Below, piece by piece: positions 1 to 46,918 of a stretch of DNA of 46,918 nt. The DNA lies in contig JAGAJK010000075.1 of the NCBI GenBank assembly GCA_017626145.1, positions 1 through 46,918 of the forward strand, read 5' to 3'. The notes under the pieces were generated by a model. It searched no databases. It was not told the DNA's origin and saw only the letters and a list, made by a program, of their open reading frames with translations. The position numbers and the translations under genes were made by a program. How positions within the stretch are numbered: the stretch's first letter is position 1; each line of letters begins with the position of its first letter. The stretch is from Clostridia bacterium (GTDB lineage Bacteria; Bacillota; Clostridia; RGIG6154).

Positions 1-153
1 CAAATGTTCTTTTGCAATGTTTCTGAACTCCATCAGATGTTTATTCCCAGGAATAACCTTTACAATATAGCCGCTATCCGTCAGAACTCTATTGAACTCC
101 AAATAATTAGCTGGTGTAAATATGTCCAGTATACAGTCTACGATACATTCTCT
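1..153 (-). pseudogene. 23S rRNA guanine-N1 methyltransferase (RlmA/TlrB-like) remnant, 5' truncated, cut by window edge
   Basis: On the minus strand an open frame reads about 50 residues, beginning near IVDCILDIFTPANYLEF and continuing through RVLTDSGYIVKVIPG to NKHLMEFRN and the window edge. These match the conserved 'IFsPaNy.EF.RVL..gG...KV.PG..HL.El' region of RlmA-type SAM-dependent rRNA methyltransferases (family knowledge). No start codon belongs to it: a TAA lies a few codons upstream, and the first ~44 nt overlap, in another frame, the 3' end of the WYL gene at 107-1363. The catalytic SAM-binding N-terminus is missing, so the gene is dead. The rest of the 3' part lies outside the window. 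Confidence 0.6.
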
Positions 154-1363
154 TTATGTCATCCTTAAACTGTTTTTCAAGAACTTTGTTAGAAAAGTTA
201 AGCTCAGTGATTCTGCAGATAAATGTGCGTATCCACGGAATCATTTCGCTTGTGTCGTAAACATCAGCGACAAATCGATATGTATTATCATCTATTTTCT
301 CAACGTGTCCGCAACGTTTTTCACGTAGCAATCGTCTATAGATATGCCCTTCCTCATTGGTTGCTTTCACCGTGAAATCAACATGTTCAAGATTTTCTTC
401 ACTGTATCGATTACGTTTTGCAGTAACACCCCACATCTTTGATTGCATTTCATCAAGTTCGGCTCGAAGTTCGTCAAATCCCGGAGCAGGCTCTTCGATT
501 TTTACATCAGACAAATAATCGACTCTGAATGATTTAATTGTATTAAAATCAGGTTGATAGGCAAGCAGATGTTGTCTGCCATTCTGAACACTGATAAAAA
601 CTTTCAGAGGTATAATCTTGTTTTCTCTTGGTTCGCTTGACCGTCTGCTCAGGTTCTTTACTGTAACATAACTTTTTTCACGCATAGCTTTAAATAGCAT
701 AGAAAGCACATCGCTATCCATAGCAGAAGTAATATAGTGGTGCTTGAAGTTAAAGCTATCTCGTTTGGAGTCTTGCTTATCAAGTAAAAATGAACCTATA
801 ACACCACACGGTACAACTTCAGAGTAGAAATTAAGCACATCTGTAATATCAGGAAGAGTTATGTCATCAGCTCTACGATACATCATTTTTCTGCCATCTT
901 TTTCAGAAATTATAATTCCTTGCTCTGTGTACTCCTTCAGTTTTTTTCTAATGGTAGATTCATCAAATACCATCGGATTTTCAAATTCAGACAAATACTC
1001 ATCCATTTCATCAATTATCTCTGGAAGAGAAAGAACAACCTCCGGTGAGTGAAGAATATCAAATAAAATAAAGTGAAGAGTTATATCGCCATCGGTAAAG
1101 CTTTTCGCTTTAAGTGCTTTATAAAAAGGATTGTGCTGTGACACACGACTGTCAATAGAGAAAAACACATTCTTACCTTCAGGAGTACGGACAAAACTCA
1201 TATAGTCCCCCAACCAGCTTTCCATTCTGCGGCGTTCATTATCGTAGGAACGGGCACTTTTCTTATCATACTCTTCACGACTTTTAAAACCATAAACATA
1301 GAACTCACGCATAATCTGGCGTACTCTTTCAAAGTTCTTTATAAGTTCGCTATATGATGACAT
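107..1363 (-). CDS. WYL-domain transcriptional regulator, last gene of the Thg1/kinase operon
   Basis: 418-residue protein with an N-terminal winged-helix-like segment and a central WYL-type ligand-sensing domain around QHLLAYQPDF...IKSFRVDYL, followed by a C-terminal WCX-like extension. WYL proteins are DNA-binding regulators that often control defence or nucleic-acid repair operons (family knowledge). I start at the ATG at 1363 because GGAGGTGAG sits directly upstream; an in-frame TTG 15 nt earlier would lie inside that ribosome binding site. It follows the Thg1-like gene by 32 nt on the same strand. Its last ~13 codons lie on DNA that in another frame encodes the tail of an rRNA methyltransferase, so the native C-terminus was probably replaced at a recombination junction. 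The effector is unknown. Confidence 0.85.
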   Translation of the reverse strand: MSSYSELIKNFERVRQIMREFYVYGFKSREEYDKKSARSYDNERRRMESWLGDYMSFVRTPEGKNVFFSIDSRVSQHNPFYKALKAKSFTDGDITLHFILFDILHSPEVVLSLPEIIDEMDEYLSEFENPMVFDESTIRKKLKEYTEQGIIISEKDGRKMMYRRADDITLPDITDVLNFYSEVVPCGVIGSFLLDKQDSKRDSFNFKHHYITSAMDSDVLSMLFKAMREKSYVTVKNLSRRSSEPRENKIIPLKVFISVQNGRQHLLAYQPDFNTIKSFRVDYLSDVKIEEPAPGFDELRAELDEMQSKMWGVTAKRNRYSEENLEHVDFTVKATNEEGHIYRRLLREKRCGHVEKIDDNTYRFVADVYDTSEMIPWIRTFICRITELNFSNKVLEKQFKDDIKRMYRRLYTGHIYTS

Positions 1364-1395
1364 AAATCTCACCTCCAAAAATATTAATTAATGCC

Positions 1396-2163
1396 TTATT
1401 TTTTATCTTCACCTAAAAGCTTTTCTATCAAACTTCCGTATTTTTCGCCAAGTTCTAAATTCATATCTACTTTAAGGTCTCTTCTTATGGCTTTTTCTTC
1501 AATATTCTTAATCGGGTTGTATCCTGCTTTTTCAATTTCGCCCCAATATATGCCTACACCTCTTTTTTGCCACAAGGGTAATTTATCAAAATTAATACCT
1601 CTTGAGAAAAGCAATTCGTTTTTATAAGATACCGACTTGCCTTCCAAAAGCGATGTGGCTTCTTCTATACTTTTACCTTCTTTCCTAAGCATCCAATAGC
1701 AGTGTGCATTAAGTGCATTTCTATGTGCATCCTCTTGTCTCCATAAGAAATAATCTTTTACCAATTCAATGTTAGGCAGTGGAGCAATTCTGCAATCAAA
1801 GGAAACCGGTTGTCCTAATTCCAAAGAAAAAGTCGCACTTGCCATTCCTGCAAGAATAGAATTATATTTGCGTACCTTTCTGCCAAAGGTGTTTTCATCC
1901 TTGTGAAAAAGAAGCGAAATCTCATCACTTTCAGTATAACCATATATAACTCTGAAGCCACAGTTCATTAGCTGTTTAACCGTATTAATCATCATATCTC
2001 TGAACTTTTCATCAAATGGTGCTTCAAATTCACAAATCTCCTTTGTAAGTCTGGAAAAGTTACGACCATCGAGTCTTGCAACAATATAAAGATCTGGCAA
2101 AACTGTTTGGTCAATAGACTGTTCATATACTCTCATTTTTTTATCTAAATCATCAAATTTCAT
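1396..2163 (-). CDS. Thg1-like 3'-5' RNA polymerase (tRNA-His guanylyltransferase family)
   Basis: 255 residues. The Thg1 palm is clear: RLDGRNFSRLT at 30-40 (metal-binding D32-G33), the second carboxylate motif GYTESDEISLLF with SDE at 79-81, and WRQEDAHRNALN at 141-152, the counterpart of the eukaryotic HINNLYN region. The KNELLF...GINF...WQKRG block follows, as in yeast Thg1. Family members add nucleotides in the 3'-5' direction to RNA 5' ends; bacterial Thg1-like proteins repair 5'-truncated tRNAs (established for the family). The ATG at 2163 follows GGAGAT; an upstream TTG would lie within that site. It starts 2 nt after the stop of the polynucleotide kinase gene, so the two are probably translationally coupled. 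The actual RNA substrate is unknown. Confidence 0.9.
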   Translation of the reverse strand: MKFDDLDKKMRVYEQSIDQTVLPDLYIVARLDGRNFSRLTKEICEFEAPFDEKFRDMMINTVKQLMNCGFRVIYGYTESDEISLLFHKDENTFGRKVRKYNSILAGMASATFSLELGQPVSFDCRIAPLPNIELVKDYFLWRQEDAHRNALNAHCYWMLRKEGKSIEEATSLLEGKSVSYKNELLFSRGINFDKLPLWQKRGVGIYWGEIEKAGYNPIKNIEEKAIRRDLKVDMNLELGEKYGSLIEKLLGEDKK

Positions 2164-2165
2164 TT

Positions 2166-2609
2166 TTATCTCCAATCTTCGATAACCATATCCGATCCTT
2201 TATTTTTTACAAAGTAAAGTTTATCAAAGCCTTCATCATAGCTTGGTAGCTGAAGTTTGTTTGAAGTTGCTGCTATCGCTTTTACCGGAATGCAGGCTTT
2301 TCCAACTCTTTGATTATTTCTTTCTATGCAGTCTTTGATTTTAGATTCTAAAAAATATCCGATAATTTTATATCCTTCATTTTTCGCCTGAAGAATATAT
2401 TTTTTTCGTTCTTCTACTGTTGGGTTTGTATTATCTATAACAATGTTTTTTCCGCATTTAAAACATTCATCAATTGCTAATTGTTCCTGATGTCTTGTTT
2501 TCAAAGTATCAAGATTAATTCTACAAAATGACGACAAATGTTCTTGGCAGAAAGTGCTTTTGCCACTTCCTTGTATTCCAATCATTATTGCCATTGCTTT
2601 TTCACACAT
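2166..2609 (-). CDS. PNKP-like polynucleotide 5'-kinase (P-loop)
   Basis: 147 residues, a single kinase domain. Walker A GIQGSGKST is at 11-19. INLDTLK at 31-37 matches the 'nRDTL' substrate motif of animal PNKP, with D34 in the place of the catalytic aspartate. VIDNTNPTVEERKKYI and ERNNQR follow, and SYDEGFDKL corresponds to the 'PtlaEGF' end of PNKP kinases. Such enzymes phosphorylate RNA or DNA 5'-OH ends (family knowledge). There is no phosphatase or ligase domain. The ATG at 2609 follows GAGGTG. Coupled to the Thg1-like gene downstream, a 5'-OH kinase would prepare ends for 3'-5' addition; that link is inference. Generic annotations would call it an AAA family ATPase. Confidence 0.85.
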   Translation of the reverse strand: MCEKAMAIMIGIQGSGKSTFCQEHLSSFCRINLDTLKTRHQEQLAIDECFKCGKNIVIDNTNPTVEERKKYILQAKNEGYKIIGYFLESKIKDCIERNNQRVGKACIPVKAIAATSNKLQLPSYDEGFDKLYFVKNKGSDMVIEDWR

Positions 2610-2638
2610 GTGTCATTCACCTCGACTTGACAGAAACC

Positions 2639-3622
2639 TTAACATTTTTCATAAATTTCAGTTATATCTCTTGCGAGCTGATACATTTCCTCAACTACAT
2701 AATCATGAGATATAATCTTTGCCTGTTTGCCAAAGCTCATAATCCAGGATAAGAAGTGTGGGCTGACTGCAACTTTAACATGGCAGATGAAATGTTTTTC
2801 ATCTTTTTTGACGATTGGAATATCTGTACCAAATCTGTCAAAGACTACGCCAACGAGTTCATTATCAAATTCAATAGAAACATCGGTTTCTTCGCCGCTG
2901 AACATCTGGAACATTGTCTTTGAGTAACTCGACAAATCAAAAGGTTTGTCCGATAAAACTCTGTCATTTTCTGTAAGCTCAATCATTTCCATTTTATCAA
3001 CGCGATAATGGATGTAGCTGTCATACTTTTCTTTGTATGTAATGAGATAATAGTTTTCATCGTCCCAAGTGAGTGCGACAGGAGATTCAGTGTATAGTCC
3101 ACCATCTTTACGATATACTTTTTTCTTATTCACATTAAGATTGAAATATTTAAAAGTAATCTGCTTATTAGCCGCGATAGCCTCGTGGATTTTGTCAACA
3201 TTGTAGTAAATTTGCTCGTTGACTGTTTTTACGCGATTGGTGATAAAGACCTGTCTCTGGAGCTTTTTCGCGTTCTCGTGACTGGTGAGTTTTTCGATTT
3301 TAGAAATAAGCTCCATACTCTTTTTTCGTGTAATGAATTTTGACGTCTGAACACTGTCAACCAAGAGTTTCAGTTCAGGTAATTCAAAATCACGACTTGC
3401 TATGTAATAGTTCGTTGTACGTGTCTTATTTGAGCAAATATCAAGGCCGAACAACTGCAGATATTCAAGGTCATCATAAATACTTTTCCGCTCGGCAGAA
3501 ATGCCAAGCTTTGAAAGCTCGGCAATCATTTCCGGCACGGTAATAGTATGCTCTTCGTCAGTTTTTTCCATCAGTATCTTTGCCAGATACATCATTTTAA
3601 GTTTTTGATGTGATAGTTTCAT
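2639..3622 (-). CDS. WYL-domain transcriptional regulator with N-terminal helix-turn-helix
   Basis: 327 residues. The N-terminal ~75 residues form a DeoR/HTH_11-like winged helix (TVPEMIAELSKLGISAERKS...DDLEYLQLFG). A WYL domain is seen at about 150-230, with ENYYLITYKEKYD and YIHYRVDKM, then a WCX-like C-terminus. The ATG at 3622 lies 10 nt after AAGGA; a GTG at 3628 is the alternative, abutting the stop of the TPR gene. It is probably the regulator of this operon, whose promoter region holds an inverted repeat at 5535-5561. The presence of two different WYL proteins in one operon is unusual. Ligand and operator are inferred, not shown. Confidence 0.85.
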   Translation of the reverse strand: MKLSHQKLKMMYLAKILMEKTDEEHTITVPEMIAELSKLGISAERKSIYDDLEYLQLFGLDICSNKTRTTNYYIASRDFELPELKLLVDSVQTSKFITRKKSMELISKIEKLTSHENAKKLQRQVFITNRVKTVNEQIYYNVDKIHEAIAANKQITFKYFNLNVNKKKVYRKDGGLYTESPVALTWDDENYYLITYKEKYDSYIHYRVDKMEMIELTENDRVLSDKPFDLSSYSKTMFQMFSGEETDVSIEFDNELVGVVFDRFGTDIPIVKKDEKHFICHVKVAVSPHFLSWIMSFGKQAKIISHDYVVEEMYQLARDITEIYEKC

Positions 3623-3628
3623 TTTCAC

Positions 3629-4657
3629 TCATTCCTTATTGTTTTTATCTATTAATTGTTCAAGTATTGCTATAGTTTCTTCATCCTCTGTAAGACCACA
3701 ATATATTTCAAGGAAATATGCCGCTATATCATTTTCACCATCTTCAAGCGCCTTTTTGCTATATGCCCCTGAAAGACCCACCACGGTTTCGCAAGCTCTA
3801 ACCGGATAACCATATTGCTCACTATATTTGTCCAATAATTCAGGAGTGGGTTTGTCATAATTAGGTGCTTTCTCTTGGATATAGTACAATTCAGACTGTG
3901 CCATTTTGTTATCCGCTTCATATAAAAGGCTTGACAATAAGCAACCAGCTGCAACAGAGTATTCTTCTTTTTCTACAAAATAAAACCCTAAATTCCGATA
4001 GCATCTTGCAACATCTTCTCGTCTGTAAGCATACTTGAACTGTTCTTTTGTTAATTCAAAAAACTCATCATAGTCTTTGCTCGCCTTGAATGTTTCAATG
4101 TATTCAAATGCAATTTTACAGCTTGCAGGATTCCATCTTAATGCCTTTTTGAGATATTCTCTCGCTTCGGGAAGTCTCTTTAATTCAAATAACAAGTTTC
4201 CGTGAATGTAGAATATTTCAGCATAAGGAATCGTGGCTGCACGGATATCTCTTTTCGGTTTGTTATAGTAAACATACAGTATTTCTTGAAACAGCTCGTT
4301 GAAAGAATAGTATTCTGATGCTGTGTCGTTTTCAAACATCGGCGCTTTTTCTATTTTGCTTACGAGAGCCTCACTGAGTTTGAATGCCTTTTCAATATTA
4401 CCCTCAAAAACATTAAAGCGAATTTCTTTTATTGTTGCTTCTGTTCCTTTTGCGTCATTTTCGATAAGGTTCTCTAACTCTTTTTTCTTATTATCGGGGA
4501 TAAGATCGTACATAAGCCTACCGCACGCTCTTAAGATTTCTTGACTTAACTCATGATCTTTATACTTTCCCATTTGGCTTTTTAAATATGCAAGGTCATC
4601 CTTTGAATTACCTGTAAGACCTGCGGTTATTTCTTTTAATATAGTATCTAAAGTCAT
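3629..4657 (-). CDS. TPR-repeat protein of unknown function
   Basis: 342 residues, mostly helical. Tetratricopeptide-like repeats are visible at about 140-260 (EIFYIHGNLLFELKRLPEAREYLKKAL, then RCYRNLGFYFVEKEEYSVAAGCL). There is no signal peptide, membrane segment or recognisable catalytic motif. TPR proteins usually serve as protein-protein scaffolds. It lies 13 nt after the SWIM gene and 6 nt before the ATG of the WYL regulator, preceded by AAAGGGG. Similar TPR proteins are sometimes found beside WYL genes, but I cannot assign a role; a scaffold or sensor for the kinase/Thg1 pair is a guess. Confidence 0.75.
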   Translation of the reverse strand: MTLDTILKEITAGLTGNSKDDLAYLKSQMGKYKDHELSQEILRACGRLMYDLIPDNKKKELENLIENDAKGTEATIKEIRFNVFEGNIEKAFKLSEALVSKIEKAPMFENDTASEYYSFNELFQEILYVYYNKPKRDIRAATIPYAEIFYIHGNLLFELKRLPEAREYLKKALRWNPASCKIAFEYIETFKASKDYDEFFELTKEQFKYAYRREDVARCYRNLGFYFVEKEEYSVAAGCLLSSLLYEADNKMAQSELYYIQEKAPNYDKPTPELLDKYSEQYGYPVRACETVVGLSGAYSKKALEDGENDIAAYFLEIYCGLTEDEETIAILEQLIDKNNKE

Positions 4658-4670
4658 ATTAATACCCCTT

Positions 4671-5489
4671 TCAAATCCCCAGACTGATTTTGCCTGATAC
4701 TTTTCTGTTCATAACCGTATTCATAAACACGCCCTTGCTGATGATTGCAAAGTAGCCATTGTATTCGTCTTCATAGTTTTCGTTTATGAGTTCAAGTGAT
4801 TCCTTAAGTTGGAGCATTGCGGCAAATTCGTGTTTGCACGCACCGCTGCAGAAACAAGAACATTTGAGGTTTGAGATTTCACCATCTATGTAGTCAAATT
4901 CGATTTCGTAGTTTTCGCTACCTTCTACAATAGCATGACCACGAGTACCGTCTATCTCAACAAAGCCAACTCTGTTTTCAATATAATAATCATGCCCACG
5001 ATCCGCAGCATCGTGTGAAATCTTCATCTTTGACAAATCATCCAGCGGAAATCTGTTTGTATCATCATTGCCGCTTACATATTCTTCATCGTTTTGAGGT
5101 GCTTTGAACCAGGTAAGTACCTTTGAAAAAGGAATTGCATTTCTATCAAAGCTGACAACGTGTGAACCCGCAAGGTAAAAGTCGCCTTTAACATTTGTGT
5201 CAATTACAGCAATAACCTTTTTGTAATCAGAAAGTTTAATCTTGAAGGAATAATTAACTTCTGTAACCTGTCCGCGATAGCCTTCAAGCTTACCTTCCAC
5301 ATAAACAAAGTCGCCGACCTTCAAGTCAAAGCTGTCATTGTAATATGCCCAGCCCATACCTCTGTGAGGAAAGTATACCTGAACCACAGACTTTTTAGGC
5401 TCTATAACACCCTTGCAAACTTCCATTGGTGTATTGTTTTCAGGCTCTTTGCTTGTTCTTATGTTAAAGCCGATAGGATATTTTTTCAT
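4671..5489 (-). CDS. SWIM zinc-finger protein, first gene of the operon
   Basis: 272 residues. The C-terminal part carries a SWIM zinc finger: C210-x-C212-x5-C218-x-H220 (CSCFCSGACKH), a fold that binds DNA or proteins. The N-terminal ~90 residues look like a small beta-rich domain (VVQVYFPHRGMGWAYYNDSFDL...GDFVYVEGKLEGYRGQVTEV) of unknown type. It begins at an ATG 8 nt after GGGAGG and heads the operon. SWIM proteins often occur with helicases or recombination factors; here the partners are an RNA kinase and an RNA polymerase instead. Function unknown. Confidence 0.75.
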   Translation of the reverse strand: MKKYPIGFNIRTSKEPENNTPMEVCKGVIEPKKSVVQVYFPHRGMGWAYYNDSFDLKVGDFVYVEGKLEGYRGQVTEVNYSFKIKLSDYKKVIAVIDTNVKGDFYLAGSHVVSFDRNAIPFSKVLTWFKAPQNDEEYVSGNDDTNRFPLDDLSKMKISHDAADRGHDYYIENRVGFVEIDGTRGHAIVEGSENYEIEFDYIDGEISNLKCSCFCSGACKHEFAAMLQLKESLELINENYEDEYNGYFAIISKGVFMNTVMNRKVSGKISLGI

Positions 5490-5534
5490 AATGTTTTAAC
5501 CTCCCAAAAAGATTTATTCTTTTCTTTATACTCA

Positions 5535-5561
5535 TTTTAACAAATTGAGTGGGTGTTAAAA
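5535..5561 (-). promoter_or_regulatory. Candidate operator/promoter of the SWIM-TPR-WYL-kinase-Thg1-WYL operon
   Basis: A perfect inverted repeat, TTTTAACA (5535-5542) and TGTTAAAA (5554-5561), with an 11-bp spacer, lies 46 bp upstream of the first start codon. The arm centres are 19 bp apart, about two helical turns, as expected for a dimeric regulator. A TAAAAT -10-like hexamer (minus strand, 5534-5539) lies within one arm, but the -35 is poor. Binding by one of the two WYL proteins is inference. Confidence 0.45.
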
Positions 5562-5622
5562 CGGACAGTATTTAATCAAAGTATAACATATTTATGAAAC
5601 ATAATCAATAGATTTGAAAAAA

Positions 5623-5658
5623 TCAACCAAGCAATCAGCGCTTGGTGATTGCTTGGTT
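5623..5658 (-). terminator. Intrinsic terminator at the end of the small HTH pseudogene
   Basis: Perfect 13-bp arms AACCAAGCAATCA (5625-5637) and TGATTGCTTGGTT (5646-5658) with an 8-nt loop, followed on the minus strand by a GATTTTTTC T-run. It overlaps the stop codon of the gene at 5635. It insulates the upstream minus-strand genes from the SWIM/Thg1 operon. Confidence 0.8.
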
Positions 5659-5876
5659 AAGTATCGGTTTCAACTTACTATCGTTGGGGTAGTTATATAT
5701 AAAATCATCTGTAAGCATAAATTCGAGGAGCCATTGTTTTGGCACGATACTTACATTGCTGTTGAGTTTCACCACTTTAAGTTTTCCTGATGATGTCCAT
5801 TTGCAAACACAACCTCTTGCACGGCCTGTTATCTTTGCTATATCATCATAGGTATTACAGGAAAAATATAAAACAT
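5635..5876 (-). pseudogene. Small excisionase/HTH_17-like DNA-binding protein, frameshifted
   Basis: The minus strand encodes an ~80-residue open frame (TYDDIAKITGRARGCVCKW, then GKLKVVKLNSNVSIVPKQW) that fits the MerR-like helix-turn-helix of excisionase-type proteins (pattern '..iaklTg.sr..v.kWi..GKLKavkl....ivpkeWL'). The frame has no start: it opens just after a TAA at 5878-5880. An ATG at 5876 is out of frame by one base, and one extra T in the run TATTTTTCC would restore a reading MFYIFSCNTYDDIAK. So it looks like a single-base homopolymer deletion, or an assembly error. The sequence 5490-5970 otherwise holds only the operator and terminator described. Confidence 0.6.
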
Positions 5877-5970
5877 CTTAGATAACTCTGGATGAGTTTA
5901 AAAGTATATTGGAGTAGATATAAAGTACGACAGCCGATGCAATTTTTGGCATCGGCTGATGTTGTATTGT

Positions 5971-6564
5971 TTAATTTTTCTTTATCTGATATTCAAATAA
6001 ACCATGTTTGCTGCAATAAAAATAAATTTTACCGCCGTACATTTTTGGAAAACGCACAGCCGAGTTCTGTTCGGGATATAGTTTTATCGTAAGCACTCTG
6101 TCAATCCTTACATATGACACAAAGCTTATATAATGCGCCTTTGTCATTTGATGATTAAATTCAATATAACAATCATCCTCAATTTCAGAAATATTGATTG
6201 AGTGTTCGTCATCTGCTGAAACTACTTTTAAAGCTTCAAGCTGTTTTCCGCAACATATAACACGGCTGTTTCCTGTTCCTTGCATAAAGCTTCCACAGCA
6301 TGGACAGACATAAAATTTTGTTCTTTTCATATTATTAGCACTCTCAAGATTCTGCTCCAGGTCGCCTGACAGAATGGTTTTCTCACTCACGCCAAGAATA
6401 TCAGCCAACGCTGATACCGTTGACACATCAGGAAATCCGTGTCCCGTCTCCCATTTTGAAACTGTTTTGGGCACAATGCCCAACTTGTCGGCAACCTGTT
6501 TTTGGGTCATTCCTTTGGCTTTTCTTAAATCGCAAAGGAGTTTTCCGTTTTTACTTAAATCCAT
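5971..6564 (-). CDS. XRE-family regulator fused to a desulfoferrodoxin-like iron domain
   Basis: 197 residues. Residues 5-62 are an XRE helix-turn-helix (MTQKQVADKLGIVPKTVSKWE). Residues 85-110 carry the desulforedoxin-type centre: C87-P-C-C90 and the C104-C105 pair. Residues 118-190 match the superoxide reductase centre: H121, H138 (HQM), H144 (AHYI), C184 and H187 (CSKH), the Fe(His)4Cys ligand set. The conserved lysine before the first histidine (EKH in classical enzymes) is replaced (DEH), so catalysis may be weak. The ATG at 6564 follows GGAGGTTAAG. I infer an iron-based redox or superoxide sensor; targets could include the adjacent Fe-alcohol dehydrogenase. Confidence 0.85.
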   Translation of the reverse strand: MDLSKNGKLLCDLRKAKGMTQKQVADKLGIVPKTVSKWETGHGFPDVSTVSALADILGVSEKTILSGDLEQNLESANNMKRTKFYVCPCCGSFMQGTGNSRVICCGKQLEALKVVSADDEHSINISEIEDDCYIEFNHQMTKAHYISFVSYVRIDRVLTIKLYPEQNSAVRFPKMYGGKIYFYCSKHGLFEYQIKKN

Positions 6565-6644
6565 TTTTCTTAACCTCCGCAATTTAATAATAAAGCAATA
6601 ATATGAAATAGACAATCCACTATCCGTACATATTATATTAACTT

Positions 6645-7808
6645 TTAGAAACACTCTTTCAGCACACTCAGAATATCATCATGTGTCATATACTTATATC
6701 CGCCACCCTCATAGGTCGTTTCAGCAATTTTGGGTATCATATCTTCGGTTGCTCCAAGTTCACGAAGAGTCATTGGAATACCGAGTTCTTTTGCAAAGTT
6801 CTCTAAACAAGCGATACCCTCAAGTGCAATTTTGTCTTTGGTTTTGCCATCTGTTTTAACATTCCACACATTTTCTGCAAAGCGGACAAATTTATCAATT
6901 CCGTCTTTATAGATGTATCTGTAATACGGCATTGAAATCACCGCAAGTCCAAGACCGTGCGGACAGTCGGTGTATGCACCAAGCTGATGCTCAATATTAT
7001 GAACTTCCCAGTCCTGAGTTTTTGAAAGTCCTGTTACCGTGTTAAGTCCAAGGGTTGCACACCACATAATATTACTGCGTGCCTCGTAATCTTCGGGGTT
7101 CTTAACAGCCTTTCTGCTACTATTGATAATTGATTTCATAACCGCCTCAATCACATAGTCGGTCGTGTTATCATCATCGCCTGAAAAATACTGTTCCATA
7201 AGATGGCTCATTACATCAAACACACCGCTTACCATTTGTTTCTGTGGTACAGAATAAGTAAATTCAGGATTTAAAATTGAGAATTTAGGATACGCCTCAG
7301 GACCATACACTCTGCCTGTTTTTATAGTTACTTCTTCGTTGGTGATAACCGAGCCGCCATTCATTTCGGATGCTGTGCCCGTCATTGTGAGAATTGTGCC
7401 GACAGGAACAATTTCGTTGTCAACTTCTTCAAAATCAATCCAGTATCTTTGCCAAGGGTCGCCTTTTGCATAAGCGGAAACAGAGATTGCTTTTGCACAG
7501 TCGATAACCGAGCCTCCACCAACTGCTAAAATTAAATCAATCTTATTTTCACGAACAAGTCTTGCACCCTCGAGCACCTGACTATATGCAGGGTTAGGCT
7601 TGATTCCCGAAAGCTCTGTTATGTTTTTTCCGCAAGCCTGTAATATCTTAACAACCTCGTCATAAAGGCCGATTTTCTTGATTGAGTTTTTGCCGTATAA
7701 AAGCAGAATGTTCTTGCCGTAATTTGAAAGCTCTGCAGAGAGATTCTGCATTGCATCCTTGCCAAAATAAATTTTTGTGGGGTTATAATAGGTAAAATCG
7801 TGTAACAT
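6645..7808 (-). CDS. Iron-containing (butanol-type) alcohol dehydrogenase
   Basis: 387 residues, the usual length for group III alcohol dehydrogenases of the BdhA/YqhD type. The N-terminal NAD(P) half has the GGGS motif (AVGGGSVIDCAKAI). The C-terminal helical half carries the metal ligands: D in GVFDVMSH, H in MSHLMEQ and the two histidines in EHQLGAYTDCPHGLG. It reduces aldehydes to alcohols with NAD(P)H in the cytoplasm, a fermentation or aldehyde-detoxification role. Such iron enzymes are oxygen-sensitive, which suits the XRE/desulfoferrodoxin regulator 80 nt downstream on the same strand. The ATG follows GGAGG. Exact substrate unknown. Confidence 0.9.
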   Translation of the reverse strand: MLHDFTYYNPTKIYFGKDAMQNLSAELSNYGKNILLLYGKNSIKKIGLYDEVVKILQACGKNITELSGIKPNPAYSQVLEGARLVRENKIDLILAVGGGSVIDCAKAISVSAYAKGDPWQRYWIDFEEVDNEIVPVGTILTMTGTASEMNGGSVITNEEVTIKTGRVYGPEAYPKFSILNPEFTYSVPQKQMVSGVFDVMSHLMEQYFSGDDDNTTDYVIEAVMKSIINSSRKAVKNPEDYEARSNIMWCATLGLNTVTGLSKTQDWEVHNIEHQLGAYTDCPHGLGLAVISMPYYRYIYKDGIDKFVRFAENVWNVKTDGKTKDKIALEGIACLENFAKELGIPMTLRELGATEDMIPKIAETTYEGGGYKYMTHDDILSVLKECF

Positions 7809-7902
7809 TTTTATTCCTCCATCTTTACACTAATCTATATGACGCAATATACTCAGCATCTGATTCTATCTTTAGATCATTTTGTTCAAAGGCAATAACC
7901 TC

Positions 7903-8217
7903 CTATAATTCCTGCTCATTTATAACTTCTATGTAAAAGCTGACCGGCCTGAATCCGTCATTGCAGGAAATCATAGCCGATTTTTTGTTTTTCATCCAGC
8001 CATCATAGAAATTTCCGCCACCATTTGAAAGCTCTTTTACAAAGTATTCCATACTTTCCCAAGCAGAATCACACATATTTTCAGGCTTTTCTCCGCCAAC
8101 GGAAATAAACTCCTGACCGAGCCTCATATCGCAGGTGTGCTCAATTGGGTTTTCATATTTTTCTATCAAATCATCATACTGTGCCATTTTCATAACGGTA
8201 ATTCTACAATTTTGCAT
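7903..8217 (-). CDS. TIGR04076-family small protein
   Basis: 104 residues. The sequence fits the small TIGR04076 family: an N-terminal CRITVMKM strand, a GQEFISVGG turn, SAWESMEYFVKEL, GGGNFYDGWM, and a SCNDGFRPVSFYIEV end with the conserved Cys and 'DG.RPV'. Function is unknown for the family. It is the last gene of the nine-gene sulfur/metalloid operon, 8 nt after ArsC, with GGAGGTAG before the ATG. The conserved cysteines and the context suggest a redox or metal role, which is inference. Confidence 0.75.
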   Translation of the reverse strand: MQNCRITVMKMAQYDDLIEKYENPIEHTCDMRLGQEFISVGGEKPENMCDSAWESMEYFVKELSNGGGNFYDGWMKNKKSAMISCNDGFRPVSFYIEVINEQEL

Positions 8218-8225
8218 TATCCTTA

Positions 8226-8609
8226 CTACCTCCGCAATTCCAATATTTTCTCTTTTATCTTATTCGCTGTTTTGATAAATTCTTCATCGCTTTTGCCTGT
8301 GGGATCGTCAAGACCCCAATCCGAGCGTTTTTTGCATGGTATATTGGGACAATGAACATTGCATCCCATTGTGATAACAATATCAGGTTCGGGAATATCA
8401 GAAATCAGCTTTGAATACTGACTCTTCATATCAATACCGAAATGCTCTTTCATAATCCGCACGGCATCTTTATTTATCTCGGGCTTTGTTTCTGTTCCTG
8501 CAGAATAGCAATCGTATTTGTCTGAAAGATACACTTTTCCAAAGGCTTCTGCCATTTGACTTCGACAGGAATTATGTACGCAAATAAATGCTATTTTAGT
8601 TTTTGACAT
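8226..8609 (-). CDS. arsC: Arsenate reductase, low-molecular-weight phosphatase/thioredoxin-coupled type
   Basis: 127 residues. The N-terminal P-loop is C10-VHNSC-R16 (CX5R), and ITMGCNVHCPNIPC supplies the later redox cysteines; DPTG near the end matches the general-acid loop. It reduces arsenate to arsenite using its cysteine relay and thioredoxin. The start is the ATG at 8609; an in-frame TTG upstream is less likely. It overlaps the end of the DUF5714 gene by 14 nt. No arsenite pump (ArsB/Acr3) or ArsR regulator is in the window, so arsenite export would need a gene elsewhere or the MATE pump of this operon. Confidence 0.9.
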   Translation of the reverse strand: MSKTKIAFICVHNSCRSQMAEAFGKVYLSDKYDCYSAGTETKPEINKDAVRIMKEHFGIDMKSQYSKLISDIPEPDIVITMGCNVHCPNIPCKKRSDWGLDDPTGKSDEEFIKTANKIKEKILELRR

Positions 8610-9285
8610 GGAAAGGACACCTTTCTTCAATACATTGATTATTTAGCTTTGAGCGTGAACATTTGATTTTATCAAGTTCCATATGTATGCCAAGGTTTTC
8701 TGCAGTAAACTTGACCGCCTCACGAATTGCAAGATACGAATCTCTTTTACAGCAACGAGGTCCGCCATTTTTACCGATTGCAGATAGAGAAAGTCCTGTC
8801 ATCTGATTAGAAAGACCCCAAGCTTTGCTTGCAAGAGGTGTTGACTTAGTTACAATCGACATATACATTCCTGTGCTGATACCTGCACCGCATGCACCCC
8901 AAAATCCGCATGCTCCGCCGGGAACTTGCTTTCCCCTTGCATACATTTCGGATAGCACAGTCGGCAAGTCAATATATCCGCCTGCGTTTTTATACGCAGT
9001 AAGAAGTGATGCTCCTACCATAACATGATGCTCGGGGCCGTGCATATGGCAAAAGTCCATTGACATCATCTTTTCTAAAATCTCAATTGGATTTTTGGAC
9101 TTTTCATTTAAAGCTAACGCTATAATTTCGTCCATTCCGTTTGTGTGGCACTCACTGCAGACATAGTGCCCGTTTACGCATCTTGTTTTACTGTTCTCTT
9201 TCTTGTGGCAAATCACACATTCCATCATTGTATCCGTTTCCAGATACTCAAGCGGTGCTTTGCAAATTAAACATTCTTCACTCAT
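8596..9285 (-). CDS. DUF5714 cysteine-rich protein
   Basis: 229 residues, rich in cysteines. The N-terminus has two zinc-finger-like knuckles (CLICKAPL, CVICHKKE) and CSECH. The core has the family signature MHGPEHHVMVGASLLTAY, then GGACGFWGACGAG and GGPRCCKRDSY, and it ends in RCPFHVKN. Members of DUF5714 are sometimes loosely labelled SAM-dependent methyltransferases, but no SAM motif is visible. The many Cys/His pairs suggest metal or Fe-S binding. It overlaps the gene before it by 4 nt and ArsC after it by 14 nt, so translation is coupled. Function unknown. Confidence 0.8.
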   Translation of the reverse strand: MSEECLICKAPLEYLETDTMMECVICHKKENSKTRCVNGHYVCSECHTNGMDEIIALALNEKSKNPIEILEKMMSMDFCHMHGPEHHVMVGASLLTAYKNAGGYIDLPTVLSEMYARGKQVPGGACGFWGACGAGISTGMYMSIVTKSTPLASKAWGLSNQMTGLSLSAIGKNGGPRCCKRDSYLAIREAVKFTAENLGIHMELDKIKCSRSKLNNQCIEERCPFHVKN

Positions 9286-9875
9286 TTTTCTACCTCAATT
9301 TCTGTAACACATTCTATTGAGTCTTCCGACCAAAAATTCACATAACCATCAGATGAGGCAGGTTCAGGAGAAACAACAAATCTTTTTCCGTTATTCATAA
9401 TAAATATGATTTGATCAAAAGTTTCATTATCAGGTTCAACGAAGTCAATGTCACCATTTATCCATTTTTCGTACGGATTTGTAACAGATTGAAGTTCAAT
9501 CTGTTCGATATACCCATATTCAAGAACACATACTTCTTTCCTTACAGGTCTTCCGGCATAATAATCATGAATAATGTCCGTTGTGTTAAAGTAGTCCTTC
9601 ATACTATCTTTGCCATGTATGTTTTTTTCTTTGCTCGTCAATTCTCTGAACTCAAATCCAAAGAAATCCACGAACATATAATCAATTACAAGACACTTAT
9701 CATTCTCAAATAAAATATATAGTTCAGTGTCTTGCATATACATTCTTCTTTTATTTCTGTCAAACCAACAGGGTGAACCCAGTGTGAAGATTTCTCTGAT
9801 TTTTATATTTCTTTGTTGTTCTACAATCTCATTCAGATGATTTAAAGCATTTGTTTTTTCTTTAATATATTCCAT
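9282..9875 (-). CDS. Uncharacterised 197-residue protein within the sulfur/metalloid operon
   Basis: A soluble, acidic protein with alternating beta strands and no recognisable motif; features include FTLGSPCWFDRNKRRMYM, LYILFENDKCLVIDYMF, and a repeated strand pattern near GKRFVVSPEPASSDG. No signal peptide or membrane segment. It has a good ribosome binding site (GAGGGTG) and overlaps the DUF5714 gene by 4 nt, so it is part of the operon, but its sequence has none of the Cys-rich character of its neighbours. It could be a later insertion. I do not recognise it. Confidence 0.7.
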   Translation of the reverse strand: MEYIKEKTNALNHLNEIVEQQRNIKIREIFTLGSPCWFDRNKRRMYMQDTELYILFENDKCLVIDYMFVDFFGFEFRELTSKEKNIHGKDSMKDYFNTTDIIHDYYAGRPVRKEVCVLEYGYIEQIELQSVTNPYEKWINGDIDFVEPDNETFDQIIFIMNNGKRFVVSPEPASSDGYVNFWSEDSIECVTEIEVEK

Positions 9876-9897
9876 AAATTCACCCTCAGTTTATAAA

Positions 9898-10356
9898 TTA
9901 TTCTTCTACCTCATATGGCCAATCAATAATTCCGCCAAATTCTTTTACATTGGTGTAACCAAGTTTTGCAAGACTTTCGGCTGCGATTTTACTTCGTCTG
10001 CCACTGCGGCAATATACAAGAATTAACTTGTCCTTATCGGGTATAATTTCTTCTGCTTTATTTTCAATTTCGGTATATGGAATTAAGATTGCTCCTGGGA
10101 TGTGTCCACTATCGAATTCATCCTGTTCTCTTGTGTCTAAAATGATATGTTCTTCGCCTGAGTCCATTATTTTTTTGGCATTCTCTGCCGTAATTTGTTC
10201 GTACATTGCTTTTTCTCCTTTTTCTGCGACTATTATGGATGTCGGTCCGTCTGCACCGCCGATGATTCCAATACTGCTATCATTTCCGCAAGCGGTAAGC
10301 AGTATACAAAGTGAGATTGATATAGTAAACAATAAATTTCTCATAACTGATACCAT
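9898..10356 (-). CDS. Rhodanese-domain lipoprotein with a GGADGPTSI segment
   Basis: 152 residues. A signal peptide ends in the lipobox LTAC, so the mature protein is probably lipid-anchored outside the membrane. Directly after it comes IGIIGGADGPTSIIV, a motif known from the beta subunit of Na+-pumping decarboxylases and seen as a short segment behind signal peptides in Clostridia. Residues ~50-150 form a rhodanese domain with active-site loop YCRSGRRS (catalytic Cys), which handles sulfane sulfur. The ATG at 10356 overlaps the stop of the NifX-like gene (TAATG); M5 is an alternative start. It resembles the rhodanese domain at the end of the CoA-disulfide reductase in this operon. Confidence 0.85.
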   Translation of the reverse strand: MVSVMRNLLFTISISLCILLTACGNDSSIGIIGGADGPTSIIVAEKGEKAMYEQITAENAKKIMDSGEEHIILDTREQDEFDSGHIPGAILIPYTEIENKAEEIIPDKDKLILVYCRSGRRSKIAAESLAKLGYTNVKEFGGIIDWPYEVEE

Positions 10357-10760
10357 TAATTATGTCCATGACAGTTTCCGCCGCAACCGTGTTCGCCGCA
10401 AGTGTGACTATCAGTGTGTTCGTGGTCGTGGTGGTCGCATTTAGCTTCAGGATCATATTCGAGTGCATTTTCTAAAAATGCCTCAACCGCTTTGTCTGCA
10501 TTGCCCTGAACACCGCCGAACAACTTAATTCCCGCGTTGCTAAGTGCCATCTGTGCACCTCCGCCGATACCACCGCAGATAAGCACATCAATATTGAGTG
10601 CAGAGAGCATACCGGCAAGTGCTCCGTGTCCGCTACCGTTTGTATCTACTACTTTTGATGAAAGTATTTTTCCGTTTTCAGTTTCATATACCTTAAACTG
10701 TTTTGTGTGTCCAAAATGTCCAAAGATTTCTCCGTTTTCATAAGTTACTGCAATTTTCAT
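10356..10760 (-). CDS. NifX/NifB-like (dinitrogenase Fe-Mo cofactor biosynthesis family) protein with His-rich tail
   Basis: 134 residues. The first ~105 show the NifX/NafY fold: MKIAVTYENGEIFGHFGHTKQF, then GHGALAGMLSALNIDVLICGGIGGGAQMAL. The tail after residue 108 is rich in His and Cys (DHHDHEHTDSHTCGEHGCGG), a likely metal-binding extension. Family members carry metal-sulfur clusters between proteins; without nif genes nearby it more likely handles another metal or Fe-S cluster (inference). The ATG follows AAAGGAG. It sits between the PAS protein and the rhodanese lipoprotein. Confidence 0.85.
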   Translation of the reverse strand: MKIAVTYENGEIFGHFGHTKQFKVYETENGKILSSKVVDTNGSGHGALAGMLSALNIDVLICGGIGGGAQMALSNAGIKLFGGVQGNADKAVEAFLENALEYDPEAKCDHHDHEHTDSHTCGEHGCGGNCHGHN

Positions 10761-10783
10761 AGTGTTTTTTCTCCTTTAATAAT

Positions 10784-11146
10784 TTATTTTTTTGGCTGAT
10801 AAAGCCCTACTGTTTCTTTATTTCTATATTCGTGCCTTTCGTAATAGCCGATGAGTGTTCCGTCATCATCACGAAGAGCGACCATATACACATCCTTGTT
10901 TTCCTCGTCATTGCGATAGGTATATATGATGTTATTATCCTTGCTTTCGCGAAACCACGCAACCACCTTGTCTATCATTTCATTAGCTTTTGGCGGATGG
11001 CAGTCTTTAATACTTCTGCCTGTCAAGTCTTTGTGATAACGCTTTATGGCACACGGATTCATATATACAATAATATCATCTATATCGCAAACAACCACAG
11101 GGGCTGTGTCCTGGTCTAATACGCTTTTTAATAATTTATTTAACAT
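10784..11146 (-). CDS. Small PAS-domain protein
   Basis: 120 residues, a lone PAS sensor domain (VLDQDTAPVVVCDIDDIIVYMNPCAI...GRSIKDCHPP) with no output domain. The ATG at 11146 follows GGAGAAATAG and overlaps the end of the CoA-disulfide reductase gene; in-frame codons upstream lie inside that gene. PAS domains bind small ligands, heme or flavin; CHPP could be a cofactor site, which is inference. A near-identical C-terminal fragment of this gene lies at 18873-19052, showing that a second copy existed. Confidence 0.8.
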   Translation of the reverse strand: MLNKLLKSVLDQDTAPVVVCDIDDIIVYMNPCAIKRYHKDLTGRSIKDCHPPKANEMIDKVVAWFRESKDNNIIYTYRNDEENKDVYMVALRDDDGTLIGYYERHEYRNKETVGLYQPKK

Positions 11147-11147
11147 T

Positions 11148-12824
11148 CTATTTCTCCATTCCGCAGTCATATGCATTTTTTGATACAGCCTCATCATAGT
11201 ACATCGTGCCATAAAGTCTGTATCCGCCTGCAAAATTGTAGGCATCGAATCCGTTTTGCATAAGTATTCTTGTCGCAAGATAGCTCCTTAAACCGCTCTG
11301 GCACATCACATATACAGGTTTTGATTTATCGAGTTCTGTAAGTCTTTCACGCAGTTCATCAACGGGGATATTGATAAAGCCCTCTGCATGACCGCGCATA
11401 TATTCGTAGACGGTTCTTGTATCTAAAAGCGTGATATCATCTCTTTTTTGAAGAAGAGGAATATCCTCATAATAGAACTGCCCTACAATACCGTTTTTTA
11501 TATTTTCAATGATAAAGCCTGCCATATTCACAGGGTCTTTTGCCGAAGAATATGGCGGTGCATAGGAAAGCTCAAGGTCTTTTAGCTTGTCCGCTGTAAG
11601 TCCTGCAAAAATTGCAGTGGCAATTACATCAATTCTTTTTTCAACACCCTCATAACCTACCGCTTGTGCGCCGAGGATTTTATATGTTTCCTTTTCAAAT
11701 ATAACCTTTAAGGTCATAACGGCAGCACCAGGATAGTATCCTGCGTGAGAAAGGGGCGAAAGAATGACTTTTTCGTAAGCGATATTGCTTAATTTAAGCT
11801 GAGTTTCAGTCATTCCTGTTGATGCTACTGTCATATCAAATAGTTTAATAACCGATGCGCCTTGCGTGCCTTTATAAGTGCTGTTAATCCCGCAAATATT
11901 GTCTGCCGCAATTCGCCCCTGCTTATTGGCAGGGCCTGCTAATGTTATAACTGCCTTATCCTTTGAAATAATGTTTTCCACCTCGACCGCATCACCGACT
12001 GCATAAATGTCATCGTCCGAGGTTTGCATATTGTCAGAAACTGCAATTGCCCCCTTTACGCCCAATGCGAGTCCCGCATCCTTTGCAAGCGTGTTTTCAG
12101 GCAAAACGCCGACAGATACAATGACCATATCAGCAGGTATCTCCTTACAATCGGTAATGACAATGTTCTTCTCAATACTTTTTACATTGGCATTTAAAAG
12201 AATATTGATGCCCTTTGACCTTAAATTTGTGTGAACAAATGATGCAATGTCACTATCTACTGTGTTTAAAAGGTGGTCGCCTTTTTGGATGACAGTAACA
12301 TCTATTCCTCGATTTTTAAGATTTTCCGCCATCTCAAGCCCTATAAAACCACCGCCGATGATAACTGCCGTCTTAATCGAATTGTTGTCTGTAAACTCAC
12401 GGATTTTAAGCGTATCTTCTACTGTGCGCAGTGTGAAAATGTTACTGCAATCACCAATGCAAAAATCAGGCATAACAGGCTTTGCACCGGGAGATAAAAT
12501 GAGTTTGTCATAGCTTTCTTCAAACACTTTTCCGCTTATTTTATCCAAAACCGTAACAGTTTTTCTTTCACGATTTATTTTAGTTACCTCGTGGAGAGTT
12601 CTTACATCAATTTTGAATCTCGACCAAAATCCTTCGGGAGTCTGTAAAAACAAATCTTCTTTGTCAGAGATTTCTCCTCCGATATAGTAAGGGAGTCCGC
12701 AATTTGCATAGGAAACATATCCGCTTCGCTCAAAAATGATTATCTCCGAATTTTCATCAAGTCTTCTGATTCTTGCTGCAGCCGTAGCACCGCCTGCAAC
12801 TCCTCCAACAATAACTATCTTCAT
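11148..12824 (-). CDS. CoA-disulfide reductase / persulfide reductase with C-terminal rhodanese domain
   Basis: 558 residues. The N-terminal FAD-binding motif is GGVAGGATAAARIRRL, the single catalytic cysteine is C42 in YANCGLPYYIGG, and a second dinucleotide motif IIGGGFIGLEMAENL binds NAD(P)H. After the dimerisation domain, residues ~465-550 form a rhodanese domain with loop YVMCQSGLRS. CoADR-rhodanese fusions reduce CoA disulfide or polysulfide/persulfide with NAD(P)H (established for characterised members). The ATG follows GGAGGTG and begins 2 nt after the MATE stop. With the rhodanese lipoprotein it indicates sulfane-sulfur metabolism in this operon. Confidence 0.9.
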   Translation of the reverse strand: MKIVIVGGVAGGATAAARIRRLDENSEIIIFERSGYVSYANCGLPYYIGGEISDKEDLFLQTPEGFWSRFKIDVRTLHEVTKINRERKTVTVLDKISGKVFEESYDKLILSPGAKPVMPDFCIGDCSNIFTLRTVEDTLKIREFTDNNSIKTAVIIGGGFIGLEMAENLKNRGIDVTVIQKGDHLLNTVDSDIASFVHTNLRSKGINILLNANVKSIEKNIVITDCKEIPADMVIVSVGVLPENTLAKDAGLALGVKGAIAVSDNMQTSDDDIYAVGDAVEVENIISKDKAVITLAGPANKQGRIAADNICGINSTYKGTQGASVIKLFDMTVASTGMTETQLKLSNIAYEKVILSPLSHAGYYPGAAVMTLKVIFEKETYKILGAQAVGYEGVEKRIDVIATAIFAGLTADKLKDLELSYAPPYSSAKDPVNMAGFIIENIKNGIVGQFYYEDIPLLQKRDDITLLDTRTVYEYMRGHAEGFINIPVDELRERLTELDKSKPVYVMCQSGLRSYLATRILMQNGFDAYNFAGGYRLYGTMYYDEAVSKNAYDCGMEK

Positions 12825-12826
12825 TT

Positions 12827-14191
12827 TTACACCTCCGTTATTTCTTTTAATGCCTTCTTAAACTGGAATGTAAACAGCATTGCCGTAAATGTAACCGCAA
12901 TAATGTCTGCAACAGGTTCTGCCATATATACCGCCTGTGTCTTGTCTGCCAAAATGCTTGGCATAATATAAATCAGCGGAAGTAGCAATACGAATTTACG
13001 CACAACTGCAACCACAATGGAATTTGCCGCTTTGCCAAGTGATGTAAAAGTCATCTGGCAGGCGATCTGTATGCCAAAGAGTCCAAGTCCGCCAAGATAA
13101 ATTCTAAGCATTGGTGCTGCAAACTGTGCAAGGGTGCTATCTGATGTAAATATCTTAACAAACATCTGTGGTGCTATCATAACAGCTGTCCAGAGGGTGA
13201 TGGAATATGTCAAACAAGTGATTAAAAGCAGACGGAAGGTTTTCTTAACTCTGCCCGCATTTTTAGCACCAAAATTGTAGCTTGTAATAGGCTGAGCTCC
13301 TTGTGCAATTCCCTGCAAAGGTAACATTGCAAACTGCATTACACTTGTCATAATGGTCATAGCACCGACTGCAATATCTCCACCATATTTAAGGAGTGAA
13401 GAATTAAAGCAAACGGAAATCACGCTTTCGCTTGACTGCATAACAAATGCCGCTGTCCCGAGTGCGATGCAAGGCAGAATGATGTCTGCTCTGAGTTTCA
13501 GATTTTCTTTTTTTATTTTAAGCTGTGTCTTTTTGCCGCAAAGGAAAGAGATAATCCATACGCAGGAAAGCATCTGCGAAATGATAGTCGCAAGTGCCGC
13601 ACCCTTTACACCCATACCGAATCCAAAAATAAATATTGGATCAAGCACAATATTACACACCGCGCCGATAATCACCGAAACCATAGATATAGTGGTAAAG
13701 CCCTGTGCAGTTATGAATGTATTCATACCCAAGGTCATTTGCACAAACAGAGTGCCGATGGCATATATGCTCATATAATCGGTGGCATAACCGATTGTGT
13801 TTTCGCTCGCGCCAAAGGCAAGGAGCAAATCCTTGTTCCATATAAACAAAACTGCAGTCAGGATAACCGACACAACAATCTGCAAACTAAAACAGTTGCC
13901 AAGTGCCTTTTCGGCAGATTCATTCTCCTTTTCGCCCATAAAGATGGAGGCTCTCGGTGCACCGCCTGAACTTACCAATGCCGCAAACGCTGAAACAAGC
14001 ATAATTATCGGCATACAAACGCCAACACCCGTAAGTGCCATACTTCCGTCGCCGGGCATATGACCTATGTATATGCGGTCAACTATATTGTAAAGCATAT
14101 TGATAAGCTGTGCCACAACTGTCGGAATCGACAGTCTGAACAAAAGCTTACCAATAGGCTCTGTTGCTAAAAATTCTTTTTTGTCATTCAT
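12827..14191 (-). CDS. MATE-family efflux transporter, first gene of the sulfur/metalloid operon
   Basis: 454 residues with about 12 membrane segments and the MATE pattern: N-terminal PIGKLLFRLSIPTVVAQLINMLYNIVDRIYIG, an internal second repeat, and GAQPITSYNFGAKN. MATE pumps export cationic compounds using Na+ or H+ gradients. It is closest in character to the MepA-type subgroup. The ATG follows AAGGTGG. It precedes the CoA-disulfide reductase with no room for a separate promoter, so it is part of the operon. The substrate is unknown; the context suggests a toxic thiol, metalloid or redox-active compound (inference). Confidence 0.9.
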   Translation of the reverse strand: MNDKKEFLATEPIGKLLFRLSIPTVVAQLINMLYNIVDRIYIGHMPGDGSMALTGVGVCMPIIMLVSAFAALVSSGGAPRASIFMGEKENESAEKALGNCFSLQIVVSVILTAVLFIWNKDLLLAFGASENTIGYATDYMSIYAIGTLFVQMTLGMNTFITAQGFTTISMVSVIIGAVCNIVLDPIFIFGFGMGVKGAALATIISQMLSCVWIISFLCGKKTQLKIKKENLKLRADIILPCIALGTAAFVMQSSESVISVCFNSSLLKYGGDIAVGAMTIMTSVMQFAMLPLQGIAQGAQPITSYNFGAKNAGRVKKTFRLLLITCLTYSITLWTAVMIAPQMFVKIFTSDSTLAQFAAPMLRIYLGGLGLFGIQIACQMTFTSLGKAANSIVVAVVRKFVLLLPLIYIMPSILADKTQAVYMAEPVADIIAVTFTAMLFTFQFKKALKEITEV

Positions 14192-14244
14192 TTAATAAAC
14201 CACCTTATAAAGACTGTATAACCTATATACCAATACTTTTTTGT

Positions 14245-14277
14245 TATTGCGACACATAAGGTTTAGATGCAAACCTT
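14245..14277. repeat. 23-bp direct repeat copy 1, with hairpin, upstream of the MATE operon
   Basis: Bases 14245-14267 are identical to 14681-14703. Here the repeat runs into a hairpin AAGGTTT (14258-14264), loop AGATGC, AAACCTT (14271-14277). In the second copy the right arm is AAATTTT, so pairing on the plus strand survives through G-U pairs. Read on the minus strand the repeat contains ATGTGTCGC, also found at 15459-15467. It lies between the 108-residue membrane protein and the MATE gene; no convincing -10/-35 for the operon was found around it. Confidence 0.5.
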
Positions 14278-14317
14278 TTGGTGTGATGTTCATGTTAAGT
14301 TAGAAGTAAAAAATCTA

Positions 14318-14644
14318 TTAAAAGTTAATATAATAATTTACAAGTCTAATCCAAAAACTGTTTAAATTAGAAATCAATATATATCCGATAATTCCAATAA
14401 CAAAAATTGTAATTGGGATAAGTTGTTTAATATCTTTATTTGCAATGCTTTTAATAACCGAAAATAATATCAAACCCAAAGACAAAAGAATGAAAAACCC
14501 AAATAAAAGAGGTGTTACCATCCCTAAAACCATCTCTGCACCAAGATTGTATGTATCTGCCCATCCTCCCAAATAATTTAGCAATGGGTCAAAAAGAATA
14601 AAAGTAATAACAACAATTATATTTGTTAAGATTAGTTTTTTCAT
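14318..14644 (-). CDS. Small membrane protein, unknown function
   Basis: 108 residues with about three hydrophobic helices (LTNIIVVITFILFDPLLNYL; a central segment; IPITIFVIGIIGYILI). The ATG at 14644 lies 5 nt after AAAGGAAGTG; an upstream in-frame ATG at 14668 would fall in the tandem TTCGACA boxes and has no ribosome binding site. No family recognised. The following gene on the same strand is the MATE operon, about 130 nt away. Confidence 0.6.
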   Translation of the reverse strand: MKKLILTNIIVVITFILFDPLLNYLGGWADTYNLGAEMVLGMVTPLLFGFFILLSLGLILFSVIKSIANKDIKQLIPITIFVIGIIGYILISNLNSFWIRLVNYYINF

Positions 14645-14657
14645 TTCTGCACTTCCT

Positions 14658-14674
14658 TTCGACAACATTCGACA
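14658..14674 (-). promoter_or_regulatory. Tandem Spo0A-box-like sites
   Basis: Two perfect TTCGACA heptamers (reverse complement of the 0A box TGTCGAA) at 14658-14664 and 14668-14674, spaced exactly 10 bp, lie just upstream of the ribosome binding site of the gene at 14318-14644. A single copy, with a degenerate partner, is at 15495-15501. The match to the Spo0A consensus is by recall; a position this close to the start would suggest repression. Confidence 0.4.
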
Positions 14675-14680
14675 TCTCCA

Positions 14681-14703
14681 TATTGCGACACATAAGGTTT
14701 AGA
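14681..14703. repeat. 23-bp direct repeat copy 2
   Basis: Identical over 23 bp to 14245-14267, in the same orientation, 436 bp away. It is followed by a variant of the same hairpin. It lies 7 bp beyond the tandem TTCGACA boxes, so repeat and boxes may form one regulatory unit. Confidence 0.5.
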
Positions 14704-14803
14704 CACAAATTTTTCATAGCTATGTAGCTACATTTAAAAAGTATGATAAAACACAGTCCAGTACAGGCTACTGCCCTAAATAGCTAAACTATCAGCGTCT
14801 GAT

Positions 14804-15325
14804 TTAAGTTCTTTTTATCCTTTTGTAAGCAACAATAGCAGCTACAACATCAACACAGAATACAAACTGACAAACGCCTAATATCACTGTCCCTATATTT
14901 AAAACCTTCTTTTCCTTGCAATTTATGATTATCGCTACTGCACCAATAGTACCTGTAAGTAAAACCGCCAGAAAGTCAATCGCTGCAAATACTATTACCG
15001 CTAAAATAGCGGCATGAAAAAGTCCGATTGCATATATAATTGCAAGTATAAATAAAGAAATAAATGCAGGTATCTGAGCAAGTTTTATTATCATGTTTAC
15101 TTTTGCAAGACGAAGTGCACCGGCACTGCTTCTTTTAGCGGAAACCAAATAATATACAACCCCTGTTAAACCAAGTACAAAACAAAAAAGTATAACAATA
15201 AAGCTTACAAGCATATACGTAAGAAAATGCTTTGCCATACCATCAATTATAAAGAAACCGCTCATAGCAAAAACGAATATATATGGAAATAAAAATGCAA
15301 AAAACAAACTAAAATATTTTTTCAT
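14804..15325 (-). CDS. Multi-spanning membrane protein, unknown function
   Basis: 173 residues with four to five hydrophobic segments: an N-terminal FSLFFAFLFPYIFVFAMSGF, then MLVSFIVILFCFVLGLTGVV, PAFISLFILAIIYAIGLFH, and a C-terminal pair. It ends in a basic tail (YKRIKRT), inside-positive. No motif recognised. Its upstream region (15326-15538) holds no gene apart from a 12-codon frame beginning with GTG after GGAGGATAAAT, plus a TTCGACA box. Confidence 0.65.
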   Translation of the reverse strand: MKKYFSLFFAFLFPYIFVFAMSGFFIIDGMAKHFLTYMLVSFIVILFCFVLGLTGVVYYLVSAKRSSAGALRLAKVNMIIKLAQIPAFISLFILAIIYAIGLFHAAILAVIVFAAIDFLAVLLTGTIGAVAIIINCKEKKVLNIGTVILGVCQFVFCVDVVAAIVAYKRIKRT

Positions 15326-15538
15326 TACGTAACCTACTCTCTTACTAATAATAATTCACAAATCTATACTTTCTTTAAACATTACAAGATACTCAATGCA
15401 TATTATTAAAAATGTTGGTAACACATTAACCGAAATTTATTTTACCGAGTTCTTTTAGCGACACATTTATCCTCCCTCTTTTCTTCAGACAATATTCGAC
15501 ATTCTTTTTATAGCTCATATATGGTTAAACCTAAAAAT

Positions 15539-16018
15539 TCACCATTTTCTATCTAGGCGAATATTATTCCAATAATACTTGATTTTATCGCAATTAATAA
15601 CCATTTGAAATGCATATGCCCAAATTTTCTTCTTTGTTGTTACTCCGCCAAAAAATAAAACTTGATGAACCCCATTATATTGCTCATTAAACTCTATTTC
15701 CCACTCGCCTTTATTTATTTTTTTATATACCTCTTTCAATTCCACTTTTTTTCTTGTCGTACATAAACGCTTACCAAATATATAGTGTCTTTTGAATAAA
15801 TAGAACACGGATAGCTGTTCATCAAATTCAGTAAACTTTATTTTTGATTTATCAGTTCTAACTGTTTCTCTGCAAGAATTATATTTTGTATCTGCCAATA
15901 TCCAAAAACCATCATCAAAAGTTAAAGACAATGCATCATCAAAAGCTTCTGCGCCATTGACAACGCAATCATGTAAAGTTATAAACTCTTGTGCATCTTC
16001 AATACAATTTTTCCACAT
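15539..16018 (-). CDS. Uncharacterised 159-residue protein
   Basis: A soluble protein with many aromatic residues and an alternating strand pattern (LSLTFDDGFWILADTKYNS; VHQVLFFGGVTTKKKIWAYA), no signal peptide or membrane segment. The ATG follows AAGGAGAG. Nothing recognised; it could be an immunity-like or single-domain orphan. It is 42 nt downstream of the RibD-like reductase on the same strand. Confidence 0.6.
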   Translation of the reverse strand: MWKNCIEDAQEFITLHDCVVNGAEAFDDALSLTFDDGFWILADTKYNSCRETVRTDKSKIKFTEFDEQLSVFYLFKRHYIFGKRLCTTRKKVELKEVYKKINKGEWEIEFNEQYNGVHQVLFFGGVTTKKKIWAYAFQMVINCDKIKYYWNNIRLDRKW

Positions 16019-16060
16019 ATCTTTTCACTTCTCTCCTTTCGCCAAAATCCGTCAATCTTT

Positions 16061-16762
16061 CTATTTTCGTATATAATTCATCCAGACAATATCATCGTAT
16101 TGCTTGATTTCTTTTAATTTAAATTCGGATAATGTGCTATCCATAAATAACGGCTTGTCATCTGAATCTGCAATAATTGGTGCGACAACAAGACTAAGTT
16201 CGTCAATTACACCTGCTCGCTCAAAATAACCGTTTACAATGCTACTGCCCTCTAAAAGAATAGCGTTTATACCCATAAGGGCTTTAAGCTTTTCAAGAGC
16301 AATTTTGACATCAATTTTGTTTTTGCCTGCAAAGATATATGGAATCTCCATACTTTGAAGATAGGCAAGATAACGGGCGTCTGCCTGTTCTGTCAAAACT
16401 TCTATTATCTGTGCATCTCCATAACCTGGGTCTTCGTCGATAATCTTACTGTTTTTCCAACCGAGTTTACCTTTTGGATCAAAACTTACGGCATAGAATC
16501 CCGATAGATTATCAGGAATAAAATCATCTTTGTGGCTGGCAGGCTCGTACCTTGTCAAATCAGGATACCAACCACCTGTGAAACTGCTTTCCATCGTCAC
16601 ACGACCGCAAATAAAACCACTTGCGCCGTTTTTGTTATACTCACGATTTAACTCATAATAAATATCCGTAGCCTTTTCACATTCCGGTCGGGACAAAAAT
16701 TCTCCTGTAACTTTTCCGTCTATTGATGTCACCATGTGACAGATTATGTGCGGTCTGTTCAT
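16061..16762 (-). CDS. RibD C-terminal-domain / dihydrofolate-reductase-like reductase
   Basis: 233 residues with the RibD_C fold: N-terminal PHIICHMVTSIDGKVTG, central SGFICGRVTMES, and C-terminal INAILLEGSSIVNGYFERAGVIDELSLVVAPII, typical of NADPH-dependent pyrimidine-type reductases. No deaminase domain is fused, so it is not RibD itself. The family includes enzymes acting on riboflavin intermediates and others of unknown substrate. The ATG follows AGAGGTGATG. No other riboflavin gene is close. Confidence 0.85.
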   Translation of the reverse strand: MNRPHIICHMVTSIDGKVTGEFLSRPECEKATDIYYELNREYNKNGASGFICGRVTMESSFTGGWYPDLTRYEPASHKDDFIPDNLSGFYAVSFDPKGKLGWKNSKIIDEDPGYGDAQIIEVLTEQADARYLAYLQSMEIPYIFAGKNKIDVKIALEKLKALMGINAILLEGSSIVNGYFERAGVIDELSLVVAPIIADSDDKPLFMDSTLSEFKLKEIKQYDDIVWMNYIRK

Positions 16763-16831
16763 AACATCACCTCTGCATCAATTATACTACATCATCTTAA
16801 AATTTTCAATAACGCTAAAAGAATCCATAAT

Positions 16832-16864
16832 TTTTTCTAACATTTTTCTAGCACTTTTCTAGCG
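16832..16864. repeat. Three tandem 11-bp repeats
   Basis: TTTTTCTAACA (16832-16842), TTTTTCTAGCA (16843-16853) and CTTTTCTAGCG (16854-16864) lie head to tail with an 11-bp period, one helical turn. They sit in the scarred region 16763-17459, 54 bp from a strong inverted repeat. The arrangement resembles arm-type recombinase sites, but no integrase is nearby. Confidence 0.6.
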
Positions 16865-16917
16865 AAAACCTCAAAAATGCATCAAAAAGCGGCAATACGA
16901 AAATCGCAAGAACAGCA

Positions 16918-16955
16918 AAGGCTTTGAAGGAATTCAACCCCTCAAAGCCTTGATT
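16918..16955 (+). terminator. Inverted repeat, possible terminator
   Basis: AAGGCTTTGA (16918-16927) and TCAAAGCCTT (16942-16951) with a 14-nt loop, followed by GATTTT. The T-run is short and no plus-strand gene precedes it, so it may be the end of a lost element rather than a working terminator. Confidence 0.4.
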
Positions 16956-17023
16956 TTATGCGGTTTTTATCGCTTTTTAAGTTCTTCTAACTTCCGCTTA
17001 TTTTCTCTATCTAAAAAGACTGT

Positions 17024-17182
17024 CTAACAGCTCGAAACCATAATATCAAAGCCAACATCCGAAAGCTTTTTAGCAAGAAGCATAACTATTCCGAATGTAA
17101 TATCCTGTTCTTTAAGATTATATCCTTCGGCTCCGGCATCTCCTCCACCAACACTGTGACCGGCATCAAGAAAAATTTTCAT
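17024..17182 (-). pseudogene. Truncated N-acetylmuramoyl-L-alanine amidase (Amidase_3), N-terminal fragment
   Basis: A 52-residue frame with a good ribosome binding site (AAGGAAGTGAGG) begins MKIFLDAGHSVGGGDAGAEG, followed by LKEQDITFGIVMLLAKKL and GFDIMVSS. This is the start of the Amidase_3 fold ('iflDpGHgg.dpGA.g..l.Ekd..l.ia..l...L...g..v'), with the first zinc ligand H9. It stops at TAG, and the rest of the ~180-residue domain is missing. Directly after it lies the tail of another frame ending LDRENKRKLEELKKR (stop at 16967-16969). So two gene ends were joined, probably by deletion or element loss. Confidence 0.65.
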
Positions 17183-17241
17183 TCGGTTTCCTCACTTCCT
17201 TATATGATTAACATTTAACCTTTTTATATAATGTATTAATC

Positions 17242-17454
17242 CTAATCGATATCATTCCGTACTTTGACGGATTTAATATTATCGATTTGAATAATCATTC
17301 GTTCCGGATAATATGTATGGTCGTACCTTTTCAAAAGATACGCCGTATAATCTTCATCAATATAAGGAAACTCCGTATAAAAATGTATCAACCTTTTCTC
17401 TGCATCAAATGCCATAGGCAGTTCGTCAAAAAGCGGAGTATTTTGCTTTCTTCA
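17242..17454 (-). pseudogene. 5'-truncated coding remnant of unknown family
   Basis: A minus-strand frame of about 70 codons without a start reads through KQNTPLFDELPMAFDAEKRL, EFPYIDEDYTAYLLKRYDH and ERMIIQIDNIKSVKVRNDID to a TAG at 17242-17244. The composition is protein-like, and it opens immediately after the stop of the SIR2 gene. It has no start codon or ribosome binding site, so I call it the 3' part of a lost gene. Family not recognised. Confidence 0.45.
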
Positions 17455-17459
17455 TCACT

Positions 17460-18200
17460 TTAGCCCTCAATCTTTTCCATCACTTTTTGGAATACTTCGC
17501 CGATATTTTCCCTGATAACCAAGTCGGCATTGTTATCGTATTCTGTTTCAGACTTATTAATCATAACAATATATTTTCCTCTGAAGAATCTTACAAAAGA
17601 TGCGGCAGGATAAACCGCAAGAGAAGTTCCGCCGACAATCAGCATATCGGCGTTTTCTATATACTGTATGGCAGATTCTGCAACACCGCCATAGAGGTTT
17701 TCGCCATACAGGACAACCTTTGGTTTCATAATGCCGCCGCATTCGCACCCCGGAATACTCTTGTCTTTGATTTCTGAGATAACCTTGTCTGTATCGCCTT
17801 TTTTACCGCATGAGGCACAGTAAAATTCCTCTGCCGTTCCGTGGAGTTCGATAACGTTTTTACTCCCTGCCCTTTGGTGCAGACCGTCTATATTTTGCGT
17901 TATCACAGCCTTGAGCTTACCTATGTTTTCAAGCTTTGCTAACGCTTTGTGGGCATTGTTCGGCTCAACCTCAATGATAAAATATTTTCTGTAAAAATCA
18001 TAAAAAGTTTCGGTATTCTGAAAAAAGAAGTCATGGCTTAATATTTCCTCGGGAGATATACCATACTCTTTTACGGTGTTATAAAGTCCGTCAGCACTTC
18101 TGTAATCCTTTACGCCACTTTCGGTGGATACACCTGCACCGCCAAAGAAAACAATACTATTACATTCTTTTATCATATCTGCAAATTTATCTGTCATCAT
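17460..18200 (-). CDS. cobB: NAD-dependent protein deacylase, SIR2 family
   Basis: 246 residues. It shows GGAGVSTESG (20-29), QNIDGLHQRAG (102-112), the catalytic histidine H120 in ELHG, and the zinc cysteines C128, C131, C152 and C154. The enzyme removes acetyl or acyl groups from lysines, using NAD+ and releasing nicotinamide. In the first motif KDYRS replaces the common PDFRS. The start (18200, ATGATG) overlaps the YjbR gene by 4 nt, so the MGMT-YjbR-SIR2 set is one operon. Distinguishing a housekeeping CobB from a defence-associated Sir2 rests on context; no defence partner is seen. Confidence 0.9.
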   Translation of the reverse strand: MMTDKFADMIKECNSIVFFGGAGVSTESGVKDYRSADGLYNTVKEYGISPEEILSHDFFFQNTETFYDFYRKYFIIEVEPNNAHKALAKLENIGKLKAVITQNIDGLHQRAGSKNVIELHGTAEEFYCASCGKKGDTDKVISEIKDKSIPGCECGGIMKPKVVLYGENLYGGVAESAIQYIENADMLIVGGTSLAVYPAASFVRFFRGKYIVMINKSETEYDNNADLVIRENIGEVFQKVMEKIEG

Positions 18201-18538
18201 TTTTTTACCCTTCTCTTAGTTAATTCATAACTGTCTGCAATCATATTCATAATATCGTTTTTAGGTATAGTTCCATCAAGAATAATGGAATTCCAATGCC
18301 ATTTGTTCATATGATACGCAGGAACGACTGATTCATAGGTTCTTCGCCACATATATGTAAGGTTAGGGTCGCATTTAACATTTATCCAGATGTTACCAAG
18401 CCGCTCACAGATTGCCGCAAACATCTTTTTATTGCCTTTATGGCGCATCACGGTCCAGTTATCATCATGAAAAGGATAATCCTCGTATGTGTCATCAAGT
18501 GTCAGGCAAAAATCTATTACTTCCTGTCTTGTTTTCAT
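18197..18538 (-). CDS. MmcQ/YjbR-family protein
   Basis: 113 residues with the YjbR fold (CyaY-like): DFCLTLDDTYEDYPF near the start, then WTVMRHKGNKKMFAAI, NVKCDPNL and the C-terminal NKWHWNSIILDGTIP and ELTKRRVKK. The family is a putative DNA-binding or metal-binding one of unknown function. The ATG follows AGGAGATAG. It is placed between MGMT and SIR2 in an operon, 20 nt after the former and overlapping the latter. Confidence 0.85.
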   Translation of the reverse strand: MKTRQEVIDFCLTLDDTYEDYPFHDDNWTVMRHKGNKKMFAAICERLGNIWINVKCDPNLTYMWRRTYESVVPAYHMNKWHWNSIILDGTIPKNDIMNMIADSYELTKRRVKK

Positions 18539-18558
18539 TTTCTATCTCCTGATTGTTT

Positions 18559-18858
18559 TTAAATATGGTATTTTTTTAAATCTATTGTACCGTCTGGTTC
18601 AAATACAATACCTTCTGATTCGAGAAGTTGTCTTTGAACCCCTTCACCGCCGAATGCAAAGCCGGGTGCAACTCTGCCCTCGCGGTTTACCACTCTGTGA
18701 CAGGGAATTACTCCCGGTTCAGGGTTTACGTGCAGGGCATACCCTACAACTCTCGCCCAACGTGGATTACCTGCAAGCATTGCCACCTGACCATAGGTTG
18801 CAACTTTGCCTCTGGGGATGCTTTTAACAACTTCATATATCTTTTCAAATGTGCTCAT
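18559..18858 (-). CDS. Single-domain O6-alkylguanine-DNA alkyltransferase-like protein
   Basis: 99 residues, only the MGMT DNA-binding domain: IPRGKVATYGQVAMLAG, then the active-site sequence IPCHRVVNREG. The acceptor cysteine of PCHR is present, unlike alkyltransferase-like (ATL) proteins, where it is Trp. It could therefore transfer alkyl groups from DNA to itself, although the N-terminal domain of full-size Ogt (~160 residues) is missing. GFAFGGEGVQRQLLESEGI is the usual C-terminal helix region. The ATG follows AAAGGGTG. Confidence 0.85.
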   Translation of the reverse strand: MSTFEKIYEVVKSIPRGKVATYGQVAMLAGNPRWARVVGYALHVNPEPGVIPCHRVVNREGRVAPGFAFGGEGVQRQLLESEGIVFEPDGTIDLKKYHI

Positions 18859-18872
18859 AGATTCACCCTTTG

Positions 18873-19052
18873 TTATTCCTTTGGCTGATATACCGTTTCT
18901 TTGTTTCTATATTCGTGCTTTTCGTAATAGCCGATTAAAGTACCGTCATCATCACGAAGAGCAACCATATACACATCCTTATTTTCCTCGTCATTACGGT
19001 AAGTATACATAATATTATTTTTCTTGCTCTCTTTAAACCATAAAACTACTTT
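18873..19052 (-). pseudogene. C-terminal fragment of a PAS protein, duplicate of the gene at 10784-11146
   Basis: The frame reads KVVLWFKESKKNNIMYTYRN, DEENKDVYMVALRDDDGTLI and ends KETVYQPKE; only a few residues differ from the intact copy over ~60. The first half of the PAS gene is absent: at about 19050-19053 the sequence switches into the end of the channel pseudogene in another frame. It is transcribed, if at all, from that side. Confidence 0.8.
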
Positions 19053-19759
19053 ATATTTCCAAAACTCATTGTTGCTTCTTTGAAGCTTTTTCCCGTTAAT
19101 TCCGGAACTTTCTCAAAATACAGTTCGTTACCTGTAAAATTAAACAATTCAGTTAAAACCTGCGACAAGCCATGCTGACGGCAGGTGTTGGAAATAATTC
19201 TTGCTATAGCATCTTTGGAATAAATTATTGCGGCACGCCCCTCTCCCGCAATATTTGCTGCCTCAATATACTGATTGTTCTGTAATGAAACGATAAATCG
19301 CAAATCAGAATTTGTAAGATCTTTATTTTTCACATAAGCAGCCAATGCCAATAAAACCTTTACAGTCTCTGCATCATTATGCATATTAACAATCACGGAT
19401 TTACAGGTTTCAACAGAGCAACGCTCCAATGCATAAGCCTCATGTAAATTACCGCTTCTGCAAATAATCCTCGTAGTCTTATTATCTGTGATGTGGGAAG
19501 AAATTGCATCCTCCATTTTTTCCTTTGGTTGCTCTCCCAATACTACAATACACGCATTTTTCTTATTGGAATTTGCTTCTATAAGTTAGTTGATAATTGC
19601 ATATATGTTATTATCAAAACCAATGATAACTGTATGATTATCCTCTTGAACAACAGAAGTACCTTTACGCAAATTTCCAAGCTTATCCTCCACACCTGTT
19701 GCGATGACACCAATCAATACACTTGTAAGAAATAAGCCACAAAGTGCAGCAAGGAACAT
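19046..19759 (-). pseudogene. Decayed CASTOR/POLLUX (DMI1)-like ion channel, RCK-type regulatory part
   Basis: A minus-strand frame begins in the last membrane helix (MFLAALCGLFLTSVLIGVIA, TGVEDKLGNLRKG), runs into the nucleotide-binding fold (HTVIIGFDNNIYAIIN), meets a TAA at 19586-19588 where the family continues with LIEAN, and goes on through TRIICRSGNLHEAYALERC and FIVSLQNNQYIEAANIAGE to MSFGN, where it is cut at 19053. The N-terminal membrane part and the C-terminal half are missing and there is an internal stop, so the gene is dead. Family assignment is by recall. Confidence 0.65.
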
Positions 19760-19796
19760 CAGTCACTTCTTTTACACCTTGTAATTTATATTTTAT

Positions 19797-19825
19797 ACAA
19801 ATATGTAAATATTGTCAACTTATTA
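19797..19825 (-). promoter_or_regulatory. Promoter-like sequence upstream of the channel pseudogene
   Basis: On the minus strand TTGACA is followed after 17 bp by TAAAAT. It would transcribe only the decayed channel and the PAS fragment. It lies between the msmX terminator and the remnant, so it is either a relic promoter or part of the sequence joined there by deletion. Confidence 0.5.
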
Positions 19826-19834
19826 ATCTTCAGC

Positions 19835-19862
19835 AAAAAAACGGGTCGCTTCGCGACCCGTT
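19835..19862 (-). terminator. Intrinsic terminator of the MsmX/UgpC gene
   Basis: GC-rich hairpin ACGGGTCGC / GCGACCCGT with a TTC loop, followed on the minus strand by a run of seven T (plus-strand AAAAAAA at 19835-19841). It begins 14 nt after the stop codon. Confidence 0.9.
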
Positions 19863-19875
19863 TTGTTGTAAATAA

Positions 19876-20985
19876 TCAGTTAATGATTGTCTTTTCTGTT
19901 TCTTTATCAAAGATATGAATCTTTGTTGCGTCAAATGCAACCTTGATTGTATCCTTAGGATTAGCTGTTGTTCTTGGGTTAACTCTTGCTGTAAATGAGC
20001 TTCCTGCAATTGTGAGATAAAGGAAGGTTTCAGCACCGAGAGGTTCTACAACTTCTACGTAAGCATCCATAGCATGTTCTGAATTTGAGAGGAACACTTC
20101 TTCGTCATGGATATCTTCAGGTCTGATACCGATAACAACTTCTTCGCCTTCAAAACCTGTTTCATTAAGCTTCTTAACCTTACCTTCAGGAAGCTTAACC
20201 TTTTCATTACCGAATGCAACGTAAACATCACTGCCTTCTCTTACGAGCTTTGCATCAACAAAGTTCATCTGAGGGCTACCGATGAAGCCTGCAACGAACA
20301 TATTACAAGGAGCTGAATAAAGGTTTGCAGGAGAATCTACCTGCTGAATAACGCCGTCCTTCATAACAACGATTCTTGTACCCATTGTCATAGCTTCTGT
20401 CTGGTCATGAGTAACGTAAATAAATGTTGTATCAAGTCTGTGATAAAGCTTACCGATTTCTGTTCTCATCTGAACACGGAGCTTAGCATCAAGGTTTGAA
20501 AGAGGTTCGTCCATAAGGAATACCTTAGGTTCACGAACGATAGCACGACCGAGCGCTACACGCTGTCTCTGACCACCGGAAAGAGCAGCAGGCTTTCTGT
20601 CAAGGAGATGCTCGATATCAAGAATCTTAGCAGCTTCCTTAACCTTCTGGTCGATTACGTCCTTAGGCATCTTTCTGAGCTTAAGACCGAATGCCATATT
20701 TGCATAAACTGTCATATGTGGATAAAGAGCATAGTTCTGGAATACCATTGCTATATCTCTGTCCTTTGGTTCTACATCGTTAACTAACTGGTCTCCGATA
20801 TAAAGTTCACCTTTGCTGATTTCTTCAAGCCCTGCGATCATTCTGAGAGTTGTTGACTTACCGCAACCTGAAGGACCAACAAGAACGATAAATTCCTTGT
20901 CGGCAATTTCAAGACAGAAATCGCTAACAGCGGTTACATTACCATCATAAATTTTGTAGATATTTTTCAGTATAACGTTTGCCAT
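19876..20985 (-). CDS. msmX: Carbohydrate ABC transporter ATPase, MsmX/UgpC type
   Basis: 369 residues. Walker A GPSGCGKST is at 37-45, the signature LSGGQRQR at 135-142, Walker B FLMDEP with D159-E160, and the switch histidine in VTHDQTEA. The C-terminal ~130 residues form the TOBE/OB regulatory domain of the maltose-type (CUT1) subfamily. It powers sugar import through cognate permeases. No permease or binding protein is nearby, so it probably serves several transporters, as MsmX does in Bacillus. It has its own promoter (21025-21053) and terminator. Confidence 0.9.
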   Translation of the reverse strand: MANVILKNIYKIYDGNVTAVSDFCLEIADKEFIVLVGPSGCGKSTTLRMIAGLEEISKGELYIGDQLVNDVEPKDRDIAMVFQNYALYPHMTVYANMAFGLKLRKMPKDVIDQKVKEAAKILDIEHLLDRKPAALSGGQRQRVALGRAIVREPKVFLMDEPLSNLDAKLRVQMRTEIGKLYHRLDTTFIYVTHDQTEAMTMGTRIVVMKDGVIQQVDSPANLYSAPCNMFVAGFIGSPQMNFVDAKLVREGSDVYVAFGNEKVKLPEGKVKKLNETGFEGEEVVIGIRPEDIHDEEVFLSNSEHAMDAYVEVVEPLGAETFLYLTIAGSSFTARVNPRTTANPKDTIKVAFDATKIHIFDKETEKTIIN

Positions 20986-21024
20986 ACTTTTAAAACACTC
21001 CTTTTCTTTTTCACTTATGATAAC

Positions 21025-21053
21025 AGTATATCATAAACTGCAGAATTTGACAA
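21025..21053 (-). promoter_or_regulatory. Promoter of the MsmX/UgpC gene
   Basis: Minus-strand TTGTCA (21048-21053), 17-bp spacer, TATACT (21025-21030), 40 bp upstream of the start codon. It lies directly after the end of the rsuA gene, with no terminator seen between. Confidence 0.75.
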
Positions 21054-21074
21054 TTGATTATTCTGTTAAAATTA

Positions 21075-21767
21075 TTATGCATTTTGCACAAATGACAAAT
21101 CAACTTCCACATATTCGCCTGTTTCAAGTCCTTCAGGAAGCTTCATATTTCCCATTGAAAGCCTTTTTAAATATGTCACCTTATTATCCACAGCTTCCAA
21201 CATTCTTTTAACCTGATGAAATTTACCTTCATATATGGTAAGTAGAATTCCGTTTTTAAAATATTCTGCCTCTGCGGGAGTTGTAGTTACACCCTCTCCT
21301 ATATAAACGCCTTCTCTCAGCTTCTGCATTTCTGTTTCATCCGGTTTTCTGATAGTTTCCGCGTAATAGGTTTTAGGACAATGCTTATTAGGTGACAAAA
21401 GGTTATGTGCAAGAGGTCCGTCATTTGTTATAAGCAAAAAACCTTCTGTATCTATATCAAGTCTGCCCACAGGAAATAAATCGTAGTTATTATAGCACTC
21501 GGGAAGCAAGTCAAGAACTGTTTCTTTTTTTCTGTCCTCCGTTGCACTTATAACACCTGCCGGCTTATTTAGAATTATATAAACAAATTCCTTATATTCA
21601 ACTTTTTTACCGTCAACAGTAACGTTTTCGGGGTATGCCTTTTCTGAAGAGGAAAGTGCCTTTTTGCCATTAACGGCAACTCTGCCGGCTCTTATTAACT
21701 TTTTACTGTCCGTGCGGCTTCCGAAACCGCTTTTGGATAAAATTTTATCAAGTCTTATTTTTTCCAT
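21075..21767 (-). CDS. rsuA: 16S rRNA pseudouridine synthase, RsuA family
   Basis: 230 residues. An S4 RNA-binding domain covers ~1-50 (IRLDKILSKSGFGSRTDSKK). The catalytic domain has NKPAGVISA and the active-site aspartate D104 in GRLDIDTEG, and KFHQVKRML near the end. RsuA-type enzymes make pseudouridine 516 of 16S rRNA. It starts 2 nt after the RodA stop and is probably cotranscribed with it. RluB/RluF relatives share the fold; RsuA is favoured by the length and the end of the protein. Confidence 0.85.
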   Translation of the reverse strand: MEKIRLDKILSKSGFGSRTDSKKLIRAGRVAVNGKKALSSSEKAYPENVTVDGKKVEYKEFVYIILNKPAGVISATEDRKKETVLDLLPECYNNYDLFPVGRLDIDTEGFLLITNDGPLAHNLLSPNKHCPKTYYAETIRKPDETEMQKLREGVYIGEGVTTTPAEAEYFKNGILLTIYEGKFHQVKRMLEAVDNKVTYLKRLSMGNMKLPEGLETGEYVEVDLSFVQNA

Positions 21768-21769
21768 AG

Positions 21770-22864
21770 TTATATATCTCTTCTTCGTTTATAGACACTA
21801 AGGACAAGTCCTACAGCTAAAAACGACGTTATAATCGAAGAACCTCCGTAGCTGAAAAACGGTAAAGGAATACCGGTACACGGCATTATACCTATACACA
21901 TTCCGATATTCTCAAATGCCTGAAAGATAAACATAGCAGCAACTCCTGCACATATAAAGCTTCCACCGCTTCTTTTAGCTGTTGCAGAACAACGGATACA
22001 CCTGAAGATAATAGTTGCAAGAAGTGCAATAATTACTATGCATCCCAGAAAACCAAGTTCCTCACCTGCTACCGCAAAAATAAAATCTGTATGCTTTCCC
22101 GGAAGAAAGCCAAGCTGTATCTGTGTTCCTTTAAACAGGCCCTTACCAAGAAACTGACCTGCTCCTACAGCAAGCTTTGACTGAATAACATTGTATCCTG
22201 AGCCCATAGGACTCATTTCAGGATTTAAAAATACAAGTATTCTGTTCTTCTGGTATTCATCAAGAATAAAATGCCACAAAAGCGGTGTGCTTGCTGCAAA
22301 CAATGAAATTGCTCCAACAAAATATCTGATTTTAAGACCCGCACAAAACAGCATTGCAACTGCTATAAATATGAAAACCATTGCTGTTCCGTAGTCCGGT
22401 TGCATTAATATAAGCATTAGCGGAACAAGAGCGTGAAGACCAAGCATCACAATTGATTTAAGCTTATTTATTTTGTTTCCGACACGTTCGAGATGATATG
22501 CAAAGGTTATTATAAACCCTATTTTTGCAAACTCCGACGGTTGTATATTTACAGGACCTAAAGAAATCCATCCCATTGTACCCGTTTCACTTCTGCCCGT
22601 ACCTATAACAAGAACGATAATAAGTAAAAATACATATATTCCGAAAACAACGGAGCTGAGTTCCAAAAATAAAGAATAGTCTGTTTTTGTCAGAAAAACC
22701 ATAACTCCCAAACCTATTACTATTGCCGCACACTGCACGATAATAAGGCTTTTACTTCCAAGACTTCTTGTTGCACTTGAAACAAGTAAAAGTCCGTAAA
22801 GAGCCGCTATTATTGCGGCAAAAATTAAAATTTTATCATTACTGTTACGCCTGTAGCCGTACAT
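21770..22864 (-). CDS. rodA: RodA/FtsW-family (SEDS) peptidoglycan glycosyltransferase
   Basis: 364 residues, about ten membrane helices. SEDS signatures are visible: GWISLGPVNIQPSEFAKIGF, QPDYGTAM, the large loop with NPEMSPMGSGYNVIQSKLAVGAG and FLPGKHTDFIFAVAGEELG, and the ending TGIPLPFFSYGGSS. SEDS proteins polymerise lipid II with a class B penicillin-binding protein. RodA (elongation) is preferred to FtsW because of the short length and shape of the loop; no mre or pbp gene is adjacent. Its promoter is at 22897-22925. Confidence 0.85.
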   Translation of the reverse strand: MYGYRRNSNDKILIFAAIIAALYGLLLVSSATRSLGSKSLIIVQCAAIVIGLGVMVFLTKTDYSLFLELSSVVFGIYVFLLIIVLVIGTGRSETGTMGWISLGPVNIQPSEFAKIGFIITFAYHLERVGNKINKLKSIVMLGLHALVPLMLILMQPDYGTAMVFIFIAVAMLFCAGLKIRYFVGAISLFAASTPLLWHFILDEYQKNRILVFLNPEMSPMGSGYNVIQSKLAVGAGQFLGKGLFKGTQIQLGFLPGKHTDFIFAVAGEELGFLGCIVIIALLATIIFRCIRCSATAKRSGGSFICAGVAAMFIFQAFENIGMCIGIMPCTGIPLPFFSYGGSSIITSFLAVGLVLSVYKRRRDI

Positions 22865-22896
22865 TTTATTCCTCCGTTAACTGTAATACATTTACT

Positions 22897-22925
22897 ATTA
22901 TAGGTTAAATCTGAAAAAAAGTAAA
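22897..22925 (-). promoter_or_regulatory. Promoter of rodA-rsuA
   Basis: Minus-strand TTTACT (22920-22925), 17-bp spacer, TATAAT (22897-22902). It is back-to-back with the gltX promoter, whose -35 starts 29 bp away. Confidence 0.7.
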
Positions 22926-22954
22926 GACTAAATTAAATTTTTACCTATATAATA

Positions 22955-22983
22955 TAGACAAATGGGAAATTTTATAGTATAAT
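22955..22983 (+). promoter_or_regulatory. Promoter of the gltX-glnS-metG operon
   Basis: TAGACA (22955-22960), 17-bp spacer, TATAAT (22978-22983), 34 bp before the gltX start. A second TATAAT lies 8 bp further on. There is no T-box leader: the untranslated region is too short for one, so aminoacylation-dependent control is unlikely. Confidence 0.8.
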
Positions 22984-23017
22984 TATTGGGTATAATTGTA
23001 TAGAAAGGCTGAATTTA

Positions 23018-24667
23018 ATGGATTACAACAAATTAGCATCACTTTTATTCCCTCATATTGACAAAACCATTGAGGATTATGAAAGAATTTATCCAAAAAG
23101 AGAATTGCCCGAGGGTGCGAATGTTACCCGTTTTGCACCAAGTCCTACGGGTTTTCTTCATATAGGCGGTCTTTTTGCCGCACTTATTTCCGAAAGAATG
23201 GCTCATCAGAGCAGCGGAAAGTTTATTTTAAGAATCGAGGATACTGATAAAAAACGTGAAGTTGAAGGCGGCATTGATAAAATTTTAGAAGGCTTACTTG
23301 CATTCGGCATTAAAATTGATGAAGGCTTTACCGATTTTGATACAGAAACAGGCAACTACGGTCCTTACCAGCAAAGCAAGCGTGCTGAAATTTATCAGAC
23401 ATTTGCAAAGCATTTGGTGGAAGAAGGAAAAGCTTACCCATGCTTCTGCACAGAGGAAGAAATAAGTGCAATAAGAGAAGCACAGGAAAAAGACAAGCTT
23501 CTTCCCGGCTACTATGGAAAGTTCGCAAAATGCCGCAATCTTACTTTTGAGGAAATTGAAGAAAAGGTTAAGGCAGGTCTGCCTTACGTTATCCGTTTAA
23601 AATCACCCGGTCAGGAAGATAAAAGAATTTCATTTAAAGACGGAATAAGAGGCAACATTGAAATGCCTGAAAATATCGTTGATGTTGTTATTCTTAAGTC
23701 AGACGGAATCCCCACATATCATTTTGCTCACGTTGTTGACGACCATCTTATGGGAACAACTGCAGTTATCCGTGGCGATGAATGGATTTCGTCCGCTCCG
23801 ATACATCTGCAGATGTTTTATATGTTAGGTTTAAAGGCTCCGAAGTATGCACATATTGCTCCCATTATGAAAGAGGACGGCAACGGTAAAAGAAAGATTT
23901 CAAAGAGAAAGGACCCTGAAGCTGCGGTAACTTATTATTCGGAAGAAGGCTATCCTGTTGACGGTGTTATTGAATATCTGTTAAATCTCGCAAACTATAC
24001 CTTCGAAGATTTCAGAAGAAACAATCCTAAGGCTCACTGGACGGAATTTTCTCTTGCAATGAACAAGATGAGCACTTCAGGCGGTTTGTTTGACCTCGCT
24101 AAATTAAACGACATATGTAAGAACAAGATTGCATCAATGACAGCAAAAGAGGTTTACGACCTTGCGACTGCCTGGGCAAAGACATATGACGAAGAATTGT
24201 ATAATTTACTTACAAAGGATGAAAAATACTCTGTTGCAATGTTTAACTTTGACAGAAATCCAGATAAGCCGAGAAAGGATATTGCAAAATTCAGTGAAGT
24301 AAGAAATGCTTTCTCATTTATGTTTGATGAGATTGCAGAATTTAATTACGAATATCCCGAAAATGTTGAAAAAGCGGATATGAAAGCAATTTGTGAAGAA
24401 TATATTAATATTTACGGTGAAGACGATGAAAAGGACGTATGGTTTGACAAGATGAAGGATGTTGCCGAAAAATGCGGATTCTGCCGTGAAGTTAAAGAAT
24501 ATAAAAAGAACCCTGAAGGCTTTAAGGGTCACGTTGGTGATGTAAGTTCAGTTATCCGTGTTGCGGTAACAGGCAGAATGAAATCTCCCGACCTTTACGC
24601 AATATTAAAAACTCTGGGTAAAGACAGAGCGATGGAAAGAATCAATAAGTTTATTCTGAGCTTATAA
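23018..24667 (+). CDS. gltX: Glutamyl-tRNA synthetase
   Basis: 549 residues, class I. The HIGH motif is HIGG at 48-51 within FAPSPTGFLHIGG; the KMSKS counterpart KISKR is at ~291-295. The catalytic domain is followed by a helical anticodon-binding domain. The long form (~550 residues) is usual in Clostridia. It charges tRNA-Glu. It is the first gene of the operon and is followed 18 nt later by GlnRS. The presence of a separate GlnRS suggests this enzyme can be discriminating, though residues that decide this cannot be judged here. Confidence 0.95.
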   Translation: MDYNKLASLLFPHIDKTIEDYERIYPKRELPEGANVTRFAPSPTGFLHIGGLFAALISERMAHQSSGKFILRIEDTDKKREVEGGIDKILEGLLAFGIKIDEGFTDFDTETGNYGPYQQSKRAEIYQTFAKHLVEEGKAYPCFCTEEEISAIREAQEKDKLLPGYYGKFAKCRNLTFEEIEEKVKAGLPYVIRLKSPGQEDKRISFKDGIRGNIEMPENIVDVVILKSDGIPTYHFAHVVDDHLMGTTAVIRGDEWISSAPIHLQMFYMLGLKAPKYAHIAPIMKEDGNGKRKISKRKDPEAAVTYYSEEGYPVDGVIEYLLNLANYTFEDFRRNNPKAHWTEFSLAMNKMSTSGGLFDLAKLNDICKNKIASMTAKEVYDLATAWAKTYDEELYNLLTKDEKYSVAMFNFDRNPDKPRKDIAKFSEVRNAFSFMFDEIAEFNYEYPENVEKADMKAICEEYINIYGEDDEKDVWFDKMKDVAEKCGFCREVKEYKKNPEGFKGHVGDVSSVIRVAVTGRMKSPDLYAILKTLGKDRAMERINKFILSL

Positions 24668-24685
24668 GAAAGGCTGTGTAAATAT

Positions 24686-26332
24686 ATGGAAAATACATCA
24701 AATTTTATTCATGAAGAAATTGACAAGGATCTGGAAGCAAAAATTTACGACAAGGTACAGACTCGTTTTCCTCCCGAACCTAACGGTTATCTTCATATCG
24801 GTCACGTTAAGGCAATCAATATTGACTTTTCAACTGCAGAAAAATATAAAGGCACCTGTAATTTAAGACTTGACGACACCAATCCTACAAAGGAAGATAC
24901 CGAATACGTTGATGCTATTATGGAGGATATAAAATGGCTTGGCTTTAACTGGGACAATGTTTACTACGCTTCCGACTACTTCCCGGTTATTCACGAATGT
25001 GCGATAAAGCTTATTAACAAGGGTCTTGCTTATGTTGATGACCTTACTGCAGATGAAATCCGTGAATACAGAGGAACTTTAACCGAGCCCGGTAAAGAAA
25101 GCCCTTACAGAAACAGAAGTGTTGAAGAAAATCTTGACCTGTTCACAAGAATGACAAACGGTGAATTTGAAACAGGTTCAAAGGTTTTAAGAGCAAAAAT
25201 AGATATGGCTTCGGGTAACCTTAATATGCGTGACCCTGTTATTTACAGAGTTCTTCACGCAAGTCATCACAGAACAGGCGACAAATGGTGTGTTTACCCG
25301 ATGTACGACTTTGCACATCCTATTTCGGATACTGCGGAGGGTGTTACTCACTCACTTTGCTCACTTGAATTTGAAGACCACAGACCTCTTTACGACTGGG
25401 TACTTAAAGCTTGTGACTTTGAAGTTCCTTCAAGACAGATTGAATTTGCAAGACTTAATCTTACAAATACACTTACAAGTAAGAGAAAGTGCTTAAAACT
25501 CGTTAAAGACGGTATTGTTGATGGTTGGGATGACCCGAGAATGTCAACAATCTGCGGCATGAGAAGAAAAGGTTATCCTGCAGCGGCACTTTTGGATTTT
25601 GCGGACAGAATCGGTGTTGCAAAAGCATTCAGCGTAGTTGATTACGCACTGCTTGAGCATTGTGTAAGAGAAAATCTTAACTTAAATGCACCAAGAGCTA
25701 TGGCTGTATTTAATCCTTTAAAGGTTACAATTGAAAATTATCCTGATGGCGAAAGCGAATTAATTAAGGTTGATATTAACCCTAACGATGAAAATGCAGG
25801 ACAGAAAGAGGTTTCTTTCTCAAAGCACTTATATATTGAAGATACAGACTTTATGGAAGTTCCTGTTAAAGGCTACAAGAGACTCACTTATGATAACGAG
25901 GTTCGTCTTAAGGGCGCTTACTTTATCAAGGTTAAGGAAGCAATTAAAGACGAAAATGGCAAGGTGGTTGAATTAATCTGCACATATGACCCTGCATCAA
26001 AGGGCGGCAACTCTCCCGATGGCAGAAAAGTTAAAGGCACAATTCAGTGGGTTGATGCATCAAACTGTTTAAACGCACAGGTTAATATGTATGACAAATT
26101 ATTCTTAACCTCGAACCCGGGTGACCTGGAAGATTACCTTGAAAACTTAAATCCCGATTCACTTGTTATCTTAAAGGATTGTAAAATTGATGCAGATTTA
26201 GCATCGGCAAAGGTTGGCGACAGCTTCCAGTTTATGAGAAACGGTTACTTTACTGTTGATAAAAACTCAACAGAAGATAATATTATCTTTAATCTTACTG
26301 CAACTTTAAAAGATTCTTATAAAATAGGTTAA
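24686..26332 (+). CDS. glnS: Glutaminyl-tRNA synthetase
   Basis: 548 residues. HIGH is intact at 37-40 ([12 protein letters not shown]); the KMSKS counterpart is TSKRK at ~265. The sequence has the GlnRS-type [25 protein letters not shown] and [16 protein letters not shown], and the two-barrel anticodon-binding C-terminus. It charges tRNA-Gln directly. Many Firmicutes lack GlnRS and use Glu-tRNA-Gln amidotransferase, so its presence is notable; GlnRS is thought to have spread by horizontal transfer from eukaryotes and proteobacteria (established). Confidence 0.95.
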
Positions 26333-26352
26333 TTTACAATCGAGGTGCCAAA

Positions 26353-27330
26353 ATGATTATAACAGCAGACAATAAGCTTATAAGATATACCGGAAGATGG
26401 GATATTAACGAAACAATGGCATCATCTTCGGCAAACGGAAATTATTTTGAATTTAAATTCATTGGTGAAACTGCCGTAATAGGGTTTAATATCAAAAACT
26501 GCAAAACTCCTTTCCCTCACCTTTTTATAAGTGTAGATAACGGTGCAAGAGTTGAAGCTGTAGTTGACAGATATATAAGAGTTTCTGCAGATTATGGTGA
26601 GCATTGTGTCAAAGTCATTTTAAAAAGCTCTGTAGAAAGACAATCAAGGTGGAGTGGTGCTGTTGAAGCAATGGTAACACTTTCCGAAATCGAATCGGAA
26701 AATTTTGTTGCACCTGATGAAGACACCAGAAAAGTAATTGAGTTTATCGGGGATTCCATAACAGAAGGAATTTCAATTGACACTCATTATGTTAATTATG
26801 AAACTTCTGATGATATGGTTTACTGGGATGATTCGACAGCAGGCTATGCTTATCTTACGGCAAAATTGCTTGATATGCGTCCTGTTATTATGGGATACGG
26901 ATGTCTGGGTACTTTAAGTTGTGGAGCAGGCGGTATTCCTCCTGTTGAAGAATCGTATCCTTTTTACAGCGATAACAGACCTATGGATTCAACGAAAGCT
27001 GACTATATTGTAATTAACCATGGCACCAACGACAGAAAAAAAGATAAAGAAGATTTTAAGAATGCTTATTACAGTTTTTTAAAAAGTGTAAGAAAAAGAA
27101 ACCCCGATTCAATAATAATATCCGTAACCCCATATTCGGGTTGTCTTGCAGAAGAAATTAAAGAATCGGTAAACAAATATAATGAAGATTTTTCCGACAG
27201 TGTGTTTTATATTAATTCAACCGGATGGGTTCCGAAAGAACCTCTTCATCCTGTAAGGGAGTCACATAAAATAATTGCCACAAAGCTGTCTGAAATTATA
27301 AAAGAACGATTTACGGAGGGAAACCTATGA
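26353..27330 (+). CDS. SGNH/GDSL hydrolase, carbohydrate-esterase-2-like
   Basis: 325 residues. The N-terminal ~115 residues look like the beta-sandwich of CE2 esterases (TGRWDINETMASSSANGNYFEF). The SGNH core follows: block I IEFIGDSITEG with the nucleophile serine, a Gly-rich block GYGCLGTLSCGAGG, block III INHGTND, and block V PLHPVRESH. No signal peptide, so it acts in the cytoplasm. Such enzymes deacetylate sugars. It lies 20 nt after glnS and overlaps metG by 4 nt, an odd place for an esterase. Confidence 0.85.
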   Translation: MIITADNKLIRYTGRWDINETMASSSANGNYFEFKFIGETAVIGFNIKNCKTPFPHLFISVDNGARVEAVVDRYIRVSADYGEHCVKVILKSSVERQSRWSGAVEAMVTLSEIESENFVAPDEDTRKVIEFIGDSITEGISIDTHYVNYETSDDMVYWDDSTAGYAYLTAKLLDMRPVIMGYGCLGTLSCGAGGIPPVEESYPFYSDNRPMDSTKADYIVINHGTNDRKKDKEDFKNAYYSFLKSVRKRNPDSIIISVTPYSGCLAEEIKESVNKYNEDFSDSVFYINSTGWVPKEPLHPVRESHKIIATKLSEIIKERFTEGNL

Positions 27331-29243
27331 GTAAAAAATATTACTTAACCACCGCTATTGCATACACATCGAGAAAACCTCATATCGGTAACACATACGA
27401 AGTTGTTTTTTCCGATGCAATAGCAAGATATAAAAGACAAAAAGGCTTTGATGTTTACTTTTTAACAGGAACAGATGAGCACGGTATTAAAATTCAGGAA
27501 ATTGCAGAGGCTGAAAAAATAAGCCCACAGCAGTATGTTGACAAGGTTGCAGGCGAAATTAAAACTATCTGGGATATGATGAACACAACCTACGATAAGT
27601 TTATAAGAACAACCGACGAACATCACGTTAAAACTGTTCAGAAGATTTTTAAGAAATTCTACGACCAGGGTGATATTTATAAAGGTGAATACGAAGGTAT
27701 GTACTGCGTACCCTGCGAAACCTTTTACACAGAAAGTCAGTTAATTGACGGAAAATGTCCCGATTGCGGAAGAGAAGTTAAGCCTGCAAAGGAAGAAGCT
27801 TATTTCTTTAAAATGAGCAAGTATCAGGATAAGTTAATGAAATATATCGAGGAAAATCCCGATTTCATTCAGCCTGAATCAAGAAAGAAGGAAATGGTAA
27901 ACAATTTCTTAAAGCCGGGTCTTCAGGACCTTTGCGTTTCAAGAACATCATTTACCTGGGGTGTTCCCGTTGATTTTGACGACAAACACGTTGTTTATGT
28001 ATGGATTGATGCACTCAGTAACTATATCACGGCTCTCGGCTACGATACAGAAAACAATTCCGAATTATTTAACAAAAACTGGCCTGCAGATGTTCATATT
28101 ATCGGTAAAGATATTTTAAGATTCCACACAATTTACTGGCCGATTATGTTAATGGCTCTTGATTTGCCTCTGCCTAAACAGGTATTCGGCCATCCATGGC
28201 TTTTATTCGGCAACGATAAAATGAGTAAATCAAAAGGTAACGTTATTTATGCAGACGATTTAGTTCGTCATTTCGGTGTTGATGCAGTAAGATTTTATCT
28301 TTTAAATGAAATGCCTTACGGCAACGATGGCTCAATTACCTACGAAACATTAATCGCTCGTTACAATTCCGAGCTTGCAAATGTTTTAGGTAACTTAGTT
28401 AACAGAACTGTTGCTATGACAAACAAGTATTTTGACGGCGTTATTCAGCCTCAGGGTACATTGGAAGGAACAGACTCAGAATTAATCGAATGTGCATTAA
28501 ACACAGTTAAAGCTGTTTCGGAAAAAATGGACGAATTCAGAACTGCTGAAGCATTATCCGAAATCTGGACACTTCTTAAGAGAAGCAACAAATACATTGA
28601 CGAAACAACACCTTGGGTTCTTGCAAAATCGGAAGATACAAAAGAAAGACTTGGCTCTGTTCTCTATAATCTTTTAGAAGCGATCAGAATTGCAGCTGTT
28701 CTTTTAACTCCGTTTATGCCTGAAACTGCTCAAAAGATTGCAAATCAGATAAATACAGATGTGCTTTCATACGAAAGTATTGAAGTTTTCGGCGGTCTTA
28801 AGGCAGGAAACAAGGTTGGAGAAGCAACTCCACTCTTTGCAAGAATTGACGAAGCTGCAAAGCTTGCCGAGATTGAACAGGAAATGAACGCAGATGATGA
28901 TTTTGAACCAATCAAGGAAGAAATCTCAATTGACGATTTTGATAAGCTTGACCTTCGTGTTGCAAAGGTTATTAACTGTGAAGAAGTAAAGAAAAGCGAA
29001 AAATTATTAAAGTTCGACCTTGACCTGGGTGGCGAGCAGAGAGTTATTCTTTCAGGTATTAAGAAATATTATAAGCCTGAGGATATGATAGGTAAAAACG
29101 TAATAATTATCGCTAACTTAAAGCCAAGAAAAATGATGGGTATTGAATCAAAGGGTATGATTTTATCGGCAGTTGATTCCGATGATAACCTTACAGCGCT
29201 TACAACCTTTGCAGATATCAAGCCCGGTTCGATTGTGGGGTAA
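27327..29243 (+). CDS. metG: Methionyl-tRNA synthetase
   Basis: 638 residues. HIGH variant HIGN at 19-22, a zinc knuckle with CVPCETF and KCPDCG at ~127-148, KMSKS at ~297-301, and a C-terminal Trbp111-like tRNA-binding domain (~535-638, DKLDLRVAKVINCEEVKKSEK). It charges initiator and elongator tRNA-Met. TatD follows 3 nt later, a linkage common in Firmicutes (metG-tatD). Overlap with the SGNH gene implies coupled translation. Confidence 0.95.
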   Translation: MSKKYYLTTAIAYTSRKPHIGNTYEVVFSDAIARYKRQKGFDVYFLTGTDEHGIKIQEIAEAEKISPQQYVDKVAGEIKTIWDMMNTTYDKFIRTTDEHHVKTVQKIFKKFYDQGDIYKGEYEGMYCVPCETFYTESQLIDGKCPDCGREVKPAKEEAYFFKMSKYQDKLMKYIEENPDFIQPESRKKEMVNNFLKPGLQDLCVSRTSFTWGVPVDFDDKHVVYVWIDALSNYITALGYDTENNSELFNKNWPADVHIIGKDILRFHTIYWPIMLMALDLPLPKQVFGHPWLLFGNDKMSKSKGNVIYADDLVRHFGVDAVRFYLLNEMPYGNDGSITYETLIARYNSELANVLGNLVNRTVAMTNKYFDGVIQPQGTLEGTDSELIECALNTVKAVSEKMDEFRTAEALSEIWTLLKRSNKYIDETTPWVLAKSEDTKERLGSVLYNLLEAIRIAAVLLTPFMPETAQKIANQINTDVLSYESIEVFGGLKAGNKVGEATPLFARIDEAAKLAEIEQEMNADDDFEPIKEEISIDDFDKLDLRVAKVINCEEVKKSEKLLKFDLDLGGEQRVILSGIKKYYKPEDMIGKNVIIIANLKPRKMMGIESKGMILSAVDSDDNLTALTTFADIKPGSIVG

Positions 29244-29246
29244 GTT

Positions 29247-30023
29247 ATGCTTTTCGATACTCATGCTCATTACGATGATAAAAAATTCGACCCCGACAGA
29301 GACGAGGTTTTGCAAAGCTTAAAGGCGCATGAAATTGAATATGCTGTAAATATAGGAACGAATATTCCCTCTTCGGAATATTCGGTTTCTATTGCCGAAA
29401 AATATGACTTTTTATATGCATCGGTTGGTATTCATCCCGAATGTGCTGATACGGTAAATGATGAAACCATAAACCGTTTAAGAGAGCTTTGCAAGCACGA
29501 AAAGGTTGTTGCAATAGGTGAAACAGGGCTTGACTATTACTGGGAAAATAACCCCTCAAGGGAAATTCAGAAAGAAGCATTCAAAAGACAAATTGAGCTT
29601 GCAAAGGAATTAAAGCTTCCCGTTATTGTTCACAACCGTGAATCAACGGAGGATATGGTTAATATATTAAAGGAAACAAGACCCGAAAAAACCATAATAC
29701 ACTGCGTTTCTGTAAGTGTGGAAATTGCTAAAATTTTAGTTGATATGGATTGCTATATTTCTTTTGCAGGTACTCTTACCTTTAAAAATGCTCCCAAGCT
29801 TCGTGAGGTTGCCAAAATTGTGCCTATTAATAGATTGCTTATCGAAACAGATTCACCTTACCTTTCTCCCGAACCTAAAAGAGGAAGCCGTAACGACAGC
29901 AGAAATATAATGTATACCGCTGAAAAATTAGGTGAAATTATCGGTCTCAGCTACAAAGAAATTGCAAGCATAACAACAGAAAATGCTAAAAGAATCTACA
30001 ATATTAATAAAGGAGATTTTTAA
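29247..30023 (+). CDS. tatD: TatD-family metal-dependent hydrolase (DNase)
   Basis: 258 residues. The TIM-barrel metallohydrolase begins with FDTHAHYDDKKFD (HxH metal ligands), then SVGIHPE, AIGETGLDYYW (E ligand), VIVHNRES, and the aspartate in LLIETDSPYLSPEP. TatD enzymes have 3'-5' exonuclease activity on DNA and RNA and act in DNA repair or turnover. It is coupled to metG and overlaps the chromate transporter gene by 1 nt. Confidence 0.93.
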   Translation: MLFDTHAHYDDKKFDPDRDEVLQSLKAHEIEYAVNIGTNIPSSEYSVSIAEKYDFLYASVGIHPECADTVNDETINRLRELCKHEKVVAIGETGLDYYWENNPSREIQKEAFKRQIELAKELKLPVIVHNRESTEDMVNILKETRPEKTIIHCVSVSVEIAKILVDMDCYISFAGTLTFKNAPKLREVAKIVPINRLLIETDSPYLSPEPKRGSRNDSRNIMYTAEKLGEIIGLSYKEIASITTENAKRIYNINKGDF

Positions 30024-30577
30024 TGAAAGAGCTTCTGAATCTTTTTTATGTATTCGCACGAATAGGTGCTTTTACATTTGGCGGCGGATACGCAATGCTG
30101 CCTATTATCCAAAAAGAGCTTGTTGAAAAACGAGGCTATGCCACAGAGGACGAAATTATTGATTATTATGCTATAGGTCAGCTTACACCGGGAGTTATTG
30201 CGGTTAACGTATCGACCTTTATAGGATACAAGAAAAAAGGGTTAATCGGAGCTATATTCTCTACAACCGGACTTGTATTTTTTCCAATTATAATAATTAC
30301 TTTAATTGCTGCTGTCTTAACAAGTTTTGCAGACAATTATTACGTACAGTGTGCTTTAACAGGTATTCGCGCGGCAGTTTTGGGAATGGTTGTTAAAACA
30401 ATTATTCAAATGGCAAAAAAAGGCGCTATAGACATATTTACATGGATAATTATGATTGTATCATTTATCCTTATGCTTCTGGGTGCACAGGCTGTTTTTG
30501 TAGTTATAGGTGCTGCACTTTTCGGCCTTGTTATTAAAAACATAAAAGATAAATGTAAAAAGGAGGAACAGCAATGA
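30023..30577 (+). CDS. Chromate transporter, half-size subunit 1
   Basis: 184 residues with about five membrane segments and the CHR motif FTFGGGYAMLPIIQKEL, then LTPGVIAVNVSTFIGYKKKG. Half-size CHR proteins form pairs from adjacent genes, antiparallel in the membrane (known for Bacillus ChrAB-type). The next gene is the partner. The physiological anion is uncertain: chromate or sulfate-like. It overlaps tatD by 1 nt. Confidence 0.88.
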   Translation: MKELLNLFYVFARIGAFTFGGGYAMLPIIQKELVEKRGYATEDEIIDYYAIGQLTPGVIAVNVSTFIGYKKKGLIGAIFSTTGLVFFPIIIITLIAAVLTSFADNYYVQCALTGIRAAVLGMVVKTIIQMAKKGAIDIFTWIIMIVSFILMLLGAQAVFVVIGAALFGLVIKNIKDKCKKEEQQ

Positions 30578-31170
30578 GTACACTTTTTACTTTATTCTTA
30601 GAATTTTTTAAAACAGGTTTATTTGCTATAGGCGGTGGTCTGGCCACAATTCCGTTTCTCTCTGAAATGGCAACAAAATATCCCTGGTTTAGTCAGGAAA
30701 CCCTTTCGGATATGATTGCAATTGCAGAATCAACCCCCGGCCCTATCGGTGTTAATATGGCAACATACGCAGGTTACACGGCACAAGGTATAATCGGTGG
30801 AATTGTTGCAACAGCAGGATTAATTACTCCGGCTTACATCATTACTGTAATTGTTGCCAAAATTTTTGAAAAGTTTAAAAACAGTACGCTTGTTCAGAAT
30901 GCTTTTTACGGACTTCGTCCTGCTGTTGCAGGCTTGATTTCCGCAGCTGCCTGGTCGCTTTTCAAAATGACTGCATTTGACGCTAAAATCGCAGAGGTTT
31001 TCAAAAATTTCAGTGCTGTAAATTTAAAAACATTGTTAGAATATATAGATTTTAAAGTCCTTGCACTTTTTGCAATTTTCACATTTGTGTTCCTCAAATT
31101 CAAAAAAATTCATCCTATTCTTTTAATAGCAATAGGTGCGCTTTGCGGAATAGTGTTTAAAATGGCCTAA
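30574..31170 (+). CDS. Chromate transporter, half-size subunit 2
   Basis: 198 residues, about five membrane segments, with the partner motif FAIGGGLATIPFLSEM and STPGPIGVNMATYAGY. It overlaps the first subunit gene by 4 nt and ends the gltX operon; a strong terminator follows at once. The two proteins are homologous but clearly different, as is usual for half-size pairs. Confidence 0.88.
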   Translation: MSTLFTLFLEFFKTGLFAIGGGLATIPFLSEMATKYPWFSQETLSDMIAIAESTPGPIGVNMATYAGYTAQGIIGGIVATAGLITPAYIITVIVAKIFEKFKNSTLVQNAFYGLRPAVAGLISAAAWSLFKMTAFDAKIAEVFKNFSAVNLKTLLEYIDFKVLALFAIFTFVFLKFKKIHPILLIAIGALCGIVFKMA

Positions 31171-31172
31171 TA

Positions 31173-31204
31173 AAAAAGGTCACATCTATGATGTGACCTT
31201 TTTG
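31173..31204. terminator. Bidirectional terminator between the gltX operon and the glycosidase-like gene
   Basis: AAAAAGGTCACATC and GATGTGACCTTTTT with a TAT loop; A-run and T-run on both sides serve both converging genes. Confidence 0.93.
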
Positions 31205-33199
31205 TTAAAATAAATTTATTTGAAGAGCAAAATAAAGTGCAAAATCCTGGTCGTTTGCCCATTCATCATAAAATTGACCTCGTTTTCCCCATGTTTTATA
31301 AGGATATACATATGCACAAGAGCCACGTCCATCTTCCGTAAACAAACACAAACAGTTTCGTATACATTTTTCCGCCGCTTCTTTAAATTCTAAAGCTCCC
31401 GAGATTTCATGATAATCTATAAAAGCTCTCCCTGTCAAACAACTCCAGTAATGCGGGAATACATCACCGAACTGTCTTGATTTACCGAACCAGAAATCGT
31501 CCCAGTATCTTATAGGTATTTCGTTCATATGAAAGCTCGGCTGATGACCGTTAAATCTTTTCAGTACATCTATATGCTTTTTTGCTTCAATTATATATTC
31601 GTCTTTATCAAACAAGCTAATATATTCGGAAATCATTGAAACTGCAGGAGTAACTATGGTTTGTTCATAATTTACTTCATGTTTAGGATATGATATACCA
31701 TTATTAATCATATTGTTTACGTGCGCTTCAAAGTGCTGTCTTAATGTTTCAACATCATCAAATCTTTTCGCACATCTGAATGCTTCAATAATAGTCTTTA
31801 TAGAAAATCCGTTGGGATAGAATTTGTATCCCCCGCCTGCATAATAATTTTCTGACATTTTCAAAATATTATCGAGATAAGTTTCATCTTTGGTTACAAA
31901 ATACATTTCCGCAAACAAAGTCATTACCCACGGTGCGTTATAAAGTCGAATTTGATTTCTGTCCTTGCCTATTGTGTTAAACACTTCACCCGTATTTTCA
32001 TCATAAAACTCACGCTTAATAAATTCTATATATAAATCCAGCGAATTACGTACTTTTTCATCCTCATGAGTTCTTAAATAACGTGCCATAAGAAGTCCCA
32101 TACCCGTTCTTTCACGACATGCGTTATGGTCAAAAAAGGTATCATCAAAAACAACGTGCTCCTCTTTATTGTCATATATCAAAAATGCACCGCAGAGTGG
32201 ACTGTCACTTCGTTTGTACTGTTGTTTATCTATAATAAAATCTATACGTTTTTTCACCAATTCATCAAACTTATCAACGCATAAAAAGTCCGCGTATGTT
32301 TTTTTGCCGTCGTAATTAATAAAGATTCTGTATTCACCATTCTTTTCAGGTTTATATATACAGTCCAATTTCTGCGATTCTTCATCGTAAGAAAACACAA
32401 GATTGTCATCACCGCATTTTACTTGAATATTTTTAGTGTTTTCAGGCATTGTAGCTGTAAAATGTATTTCTTCTCCGTTAAAAACGGTATATTGCTCGGC
32501 ATCTATCTTTACAAACTGCTCCGTTTTTAAAGCTTTATCATAAAAATCTTCTCCGTTATGCCAGAAAAGCTCCCATTCAATTACATATTCTTCGTTCTTT
32601 ACAAGTTCTTTATTATCAAGATTTAAAACAAATTCACCTCTTGAATGTCCGTTATCAATATCTTTTTGATTCTGGGTATAACTGTGAAGTGAGCCTTTAG
32701 TAAGCACTAAACCAAGATTTATATCAGATACCCCCATTTTTAATGCATTTATATAGGAATTATTATAAGCACACCATATATGTGTGTTACATCTGTTGGT
32801 CATACAGTCATCAGCAAATGTGTAACGGTCATTAAAGGGAACAGATATGTCAAACCTTTCCGGACTTATAAAAAAATCTGCATAGTCAATATTTTTAATT
32901 ATATATCTTTCAGCAAAATTTCCGTTATCTTTGAAAAATCTTTTAACGGTCACTTCGATTCTTCCATTTGTGAAAACAGAAATTGCTTCATTATCATTTT
33001 CTGTAAAACTTGTTAATTCCATATTATGAATACGACGTGCTAAACCGTCAGAAATGTTTGCGAGATTTCCGCAGTACATTTTACCCCACTGCAAATCAGG
33101 GGCACACCAGTTCATATTATATTTATCTTTAACGTTTGATATAGAAATTATATTTCCGCTTTCAGAATCAAATTTAATGTTAAACTGATTATTTTTCAT
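31205..33199 (-). CDS. Six-hairpin glycosidase-like protein (uncharacterised)
   Basis: 664 residues. The N-terminal ~330 residues are beta-rich (two sandwich-like domains, FNIKFDSESGNIISISNV and EYRIFINYDGKKTYADF). The C-terminal half is alpha-helical with repeated aromatic helices (APWVMTLFAEMYFVTKDETY, YAGGGYKFYPNG, FGDVFPHYWSCLTGRAF, YDEWANDQDFALYFAL) and looks like an (alpha/alpha)6 barrel as in unsaturated glucuronyl hydrolases and related enzymes. No signal peptide. I start at the ATG at 33199, as AAGGA lies upstream. The neighbours (Gfo/Idh oxidoreductases, sugar transporter) support a carbohydrate role; substrate unknown. Confidence 0.65.
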   Translation of the reverse strand: MKNNQFNIKFDSESGNIISISNVKDKYNMNWCAPDLQWGKMYCGNLANISDGLARRIHNMELTSFTENDNEAISVFTNGRIEVTVKRFFKDNGNFAERYIIKNIDYADFFISPERFDISVPFNDRYTFADDCMTNRCNTHIWCAYNNSYINALKMGVSDINLGLVLTKGSLHSYTQNQKDIDNGHSRGEFVLNLDNKELVKNEEYVIEWELFWHNGEDFYDKALKTEQFVKIDAEQYTVFNGEEIHFTATMPENTKNIQVKCGDDNLVFSYDEESQKLDCIYKPEKNGEYRIFINYDGKKTYADFLCVDKFDELVKKRIDFIIDKQQYKRSDSPLCGAFLIYDNKEEHVVFDDTFFDHNACRERTGMGLLMARYLRTHEDEKVRNSLDLYIEFIKREFYDENTGEVFNTIGKDRNQIRLYNAPWVMTLFAEMYFVTKDETYLDNILKMSENYYAGGGYKFYPNGFSIKTIIEAFRCAKRFDDVETLRQHFEAHVNNMINNGISYPKHEVNYEQTIVTPAVSMISEYISLFDKDEYIIEAKKHIDVLKRFNGHQPSFHMNEIPIRYWDDFWFGKSRQFGDVFPHYWSCLTGRAFIDYHEISGALEFKEAAEKCIRNCLCLFTEDGRGSCAYVYPYKTWGKRGQFYDEWANDQDFALYFALQINLF

Positions 33200-33232
33200 A
33201 CATTCATCGTCCTTCCGTTTTGTTTGTGAAAT

Positions 33233-33289
33233 AGTATAGCAAAACATTTTGTAATTTTCAAGCAAAAACCAAATTTTCATATAATTTGG
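33233..33289 (-). promoter_or_regulatory. Promoter and inverted repeat of the glycosidase-like gene
   Basis: Minus-strand TTGAAA (33256-33261), 17-bp spacer, and TATACT (33233-33238) preceded by TGC, an extended -10. Just upstream is a perfect inverted repeat, CCAAATT (33269-33275) and AATTTGG (33283-33289) with a 7-bp spacer, a candidate operator or activator site. A second copy was not seen near the AraC gene. Confidence 0.65.
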
Positions 33290-33310
33290 CAACTTATTTA
33301 TACAAAAGAA

Positions 33311-33350
33311 AAAAGCTTCAACAAAACATCTCTGTTTTGCCGAAGCTTAA
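33311..33350 (-). terminator. Terminator of the EamA-Gfo-Gfo operon
   Basis: AAGCTTC (33313-33319) with inner CAAAACA/TGTTTTG and GAAGCTT (33342-33348), followed on the minus strand by six T. It separates this operon from the glycosidase-like gene. Confidence 0.85.
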
Positions 33351-33371
33351 TGGGTATTGAACACCTTATGC

Positions 33372-34493
33372 TTACTCAATCACGCTTGACCATTCCTTAT
33401 CCCAAGGATAGTACATTGTTAGCACTTCGCCTCCGCGTTTTGCAGATTCTTCCGCATAAATTCCCGGTAAGGTCATTGCAAGTCCTTCCTTTAAAGTTAC
33501 AGGCTCCCCTTTTCCCTCGCCTATTGCCATAAAGAAATTATCAAGCATTGCATAGTCAATTCCATCATGACCTGCAGCTTTAGGATTATCTTTATATGCG
33601 GTAGGCATAAATTCTCCTCCGACTTCTTTCATTCCCGTATCAAGTTCATTCATTGAGTTGTATCTTATAACAGGCTTTTCAAATCTGTCTATTCTTTCCA
33701 TATAGCCTTCGGTGCCGAAAACTCTGTAGTTATGATGACCGATTTTCGCTCTGCATCTGCCGTTTCTCATTAAGCGGATAACAACGCCCGATTCGGTCTG
33801 AAACTGAGCACACATCATATCGTCTTTGGTGCTGTCCTCTCCCTGAGGGCCTGTTCCGAAACAACTAACCTTTCTTAAATCTTCATTAAGGATTGTAAGA
33901 AGAGGTCCTAATGAATGTGTGCAGTAACGAATAGGAATAAGCAATTTTCTCCAGTCACCGTTTTCGTTAAGGTGGATATGCATCTCACTATTCGGCATAG
34001 ACCAGTGAATATATTCAGCTTCCATACAATATGGCTTACCTAAAAGACCCTTGTTATAAAAATCCTTTAACATATAGGTAAACTTCTGATAATTAGGATT
34101 TGCACCTGTATAAATTACTGCATCTGATTTTTCGGACGCTTTCCACAAATCCTCTGCTTCTTTTAAGCTTGCAACATTAGGAATATCGGAAAGCACGTTG
34201 ATATTCTTATTAAGAGCCTTAATACAGAATTCTGCATGAATATCTGCTCCCGTTTCAACAATTACCGCATCTAAATTTGCTTCGTCAAGCATTTTATCAT
34301 AATCTTCATAAAATGCAGTTTCAGGAAACATATCAGATAATGCCATATCTGAAAGCCACTGTTTTTGGTACCAGTTATGAGGTATTATATCGCAAACAGC
34401 TGCAATTTCCACCTGTTCAAATTGTGCCGCAATTTTTGTAAGCTCTCTTCCTCTGTGACCGAGACCTACAACACCCATTCTTATTTTTTTCAT
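33372..34493 (-). CDS. Gfo/Idh/MocA-family oxidoreductase, copy 2
   Basis: 373 residues. The Rossmann motif GLGHRG is at 10-15, then VAAVCD-like AAVCDIIPHNW, the EKP region is replaced by SDIPNVAS, and the C-terminal dehydrogenase domain has EYIHWSMPNSEMHIHLNENG and a substrate-loop RYCTHSLGP histidine. Family enzymes oxidise or reduce sugars and cyclitols with NAD(P). About 80% of residues match the adjacent copy by eye, so this is a tandem duplication. 21 nt separate the two. Substrate unknown. Confidence 0.88.
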   Translation of the reverse strand: MKKIRMGVVGLGHRGRELTKIAAQFEQVEIAAVCDIIPHNWYQKQWLSDMALSDMFPETAFYEDYDKMLDEANLDAVIVETGADIHAEFCIKALNKNINVLSDIPNVASLKEAEDLWKASEKSDAVIYTGANPNYQKFTYMLKDFYNKGLLGKPYCMEAEYIHWSMPNSEMHIHLNENGDWRKLLIPIRYCTHSLGPLLTILNEDLRKVSCFGTGPQGEDSTKDDMMCAQFQTESGVVIRLMRNGRCRAKIGHHNYRVFGTEGYMERIDRFEKPVIRYNSMNELDTGMKEVGGEFMPTAYKDNPKAAGHDGIDYAMLDNFFMAIGEGKGEPVTLKEGLAMTLPGIYAEESAKRGGEVLTMYYPWDKEWSSVIE

Positions 34494-34514
34494 AACAAGA
34501 CACCCCTTAATATC

Positions 34515-35633
34515 TTATAATTTTGTTGTCCATTCTTTATCCCACGGATAGTACATTGTAAGTACCTCGCCACCACGTTTTGCTGATTCTTCCGCATAAA
34601 TTCCCGGCAGAGTCATTGCAAGACCTTCTCTTAATGTAACACATTCTGATTCTTCCCCTGATAAAGCTTTAAAGAAATGATCAAGCATAGCATAATCAAC
34701 ACCGCCGTGACCTACTGCCTTAGGATTATTGGCATATGCAGGAGGCATATATTCGCCACCTGTTTCTTTTAATTCAGTATCAAGCTCTTTCATAGAGTTA
34801 TATCTTATCACGGGAGTTGAAAATCTGTCTATCTTTTCAAAATATCCTTCTGTACCGAAAACTCTGTAATTATGATGACCGATTTTTGCACGGCATCTTC
34901 CGTTTCTCATTAAACGTACAACAACGCCTGATTCTGTTTGAAACTGTGCACACATCATATCATCTTTAGTGCTTCCTTCTCCCTGCGGACCTGTTCCGAA
35001 ACAGCTTACCGTTCTTAAATCTTCTTTAAGAATTGTAAGAAGCGGCCCCAACGAATGAGTAGAGTAACGAATTGGAATTAAAAGCTTTCTCCAGTCTCCG
35101 TTTTCGTTGAGATGGATACTTTCTTTACTCTTGGGCATAGACCAGTGAATATACTCCGCTTCCATGTAATACGGATTTCCCAAAAGTCCTTTATTGTAAA
35201 AATCCTTTAAAAGAACAACTAATTTCTGAAAATTTGCATTGGCACCTGTATAAATCTGTGCCTTTGATTTCTGAGAAGCTTTCCATATATCTTCTGCTTC
35301 CTGCAAACTTGCAACTACCGGAATATCTGTAAGAACATTAATATTTTTTCTTAATCCTTTCATACAGAATTCTGCATGAATATCCGCACCGGTTTCAACT
35401 ATAATTGCATCTAAAGATGCTTCATCAAGCATTTTATCGTAATCTTCATAAAAAACTGCCTCGGGAAATTTTTCTGCTAAAGGTGCATCGGAAAGCCACT
35501 GTTGCTCGTACCAGTTAGTGGGTTTCAAATCACATACAGCTGCAATTTCAACATTATCAAAGCTGCCCGATACTTCAATTAATTGTCTGCCTCTGTGTCC
35601 AAGGCCAACAACACCAATTCTTAACTTTTTCAC
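34515..35633 (-). CDS. Gfo/Idh/MocA-family oxidoreductase, copy 1
   Basis: 372 residues from a GTG at 35633, preceded by AAGGAG; this start aligns exactly with the N-terminus of the paralogue at 33372-34493, whereas a longer frame has no ribosome binding site. It carries GLGHRG near residue 10, EYIHWSMPKSKESIHLNENG and RYSTHSLGP. Differences from copy 2 cluster at 115-190 (PVVAS, FQKLVVLLKDF) and near the end, hinting at separate substrates or a heteromer. It lies 17 nt after the EamA transporter gene. Confidence 0.88.
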   Translation of the reverse strand: MKKLRIGVVGLGHRGRQLIEVSGSFDNVEIAAVCDLKPTNWYEQQWLSDAPLAEKFPEAVFYEDYDKMLDEASLDAIIVETGADIHAEFCMKGLRKNINVLTDIPVVASLQEAEDIWKASQKSKAQIYTGANANFQKLVVLLKDFYNKGLLGNPYYMEAEYIHWSMPKSKESIHLNENGDWRKLLIPIRYSTHSLGPLLTILKEDLRTVSCFGTGPQGEGSTKDDMMCAQFQTESGVVVRLMRNGRCRAKIGHHNYRVFGTEGYFEKIDRFSTPVIRYNSMKELDTELKETGGEYMPPAYANNPKAVGHGGVDYAMLDHFFKALSGEESECVTLREGLAMTLPGIYAEESAKRGGEVLTMYYPWDKEWTTKL

Positions 35634-35650
35634 AATTATGCTCCTTTTTA

Positions 35651-36535
35651 TCAGAATTTTAAATTCATTAATACTACCGCAACTATACCTATACAAGCAC
35701 TTACAAGCTGACGTCGTGTAAATTTTTCCTTATAAATCACTAAAGACATAACAAAACTTATAACTATTCCAAGTCCCGATTTAACAGGCGAAACAACTGA
35801 AAGTGGCAGATAAGCGTAAGTAACAAGAATAAGCAGATTATTTATTCCGTTAAATATTCCCGCTCCCGCACCGTATAAAAATCCGTGCTTAATTGTCTGT
35901 TTAAAGCTGTCACGCTCTAAAATCATACCAAGTACAAATAGTGCAACAGTTGCTCCTGCAAGGGATATCATCAAAAACTCATTTTTGTACATATCATTAA
36001 AAGCATCAATTTGCTTTCTTCCTATAATCGTTATAATTGCATTCGAAAGAATTGTAAGCACAACAAAAACAAGCCATTTAACAGATATATTTTCTTTCGG
36101 GGTGTTTTTATCACGTTTCTGATAGTTCATCAAAAACAAAGATAACAAAATCAACACTAATGCTATATATGTAAAAACTGTAGTGGTTTCTTTCAAAAAT
36201 ACAATACCGTAAAACGTTGGTATAATAACTCCAAAGGATGTTAAAAGTCTTGTGATTCCGAATGAACCTGTTTTATATGCAGCATAAGCGGTATAAAAGC
36301 CCGTTGCATACATTGTACTGTTAATAAGTCCGTATACCCATAATTGGGGTGTAAACTGCAGTCCGTCTTTATCGGTAATAATAAAGTAAATCATAGCAAA
36401 TAAGCAAATAAAGGCATTGAAAAACATTCCGCCTTTTCCATACTTTTTGCCGTAATGCTTGACAATCATCGCTTCAAACTGATGAACAGTAAGACTTGCT
36501 AAAACAAGCAACATTCCTATAGTACTGTTTCCCAT
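35651..36535 (-). CDS. EamA/DMT-superfamily transporter
   Basis: 294 residues, about ten membrane helices in two repeats (LLVLASLTVHQFEAMIVKHY ... GFYTAYAAYKTGSFGITRLL; LVFVVLTILSNAIITIIGR ... PLSVVSPVKSGLGIVISFVM). DMT transporters carry metabolites such as sugars or amino acids. The ATG at 36535 follows GGGAGGTTGTT; an in-frame upstream extension is not supported. It heads the operon with the two oxidoreductases, divergent from an AraC gene, so a sugar or cyclitol is the likely cargo. Confidence 0.85.
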   Translation of the reverse strand: MGNSTIGMLLVLASLTVHQFEAMIVKHYGKKYGKGGMFFNAFICLFAMIYFIITDKDGLQFTPQLWVYGLINSTMYATGFYTAYAAYKTGSFGITRLLTSFGVIIPTFYGIVFLKETTTVFTYIALVLILLSLFLMNYQKRDKNTPKENISVKWLVFVVLTILSNAIITIIGRKQIDAFNDMYKNEFLMISLAGATVALFVLGMILERDSFKQTIKHGFLYGAGAGIFNGINNLLILVTYAYLPLSVVSPVKSGLGIVISFVMSLVIYKEKFTRRQLVSACIGIVAVVLMNLKF

Positions 36536-36560
36536 AACAACCTCCCTTTTCTTCGCTGAC

Positions 36561-36659
36561 ATTATAGCATAAATAAACGGACGTTAAAATGGAAAAAAAC
36601 CATTTTTTAATGTAAAAAAACCTTAAATTCTTGATTTTATACAAACAATGTGTTATATT
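36561..36659. promoter_or_regulatory. Divergent promoters and hairpin between EamA and AraC genes
   Basis: Minus strand: extended -10 TGCTATAAT (hexamer at 36561-36566) with a weak -35. Plus strand: TTGATT (36631-36636), 17-bp spacer, TATATT (36654-36659). Between them is an inverted repeat AAAATGG (36586-36592) / CCATTTT (36600-36606) with an A7 loop, a plausible regulator site. Confidence 0.7.
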
Positions 36660-36680
36660 TTTCAGTGAGGTGATGAACAG

Positions 36681-37481
36681 GTGGAAGATATCTGCAATTT
36701 TATTCCCCCGAAAAAGCATAAAAGTGATCTGGAGTTTTTGCATTTTGTGTATGAAACAAATGTAAAAAAACTGCGTCAACCTTTTTTGCATTCGAATTTT
36801 TATCTTCATATTGCGTTTAAAGGTGACGCTGTACTTAAATTTGACGGAAAAGAGTTTCCTTTAAAGAGCGGAGATGTGTTTTTCACATTCCCAAACCAAA
36901 GCTTTAATATTGATGCAGATGATAATTTTACATATCTTTATATAAGCTTTAACGGTCAGGGTGTGTTACCGCTTTTAAACAGTCTTAATATAAATAAAGA
37001 AAACTGTGTGCATAAAAATTTTGAAAATATTCTTTCTTTCTGGATGGATGCCATAAGACGAGTGAACACCACCAATGCAAATATCCTTACCGAAAGTGTT
37101 CTTATGTATACTCTTTCATTTATTGACAGTACCGAAAATGTATCTGTTGAAGAGAAGAAAGATAAATTTGACAGCATTTTAGAATATGTAAACCACAATT
37201 ATACGTCAAAGGATATGTCCATAAAAAAAGTAGCAGATATATTTTTCTACAGCGAAAAATACCTTTCAAGCCTTTTCGTAAAGAAAACCAAGCTGAAATT
37301 CTCACAGTACTTAAACAATCTTCGTATATCTTATGCCGTAAAGCTTTTTAACAAAGGCGAAAAAAACATTTCGGAGGTTGCATACAAATGCGGCTATACC
37401 GATCAGTTCTATTTTTCAAAAGTGTTTAAAAAGTATAACGGTAAAACGCCAAGTGAATATATAAAAAGTCCTGCAATATGA
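36681..37481 (+). CDS. AraC-family transcriptional regulator
   Basis: 266 residues. A cupin-like N-terminal sensor (HIAFKGDAVLKFDGKEFPLKSGDVFFTFP) precedes the double helix-turn-helix at ~168-266 (SIKKVADIFFYSEKYLSSLF and ISEVAYKCGYTDQFYFSKVFKKYNGKTPSEY). The GTG at 36681 lies 8 nt after GAGGTG. By position it controls the divergent EamA-Gfo-Gfo operon, responding to a sugar (inference). Confidence 0.9.
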   Translation: MEDICNFIPPKKHKSDLEFLHFVYETNVKKLRQPFLHSNFYLHIAFKGDAVLKFDGKEFPLKSGDVFFTFPNQSFNIDADDNFTYLYISFNGQGVLPLLNSLNINKENCVHKNFENILSFWMDAIRRVNTTNANILTESVLMYTLSFIDSTENVSVEEKKDKFDSILEYVNHNYTSKDMSIKKVADIFFYSEKYLSSLFVKKTKLKFSQYLNNLRISYAVKLFNKGEKNISEVAYKCGYTDQFYFSKVFKKYNGKTPSEYIKSPAI

Positions 37482-37527
37482 ATATATACAAATTGCAGGA
37501 TATTTCCACACCTGAAGGTGCCAAATC

Positions 37528-37563
37528 AAAAATCTCAGAGAAATTAAATCCTCTGAGATTTTT
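37528..37563. terminator. Bidirectional terminator between the AraC gene and capA
   Basis: AAAAATCTCAGAG (37528-37540) and CTCTGAGATTTTT (37551-37563) with a 10-nt loop. Confidence 0.92.
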
Positions 37564-37566
37564 AAT

Positions 37567-38859
37567 TTACCATTTACAGGTTATAAGTCCATCTTTTTCA
37601 AGTATAATTTCTGTGCCATAGTCTACACACATATCTCTAAGATATTCTGCAATTTCAGGATTATAGCTTCTTCGTGGAAGTCCGTTTTCCGATTTATTGC
37701 CTTTCATACTCATTTCAACAGGCATCAAGGTAAGCTTCGTTAATTTTGTTCCCTCTGTTTCCCAGTACGGAATTACAGAGCGAAACATTCTTGGGTCCTC
37801 CATAAGTCCAACGGTAAAATTCTTTGAACGTTTCTTAAGAAGCTCGTGAACAGTTGAATCGGATGTAAGTCCATGATTTGCATAGAACTCTTCGGGAGCA
37901 AATTCAATGCTGTAAAGCTGAAGCACAAAATCACCAAGTGAATAGAAAATCGGACAGTCTTTATAAACCTCAATAGGTCTTAAAAGATGAGGCCCATGAC
38001 CCACTATTGCATTAGCGCCCAAATCAATACAACGGTGAGCAAATTCTTTTAAGAAATCAGCAGGATTCTCTTTTGCGTCTCCGCTAATCTGGTGAGAATG
38101 AACCGAAATAATTATATAATCTGACTGCAGCTGTGCTTCGAAAATAGCCTTTTCAACTCTTTTCATATCGTTTTCATTGATTTTCATTACATAGCGTGCT
38201 TCGTCACCTAAAACGAATTTTAAATTACCAAGCTCACATTCGTCATCCTTAAGGAACGGATAGTATCCCTCTCTTCTTGTTATTTCTTTCGCAGCATTTA
38301 TATTTGTCAATTCTGCTATTTTTTTGATATATTCAATATCCTTTTTTGGAAGCTCTATATACGATTCTATTCTGAGTCCGTTAATTCCCGATCTTCCGGG
38401 AACACGTGGTGTCTGCTCACCTGCAAGCATAGAATCGTTAAATGTTGTATTAACTGCAATAAGAGCCACTCGTCCGTTTTTAGTTTCAAGGTATTTGGGT
38501 GCAGACGCCTGAGCAAGATTCTTTCCGGCACCTGCGTGAACAAGACCGCTTTCGTCTACCGCTTTTAAAGTAGCTTCAAATCCGCCGTATGAAAAATCAA
38601 GTGCGTGATTGTTGTTAAAAGTAGTCATATTGAAACCCATTTTCTTTATATCTTCCAGAATTTCAGGGTTTGTTCTTATATATGTACCGCCACTAAGCTG
38701 TGATGAACAGGTTTCACCCTCGTGATTAAGAGTTGTTTCGAGATTGAAAAATCTCGCATCACCCTGCATAATAAATGGTGTAAGCTCATTATATCCTTCA
38801 TAACCTTCGTACATTCTTTTCTGGATAATCATATCTCCTGCTGCTGTAAATTTCATCAT
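37567..38859 (-). CDS. capA: CapA-family (poly-gamma-glutamate synthesis-type) protein
   Basis: 430 residues. The metallophosphatase-like CapA fold begins with TAAGDMIIQKRM and NLETTLNHEG, then FNMTTFNNNHALDFSYGG, SVHSHQISGD, and IVGHGPHLLRPIEVYKDCPIFYSLGDFV. There is no N-terminal membrane anchor, unlike Bacillus CapA, and the protein is longer at its C-terminus. CapA proteins act in poly-gamma-glutamate export or synthesis; stand-alone relatives are poorly understood. It lies 11 nt after an M20 peptidase gene with which it forms an operon. Confidence 0.85.
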   Translation of the reverse strand: MMKFTAAGDMIIQKRMYEGYEGYNELTPFIMQGDARFFNLETTLNHEGETCSSQLSGGTYIRTNPEILEDIKKMGFNMTTFNNNHALDFSYGGFEATLKAVDESGLVHAGAGKNLAQASAPKYLETKNGRVALIAVNTTFNDSMLAGEQTPRVPGRSGINGLRIESYIELPKKDIEYIKKIAELTNINAAKEITRREGYYPFLKDDECELGNLKFVLGDEARYVMKINENDMKRVEKAIFEAQLQSDYIIISVHSHQISGDAKENPADFLKEFAHRCIDLGANAIVGHGPHLLRPIEVYKDCPIFYSLGDFVLQLYSIEFAPEEFYANHGLTSDSTVHELLKKRSKNFTVGLMEDPRMFRSVIPYWETEGTKLTKLTLMPVEMSMKGNKSENGLPRRSYNPEIAEYLRDMCVDYGTEIILEKDGLITCKW

Positions 38860-38870
38860 AAATCACTCCC

Positions 38871-39998
38871 TTATTTTAAAGCTAATGCTGTTTTTATAGC
38901 AATTTCAAGCCCCGGAATAATTGACTTTTTGTCAAGCCATTCTTCTCTTGTATGTACCTTATTATGGTTGTTTGCTCCTATACAAAGTGCAGAAACACCT
39001 AATGAAAGAGGTATGTTACAATCAGTTGACGAACTTTTATAGCTAACCTTTTCATTTATAACCTCTTCAATTATCGGTACTATGATTGCTTTTAATTCTT
39101 CTACCTTTGCCGGGTCAATATTACTGCAAGGACGATCTCCTACTTTAGTTACATTAACCTTTACCTTTTCGGTATCGGCATTTTTAAATATCTTTTCAAA
39201 TTTTGACTGCATAATTTCAAGGCTTTCTTTATCATCAGAACGATATTCGCAAAGCATTTCCGCACTTTGTGCAATAGTATTTACCGATGTACCGCCACTG
39301 ATTATTCCAACATTATAAGTTGTACGTGTTCCTTCTTTCTTCGGCACTTCTATTTTATATATATCGTTTACGATTTCAGATAACTTTGCTATCGCATTTT
39401 CATTACCGAAACTGCCGTATGAATGTCCGCCTTCGGTTAATACTTCCACCTTATAACGGTGAGAACCTACGCAACGATCACTTACAGAACTTAAACTGCT
39501 GTCAAGGGATATAAAGGTTTTGATGCGACCTTCAAAATCCCTAAAAAGCTGTCTCGTTCCTTTTAAATTTCCAAGACCTTCTTCACAGGAATTGCAAACA
39601 AACATAATCCCTTTTGGAGGAACGATTTTATTCTCTACAAAGAATTTTGCCATATGCATAAGCACAACAACACTTGCTGTATCATCCGAAACGCCGGGAC
39701 AGAAAATTTTCTCGCCGTCATCTATGTATGGCATTGGCTCCATATCAGGAAAAACTGTATCGGTATGAGCAACAAAAACTGTAATTTCATTACTGTTTTC
39801 ACAGTTAAGCGGAAAAATCACATTAAGCGCATCATCAATGTACGCTCCGTCAGCTCCCACTTTTTCAAACCATTCTTTACAATACTCTGCACGTTTATGC
39901 TCAAAATGAGAGGGTGCAGGTATATGGCAAAGCTCCTTTAAGGTTTTATACATTGATTCTTCGTTATTTTCAATAAAGTTTTTAATCTCTGCGTTCAT
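38871..39998 (-). CDS. M20-family metallopeptidase
   Basis: 375 residues. Di-zinc site elements are in order: VFVAHTDTVFP (H, D), CPGVSDDTASV (bridging D), VCNSCEEGLGN (E pair), and later SSSTDCNIPLSLG and NNHNKVHTREEW (H). The insert between is the dimerisation domain. This layout matches the PepT/CPG2-like M20 group, cleaving peptides or acyl-amino acids. It precedes capA in an operon and is divergent from a LysR gene. A joint role in gamma-glutamyl or D-amino-acid polymer turnover is a guess. Confidence 0.87.
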   Translation of the reverse strand: MNAEIKNFIENNEESMYKTLKELCHIPAPSHFEHKRAEYCKEWFEKVGADGAYIDDALNVIFPLNCENSNEITVFVAHTDTVFPDMEPMPYIDDGEKIFCPGVSDDTASVVVLMHMAKFFVENKIVPPKGIMFVCNSCEEGLGNLKGTRQLFRDFEGRIKTFISLDSSLSSVSDRCVGSHRYKVEVLTEGGHSYGSFGNENAIAKLSEIVNDIYKIEVPKKEGTRTTYNVGIISGGTSVNTIAQSAEMLCEYRSDDKESLEIMQSKFEKIFKNADTEKVKVNVTKVGDRPCSNIDPAKVEELKAIIVPIIEEVINEKVSYKSSSTDCNIPLSLGVSALCIGANNHNKVHTREEWLDKKSIIPGLEIAIKTALALK

Positions 39999-40027
39999 AA
40001 GAAAAGTCTCCTTTTTAATTCATATAA

Positions 40028-40060
40028 TCACAGTATACTGCATTTTTACACCAATGTAAA
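40028..40060 (-). promoter_or_regulatory. M20-capA promoter overlapped by a LysR-type operator
   Basis: Minus-strand TTTACA (40055-40060), 17-bp spacer, TATACT. The -35 is one arm of a perfect inverted repeat TTTACA-N4-TGTAAA at 40045-40060, which contains the T-N11-A pattern of LysR-type sites. The divergent lysR gene has its own -10-like TAAAAT further right. Confidence 0.75.
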
Positions 40061-40135
40061 CAATATTAAAAATTAGTGTTGCGCTAACTTTGAAATTATG
40101 GTAAAATAATTATATAAATATTAACGAGGTATGCT

Positions 40136-40984
40136 ATGGAATTATTACAATTACGCTATTTTTTCGAAAGTGCCAAAAACGAAAGCTTTGCAAAAACTGC
40201 CGAGAAATATATGGTGCCTGCAACATCTGTTTCAGCAGCGGTAAAAAGACTTGAAACAGAGCTTGGTTGTCAGCTTTTTCACCGTTCCTGCAATAAAATC
40301 GCATTAAATGATAACGGCAGAAAGCTTTTACATTCACTTAACGGAATTTTTAAAGAGCTCGACGATGTTGTTGATACTCTCACCTCTGCTACCACCGATA
40401 CAAGAGAAATAAAAATGCTTGTCCGTGCAATGCGTGGAACAATAACAGAGCATATAATTGAGTATAAAACCAAGCATCCGGATATTGCATTCAAAACCGT
40501 TTTTGATTTCGATGCTACTGATTTTGAAAACTACGATATCATAATTGATGAACAATCGGACAAATATCCTGAATATAAAAAAATAGAATTGTATAAAACA
40601 ATTCTGAAATTACGTGTATCGGACAAAAGTCCTTTATGCGATAAAAAGCTGACTTTAAAACAACTTAGTAATCAGCCATTTATTTCAATTGGCGAAAACA
40701 ACGGTATGCACAGAATTTTAATCAATGCCTGCAGACGAGTAGGTTTTACACCAAACATTATAGTACTAAGTAATGACTTACAATGCAACAGAAAATTTGT
40801 TGAGGCAGGCGTTGGCATCGGTCTTGCAAGAGAATACAAGGGGGTTAAATCTTCAAGTAACACGAAAATTCTTAATGTGGTTGATTTCAACGAAAACCAG
40901 ACCATATGTGCATACTATAAAATTGATGCTGCTTACGGAAATGTTAAGCACTTTCTTAATTTTATAAAAAGCAAAGCCGACTAA
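40136..40984 (+). CDS. LysR-family transcriptional regulator
   Basis: 282 residues. The N-terminal winged helix is typical: LLQLRYFFESAKNESFAKTA, TSVSAAVKRLETELGCQLF, and a linker helix to ~90; the rest is the periplasmic-binding-like effector domain, shorter than average. The region just upstream holds the palindrome TTTACA-N4-TGTAAA. It should regulate itself and the divergent M20-capA operon. Effector unknown; an amino acid or peptide is plausible. Confidence 0.9.
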   Translation: MELLQLRYFFESAKNESFAKTAEKYMVPATSVSAAVKRLETELGCQLFHRSCNKIALNDNGRKLLHSLNGIFKELDDVVDTLTSATTDTREIKMLVRAMRGTITEHIIEYKTKHPDIAFKTVFDFDATDFENYDIIIDEQSDKYPEYKKIELYKTILKLRVSDKSPLCDKKLTLKQLSNQPFISIGENNGMHRILINACRRVGFTPNIIVLSNDLQCNRKFVEAGVGIGLAREYKGVKSSSNTKILNVVDFNENQTICAYYKIDAAYGNVKHFLNFIKSKAD

Positions 40985-40999
40985 ACGGCTTTGCTTTTT
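40966..40999 (+). terminator. Terminator of the lysR gene
   Basis: AAAAAGCAAAGCCG and CGGCTTTGCTTTTT with a 6-nt loop that includes the stop codon region; T-run on the plus strand. Confidence 0.9.
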
Positions 41000-41000
41000 A

Positions 41001-41141
41001 TTACACTGCTATAATTCCTTTTTCAATATCAAAGATAATTTTTTCTATCGCATCAAGATTGTTTTTTGATATTGTTTTATCATTTTTAAGCGAGGTTCCA
41101 TCCAGATCCGTACAAATGAGTATTCCCTCAAATTTCCCCAA
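41001..41141 (-). pseudogene. Truncated Cof-type HAD hydrolase, N-terminal fragment
   Basis: A 46-codon frame starts at a TTG (41141) behind GAAGGGG and reads GKFEGILICTDLDGTSLKND, then KTISKNNLDAIEKI. DLDGT is HAD motif I, and 'l.nd..is..nl.AI' is typical of Cof-like sugar phosphatases. It ends at TAA after KGIIAV, against ~270 residues in the family. The rest is gone, and the cut lies against the lysR terminator. Confidence 0.65.
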
Positions 41142-41192
41142 TTTTATGTTCCCCTTCGGTTCAAATTTACTTTTTAATCATACCATAAATTG

Positions 41193-41221
41193 TTGATTTT
41201 TGCAATAAATTATAGTATAAT
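41193..41221 (+). promoter_or_regulatory. Promoter of the DUF3842 gene
   Basis: TTGATT (41193-41198), 17-bp spacer, TATAAT (41216-41221), 32 bp before the start codon. Confidence 0.8.
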
Positions 41222-41253
41222 AAAAAAGCAAAAGTGATTTATGGGGTGATTAT

Positions 41254-41673
41254 ATGAATATAACAATTATTGACGGACAAGGCGGTCAGTTAGGCGCACA
41301 GCTCACAAAAGAGGTTTTGCTTCGTTTTCCTGATATTAATCTTACAGTAATCGGTACTAACACAATTGCTACTTCCGCAATGCTGAAAGCAGGTGCCAAA
41401 AATGCCGCTACAGGAGAAAACCCCATTGTGGTTGCCTGTCGTAAATCAGATGTTATAATAGGTCCTGTCGGAATTGTGATTGCGGATTCACTTCACGGCG
41501 AAATTACTGAAAAAATGGCTGTTGCCGTAGGTAAATCAGATGCTGTACGTATTCTTATCCCTATGAACAAATGTGATAATTTAATTGCAGGTATAACGCA
41601 CACAAACACAAAAAAATTAATCGACGATACTATAGACAAGCTAAAAAACATATTAGACAGTAATTGTTGTTGA
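41254..41673 (+). CDS. DUF3842 family protein
   Basis: 139 residues. A Rossmann-like start, ITIIDGQGGQLGAQLTKEV, is followed by LTVIGTNTIATSAMLKAGA, a conserved GPVGIVIADSLHGEIT, and a C-terminal helix. This fits DUF3842, a Clostridia-rich family of unknown function. The GQGGQLG loop suggests nucleotide or phosphate binding. The ATG follows GGGGTGA. The promoter of the next transcript overlaps its stop codon. Confidence 0.8.
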   Translation: MNITIIDGQGGQLGAQLTKEVLLRFPDINLTVIGTNTIATSAMLKAGAKNAATGENPIVVACRKSDVIIGPVGIVIADSLHGEITEKMAVAVGKSDAVRILIPMNKCDNLIAGITHTNTKKLIDDTIDKLKNILDSNCC

Positions 41674-41698
41674 CAAAAATATTTTGTTGTGGTATACT
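41670..41698 (+). promoter_or_regulatory. Promoter of the ECF S-component/kinase operon
   Basis: Consensus TTGACA (41670-41675), 17-bp spacer, TATACT (41693-41698). Transcription should begin near 41705, giving a leader of about 130 nt. Confidence 0.88.
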
Positions 41699-41701
41699 TT
41701 T

Positions 41702-41813
41702 TATGTCGTTCTGAAGAACGGCATAGAAACAGAAGTTTCTTTTTACTTGACAATACTATTATTAAGATACTTTGAAGGTGTCATTATCTCTGAAGAGGTA
41801 GTGTCACCTTTTT
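41702..41813 (+). promoter_or_regulatory. Structured leader with intrinsic terminator, candidate riboswitch or attenuator
   Basis: Three hairpins are visible: 41702-41725 (10 bp, one G-U, loop TGAA), 41726-41739 (GAAAC/GTTTC, loop AGAA, followed by T5) and 41775-41810 (16 bp with one mismatch and G-U pairs, loop TGAA) followed by T5. The last is a strong terminator 24 nt before the S-component start, with the gene's ribosome binding site after it. A terminator inside a 5' leader implies conditional read-through. I see no match to riboswitch classes I know (TPP, FMN, preQ1, THF, cobalamin). Confidence 0.65.
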
Positions 41814-41836
41814 GTATTATGAAAGGAATCACAAAT

Positions 41837-42367
41837 ATGAAAAAACACGATAAATTATCAAAGCTTGTCCTATCCGCACTTTTTTTAGCTCTTGCTTATG
41901 TTATGCCATTTCTTACAGGTCAGATCCCTGAATTCGGGGCTATGCTTTGCCCTTTACATATTCCTGTTCTTCTGTGCGGTTTCATATGTGGGTGGAAATG
42001 GGGATTGCTTATTGGCTTCATTGCTCCCCTTCTTCGTTCATCCATTCTTGGAATGCCACCTATGTTTCCTACAGCAATCTGTATGGCATTTGAGCTTGCA
42101 GCATACGGTGCAATTTGCGGCCTTATGCACAAATTACTTCCGTCCAAAAAAACTTACATTTATTGCTCATTACTTACATCTATGATTGTTGGCAGAATTA
42201 TATGGGGTGTGGCAATGTTTATTTGCCTGGGTATAAAAAACACTCCTTTTACCTTTAGTGCTTTTATTGCCGGTGCATTTACAAATGCAATTTTGGGAAT
42301 TGTTCTTCAAATTTTACTGGTGCCTGTTCTGGTTATGGCTCTTGAAAAAATTTCAAGTCGGAGATAA
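41837..42367 (+). CDS. ECF transporter S-component (substrate-binding membrane subunit)
   Basis: 176 residues, about six membrane helices. It begins KKHDKLSKLVLSALFLALAYV, with the Ala-rich helix 1 that meets the ECF T subunit, then HIPVLLCGFICGWKWGLLIG and PTAICMAFELAAYGAICGLM. The ATG at 41837 follows AAAGG. It would work with a shared energising EcfAA'T module elsewhere. The neighbouring kinase suggests that the imported compound is phosphorylated, a vitamin or nucleoside precursor. The substrate cannot be read from the sequence. Confidence 0.85.
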   Translation: MKKHDKLSKLVLSALFLALAYVMPFLTGQIPEFGAMLCPLHIPVLLCGFICGWKWGLLIGFIAPLLRSSILGMPPMFPTAICMAFELAAYGAICGLMHKLLPSKKTYIYCSLLTSMIVGRIIWGVAMFICLGIKNTPFTFSAFIAGAFTNAILGIVLQILLVPVLVMALEKISSRR

Positions 42368-42369
42368 TT

Positions 42370-43446
42370 ATGTCACATAACGAAAAAACAAGAGATTTAT
42401 TAACAGCTCATTATAAAAAATATCCGAATTTGCAGATAAGAGATTTATTTAAGTACATTTATCAAAGCTCATTTGGCTGTGAACATATGGTATCGTCTTT
42501 GGTTTCTGCAACCGGGCATATCGAAAAAGAACGAGAAAACATCTCAAGTACAGAAATTTTAATTGAACCACTTGACGGCGAATACAGCCGCGTTCATCTG
42601 ACATCAAAAAATAGTGGTTTAAGTTCAAAAACTCTTGGACACCTTTTCTTTAAATCAGCAAAAAAAGAAACTCATGGCATAACTGCTTTGAAAAACAAAC
42701 TTTCTGTTGCAAGAGAGCTTATATGTACAAACAAACTACCATTTTCGTTAAATGAATTTGACATTGCGGTGCAAGAATGGGAAAATAGTAATTTTAATTC
42801 AGTTCACCATTCAGAGACTTTCCGTGATAAATATAGTCCATCATATCGGGTTATTGCAAACGAATATGTTACGTTTCTATCCTTTTTTGCGCAACTTGAT
42901 AATATGAACTATAACAAAATGAATATAGTTGCTATTGAGGGTGGAAGTGCAAGCGGTAAAACAACCCTTAGCAAAATACTTGAAGAGATTTACGACTGCA
43001 CGATTATTCATATGGATGACTTCTTTTTAAGACCGGAGCAGAGAACAAAAGAAAGATACGCAGAAATCGGCGGAAATATTGACAAGGAACGTTTTTTAAC
43101 AGAAGTTCTTATTCCGCTCAGTAATAATGAGACTCTGAATTACAGAAAATTTGACTGTTCAACATTTACACTTACAGCACCTGTTAAGGTTGTTCCAAAA
43201 AACTTAGTTATAATAGAAGGGGCATATTCTATGCATCCTTGGTTTACGAAGTACTATGATTTTTCGGTATTTCTTGACATTTCTTCCTCTTTTCAAAGAG
43301 AGAGAATCAGGAATCGTAACTCTAATGAAATGGCAGAACGTTTTTACAACGAGTGGATTCCTCTTGAACAACGATACTTTTCGGAAACAAAAATAAGGAA
43401 ACGTTGCAATATGACAATTTCAATTCACAAACAAAAGAGGGTGTAG
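42370..43446 (+). CDS. Uridine-kinase-like P-loop kinase with N-terminal extension
   Basis: 358 residues. The first ~185 residues are a helical domain (RDLLTAHYKKYPNLQIRDLF, SFGCEHMV, PLDGEYSRVHLTS) of unknown type. The kinase follows: Walker A GGSASGKTT at ~190-198, HMDDFFLRPEQRTKERY (uridine kinase/nicotinamide riboside kinase-like 'DDFF'), GAYSMHPWFTKYYDF, and AERFYNEWIPLEQRYF as in the family end. It lies 2 nt after the S-component, so the two form an uptake-and-phosphorylation pair. Substrate not determined. Confidence 0.82.
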   Translation: MSHNEKTRDLLTAHYKKYPNLQIRDLFKYIYQSSFGCEHMVSSLVSATGHIEKERENISSTEILIEPLDGEYSRVHLTSKNSGLSSKTLGHLFFKSAKKETHGITALKNKLSVARELICTNKLPFSLNEFDIAVQEWENSNFNSVHHSETFRDKYSPSYRVIANEYVTFLSFFAQLDNMNYNKMNIVAIEGGSASGKTTLSKILEEIYDCTIIHMDDFFLRPEQRTKERYAEIGGNIDKERFLTEVLIPLSNNETLNYRKFDCSTFTLTAPVKVVPKNLVIIEGAYSMHPWFTKYYDFSVFLDISSSFQRERIRNRNSNEMAERFYNEWIPLEQRYFSETKIRKRCNMTISIHKQKRV

Positions 43447-43468
43447 CAAAACGAAATCCGTTTTGCTA
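43442..43468. terminator. Hairpin between the kinase gene and the isomerase gene
   Basis: GTAGCAAAACG and CGTTTTGCTAC with an AAATC loop, 11 bp perfect, located between two convergent genes. T-runs are not adjacent on either side, so termination is likely but less sure. Confidence 0.55.
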
Positions 43469-43490
43469 CAGCTCCTTTTATACGCCTCAA

Positions 43491-44351
43491 TTACAAATAA
43501 GACATCATTTCGTTGGCACAATCTACAAGGTAACGTGCAAACGATTTTCTTACAAATTCAGGTTTCTTCTTTACAGTTGCAACTTCATAATTGAAAATAC
43601 CGTCGAATCCAATATCAGAAAGCCCTTTCATAGCATCACGCCAATCAATTGTTCCGCAGAAAGGAGGAACATGGTCATCGCCTACACCATTGTTATCGTT
43701 TACGTGAAGCACCTTAAGACGTGAGCCTATATGCTTTATAGCTTCCGACTGTTTTAACCCGCAGGTATTTCCGTGACCGAAATCCCAACAAATGTCTATT
43801 CCAAGAGCATCAGCAACCTCACAAAGTTCATCCGGTTCCTGGCAATAACGGTGAACGGGAATATGGCTATGAACAAGACGCATATTTTCTATCGCCAGCT
43901 TCACGTTACGTTTTGATGCATATTCCACAAAAGGTGCGACGTGGTCGTAAACACTCTTAAATTCTGCTTTGCGGTCAAACTCAGTCATCGGAATTGTGGT
44001 TGTATTGGGATGTAATACTGCATAATCAACACCAAGCAAAGCGGCGACATCGATACCTTTATACATCTTTTCATTAAAAACAGGCATTTCCTCAGGGTGA
44101 GCGCATATTGTCCAGCTAAACGGAAGATGGCACAGCTCTATCTTCATTCCCGAGTCTTCTGATGCTTTGTTTATCTTTTCGGCATAACAATTCCAGTCAC
44201 CCTCAACACCCATAATCGGATCCATCGAAAAATCCGCAATGTTAAAGCCTGCATTTTTCAGGAAAATCAAAATATGTTTAACGCATTCGTAAAAATCTTC
44301 CGAAGGATTATAATTAAAATTTAATGCTGTAGATATTTTCAGCTTACCCAT
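43491..44351 (-). CDS. Sugar phosphate isomerase/epimerase (AP-endonuclease-2 fold)
   Basis: 286 residues, a TIM barrel of the xylose-isomerase-like type. Metal-binding segments in order: IELCHLPFSW, AVLHPNTTT, LAIENMRL (E), DICWDFGHGN (D, H), VLHVNDNNGVGDDHVPP (H, D) and GIFNYEVA (E). Members interconvert sugars or cyclitols, e.g. inosose. The ATG follows GGGCGG. It stands alone, though the Gfo/Idh genes nearby could use the same sugars. Confidence 0.85.
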   Translation of the reverse strand: MGKLKISTALNFNYNPSEDFYECVKHILIFLKNAGFNIADFSMDPIMGVEGDWNCYAEKINKASEDSGMKIELCHLPFSWTICAHPEEMPVFNEKMYKGIDVAALLGVDYAVLHPNTTTIPMTEFDRKAEFKSVYDHVAPFVEYASKRNVKLAIENMRLVHSHIPVHRYCQEPDELCEVADALGIDICWDFGHGNTCGLKQSEAIKHIGSRLKVLHVNDNNGVGDDHVPPFCGTIDWRDAMKGLSDIGFDGIFNYEVATVKKKPEFVRKSFARYLVDCANEMMSYL

Positions 44352-44598
44352 TCTTTCATTCCGCCCTTTTCTTTTGATATTATAACTAATTCTATACTAA
44401 CTCTTATTCTCCTTTTGCGTCTGCAATATTTTCTACACCACGTATCAGAATCCGGTTTTTCCCGCTACCATAATTTGAAACCGCTTGCAGATATTAACAC
44501 ATGTAAATATCAAAATCGGTAAACCAATTTATTAAGTTTTAAAGCTGATATGAAACAAAATACATCTCACTTATAATCTATGTTCTTTATTTAATATA
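44352..44598. other. Intergenic region with possible gene tail
   Basis: No complete gene. On the minus strand a short frame reads VSNYGSGKNRILIRGVENIA followed by DAKGE and a TAA, with no start codon, so it may be a relic C-terminus. A TATAAT lies near 44375 on the minus strand, before the isomerase gene, with no good -35. No terminator was found after ktrA. Confidence 0.35.
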
Positions 44599-45240
44599 CT
44601 ATTTAAGGAAATCCGCACCTTTCTTATCAGCCATTACTATCATTTTCATACTATTCTCAATAACAATGTCGGGATTTGCAAAAACCACATCATTACTATT
44701 TTTGAAAGCAATTATATTTATGTTATATTTTTTTCTTAAGTCAAGCTCTCTCAGTGTTTTACCTACCCACTCAGCTTTTATATCCATTTCCAGAATTGAA
44801 ATATTATCAGTTATATCAGCAAGATCTATAAATCCGGAACTAAGGATATTTTTGGCAAGTCGTGTTCCCGATTCGGTTTCAGGCAAAATAACCTCGTCTG
44901 CTCCAATTTTTTTCATAACCCTGCACTGTGATTCATCAGAACATTTTACAATAACTTTTCTTACATAAGCTTCTTTACAAAGCATAGTTGCCATAATACT
45001 TGCCTCAAAGCTTTTTGCCATCGAAATAACAACAACATCTATATCCGATATACCAAGTTGTTCTATCACTCCCGGATCAGTTATATCCGCACATTTGCAA
45101 ACAGGAATTTCGCCTACCAGCTCATCCACAATTTTTCTATCCTGATCTACTGCCAAAACCTCTGCTCCATTATTCAACAACTCTTTTACAACTGCTCTTC
45201 CATATCTGCCAAGTCCAAAAACCGCATAACTTTTACTCAT
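44599..45240 (-). CDS. ktrA: KtrA/TrkA-type RCK subunit of a potassium transporter
   Basis: 213 residues. The RCK_N domain has GLGRYG at 9-14 and the adenine-ribose acidic end in LAVDQD; VVVISMAKSFEASIM and VKCSDESQCRVMKKIGADEVI follow. RCK_C covers ~135-213. It binds ATP/ADP and gates KtrB; in Firmicutes the RCK_C domain binds c-di-AMP (established for KtrA). The ATG lies 12 nt after the ktrB stop, with GGGGG as ribosome binding site. Confidence 0.92.
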   Translation of the reverse strand: MSKSYAVFGLGRYGRAVVKELLNNGAEVLAVDQDRKIVDELVGEIPVCKCADITDPGVIEQLGISDIDVVVISMAKSFEASIMATMLCKEAYVRKVIVKCSDESQCRVMKKIGADEVILPETESGTRLAKNILSSGFIDLADITDNISILEMDIKAEWVGKTLRELDLRKKYNINIIAFKNSNDVVFANPDIVIENSMKMIVMADKKGADFLK

Positions 45241-45252
45241 ATAAAAGCCCCC

Positions 45253-46602
45253 TTATCCTACACTTATTTCTTCAACAGGATTTTCAATCAAATTTTCTTT
45301 GCTTTTATTTAAACTAAATGCAAAAGCCAGAGAAATAGGACCTACTCTTCCAAGATACATAGTTAATGTAATAATAATTTTACCCATTGTGTTTAAACTA
45401 CTTGTATAACTCCGACTCAATCCAACTGTTGCCGTAGCACTTACTGTTTCATATAATATATCAATAAATTCTCCGCCATTAAAGATTATAAGTAAAATAG
45501 TTGAACCTATAACAGTCAATAACGAAATCGCAAAGATAGCAACAGAACGTTTCAGAATTTCTGTTGAAATCTGTCTGTTAAACACATCTACCGATCTTTT
45601 ATTTTTTATAACTGAGAATGTACTTGCAAGCAAAACGAAAAAAGTAACCGTCTTTATCCCTCCGGCTGTTCCTGCCGGCGAACCGCCAATAAACATAAGA
45701 AGAATTGATACAAATGCAGATGCATCCGTAATACATTCCTGAGGTATTGACGCAAAGCCTGCAGTTCTTAAAGTAACTGATTGAAACAAGGCTGCCATAA
45801 TCTTTTCAAAAAATGTGTATCCGCCCAAAGTTTCCGGATTGTTATATTCAAAAATAAGAATAAAAACCGTGCCCAAAAATATTAAAAATGCCGTAAGTGA
45901 AAGTGCAATTTTGCTGTGCAGGGATAAAAATTTTAACCCTTTACGTTTTTTGTTTCCTCTCAACCTAATCAAATCAAATAGCACAACAAAGCCGATACCA
46001 CCCAAAATGATGAGTATAATAGTTGTTATATTGATTATCGGATTAAGTGTATATCCACACAAGCTGTTTTCTGAAATTATATCTATACCAGCATTGCAAA
46101 AAGCAGATACGGAAGTAAAAACTGACACCCATATTCCTTTAATACCAAACTCAGGAACAAAAACTATCATATACAATAATGCCCCTGCCAGTTCTATTAT
46201 AAAGGTCAACAATATTACTTTTTTAACAAACTTAGCTATTCCTCCGATAGAGTTCAAATTAAACGAATCGCTGATTATGATTTTGTCATTTATATTAATT
46301 TTACGTTGAAAAATCATCATCATACCCGCAACAACTGTTATAACACCCAAACCACCAATTTGGATAAGGAGCAGTATTACAATCTGCCCAAAAACGCTCC
46401 ATGTTGATATGGTCGGCACGGTTACAAGACCTGTGACACAAGTAGCTGTTGTGGCAGTAAAAAGTGCATCAACATAAGGCACGCTCTTTCCGTTTGCCGA
46501 ACTTACAGGCAGACTTAAAAGAATGCTTCCGATTATAATTACCAACAAAAAAGCAAACATAATTATTTGTATTGATGACAAATTTCTTATTATTTTTCGC
46601 AT
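45253..46602 (-). CDS. ktrB: KtrB/TrkH-type potassium transporter, membrane subunit
   Basis: 449 residues with four M1-P-M2 repeats: ATTATCVTGLVTV, SVSAFCNAGIDI, SVTLRTAGFASI and SATATVGLSRSY are the four selectivity-filter loops, each with the key glycine. The second half has GGSPAGTAGGIKTVTF. It moves K+ with Na+ in Ktr systems. The ATG at 46602 follows AAAGGAAGTAG; a longer upstream frame has no ribosome binding site. It forms an operon with ktrA. Confidence 0.92.
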   Translation of the reverse strand: MRKIIRNLSSIQIIMFAFLLVIIIGSILLSLPVSSANGKSVPYVDALFTATTATCVTGLVTVPTISTWSVFGQIVILLLIQIGGLGVITVVAGMMMIFQRKININDKIIISDSFNLNSIGGIAKFVKKVILLTFIIELAGALLYMIVFVPEFGIKGIWVSVFTSVSAFCNAGIDIISENSLCGYTLNPIINITTIILIILGGIGFVVLFDLIRLRGNKKRKGLKFLSLHSKIALSLTAFLIFLGTVFILIFEYNNPETLGGYTFFEKIMAALFQSVTLRTAGFASIPQECITDASAFVSILLMFIGGSPAGTAGGIKTVTFFVLLASTFSVIKNKRSVDVFNRQISTEILKRSVAIFAISLLTVIGSTILLIIFNGGEFIDILYETVSATATVGLSRSYTSSLNTMGKIIITLTMYLGRVGPISLAFAFSLNKSKENLIENPVEEISVG

Positions 46603-46918
46603 TTCACTACTTCCTTTCGCAGTTTTCGGAACAATTCGACTTTTGTTAAGACTGGAGAACAGTGAATAATAAGAATCATCACGAAATATAACGAAATCAA
46701 AGATTTCTATATTTCGGAGAACCTTGTTGTAACAAGGCACAATAGGACCTACTATTTTTCCTTAATTTTTCACTGTATTTTCCTTTAATGCTTTTCCTTA
46801 GGACCCGCGAGAATACTGGATTTTCTCGCACCCGTTACCAGGAGTAAAAATGCTTGCTTGCAAGGGCATTTTTACGACGCCGTCAATATTGCAAAATGTA
46901 CGAAGTACATTGGCGGCA
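46603..46918 (-). other. Hairpin-rich leader region upstream of ktrB
   Basis: No intact gene. Inverted repeats: 46682-46716 (CGAAATAT/ATATTTCG with inner GAAATC/GATTTC), 46722-46737 (CCTTGTTGTAACAAGG), 46807-46829 (GCGAGAA/TTCTCGC), 46844-46875 (GTAAAAATGC/GCATTTTTAC) and 46895-46911 (AATGTAC/GTACATT). TTTTCCTT recurs three times between 46750 and 46800. On the minus strand a frame open from the window edge ends in NGCEKIQYSRGS before a TAA near 46800; it is probably not a gene. A K+-linked riboswitch is possible, not shown. Confidence 0.5.

Follow-up and report, generated by a model that had tools for sequence, protein, structure and literature searches.

The HTH-Dx-SOR gene and its surroundings

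The window (the whole stretch of DNA analysed, 46,918 nucleotides of contig JAGAJK010000075.1 from the Clostridia bacterium assembly GCA_017626145.1, a gut anaerobe) carries on its reverse strand a gene for a protein in which an XRE-type DNA-binding (HTH) domain is followed by a desulforedoxin-like (Dx) part and a superoxide reductase (SOR) centre II domain (Table 1). The start codon at 6564 matches the start in aligned relatives; a GTG at 6654 is an unlikely start, overlapping the gene of an upstream alcohol dehydrogenase (ADH).

Table 1. Positions of the HTH-Dx-SOR gene, its domains, its promoter elements and neighboring genes in the window
Feature	Position	Strand	Basis or remark
HTH-Dx-SOR gene, 197 aa	5971..6564	-	ORF translation; ATG at 6564
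SOR centre II domain, aa 111-197, H121/H138/H144/C184/H187	5974..6234	-	PDB matches, alignment, fold
Desulforedoxin-like (Dx) part, aa 81-109, C87/C90/C104/C105	6238..6324	-	PDB matches, alignment, fold
XRE/HTH_3 DNA-binding domain, aa 13-61	6382..6528	-	Pfam PF01381; fold
Predicted -10 TATTAT, 17-nt spacer	6587..6592	-	Promoter analysis
Predicted -35 TTGTCT, abuts operator	6610..6615	-	Promoter analysis
Operator-like element AATATGTACGGATAGTGGATTGTCTA	6609..6634	-	Conserved in family promoters; sole exact match in genome
Fe-ADH family alcohol dehydrogenase, upstream neighbor	6645..7808	-	Pfam PF00465/PF25137
Low-Mr phosphatase/arsenate-reductase-like protein	8226..8630	-	PF01451; also beside the gene in L008, L019
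DUF5714 protein	8596..9285	-	PF18978; recurrent neighbor in L008
Rhodanese-domain protein	9898..10356	-	PF00581; recurrent neighbor in L019, L196
PAS-domain protein	10784..11278	-	Near the HTH-Dx-SOR gene in several genomes
CoA-disulfide-reductase-like flavoprotein with rhodanese domain	11148..12824	-	Also beside the gene in L019

Residues 13-61 match the Pfam model HTH_3 (PF01381) with 52 bits, above its cut-off of 23, bearing out the XRE domain that a preliminary description of this DNA had placed ahead of an iron domain, and a fold search likened the N-terminal domain to the P22 c2 repressor, C.AhdI and SinR. Residues 79-193 are desulfoferrodoxin-like, matching TIGR00320 with an E value of 8e-9 and 35.7 bits (under the curated cut-off of 146.9) and PF01880 with an E value of 0.014 and 16.4 bits (under the curated cut-off of 22.2), and the desulfoferrodoxins 2ji2, 2ji1, 1vzg and 1dfx in the PDB were matched by sequence with E values of 3e-5 to 1e-3. 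An AlphaFold2 model built on a 27-row alignment (mean pLDDT 88) has 1y07 as its best structural match (Z 13.9, rmsd 2.2 Å, 114 residues), followed by 1dfx and 2ji1 (Z 12.8-12.9, ~115 residues each), and Foldseek gave E values of about 1e-8 against solved SORs. In the comparison with desulfoferrodoxin that the preliminary description had proposed as a check, the model superposes on solved SORs with Z scores of 12.8-13.9.

The four Dx cysteines (C87, C90, C104 and C105, spaced CX2C-X13-CC) and the five centre II ligands (H121, H138, H144, C184 and H187) lie at exactly the residues named in the preliminary description, as judged from the translation and the alignment, and the latter five align with centre II of the solved SORs. 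In 27 aligned relatives C87, C90, C104, C105, H121, H138 and C184 never vary and H144 and H187 hardly do, a degree of conservation which argues that the ligand set is not due to chance. The lysine that assists superoxide binding had been reported missing, and indeed the residue preceding H121, at the position of K48 of D. baarsii, is E120; D119 takes the position equivalent to E47. Besides this protein, the host genome encodes a canonical SOR that has the EKH motif (L002; G000:C95).

The preliminary description had noted that the gene is next to an oxygen-sensitive Fe-ADH. The closest NCBIfam model for this neighbor is PRK15138 (E. coli YqhD), so that its oxygen sensitivity is at best presumed. 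A gene of this family does adjoin the HTH-Dx-SOR gene, but as evidence the adjacency is weak: the HTH-Dx-SOR gene has its own promoter in the 80-bp gap between the two, and the Fe-ADH gene is not preceded by the operator described below and lies near an HTH-Dx-SOR gene at only one other inspected locus (L231, ~3 kb off). It is probably a separate transcription unit and its position mostly incidental; with proximity not conserved and the operator absent in front of it, we rejected it as a partner.

The HTH-Dx-SOR gene is the last of a same-strand run of genes for the CoA-disulfide-reductase/rhodanese protein, the PAS protein, a NifX-type protein, the rhodanese protein, an unknown protein, the DUF5714 protein, the low-Mr phosphatase, a short unknown protein and Fe-ADH. 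Members of this set again adjoin the gene, in other orders, at three loci (L019, L196 and L008). Of the 10 genomes that contain both genes, 4 have the PAS gene less than 10 kb from the HTH-Dx-SOR gene (probability by chance about 1e-6, uncorrected for the choice of gene). The link to the PAS/rhodanese/low-Mr phosphatase/DUF5714 set is real but loose, and the operator precedes none of these neighbors in the window. A family-wide conserved operon was sought and rejected, the few recurrent neighbors being this cluster, a CatA-like gene and the gene of a ~116-residue protein.

Two of the neighbors have features of their own. In the rhodanese protein the N-terminus resembles that of a lipoprotein, and after it comes a short motif, GGADGPTSIIV, with a match in the oxaloacetate decarboxylase beta subunit. 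Positions 18879-19055 of the reverse strand encode a 61-residue copy, 90% identical to the C-terminal part of the PAS protein, which appears to be a truncated duplicate.

Lysine and metal ligands across the family

SOR-type matches were found in 222 of 391 genomes sampled across Clostridia, and about 76 of the 391 (about a fifth), as counted by the score and frame length of these matches, carry the HTH-fused type; the gene was absent from six genomes of the window's own order. Close relatives of the window protein, with 40-90% identity, come from metagenome assemblies of gut Clostridia. In a tree of the SOR domain, all fused-type rows fall in a single branch (97 rows, SH-aLRT 100), and nearest to it stands a small set of stand-alone SORs in which the lysine is retained. 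Given this topology, the simplest reading would be that the fusion arose once and that the lysine was lost afterwards.

Ligands and lysine were counted over 94 distinct fused sequences and 27 stand-alone SORs. Lys48 is kept in 8 of the 94 fused proteins, as against all 27 of the stand-alone enzymes. The four Dx cysteines are complete in 84 of the 94, and most proteins with an incomplete set have a cysteine-to-histidine change at C105 (Cys-to-His changes in the Dx site occur in 8 proteins). All five centre II ligands are present in 59, and the remaining 35 have lost at least one. The clade of the window (18 tree rows) shows no loss of a centre II ligand.

Several members of the tree have further peculiarities. 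The stand-alone SORs L137-L142, the nearest relatives of the fused clade, keep the EKH motif intact, and their C-terminal half is of the YPEQ/FPEQ type. A subgroup of seven fused proteins (L103, L107, L115, L116, L159, L167 and L188) combines a CCCH Dx site with replacement of H187 by aspartate, a parallel change at both metal sites.

Within the window's clade, six genes (L009, L010 and L013-L016) encode the XRE domain, the Dx-SOR part and a C-terminal SAM-dependent methyltransferase (LCM/TIGR00027) in one frame, and these triple-fusion genes, e.g. L013:4001-5446, have a promoter with the same operator. The AlphaFold2 model of this methyltransferase is moderate.

An operator-like element at the promoter and its distribution

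The promoters of the family share an element with the consensus TCTACGnAGCGTnGaTTG, which is partly palindromic, is centred on the dyad CTACG-N3-CGTAG and ends in the TTG of the -35 hexamer. Using a position matrix refined over the family, with a score threshold that is reached by 0.3% of shuffled sequences, the operator was found to abut the -35 hexamer in 80 of 96 own promoters at a nearly fixed distance (null 0.3%). A -10 hexamer with at least 4 of 6 matches is present in 79 of these 80 promoters, and the spacer is 17 nt long in 66. At 10 of the 16 remaining loci the operator is found at a greater distance from the gene, in most cases ahead of the gene that opens an apparent operon; of the other six, one (L026) is a start-site error and five are without operator.

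In the window the element sits in the 80-bp gap between the stop of the ADH gene (6645) and the start of the HTH-Dx-SOR gene (6564). The form of the operator in the window's clade is GTACGGATAGTGG, and a GTACGGATAGTGGATTG-like sequence ~60 nt ahead of the start codon is common to 17 genes of this clade, the upstream neighbors of which are mostly unrelated. The dyad of the window operator is poor (2 of 5 arm pairs, judged by eye), and the same holds in close relatives that share the sequence.

The operator is closely tied to this gene. It was detected in none of 27 promoters of stand-alone SORs, that of the host's own SOR included, and regulation of the canonical SOR was accordingly rejected. 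Among 680 other upstream regions it occurs in 10, nine of which are the upstream cases described above. It is normally unique in a genome, and the genome of the window has no exact match beyond its own site.

This distribution bears on two alternatives in which the HTH domain would not read the site. In one, a different regulator would bind the promoter element and control all HTH-Dx-SOR genes. Such an arrangement would fit the behavior of the HTH residues, whose covariation with operator bases is strong at clade level and, since it stems from about two independent events, loses significance once descent is corrected for. However, near-confinement of the site to the transcription unit of the gene and its usual uniqueness per genome are the pattern of autoregulation, and we regard a foreign regulator as very improbable. 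In the other, the HTH domain would be a relic without DNA binding, like that of the Fe(II) epoxidase HppE; this enzyme and related XRE-iron enzymes rank high in the fold search. An operator that accompanies the gene across a bacterial class and is missing from the promoters of SORs lacking an HTH domain leaves this idea with hardly any credibility.

Outside the own promoter, the operator points to a small number of further candidates. It precedes the gene of the ~116-residue protein (no Pfam match) upstream of the HTH-Dx-SOR gene at L145, L146, L154, L171, L173, L175, L179 and L155, making this protein a possible partner. At L154, L175 and L179 the operator-bearing upstream gene is ~2.5 kb from the HTH-Dx-SOR gene, and because of this distance it may be a separate target. 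A CatA-like acetyltransferase gene, the product of which matches the Pfam CAT model but falls under the CatA cut-off, lies downstream of the HTH-Dx-SOR gene at six loci. A close relative of this protein (at least 47% identity) occurs in seven carrier genomes, encoded within the HTH-Dx-SOR operon in four and elsewhere in three, and all three unlinked genes (L300, L301 and L302, in G226, G344 and G149) carry the operator in their promoter with scores of 23-32; the promoters of distant CatA homologs in the same genomes are without it. The CatA-like acetyltransferase gene is, by this comparison, a candidate trans target of the HTH-Dx-SOR protein, as is an amide-hydrolase-like gene (L291 in G124), named by reading its sequence. 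For the window's genome a wider regulon was rejected, as the near matches inspected are all intragenic except for one weak intergenic match, and a second operator pattern gave 34 matches against 18 with a reversed control; since no second target is evident there, a wider redox regulon is not seen in that genome.

An autoregulated enzyme would explain some of these observations. Its Dx-SOR part would still be a superoxide reductase, if a slower one, or another scavenger, and the HTH domain would limit its own expression, as in PutA and BirA. SOR variants without Lys48 are known to react with superoxide still, more slowly; the window's clade has kept all ligands; in the genome of the window no target is clear other than the own promoter; and about 32 of the 76 carrier genomes show no other SOR, so that the fused protein could be the only SOR there. 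Nevertheless, Lys48 is gone from 86 and centre II damaged in 35 of the 94 fused proteins, the host of the window has a canonical SOR, and unlinked CatA-like genes have the operator in front of them as well. On balance, a retained enzymatic role, though conceivable for the window protein, seems to us rather improbable.

Most fused proteins with a broken centre II still have the operator; L155 in G226, for instance, has lost an intact centre II yet retains both the operator and the CatA-like target. Such persistence, together with the tolerance of the Dx site for Cys-to-His changes in eight proteins, would also be expected if the Dx-SOR fold served not as a redox sensor but as a structural, probably zinc-bearing scaffold or as a pocket for a small, e.g. 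drug-like, molecule, and the partners, a CAT-family acetyltransferase and a TIGR00027 SAM-dependent methyltransferase, suit the latter. The 18 rows of the window's clade without any loss of a centre II ligand are hard to explain for a mere scaffold, and we hold this reading to be unlikely, though deserving of some weight.

A putative metalloregulator on the desulfoferrodoxin fold

We consider it probable that the window protein is a one-component, autoregulating transcription factor of the HTH-Dx-SOR class whose metal sites would serve as a sensor of redox state or metal loss. Comparative sequence analysis supports the architecture and fold, the single clade, the loss of Lys48, and the operator with its restriction to the transcription unit of this gene and, in some genomes, a CatA-like target. 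The XRE domain would read the partly palindromic CTACG-N3-CGTAG operator, and as this site abuts the -35 hexamer of the gene's own sigma-A-type promoter, the protein would control its own transcription unit and very probably regulates its own production. It would most likely act as a repressor covering the -35 hexamer; repression appears more likely than activation because the TTG of the hexamer is conserved and adjacent to the site.

The C-terminal metal domain with its desulfoferrodoxin fold may go back to a superoxide reductase, through a single recruitment in Clostridia, and the loss of Lys48 would then have freed it from catalysis. Should the metal sites (the Cys4 Dx site throughout the family and, for the window's clade, the His4-Cys iron as well) change in occupancy or become oxidized, a dimer would be altered such that the operator is released or engaged under redox stress or metal loss. 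Direct binding by this protein, dimerization, repression rather than activation, iron binding, a response to redox state and the kind of signal are what we infer. Of the two sites, Dx is more likely to be the constant part, sensory or structural, since relatives whose centre II is broken apparently remain regulated, and centre II would be an added feature of the window's clade. Outside that clade a sensing role for the centre II iron is doubtful, given that the site is broken in 35 of 94 relatives, most of which still carry the operator.

The preliminary description had proposed an iron-based redox sensor acting on DNA rather than an enzyme. Action on DNA is well supported, owing to an operator-like site in the own promoter across Clostridia and to the loss of Lys48 in nearly the whole clade. 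The sensor half of that proposal is less secure: redox sensing by the complete iron site we infer, its plausibility coming from the fold and ligands, and the protein perhaps responds to redox stress.

The domain architecture itself is already known. SORGOdb lists HTH-Dx-SOR as a class of 19 proteins with an N-terminal HTH domain, a desulforedoxin centre and SOR centre II (Lucchetti-Miganeh et al. 2011, PMC3116461), the same order as in the window protein; the main text of that article carries no comment on function, operator or Lys48 for the class, and the Dx cysteine spacing it quotes, CXXC-X15-CC, differs from the X13 of the window protein (PMC3116461). Our literature search found no functional study of HTH-Dx-SOR fusions. 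Apparently new are the disappearance of Lys48 across the family, the decay of centre II, the fusion with a methyltransferase, and both the operator and the CatA-like candidate target.

With the desulfoferrodoxins or 2Fe-SORs (D. baarsii 2ji1, D. desulfuricans 1dfx; TIGR00320) the window protein has the fold and nine ligands in common, and it differs from them in the fused HTH domain, the lack of Lys48, D119 in place of E47, and a score of 35.7 rather than 146.9 bits. Its best fold match, the Treponema pallidum SOR (1y07, Z 13.9), is without an HTH domain. The XRE one-component repressors P22 c2, SinR and C.AhdI are alike in the N-terminal fold and in having a near-palindromic operator beside their own promoter, whereas the sensor domain of the window protein has the desulfoferrodoxin fold. 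HppE, the fosfomycin epoxidase, likewise joins an XRE-type domain to a mononuclear Fe(II) domain but is a cupin and a working enzyme, for which we know of no operator system.

To our knowledge, few superoxide or oxygen sensors of strict anaerobes are well understood. Tentatively, and with somewhat less conviction than we attach to autoregulation by a metal-sensing factor, the family may represent the first metalloregulator built on the desulfoferrodoxin fold: a SOR turned transcription factor by XRE fusion and lysine loss that would sense superoxide, O2, NO or redox-active compounds through iron. Its operator would be class-wide in Clostridia and its regulon small, made up of its own gene, that of a CatA-like acetyltransferase and sometimes a fused SAM methyltransferase. 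A class that has stood in a database since 2011 is now one clade with lysine loss, a defined operator and a candidate target gene, so that what was an annotation curiosity becomes a testable system and would offer a clear case of an enzyme fold turned regulator.

Follow-up and report, generated by a model that had tools for sequence, protein, structure and literature searches.

The window, the whole 46,918-nt stretch of Clostridia DNA that was analysed (genome G000, contig C47), carries on its forward strand a DUF3842 gene (41254–41673; PF12953, E = 4.9e-46), an ECF transporter S-component gene (41837–42367; PF12822, E = 1.8e-15) and a kinase gene, which starts 2 nt after the S-component stop codon and encodes an N-terminal helical domain (42370–42909) followed by a uridine-cytidine-kinase-like domain (42910–43446; PF00485 and fold match). 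A bidirectional terminator (43442–43470) lies between the kinase gene and a convergent AP_endonuc_2 gene. The best solved relative of the S-component profile was found to be RibU (E = 2.8e-4). Among the NCBIfam named vitamin families (ThiT, FolT and others), none matched the window protein above cut-off, and the best E-values of the S-component set against these families were weak. The kinase domain exhibited a P-loop nucleoside-kinase fold, with Z scores of 19.4 to human UCK2 and 14.0 to nicotinamide riboside kinase 1, and this modelled fold suits a ribonucleoside substrate, so that trapping of the imported compound by phosphorylation, as suggested in the first-pass annotation, is plausible. 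The 2-nt spacing and the helical N-terminal domain described there were also recovered; residues 1–180 are mostly helical in the model (mean pLDDT 92.9), no Pfam model matches them and, among the fold matches listed for the kinase model, none was confined to this domain. A free-standing ORF of ~174 aa corresponding to the same domain follows the S-component gene at four other loci (L038, L068, L079 and L096), 8 nt past it where measured (L068, L079 and L096), and in some of these genomes the kinase domain is encoded elsewhere. The DUF3842 protein was modelled as Rossmann-like, with only weak Rossmann-type fold matches (UbiX-like, TM 0.47), from which no function follows.

The S-component gene is preceded by a promoter (TTGACA-17-TATACT, with TG before the −10 box; 41670–41698, + strand) with 11/12 matches, which ranks best among 28 promoter-like sites in 6 kb. 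Transcription is expected to start at about 41705, giving a leader of ~130 nt up to the ATG at 41837, with a fold energy of −39 kcal/mol (z = −4.18) that was equalled by none of 200 shuffles. Four hairpins with GAA loops were found in this leader, all on the + strand: H1a (41703–41724; 9 bp, loop C-UGAA-G), H1b (41725–41740; 6 bp, loop C-AGAA-G, with a U-run after it), H2, a putative antiterminator (41766–41782; 6 bp, loop UUGAA), and an intrinsic terminator (41774–41813 with its U-tract, the hairpin ending at 41811; loop C-UGAA-G), into which the 3′ arm of H2 also enters. The promoter, the ~130-nt leader and the strong terminator of the first-pass annotation were therefore all present, and the C-TGAA-G loop that it had seen in two hairpins is that of H1a and the terminator; the AGAA loop of H1b and the UUGAA loop of H2 had escaped it. 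The Rfam search proposed at the same time returned no Rfam 15 family at the gathering score for the element in the window, in 20 loci or in 14 loci, and at E ≤ 10 the leader gave chance eukaryotic and sRNA-type matches only. The element appears to be undescribed.

The conservation of the leader was evaluated in 391 genomes of the class, in which the S-component was present in 144 (E ≤ 1e-25) and the kinase in 92. The 109 distinct S-component leaders gathered contained 62 positives in a pairing-based hairpin scan, mononucleotide shuffles averaging 6.9, and by a sequence-only rule H2 was present in 56 and absent from 53. The element is built from one, two or three hairpins, whose C-[A/U](N)GAA-G loop of 4–5 nt (closing pair C-G, in a few cases U-G) is invariant and whose stems vary freely, which leaves only ~7 conserved positions per hairpin; the spacer ranges from 3 to 170 nt, H1 is missing from some leaders (L126, L127 and L113), and the smallest forms are a lone H2 merged with the terminator (L126, L127, L116, L121 and L076). 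In the alignments the GAAG was fixed by the selection rule, and the stems past the closing pair were free to vary. For H2 (alignment A6, 55 of 56 sequences, one being left out for its 4-nt loop), 85.9% of the cells were paired, slid controls pairing in 30–45%, and 24 cells were double-changed vs 9.1 in the shuffled alignments. H1 (alignment A7, 45 of 46 candidates, with unpaired ones kept and one duplicate removed) displayed 89.3% paired cells vs 54.4% shuffled, 103 double changes vs 33.7 and a covariation score of 0.916 vs 0.241. The leaders of orthologous S-components are thus both conserved and covarying, as the first-pass annotation had anticipated for a regulatory RNA. A covariance model (R1) built from 18 leaders, that of the window among them, matched the H1b–H2 segment of the window (41724–41785, + strand) with E = 8.3e-10 in its own genome. 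When R1 was run over the 391 genomes, it found 26 places at E ≤ 1e-4; every one is an S-component leader, and 9 lie outside the training set.

These results bear on the simplest explanation, a plain attenuator in which terminator hairpins act without a specific signal and the GAA loops are merely stable tetraloops. AGAA and UGAA loops do occur in background hairpins too, and by script such a loop closes just 12/56 terminators, on which count the terminator loop was dropped as a constant repeat of the motif. However, of the 71 [AT]NGAAGG cores in leaders, 63% sat in a stem of 5 bp or more, compared with 11% of the 538 cores across whole loci (leaders included), 5-nt ANGAA loops are conserved, H1 lies at a distance from the terminator and the set of genes under the element is specific, so that a plain attenuator is considered very improbable. 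Known riboswitches of other classes were also seen in the loci collected, namely one for FMN and one for SAM in the neighbourhood of a divergent S-component locus (L066, 1262–1407 and 302–397, − strand) and a THF riboswitch that ends at the edge of its locus (L121, 2816–2901, + strand).

The logic of the switch was examined by calculated folding. In the minimum-energy folds of the 56 leaders, one arm of H2 was paired within the terminator in 46, H2 was kept in 9 and neither formed in 1, and the median cost of forcing H2 was 8 kcal/mol. Most leaders thus possess, by calculated fold, an expression platform that is exclusive with the conserved structure, the OFF state being the calculated default and H2 needing help to form.

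Genes other than the S-component were also found under the element. Among the 53 places given by R1 at 1e-4 < E ≤ 0.1, the 20 inspected comprised one S-component leader (L210), three cbiM leaders (L216, L221 and, less surely, L212), one lar leader (L219) and 15 that were rejected as coding or unconvincing, such as a plain terminator (L202) and a coding place (L220). The exact pattern ATACCANGAAGGTA matched in 65 of the 391 genomes, and nearly all of the inspected matches away from S-component genes were in or antisense to coding sequence (for example, an rpsC-like gene named by eye), the exception being L148. The element precedes cbiM, of the nickel/cobalt ECF transporter, in three genomes (L148 in G349, L216 in G183 and L221 in G058); a weaker fourth case (L212) has the element ~0.7 kb upstream, with space for a short ORF between. 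In G349 the operon reads element-cbiM-Q-O-larE-larB-larC (L148, L246 and L295 together; cbiQ, cbiO and larB assigned by eye). In G072 (L219), a DUF3842 gene comes first, then the element, a pair of small membrane ORFs (memA-memB), larE (TIGR00268, 1.4e-75), larB (NF033503, 3e-14; cut short by the end of the locus) and larC. The set memA-memB-larE-larB-larC follows the element in L219 and L300, memA-memB and larC follow it in G366 (L303), and larC does in G339 (L297). The double hairpin was present in 3 of 90 lar loci inspected and absent from 87, these loci including just 1.5 kb of flank. Control of other vitamin genes by H2 was considered, and none was seen. The two small membrane proteins encoded between the element and larE or larC (L219, 1202–1935, − strand, and L303) gave no Pfam or NCBIfam match when tested in L219, and a new NPN- or nickel-related transporter is possible, NPN being the nickel-pincer nucleotide. 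In L297, a second, divergent set of element-like hairpins (560–800, − strand) faces a FecCD-like ABC permease (by eye) that adjoins larC and is a candidate nickel importer.

The LarB-LarE-LarC/LarA system is connected with the S-component in that its genes stand under the same element and are exchanged with the S-component across genomes. This exchange was evaluated in 80 genomes, 48 with the S-component (E ≤ 1e-25, at least 92% complete) and 32 without it. LarE was found in 6/48 vs 23/32 (Fisher p = 7e-8), LarC in 11/48 vs 22/32 (p = 7e-5) and LarA in 27/48 vs 6/32 (p = 1e-3), p-values that overstate independence because the genomes are related. Of the 33 genomes with LarA, 24 had the S-component without LarE, 3 had both, 6 had LarE only and none had neither; LarA without LarE thus occurred in 24 genomes with the S-component and in none without it (Fisher p = 8e-5 within the LarA-positive genomes), and the 9 genomes lacking both LarE and the S-component all lacked LarA. 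The 24 genomes carry 17 family labels, and in two families (f26 and f35) the tested members have either LarE or the S-component. LarC was missing in 21 of these 24 and in 37 of all 42 genomes with the S-component and without LarE, so that an imported compound would have to be nickel-loaded, or nickel would have to be inserted otherwise. No Lar_N match (E ≤ 1e-10) was obtained in 21 of the 48 S-component genomes. The window genome is one of these; LarC and LarE were not found in it at the thresholds used, and LarA profiles built for the analysis matched nothing on the 42% of the genome covered (1.18 of 2.78 Mb). Such genomes would have to contain an NPN user not yet described, or the substrate would have to be another. 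Among the genomes with LarE and without the S-component, 17/23 likewise lacked a Lar_N match, a hint that NPN may be used by proteins other than LarA-family members or by members that score under the cut-off.

The presence of cbiM under the element, together with the nucleoside-kinase fold, could also be read in terms of cobalamin. CblT and CblS represent an importer and a kinase for alpha-ribazole, and the S-component and kinase would be of this type, with cbiM supplying cobalt. The larE, larB and larC genes under the same element and the exchange of LarE for the S-component between genomes argue against this reading, which is regarded as improbable. The explanation considered fairly probable is that the leader carries an antiterminator that acts in cis and belongs to an NPN regulon, in which the S-component and the kinase salvage NPN as its nucleoside. 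NPN is described as a pyridinium mononucleotide (PMC11796402), made in the published route de novo from NaAD by LarB, LarE and LarC (PMC7583248, PMC11770544); the route proposed here differs in being one of salvage. The gene content suggests that the S-component (predicted from PF12822 and co-occurrence) would import NPN or a precursor as a nucleoside and that the kinase, a predicted NPN-riboside kinase, would phosphorylate it, by which a cell lacking LarE could still obtain the cofactor. Against this explanation stand the S-component genomes with no Lar_N match, the frequent lack of LarC in those without LarE, the leaders that have no H2 or retain it in the minimum-energy fold, and the small number of lar loci with the double hairpin. 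The first-pass annotation had proposed a vitamin or a nucleoside precursor as the ligand; a nucleoside-type substrate remains plausible, but the regulon points to the NPN cofactor and not to a classical vitamin. Among the literature texts retrieved, none paired 'nickel-pincer nucleotide' with 'riboswitch', and NPN salvage or its control by RNA was not found in print.

In the proposed mechanism, the terminator would form by default and transcription would halt, until a factor gripping the GAA loops of H1 and H2 held H2 in place and blocked the terminator, allowing the S-component and the kinase to be expressed. This factor is more likely a protein, active when the cofactor is short. A candidate for the sensor or RNA-binding partner is the DUF3842 protein, whose gene lies directly upstream; this gene was found at 31/56 S-component loci with H2 vs 1/53 without. 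The targets of the ANTAR proteins (EutV, NasR and AmiR) are likewise small hairpins whose loops are conserved, and the second hairpin excludes a terminator, so that a bound factor gives read-through; their loops are hexanucleotides with A at position 1 and G at position 4 (PMC3369931). The present element resembles them in its two small hairpins with conserved loops (H1 missing in some leaders) and in the overlap of H2 with the terminator; unlike them, it has loops of 4–5 nt of the form [A/U](N)GAA, a variable spacer and one to three hairpins. In guanidine-II riboswitches (mini-ykkC), paired small hairpins with a shared ACGR loop and a variable linker both bind guanidine. The element is similar in its paired small hairpins, common loop and variable linker, but its loop is [A/U](N)GAA rather than ACGR, and no Rfam family matched it. 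An ECF S-component under RNA control that salvages a modified nucleoside-type precursor is found in the QueK-QrtT-QueL operon of C. difficile with its PreQ1-I riboswitch (PMC11477304); the likeness to the nucleoside-type salvage predicted here is in arrangement, and both the RNA and the cofactor differ.

Direct binding of NPN, Ni2+ or a hydroxy-acid substrate by the paired GAA-loop hairpins, as in a true riboswitch, is less probable, though still a serious possibility by our analysis. In its favour are the recurrence of hairpins around a single invariant loop, the presence of an expression platform and the coherence of the cofactor regulon, as well as the cbiM loci (L148, L216 and L221), at which no DUF3842 gene was seen. 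The few conserved positions per hairpin, the wide range of spacer lengths and the leaders without H1 speak against it, and H2 resembles an ON state, which would be odd for feedback by a cofactor. A protein-bound factor is thus modestly favoured over direct ligand binding because the conserved core is tiny and the spacing variable. The candidate riboswitch of the first-pass annotation is thus partly supported, as far as the covarying leader and the terminator-based switch are concerned; an antiterminator bound by a protein would account no less well for the very small core, the changing spacer lengths and the absence of H1 from some leaders. In its broadest form, direct sensing would mean that the RNA itself recognizes NPN (or its nickel) and controls salvage, with NPN exchanged as a vitamin between gut bacteria, from makers with LarB, LarE and LarC to takers with the S-component and kinase. 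This is considered unlikely; if true, it would be the first known riboswitch for an organonickel cofactor.

With the antiterminator of an NPN salvage regulon as the preferred reading, the element offers a small new RNA for work on antitermination or riboswitches. It may also serve as a marker for NPN-related genes and as a route to NPN-dependent enzymes not yet described. NPN has so far been known as a cofactor that bacteria with LarA-family enzymes make for themselves. Judging from the gene content, gut Clostridia probably take up this rare nickel cofactor, or its nucleoside, rather than making it. If many of them do so, NPN would act like a vitamin of the gut, and the occurrence of LarA-type racemases without LarE would be explained.
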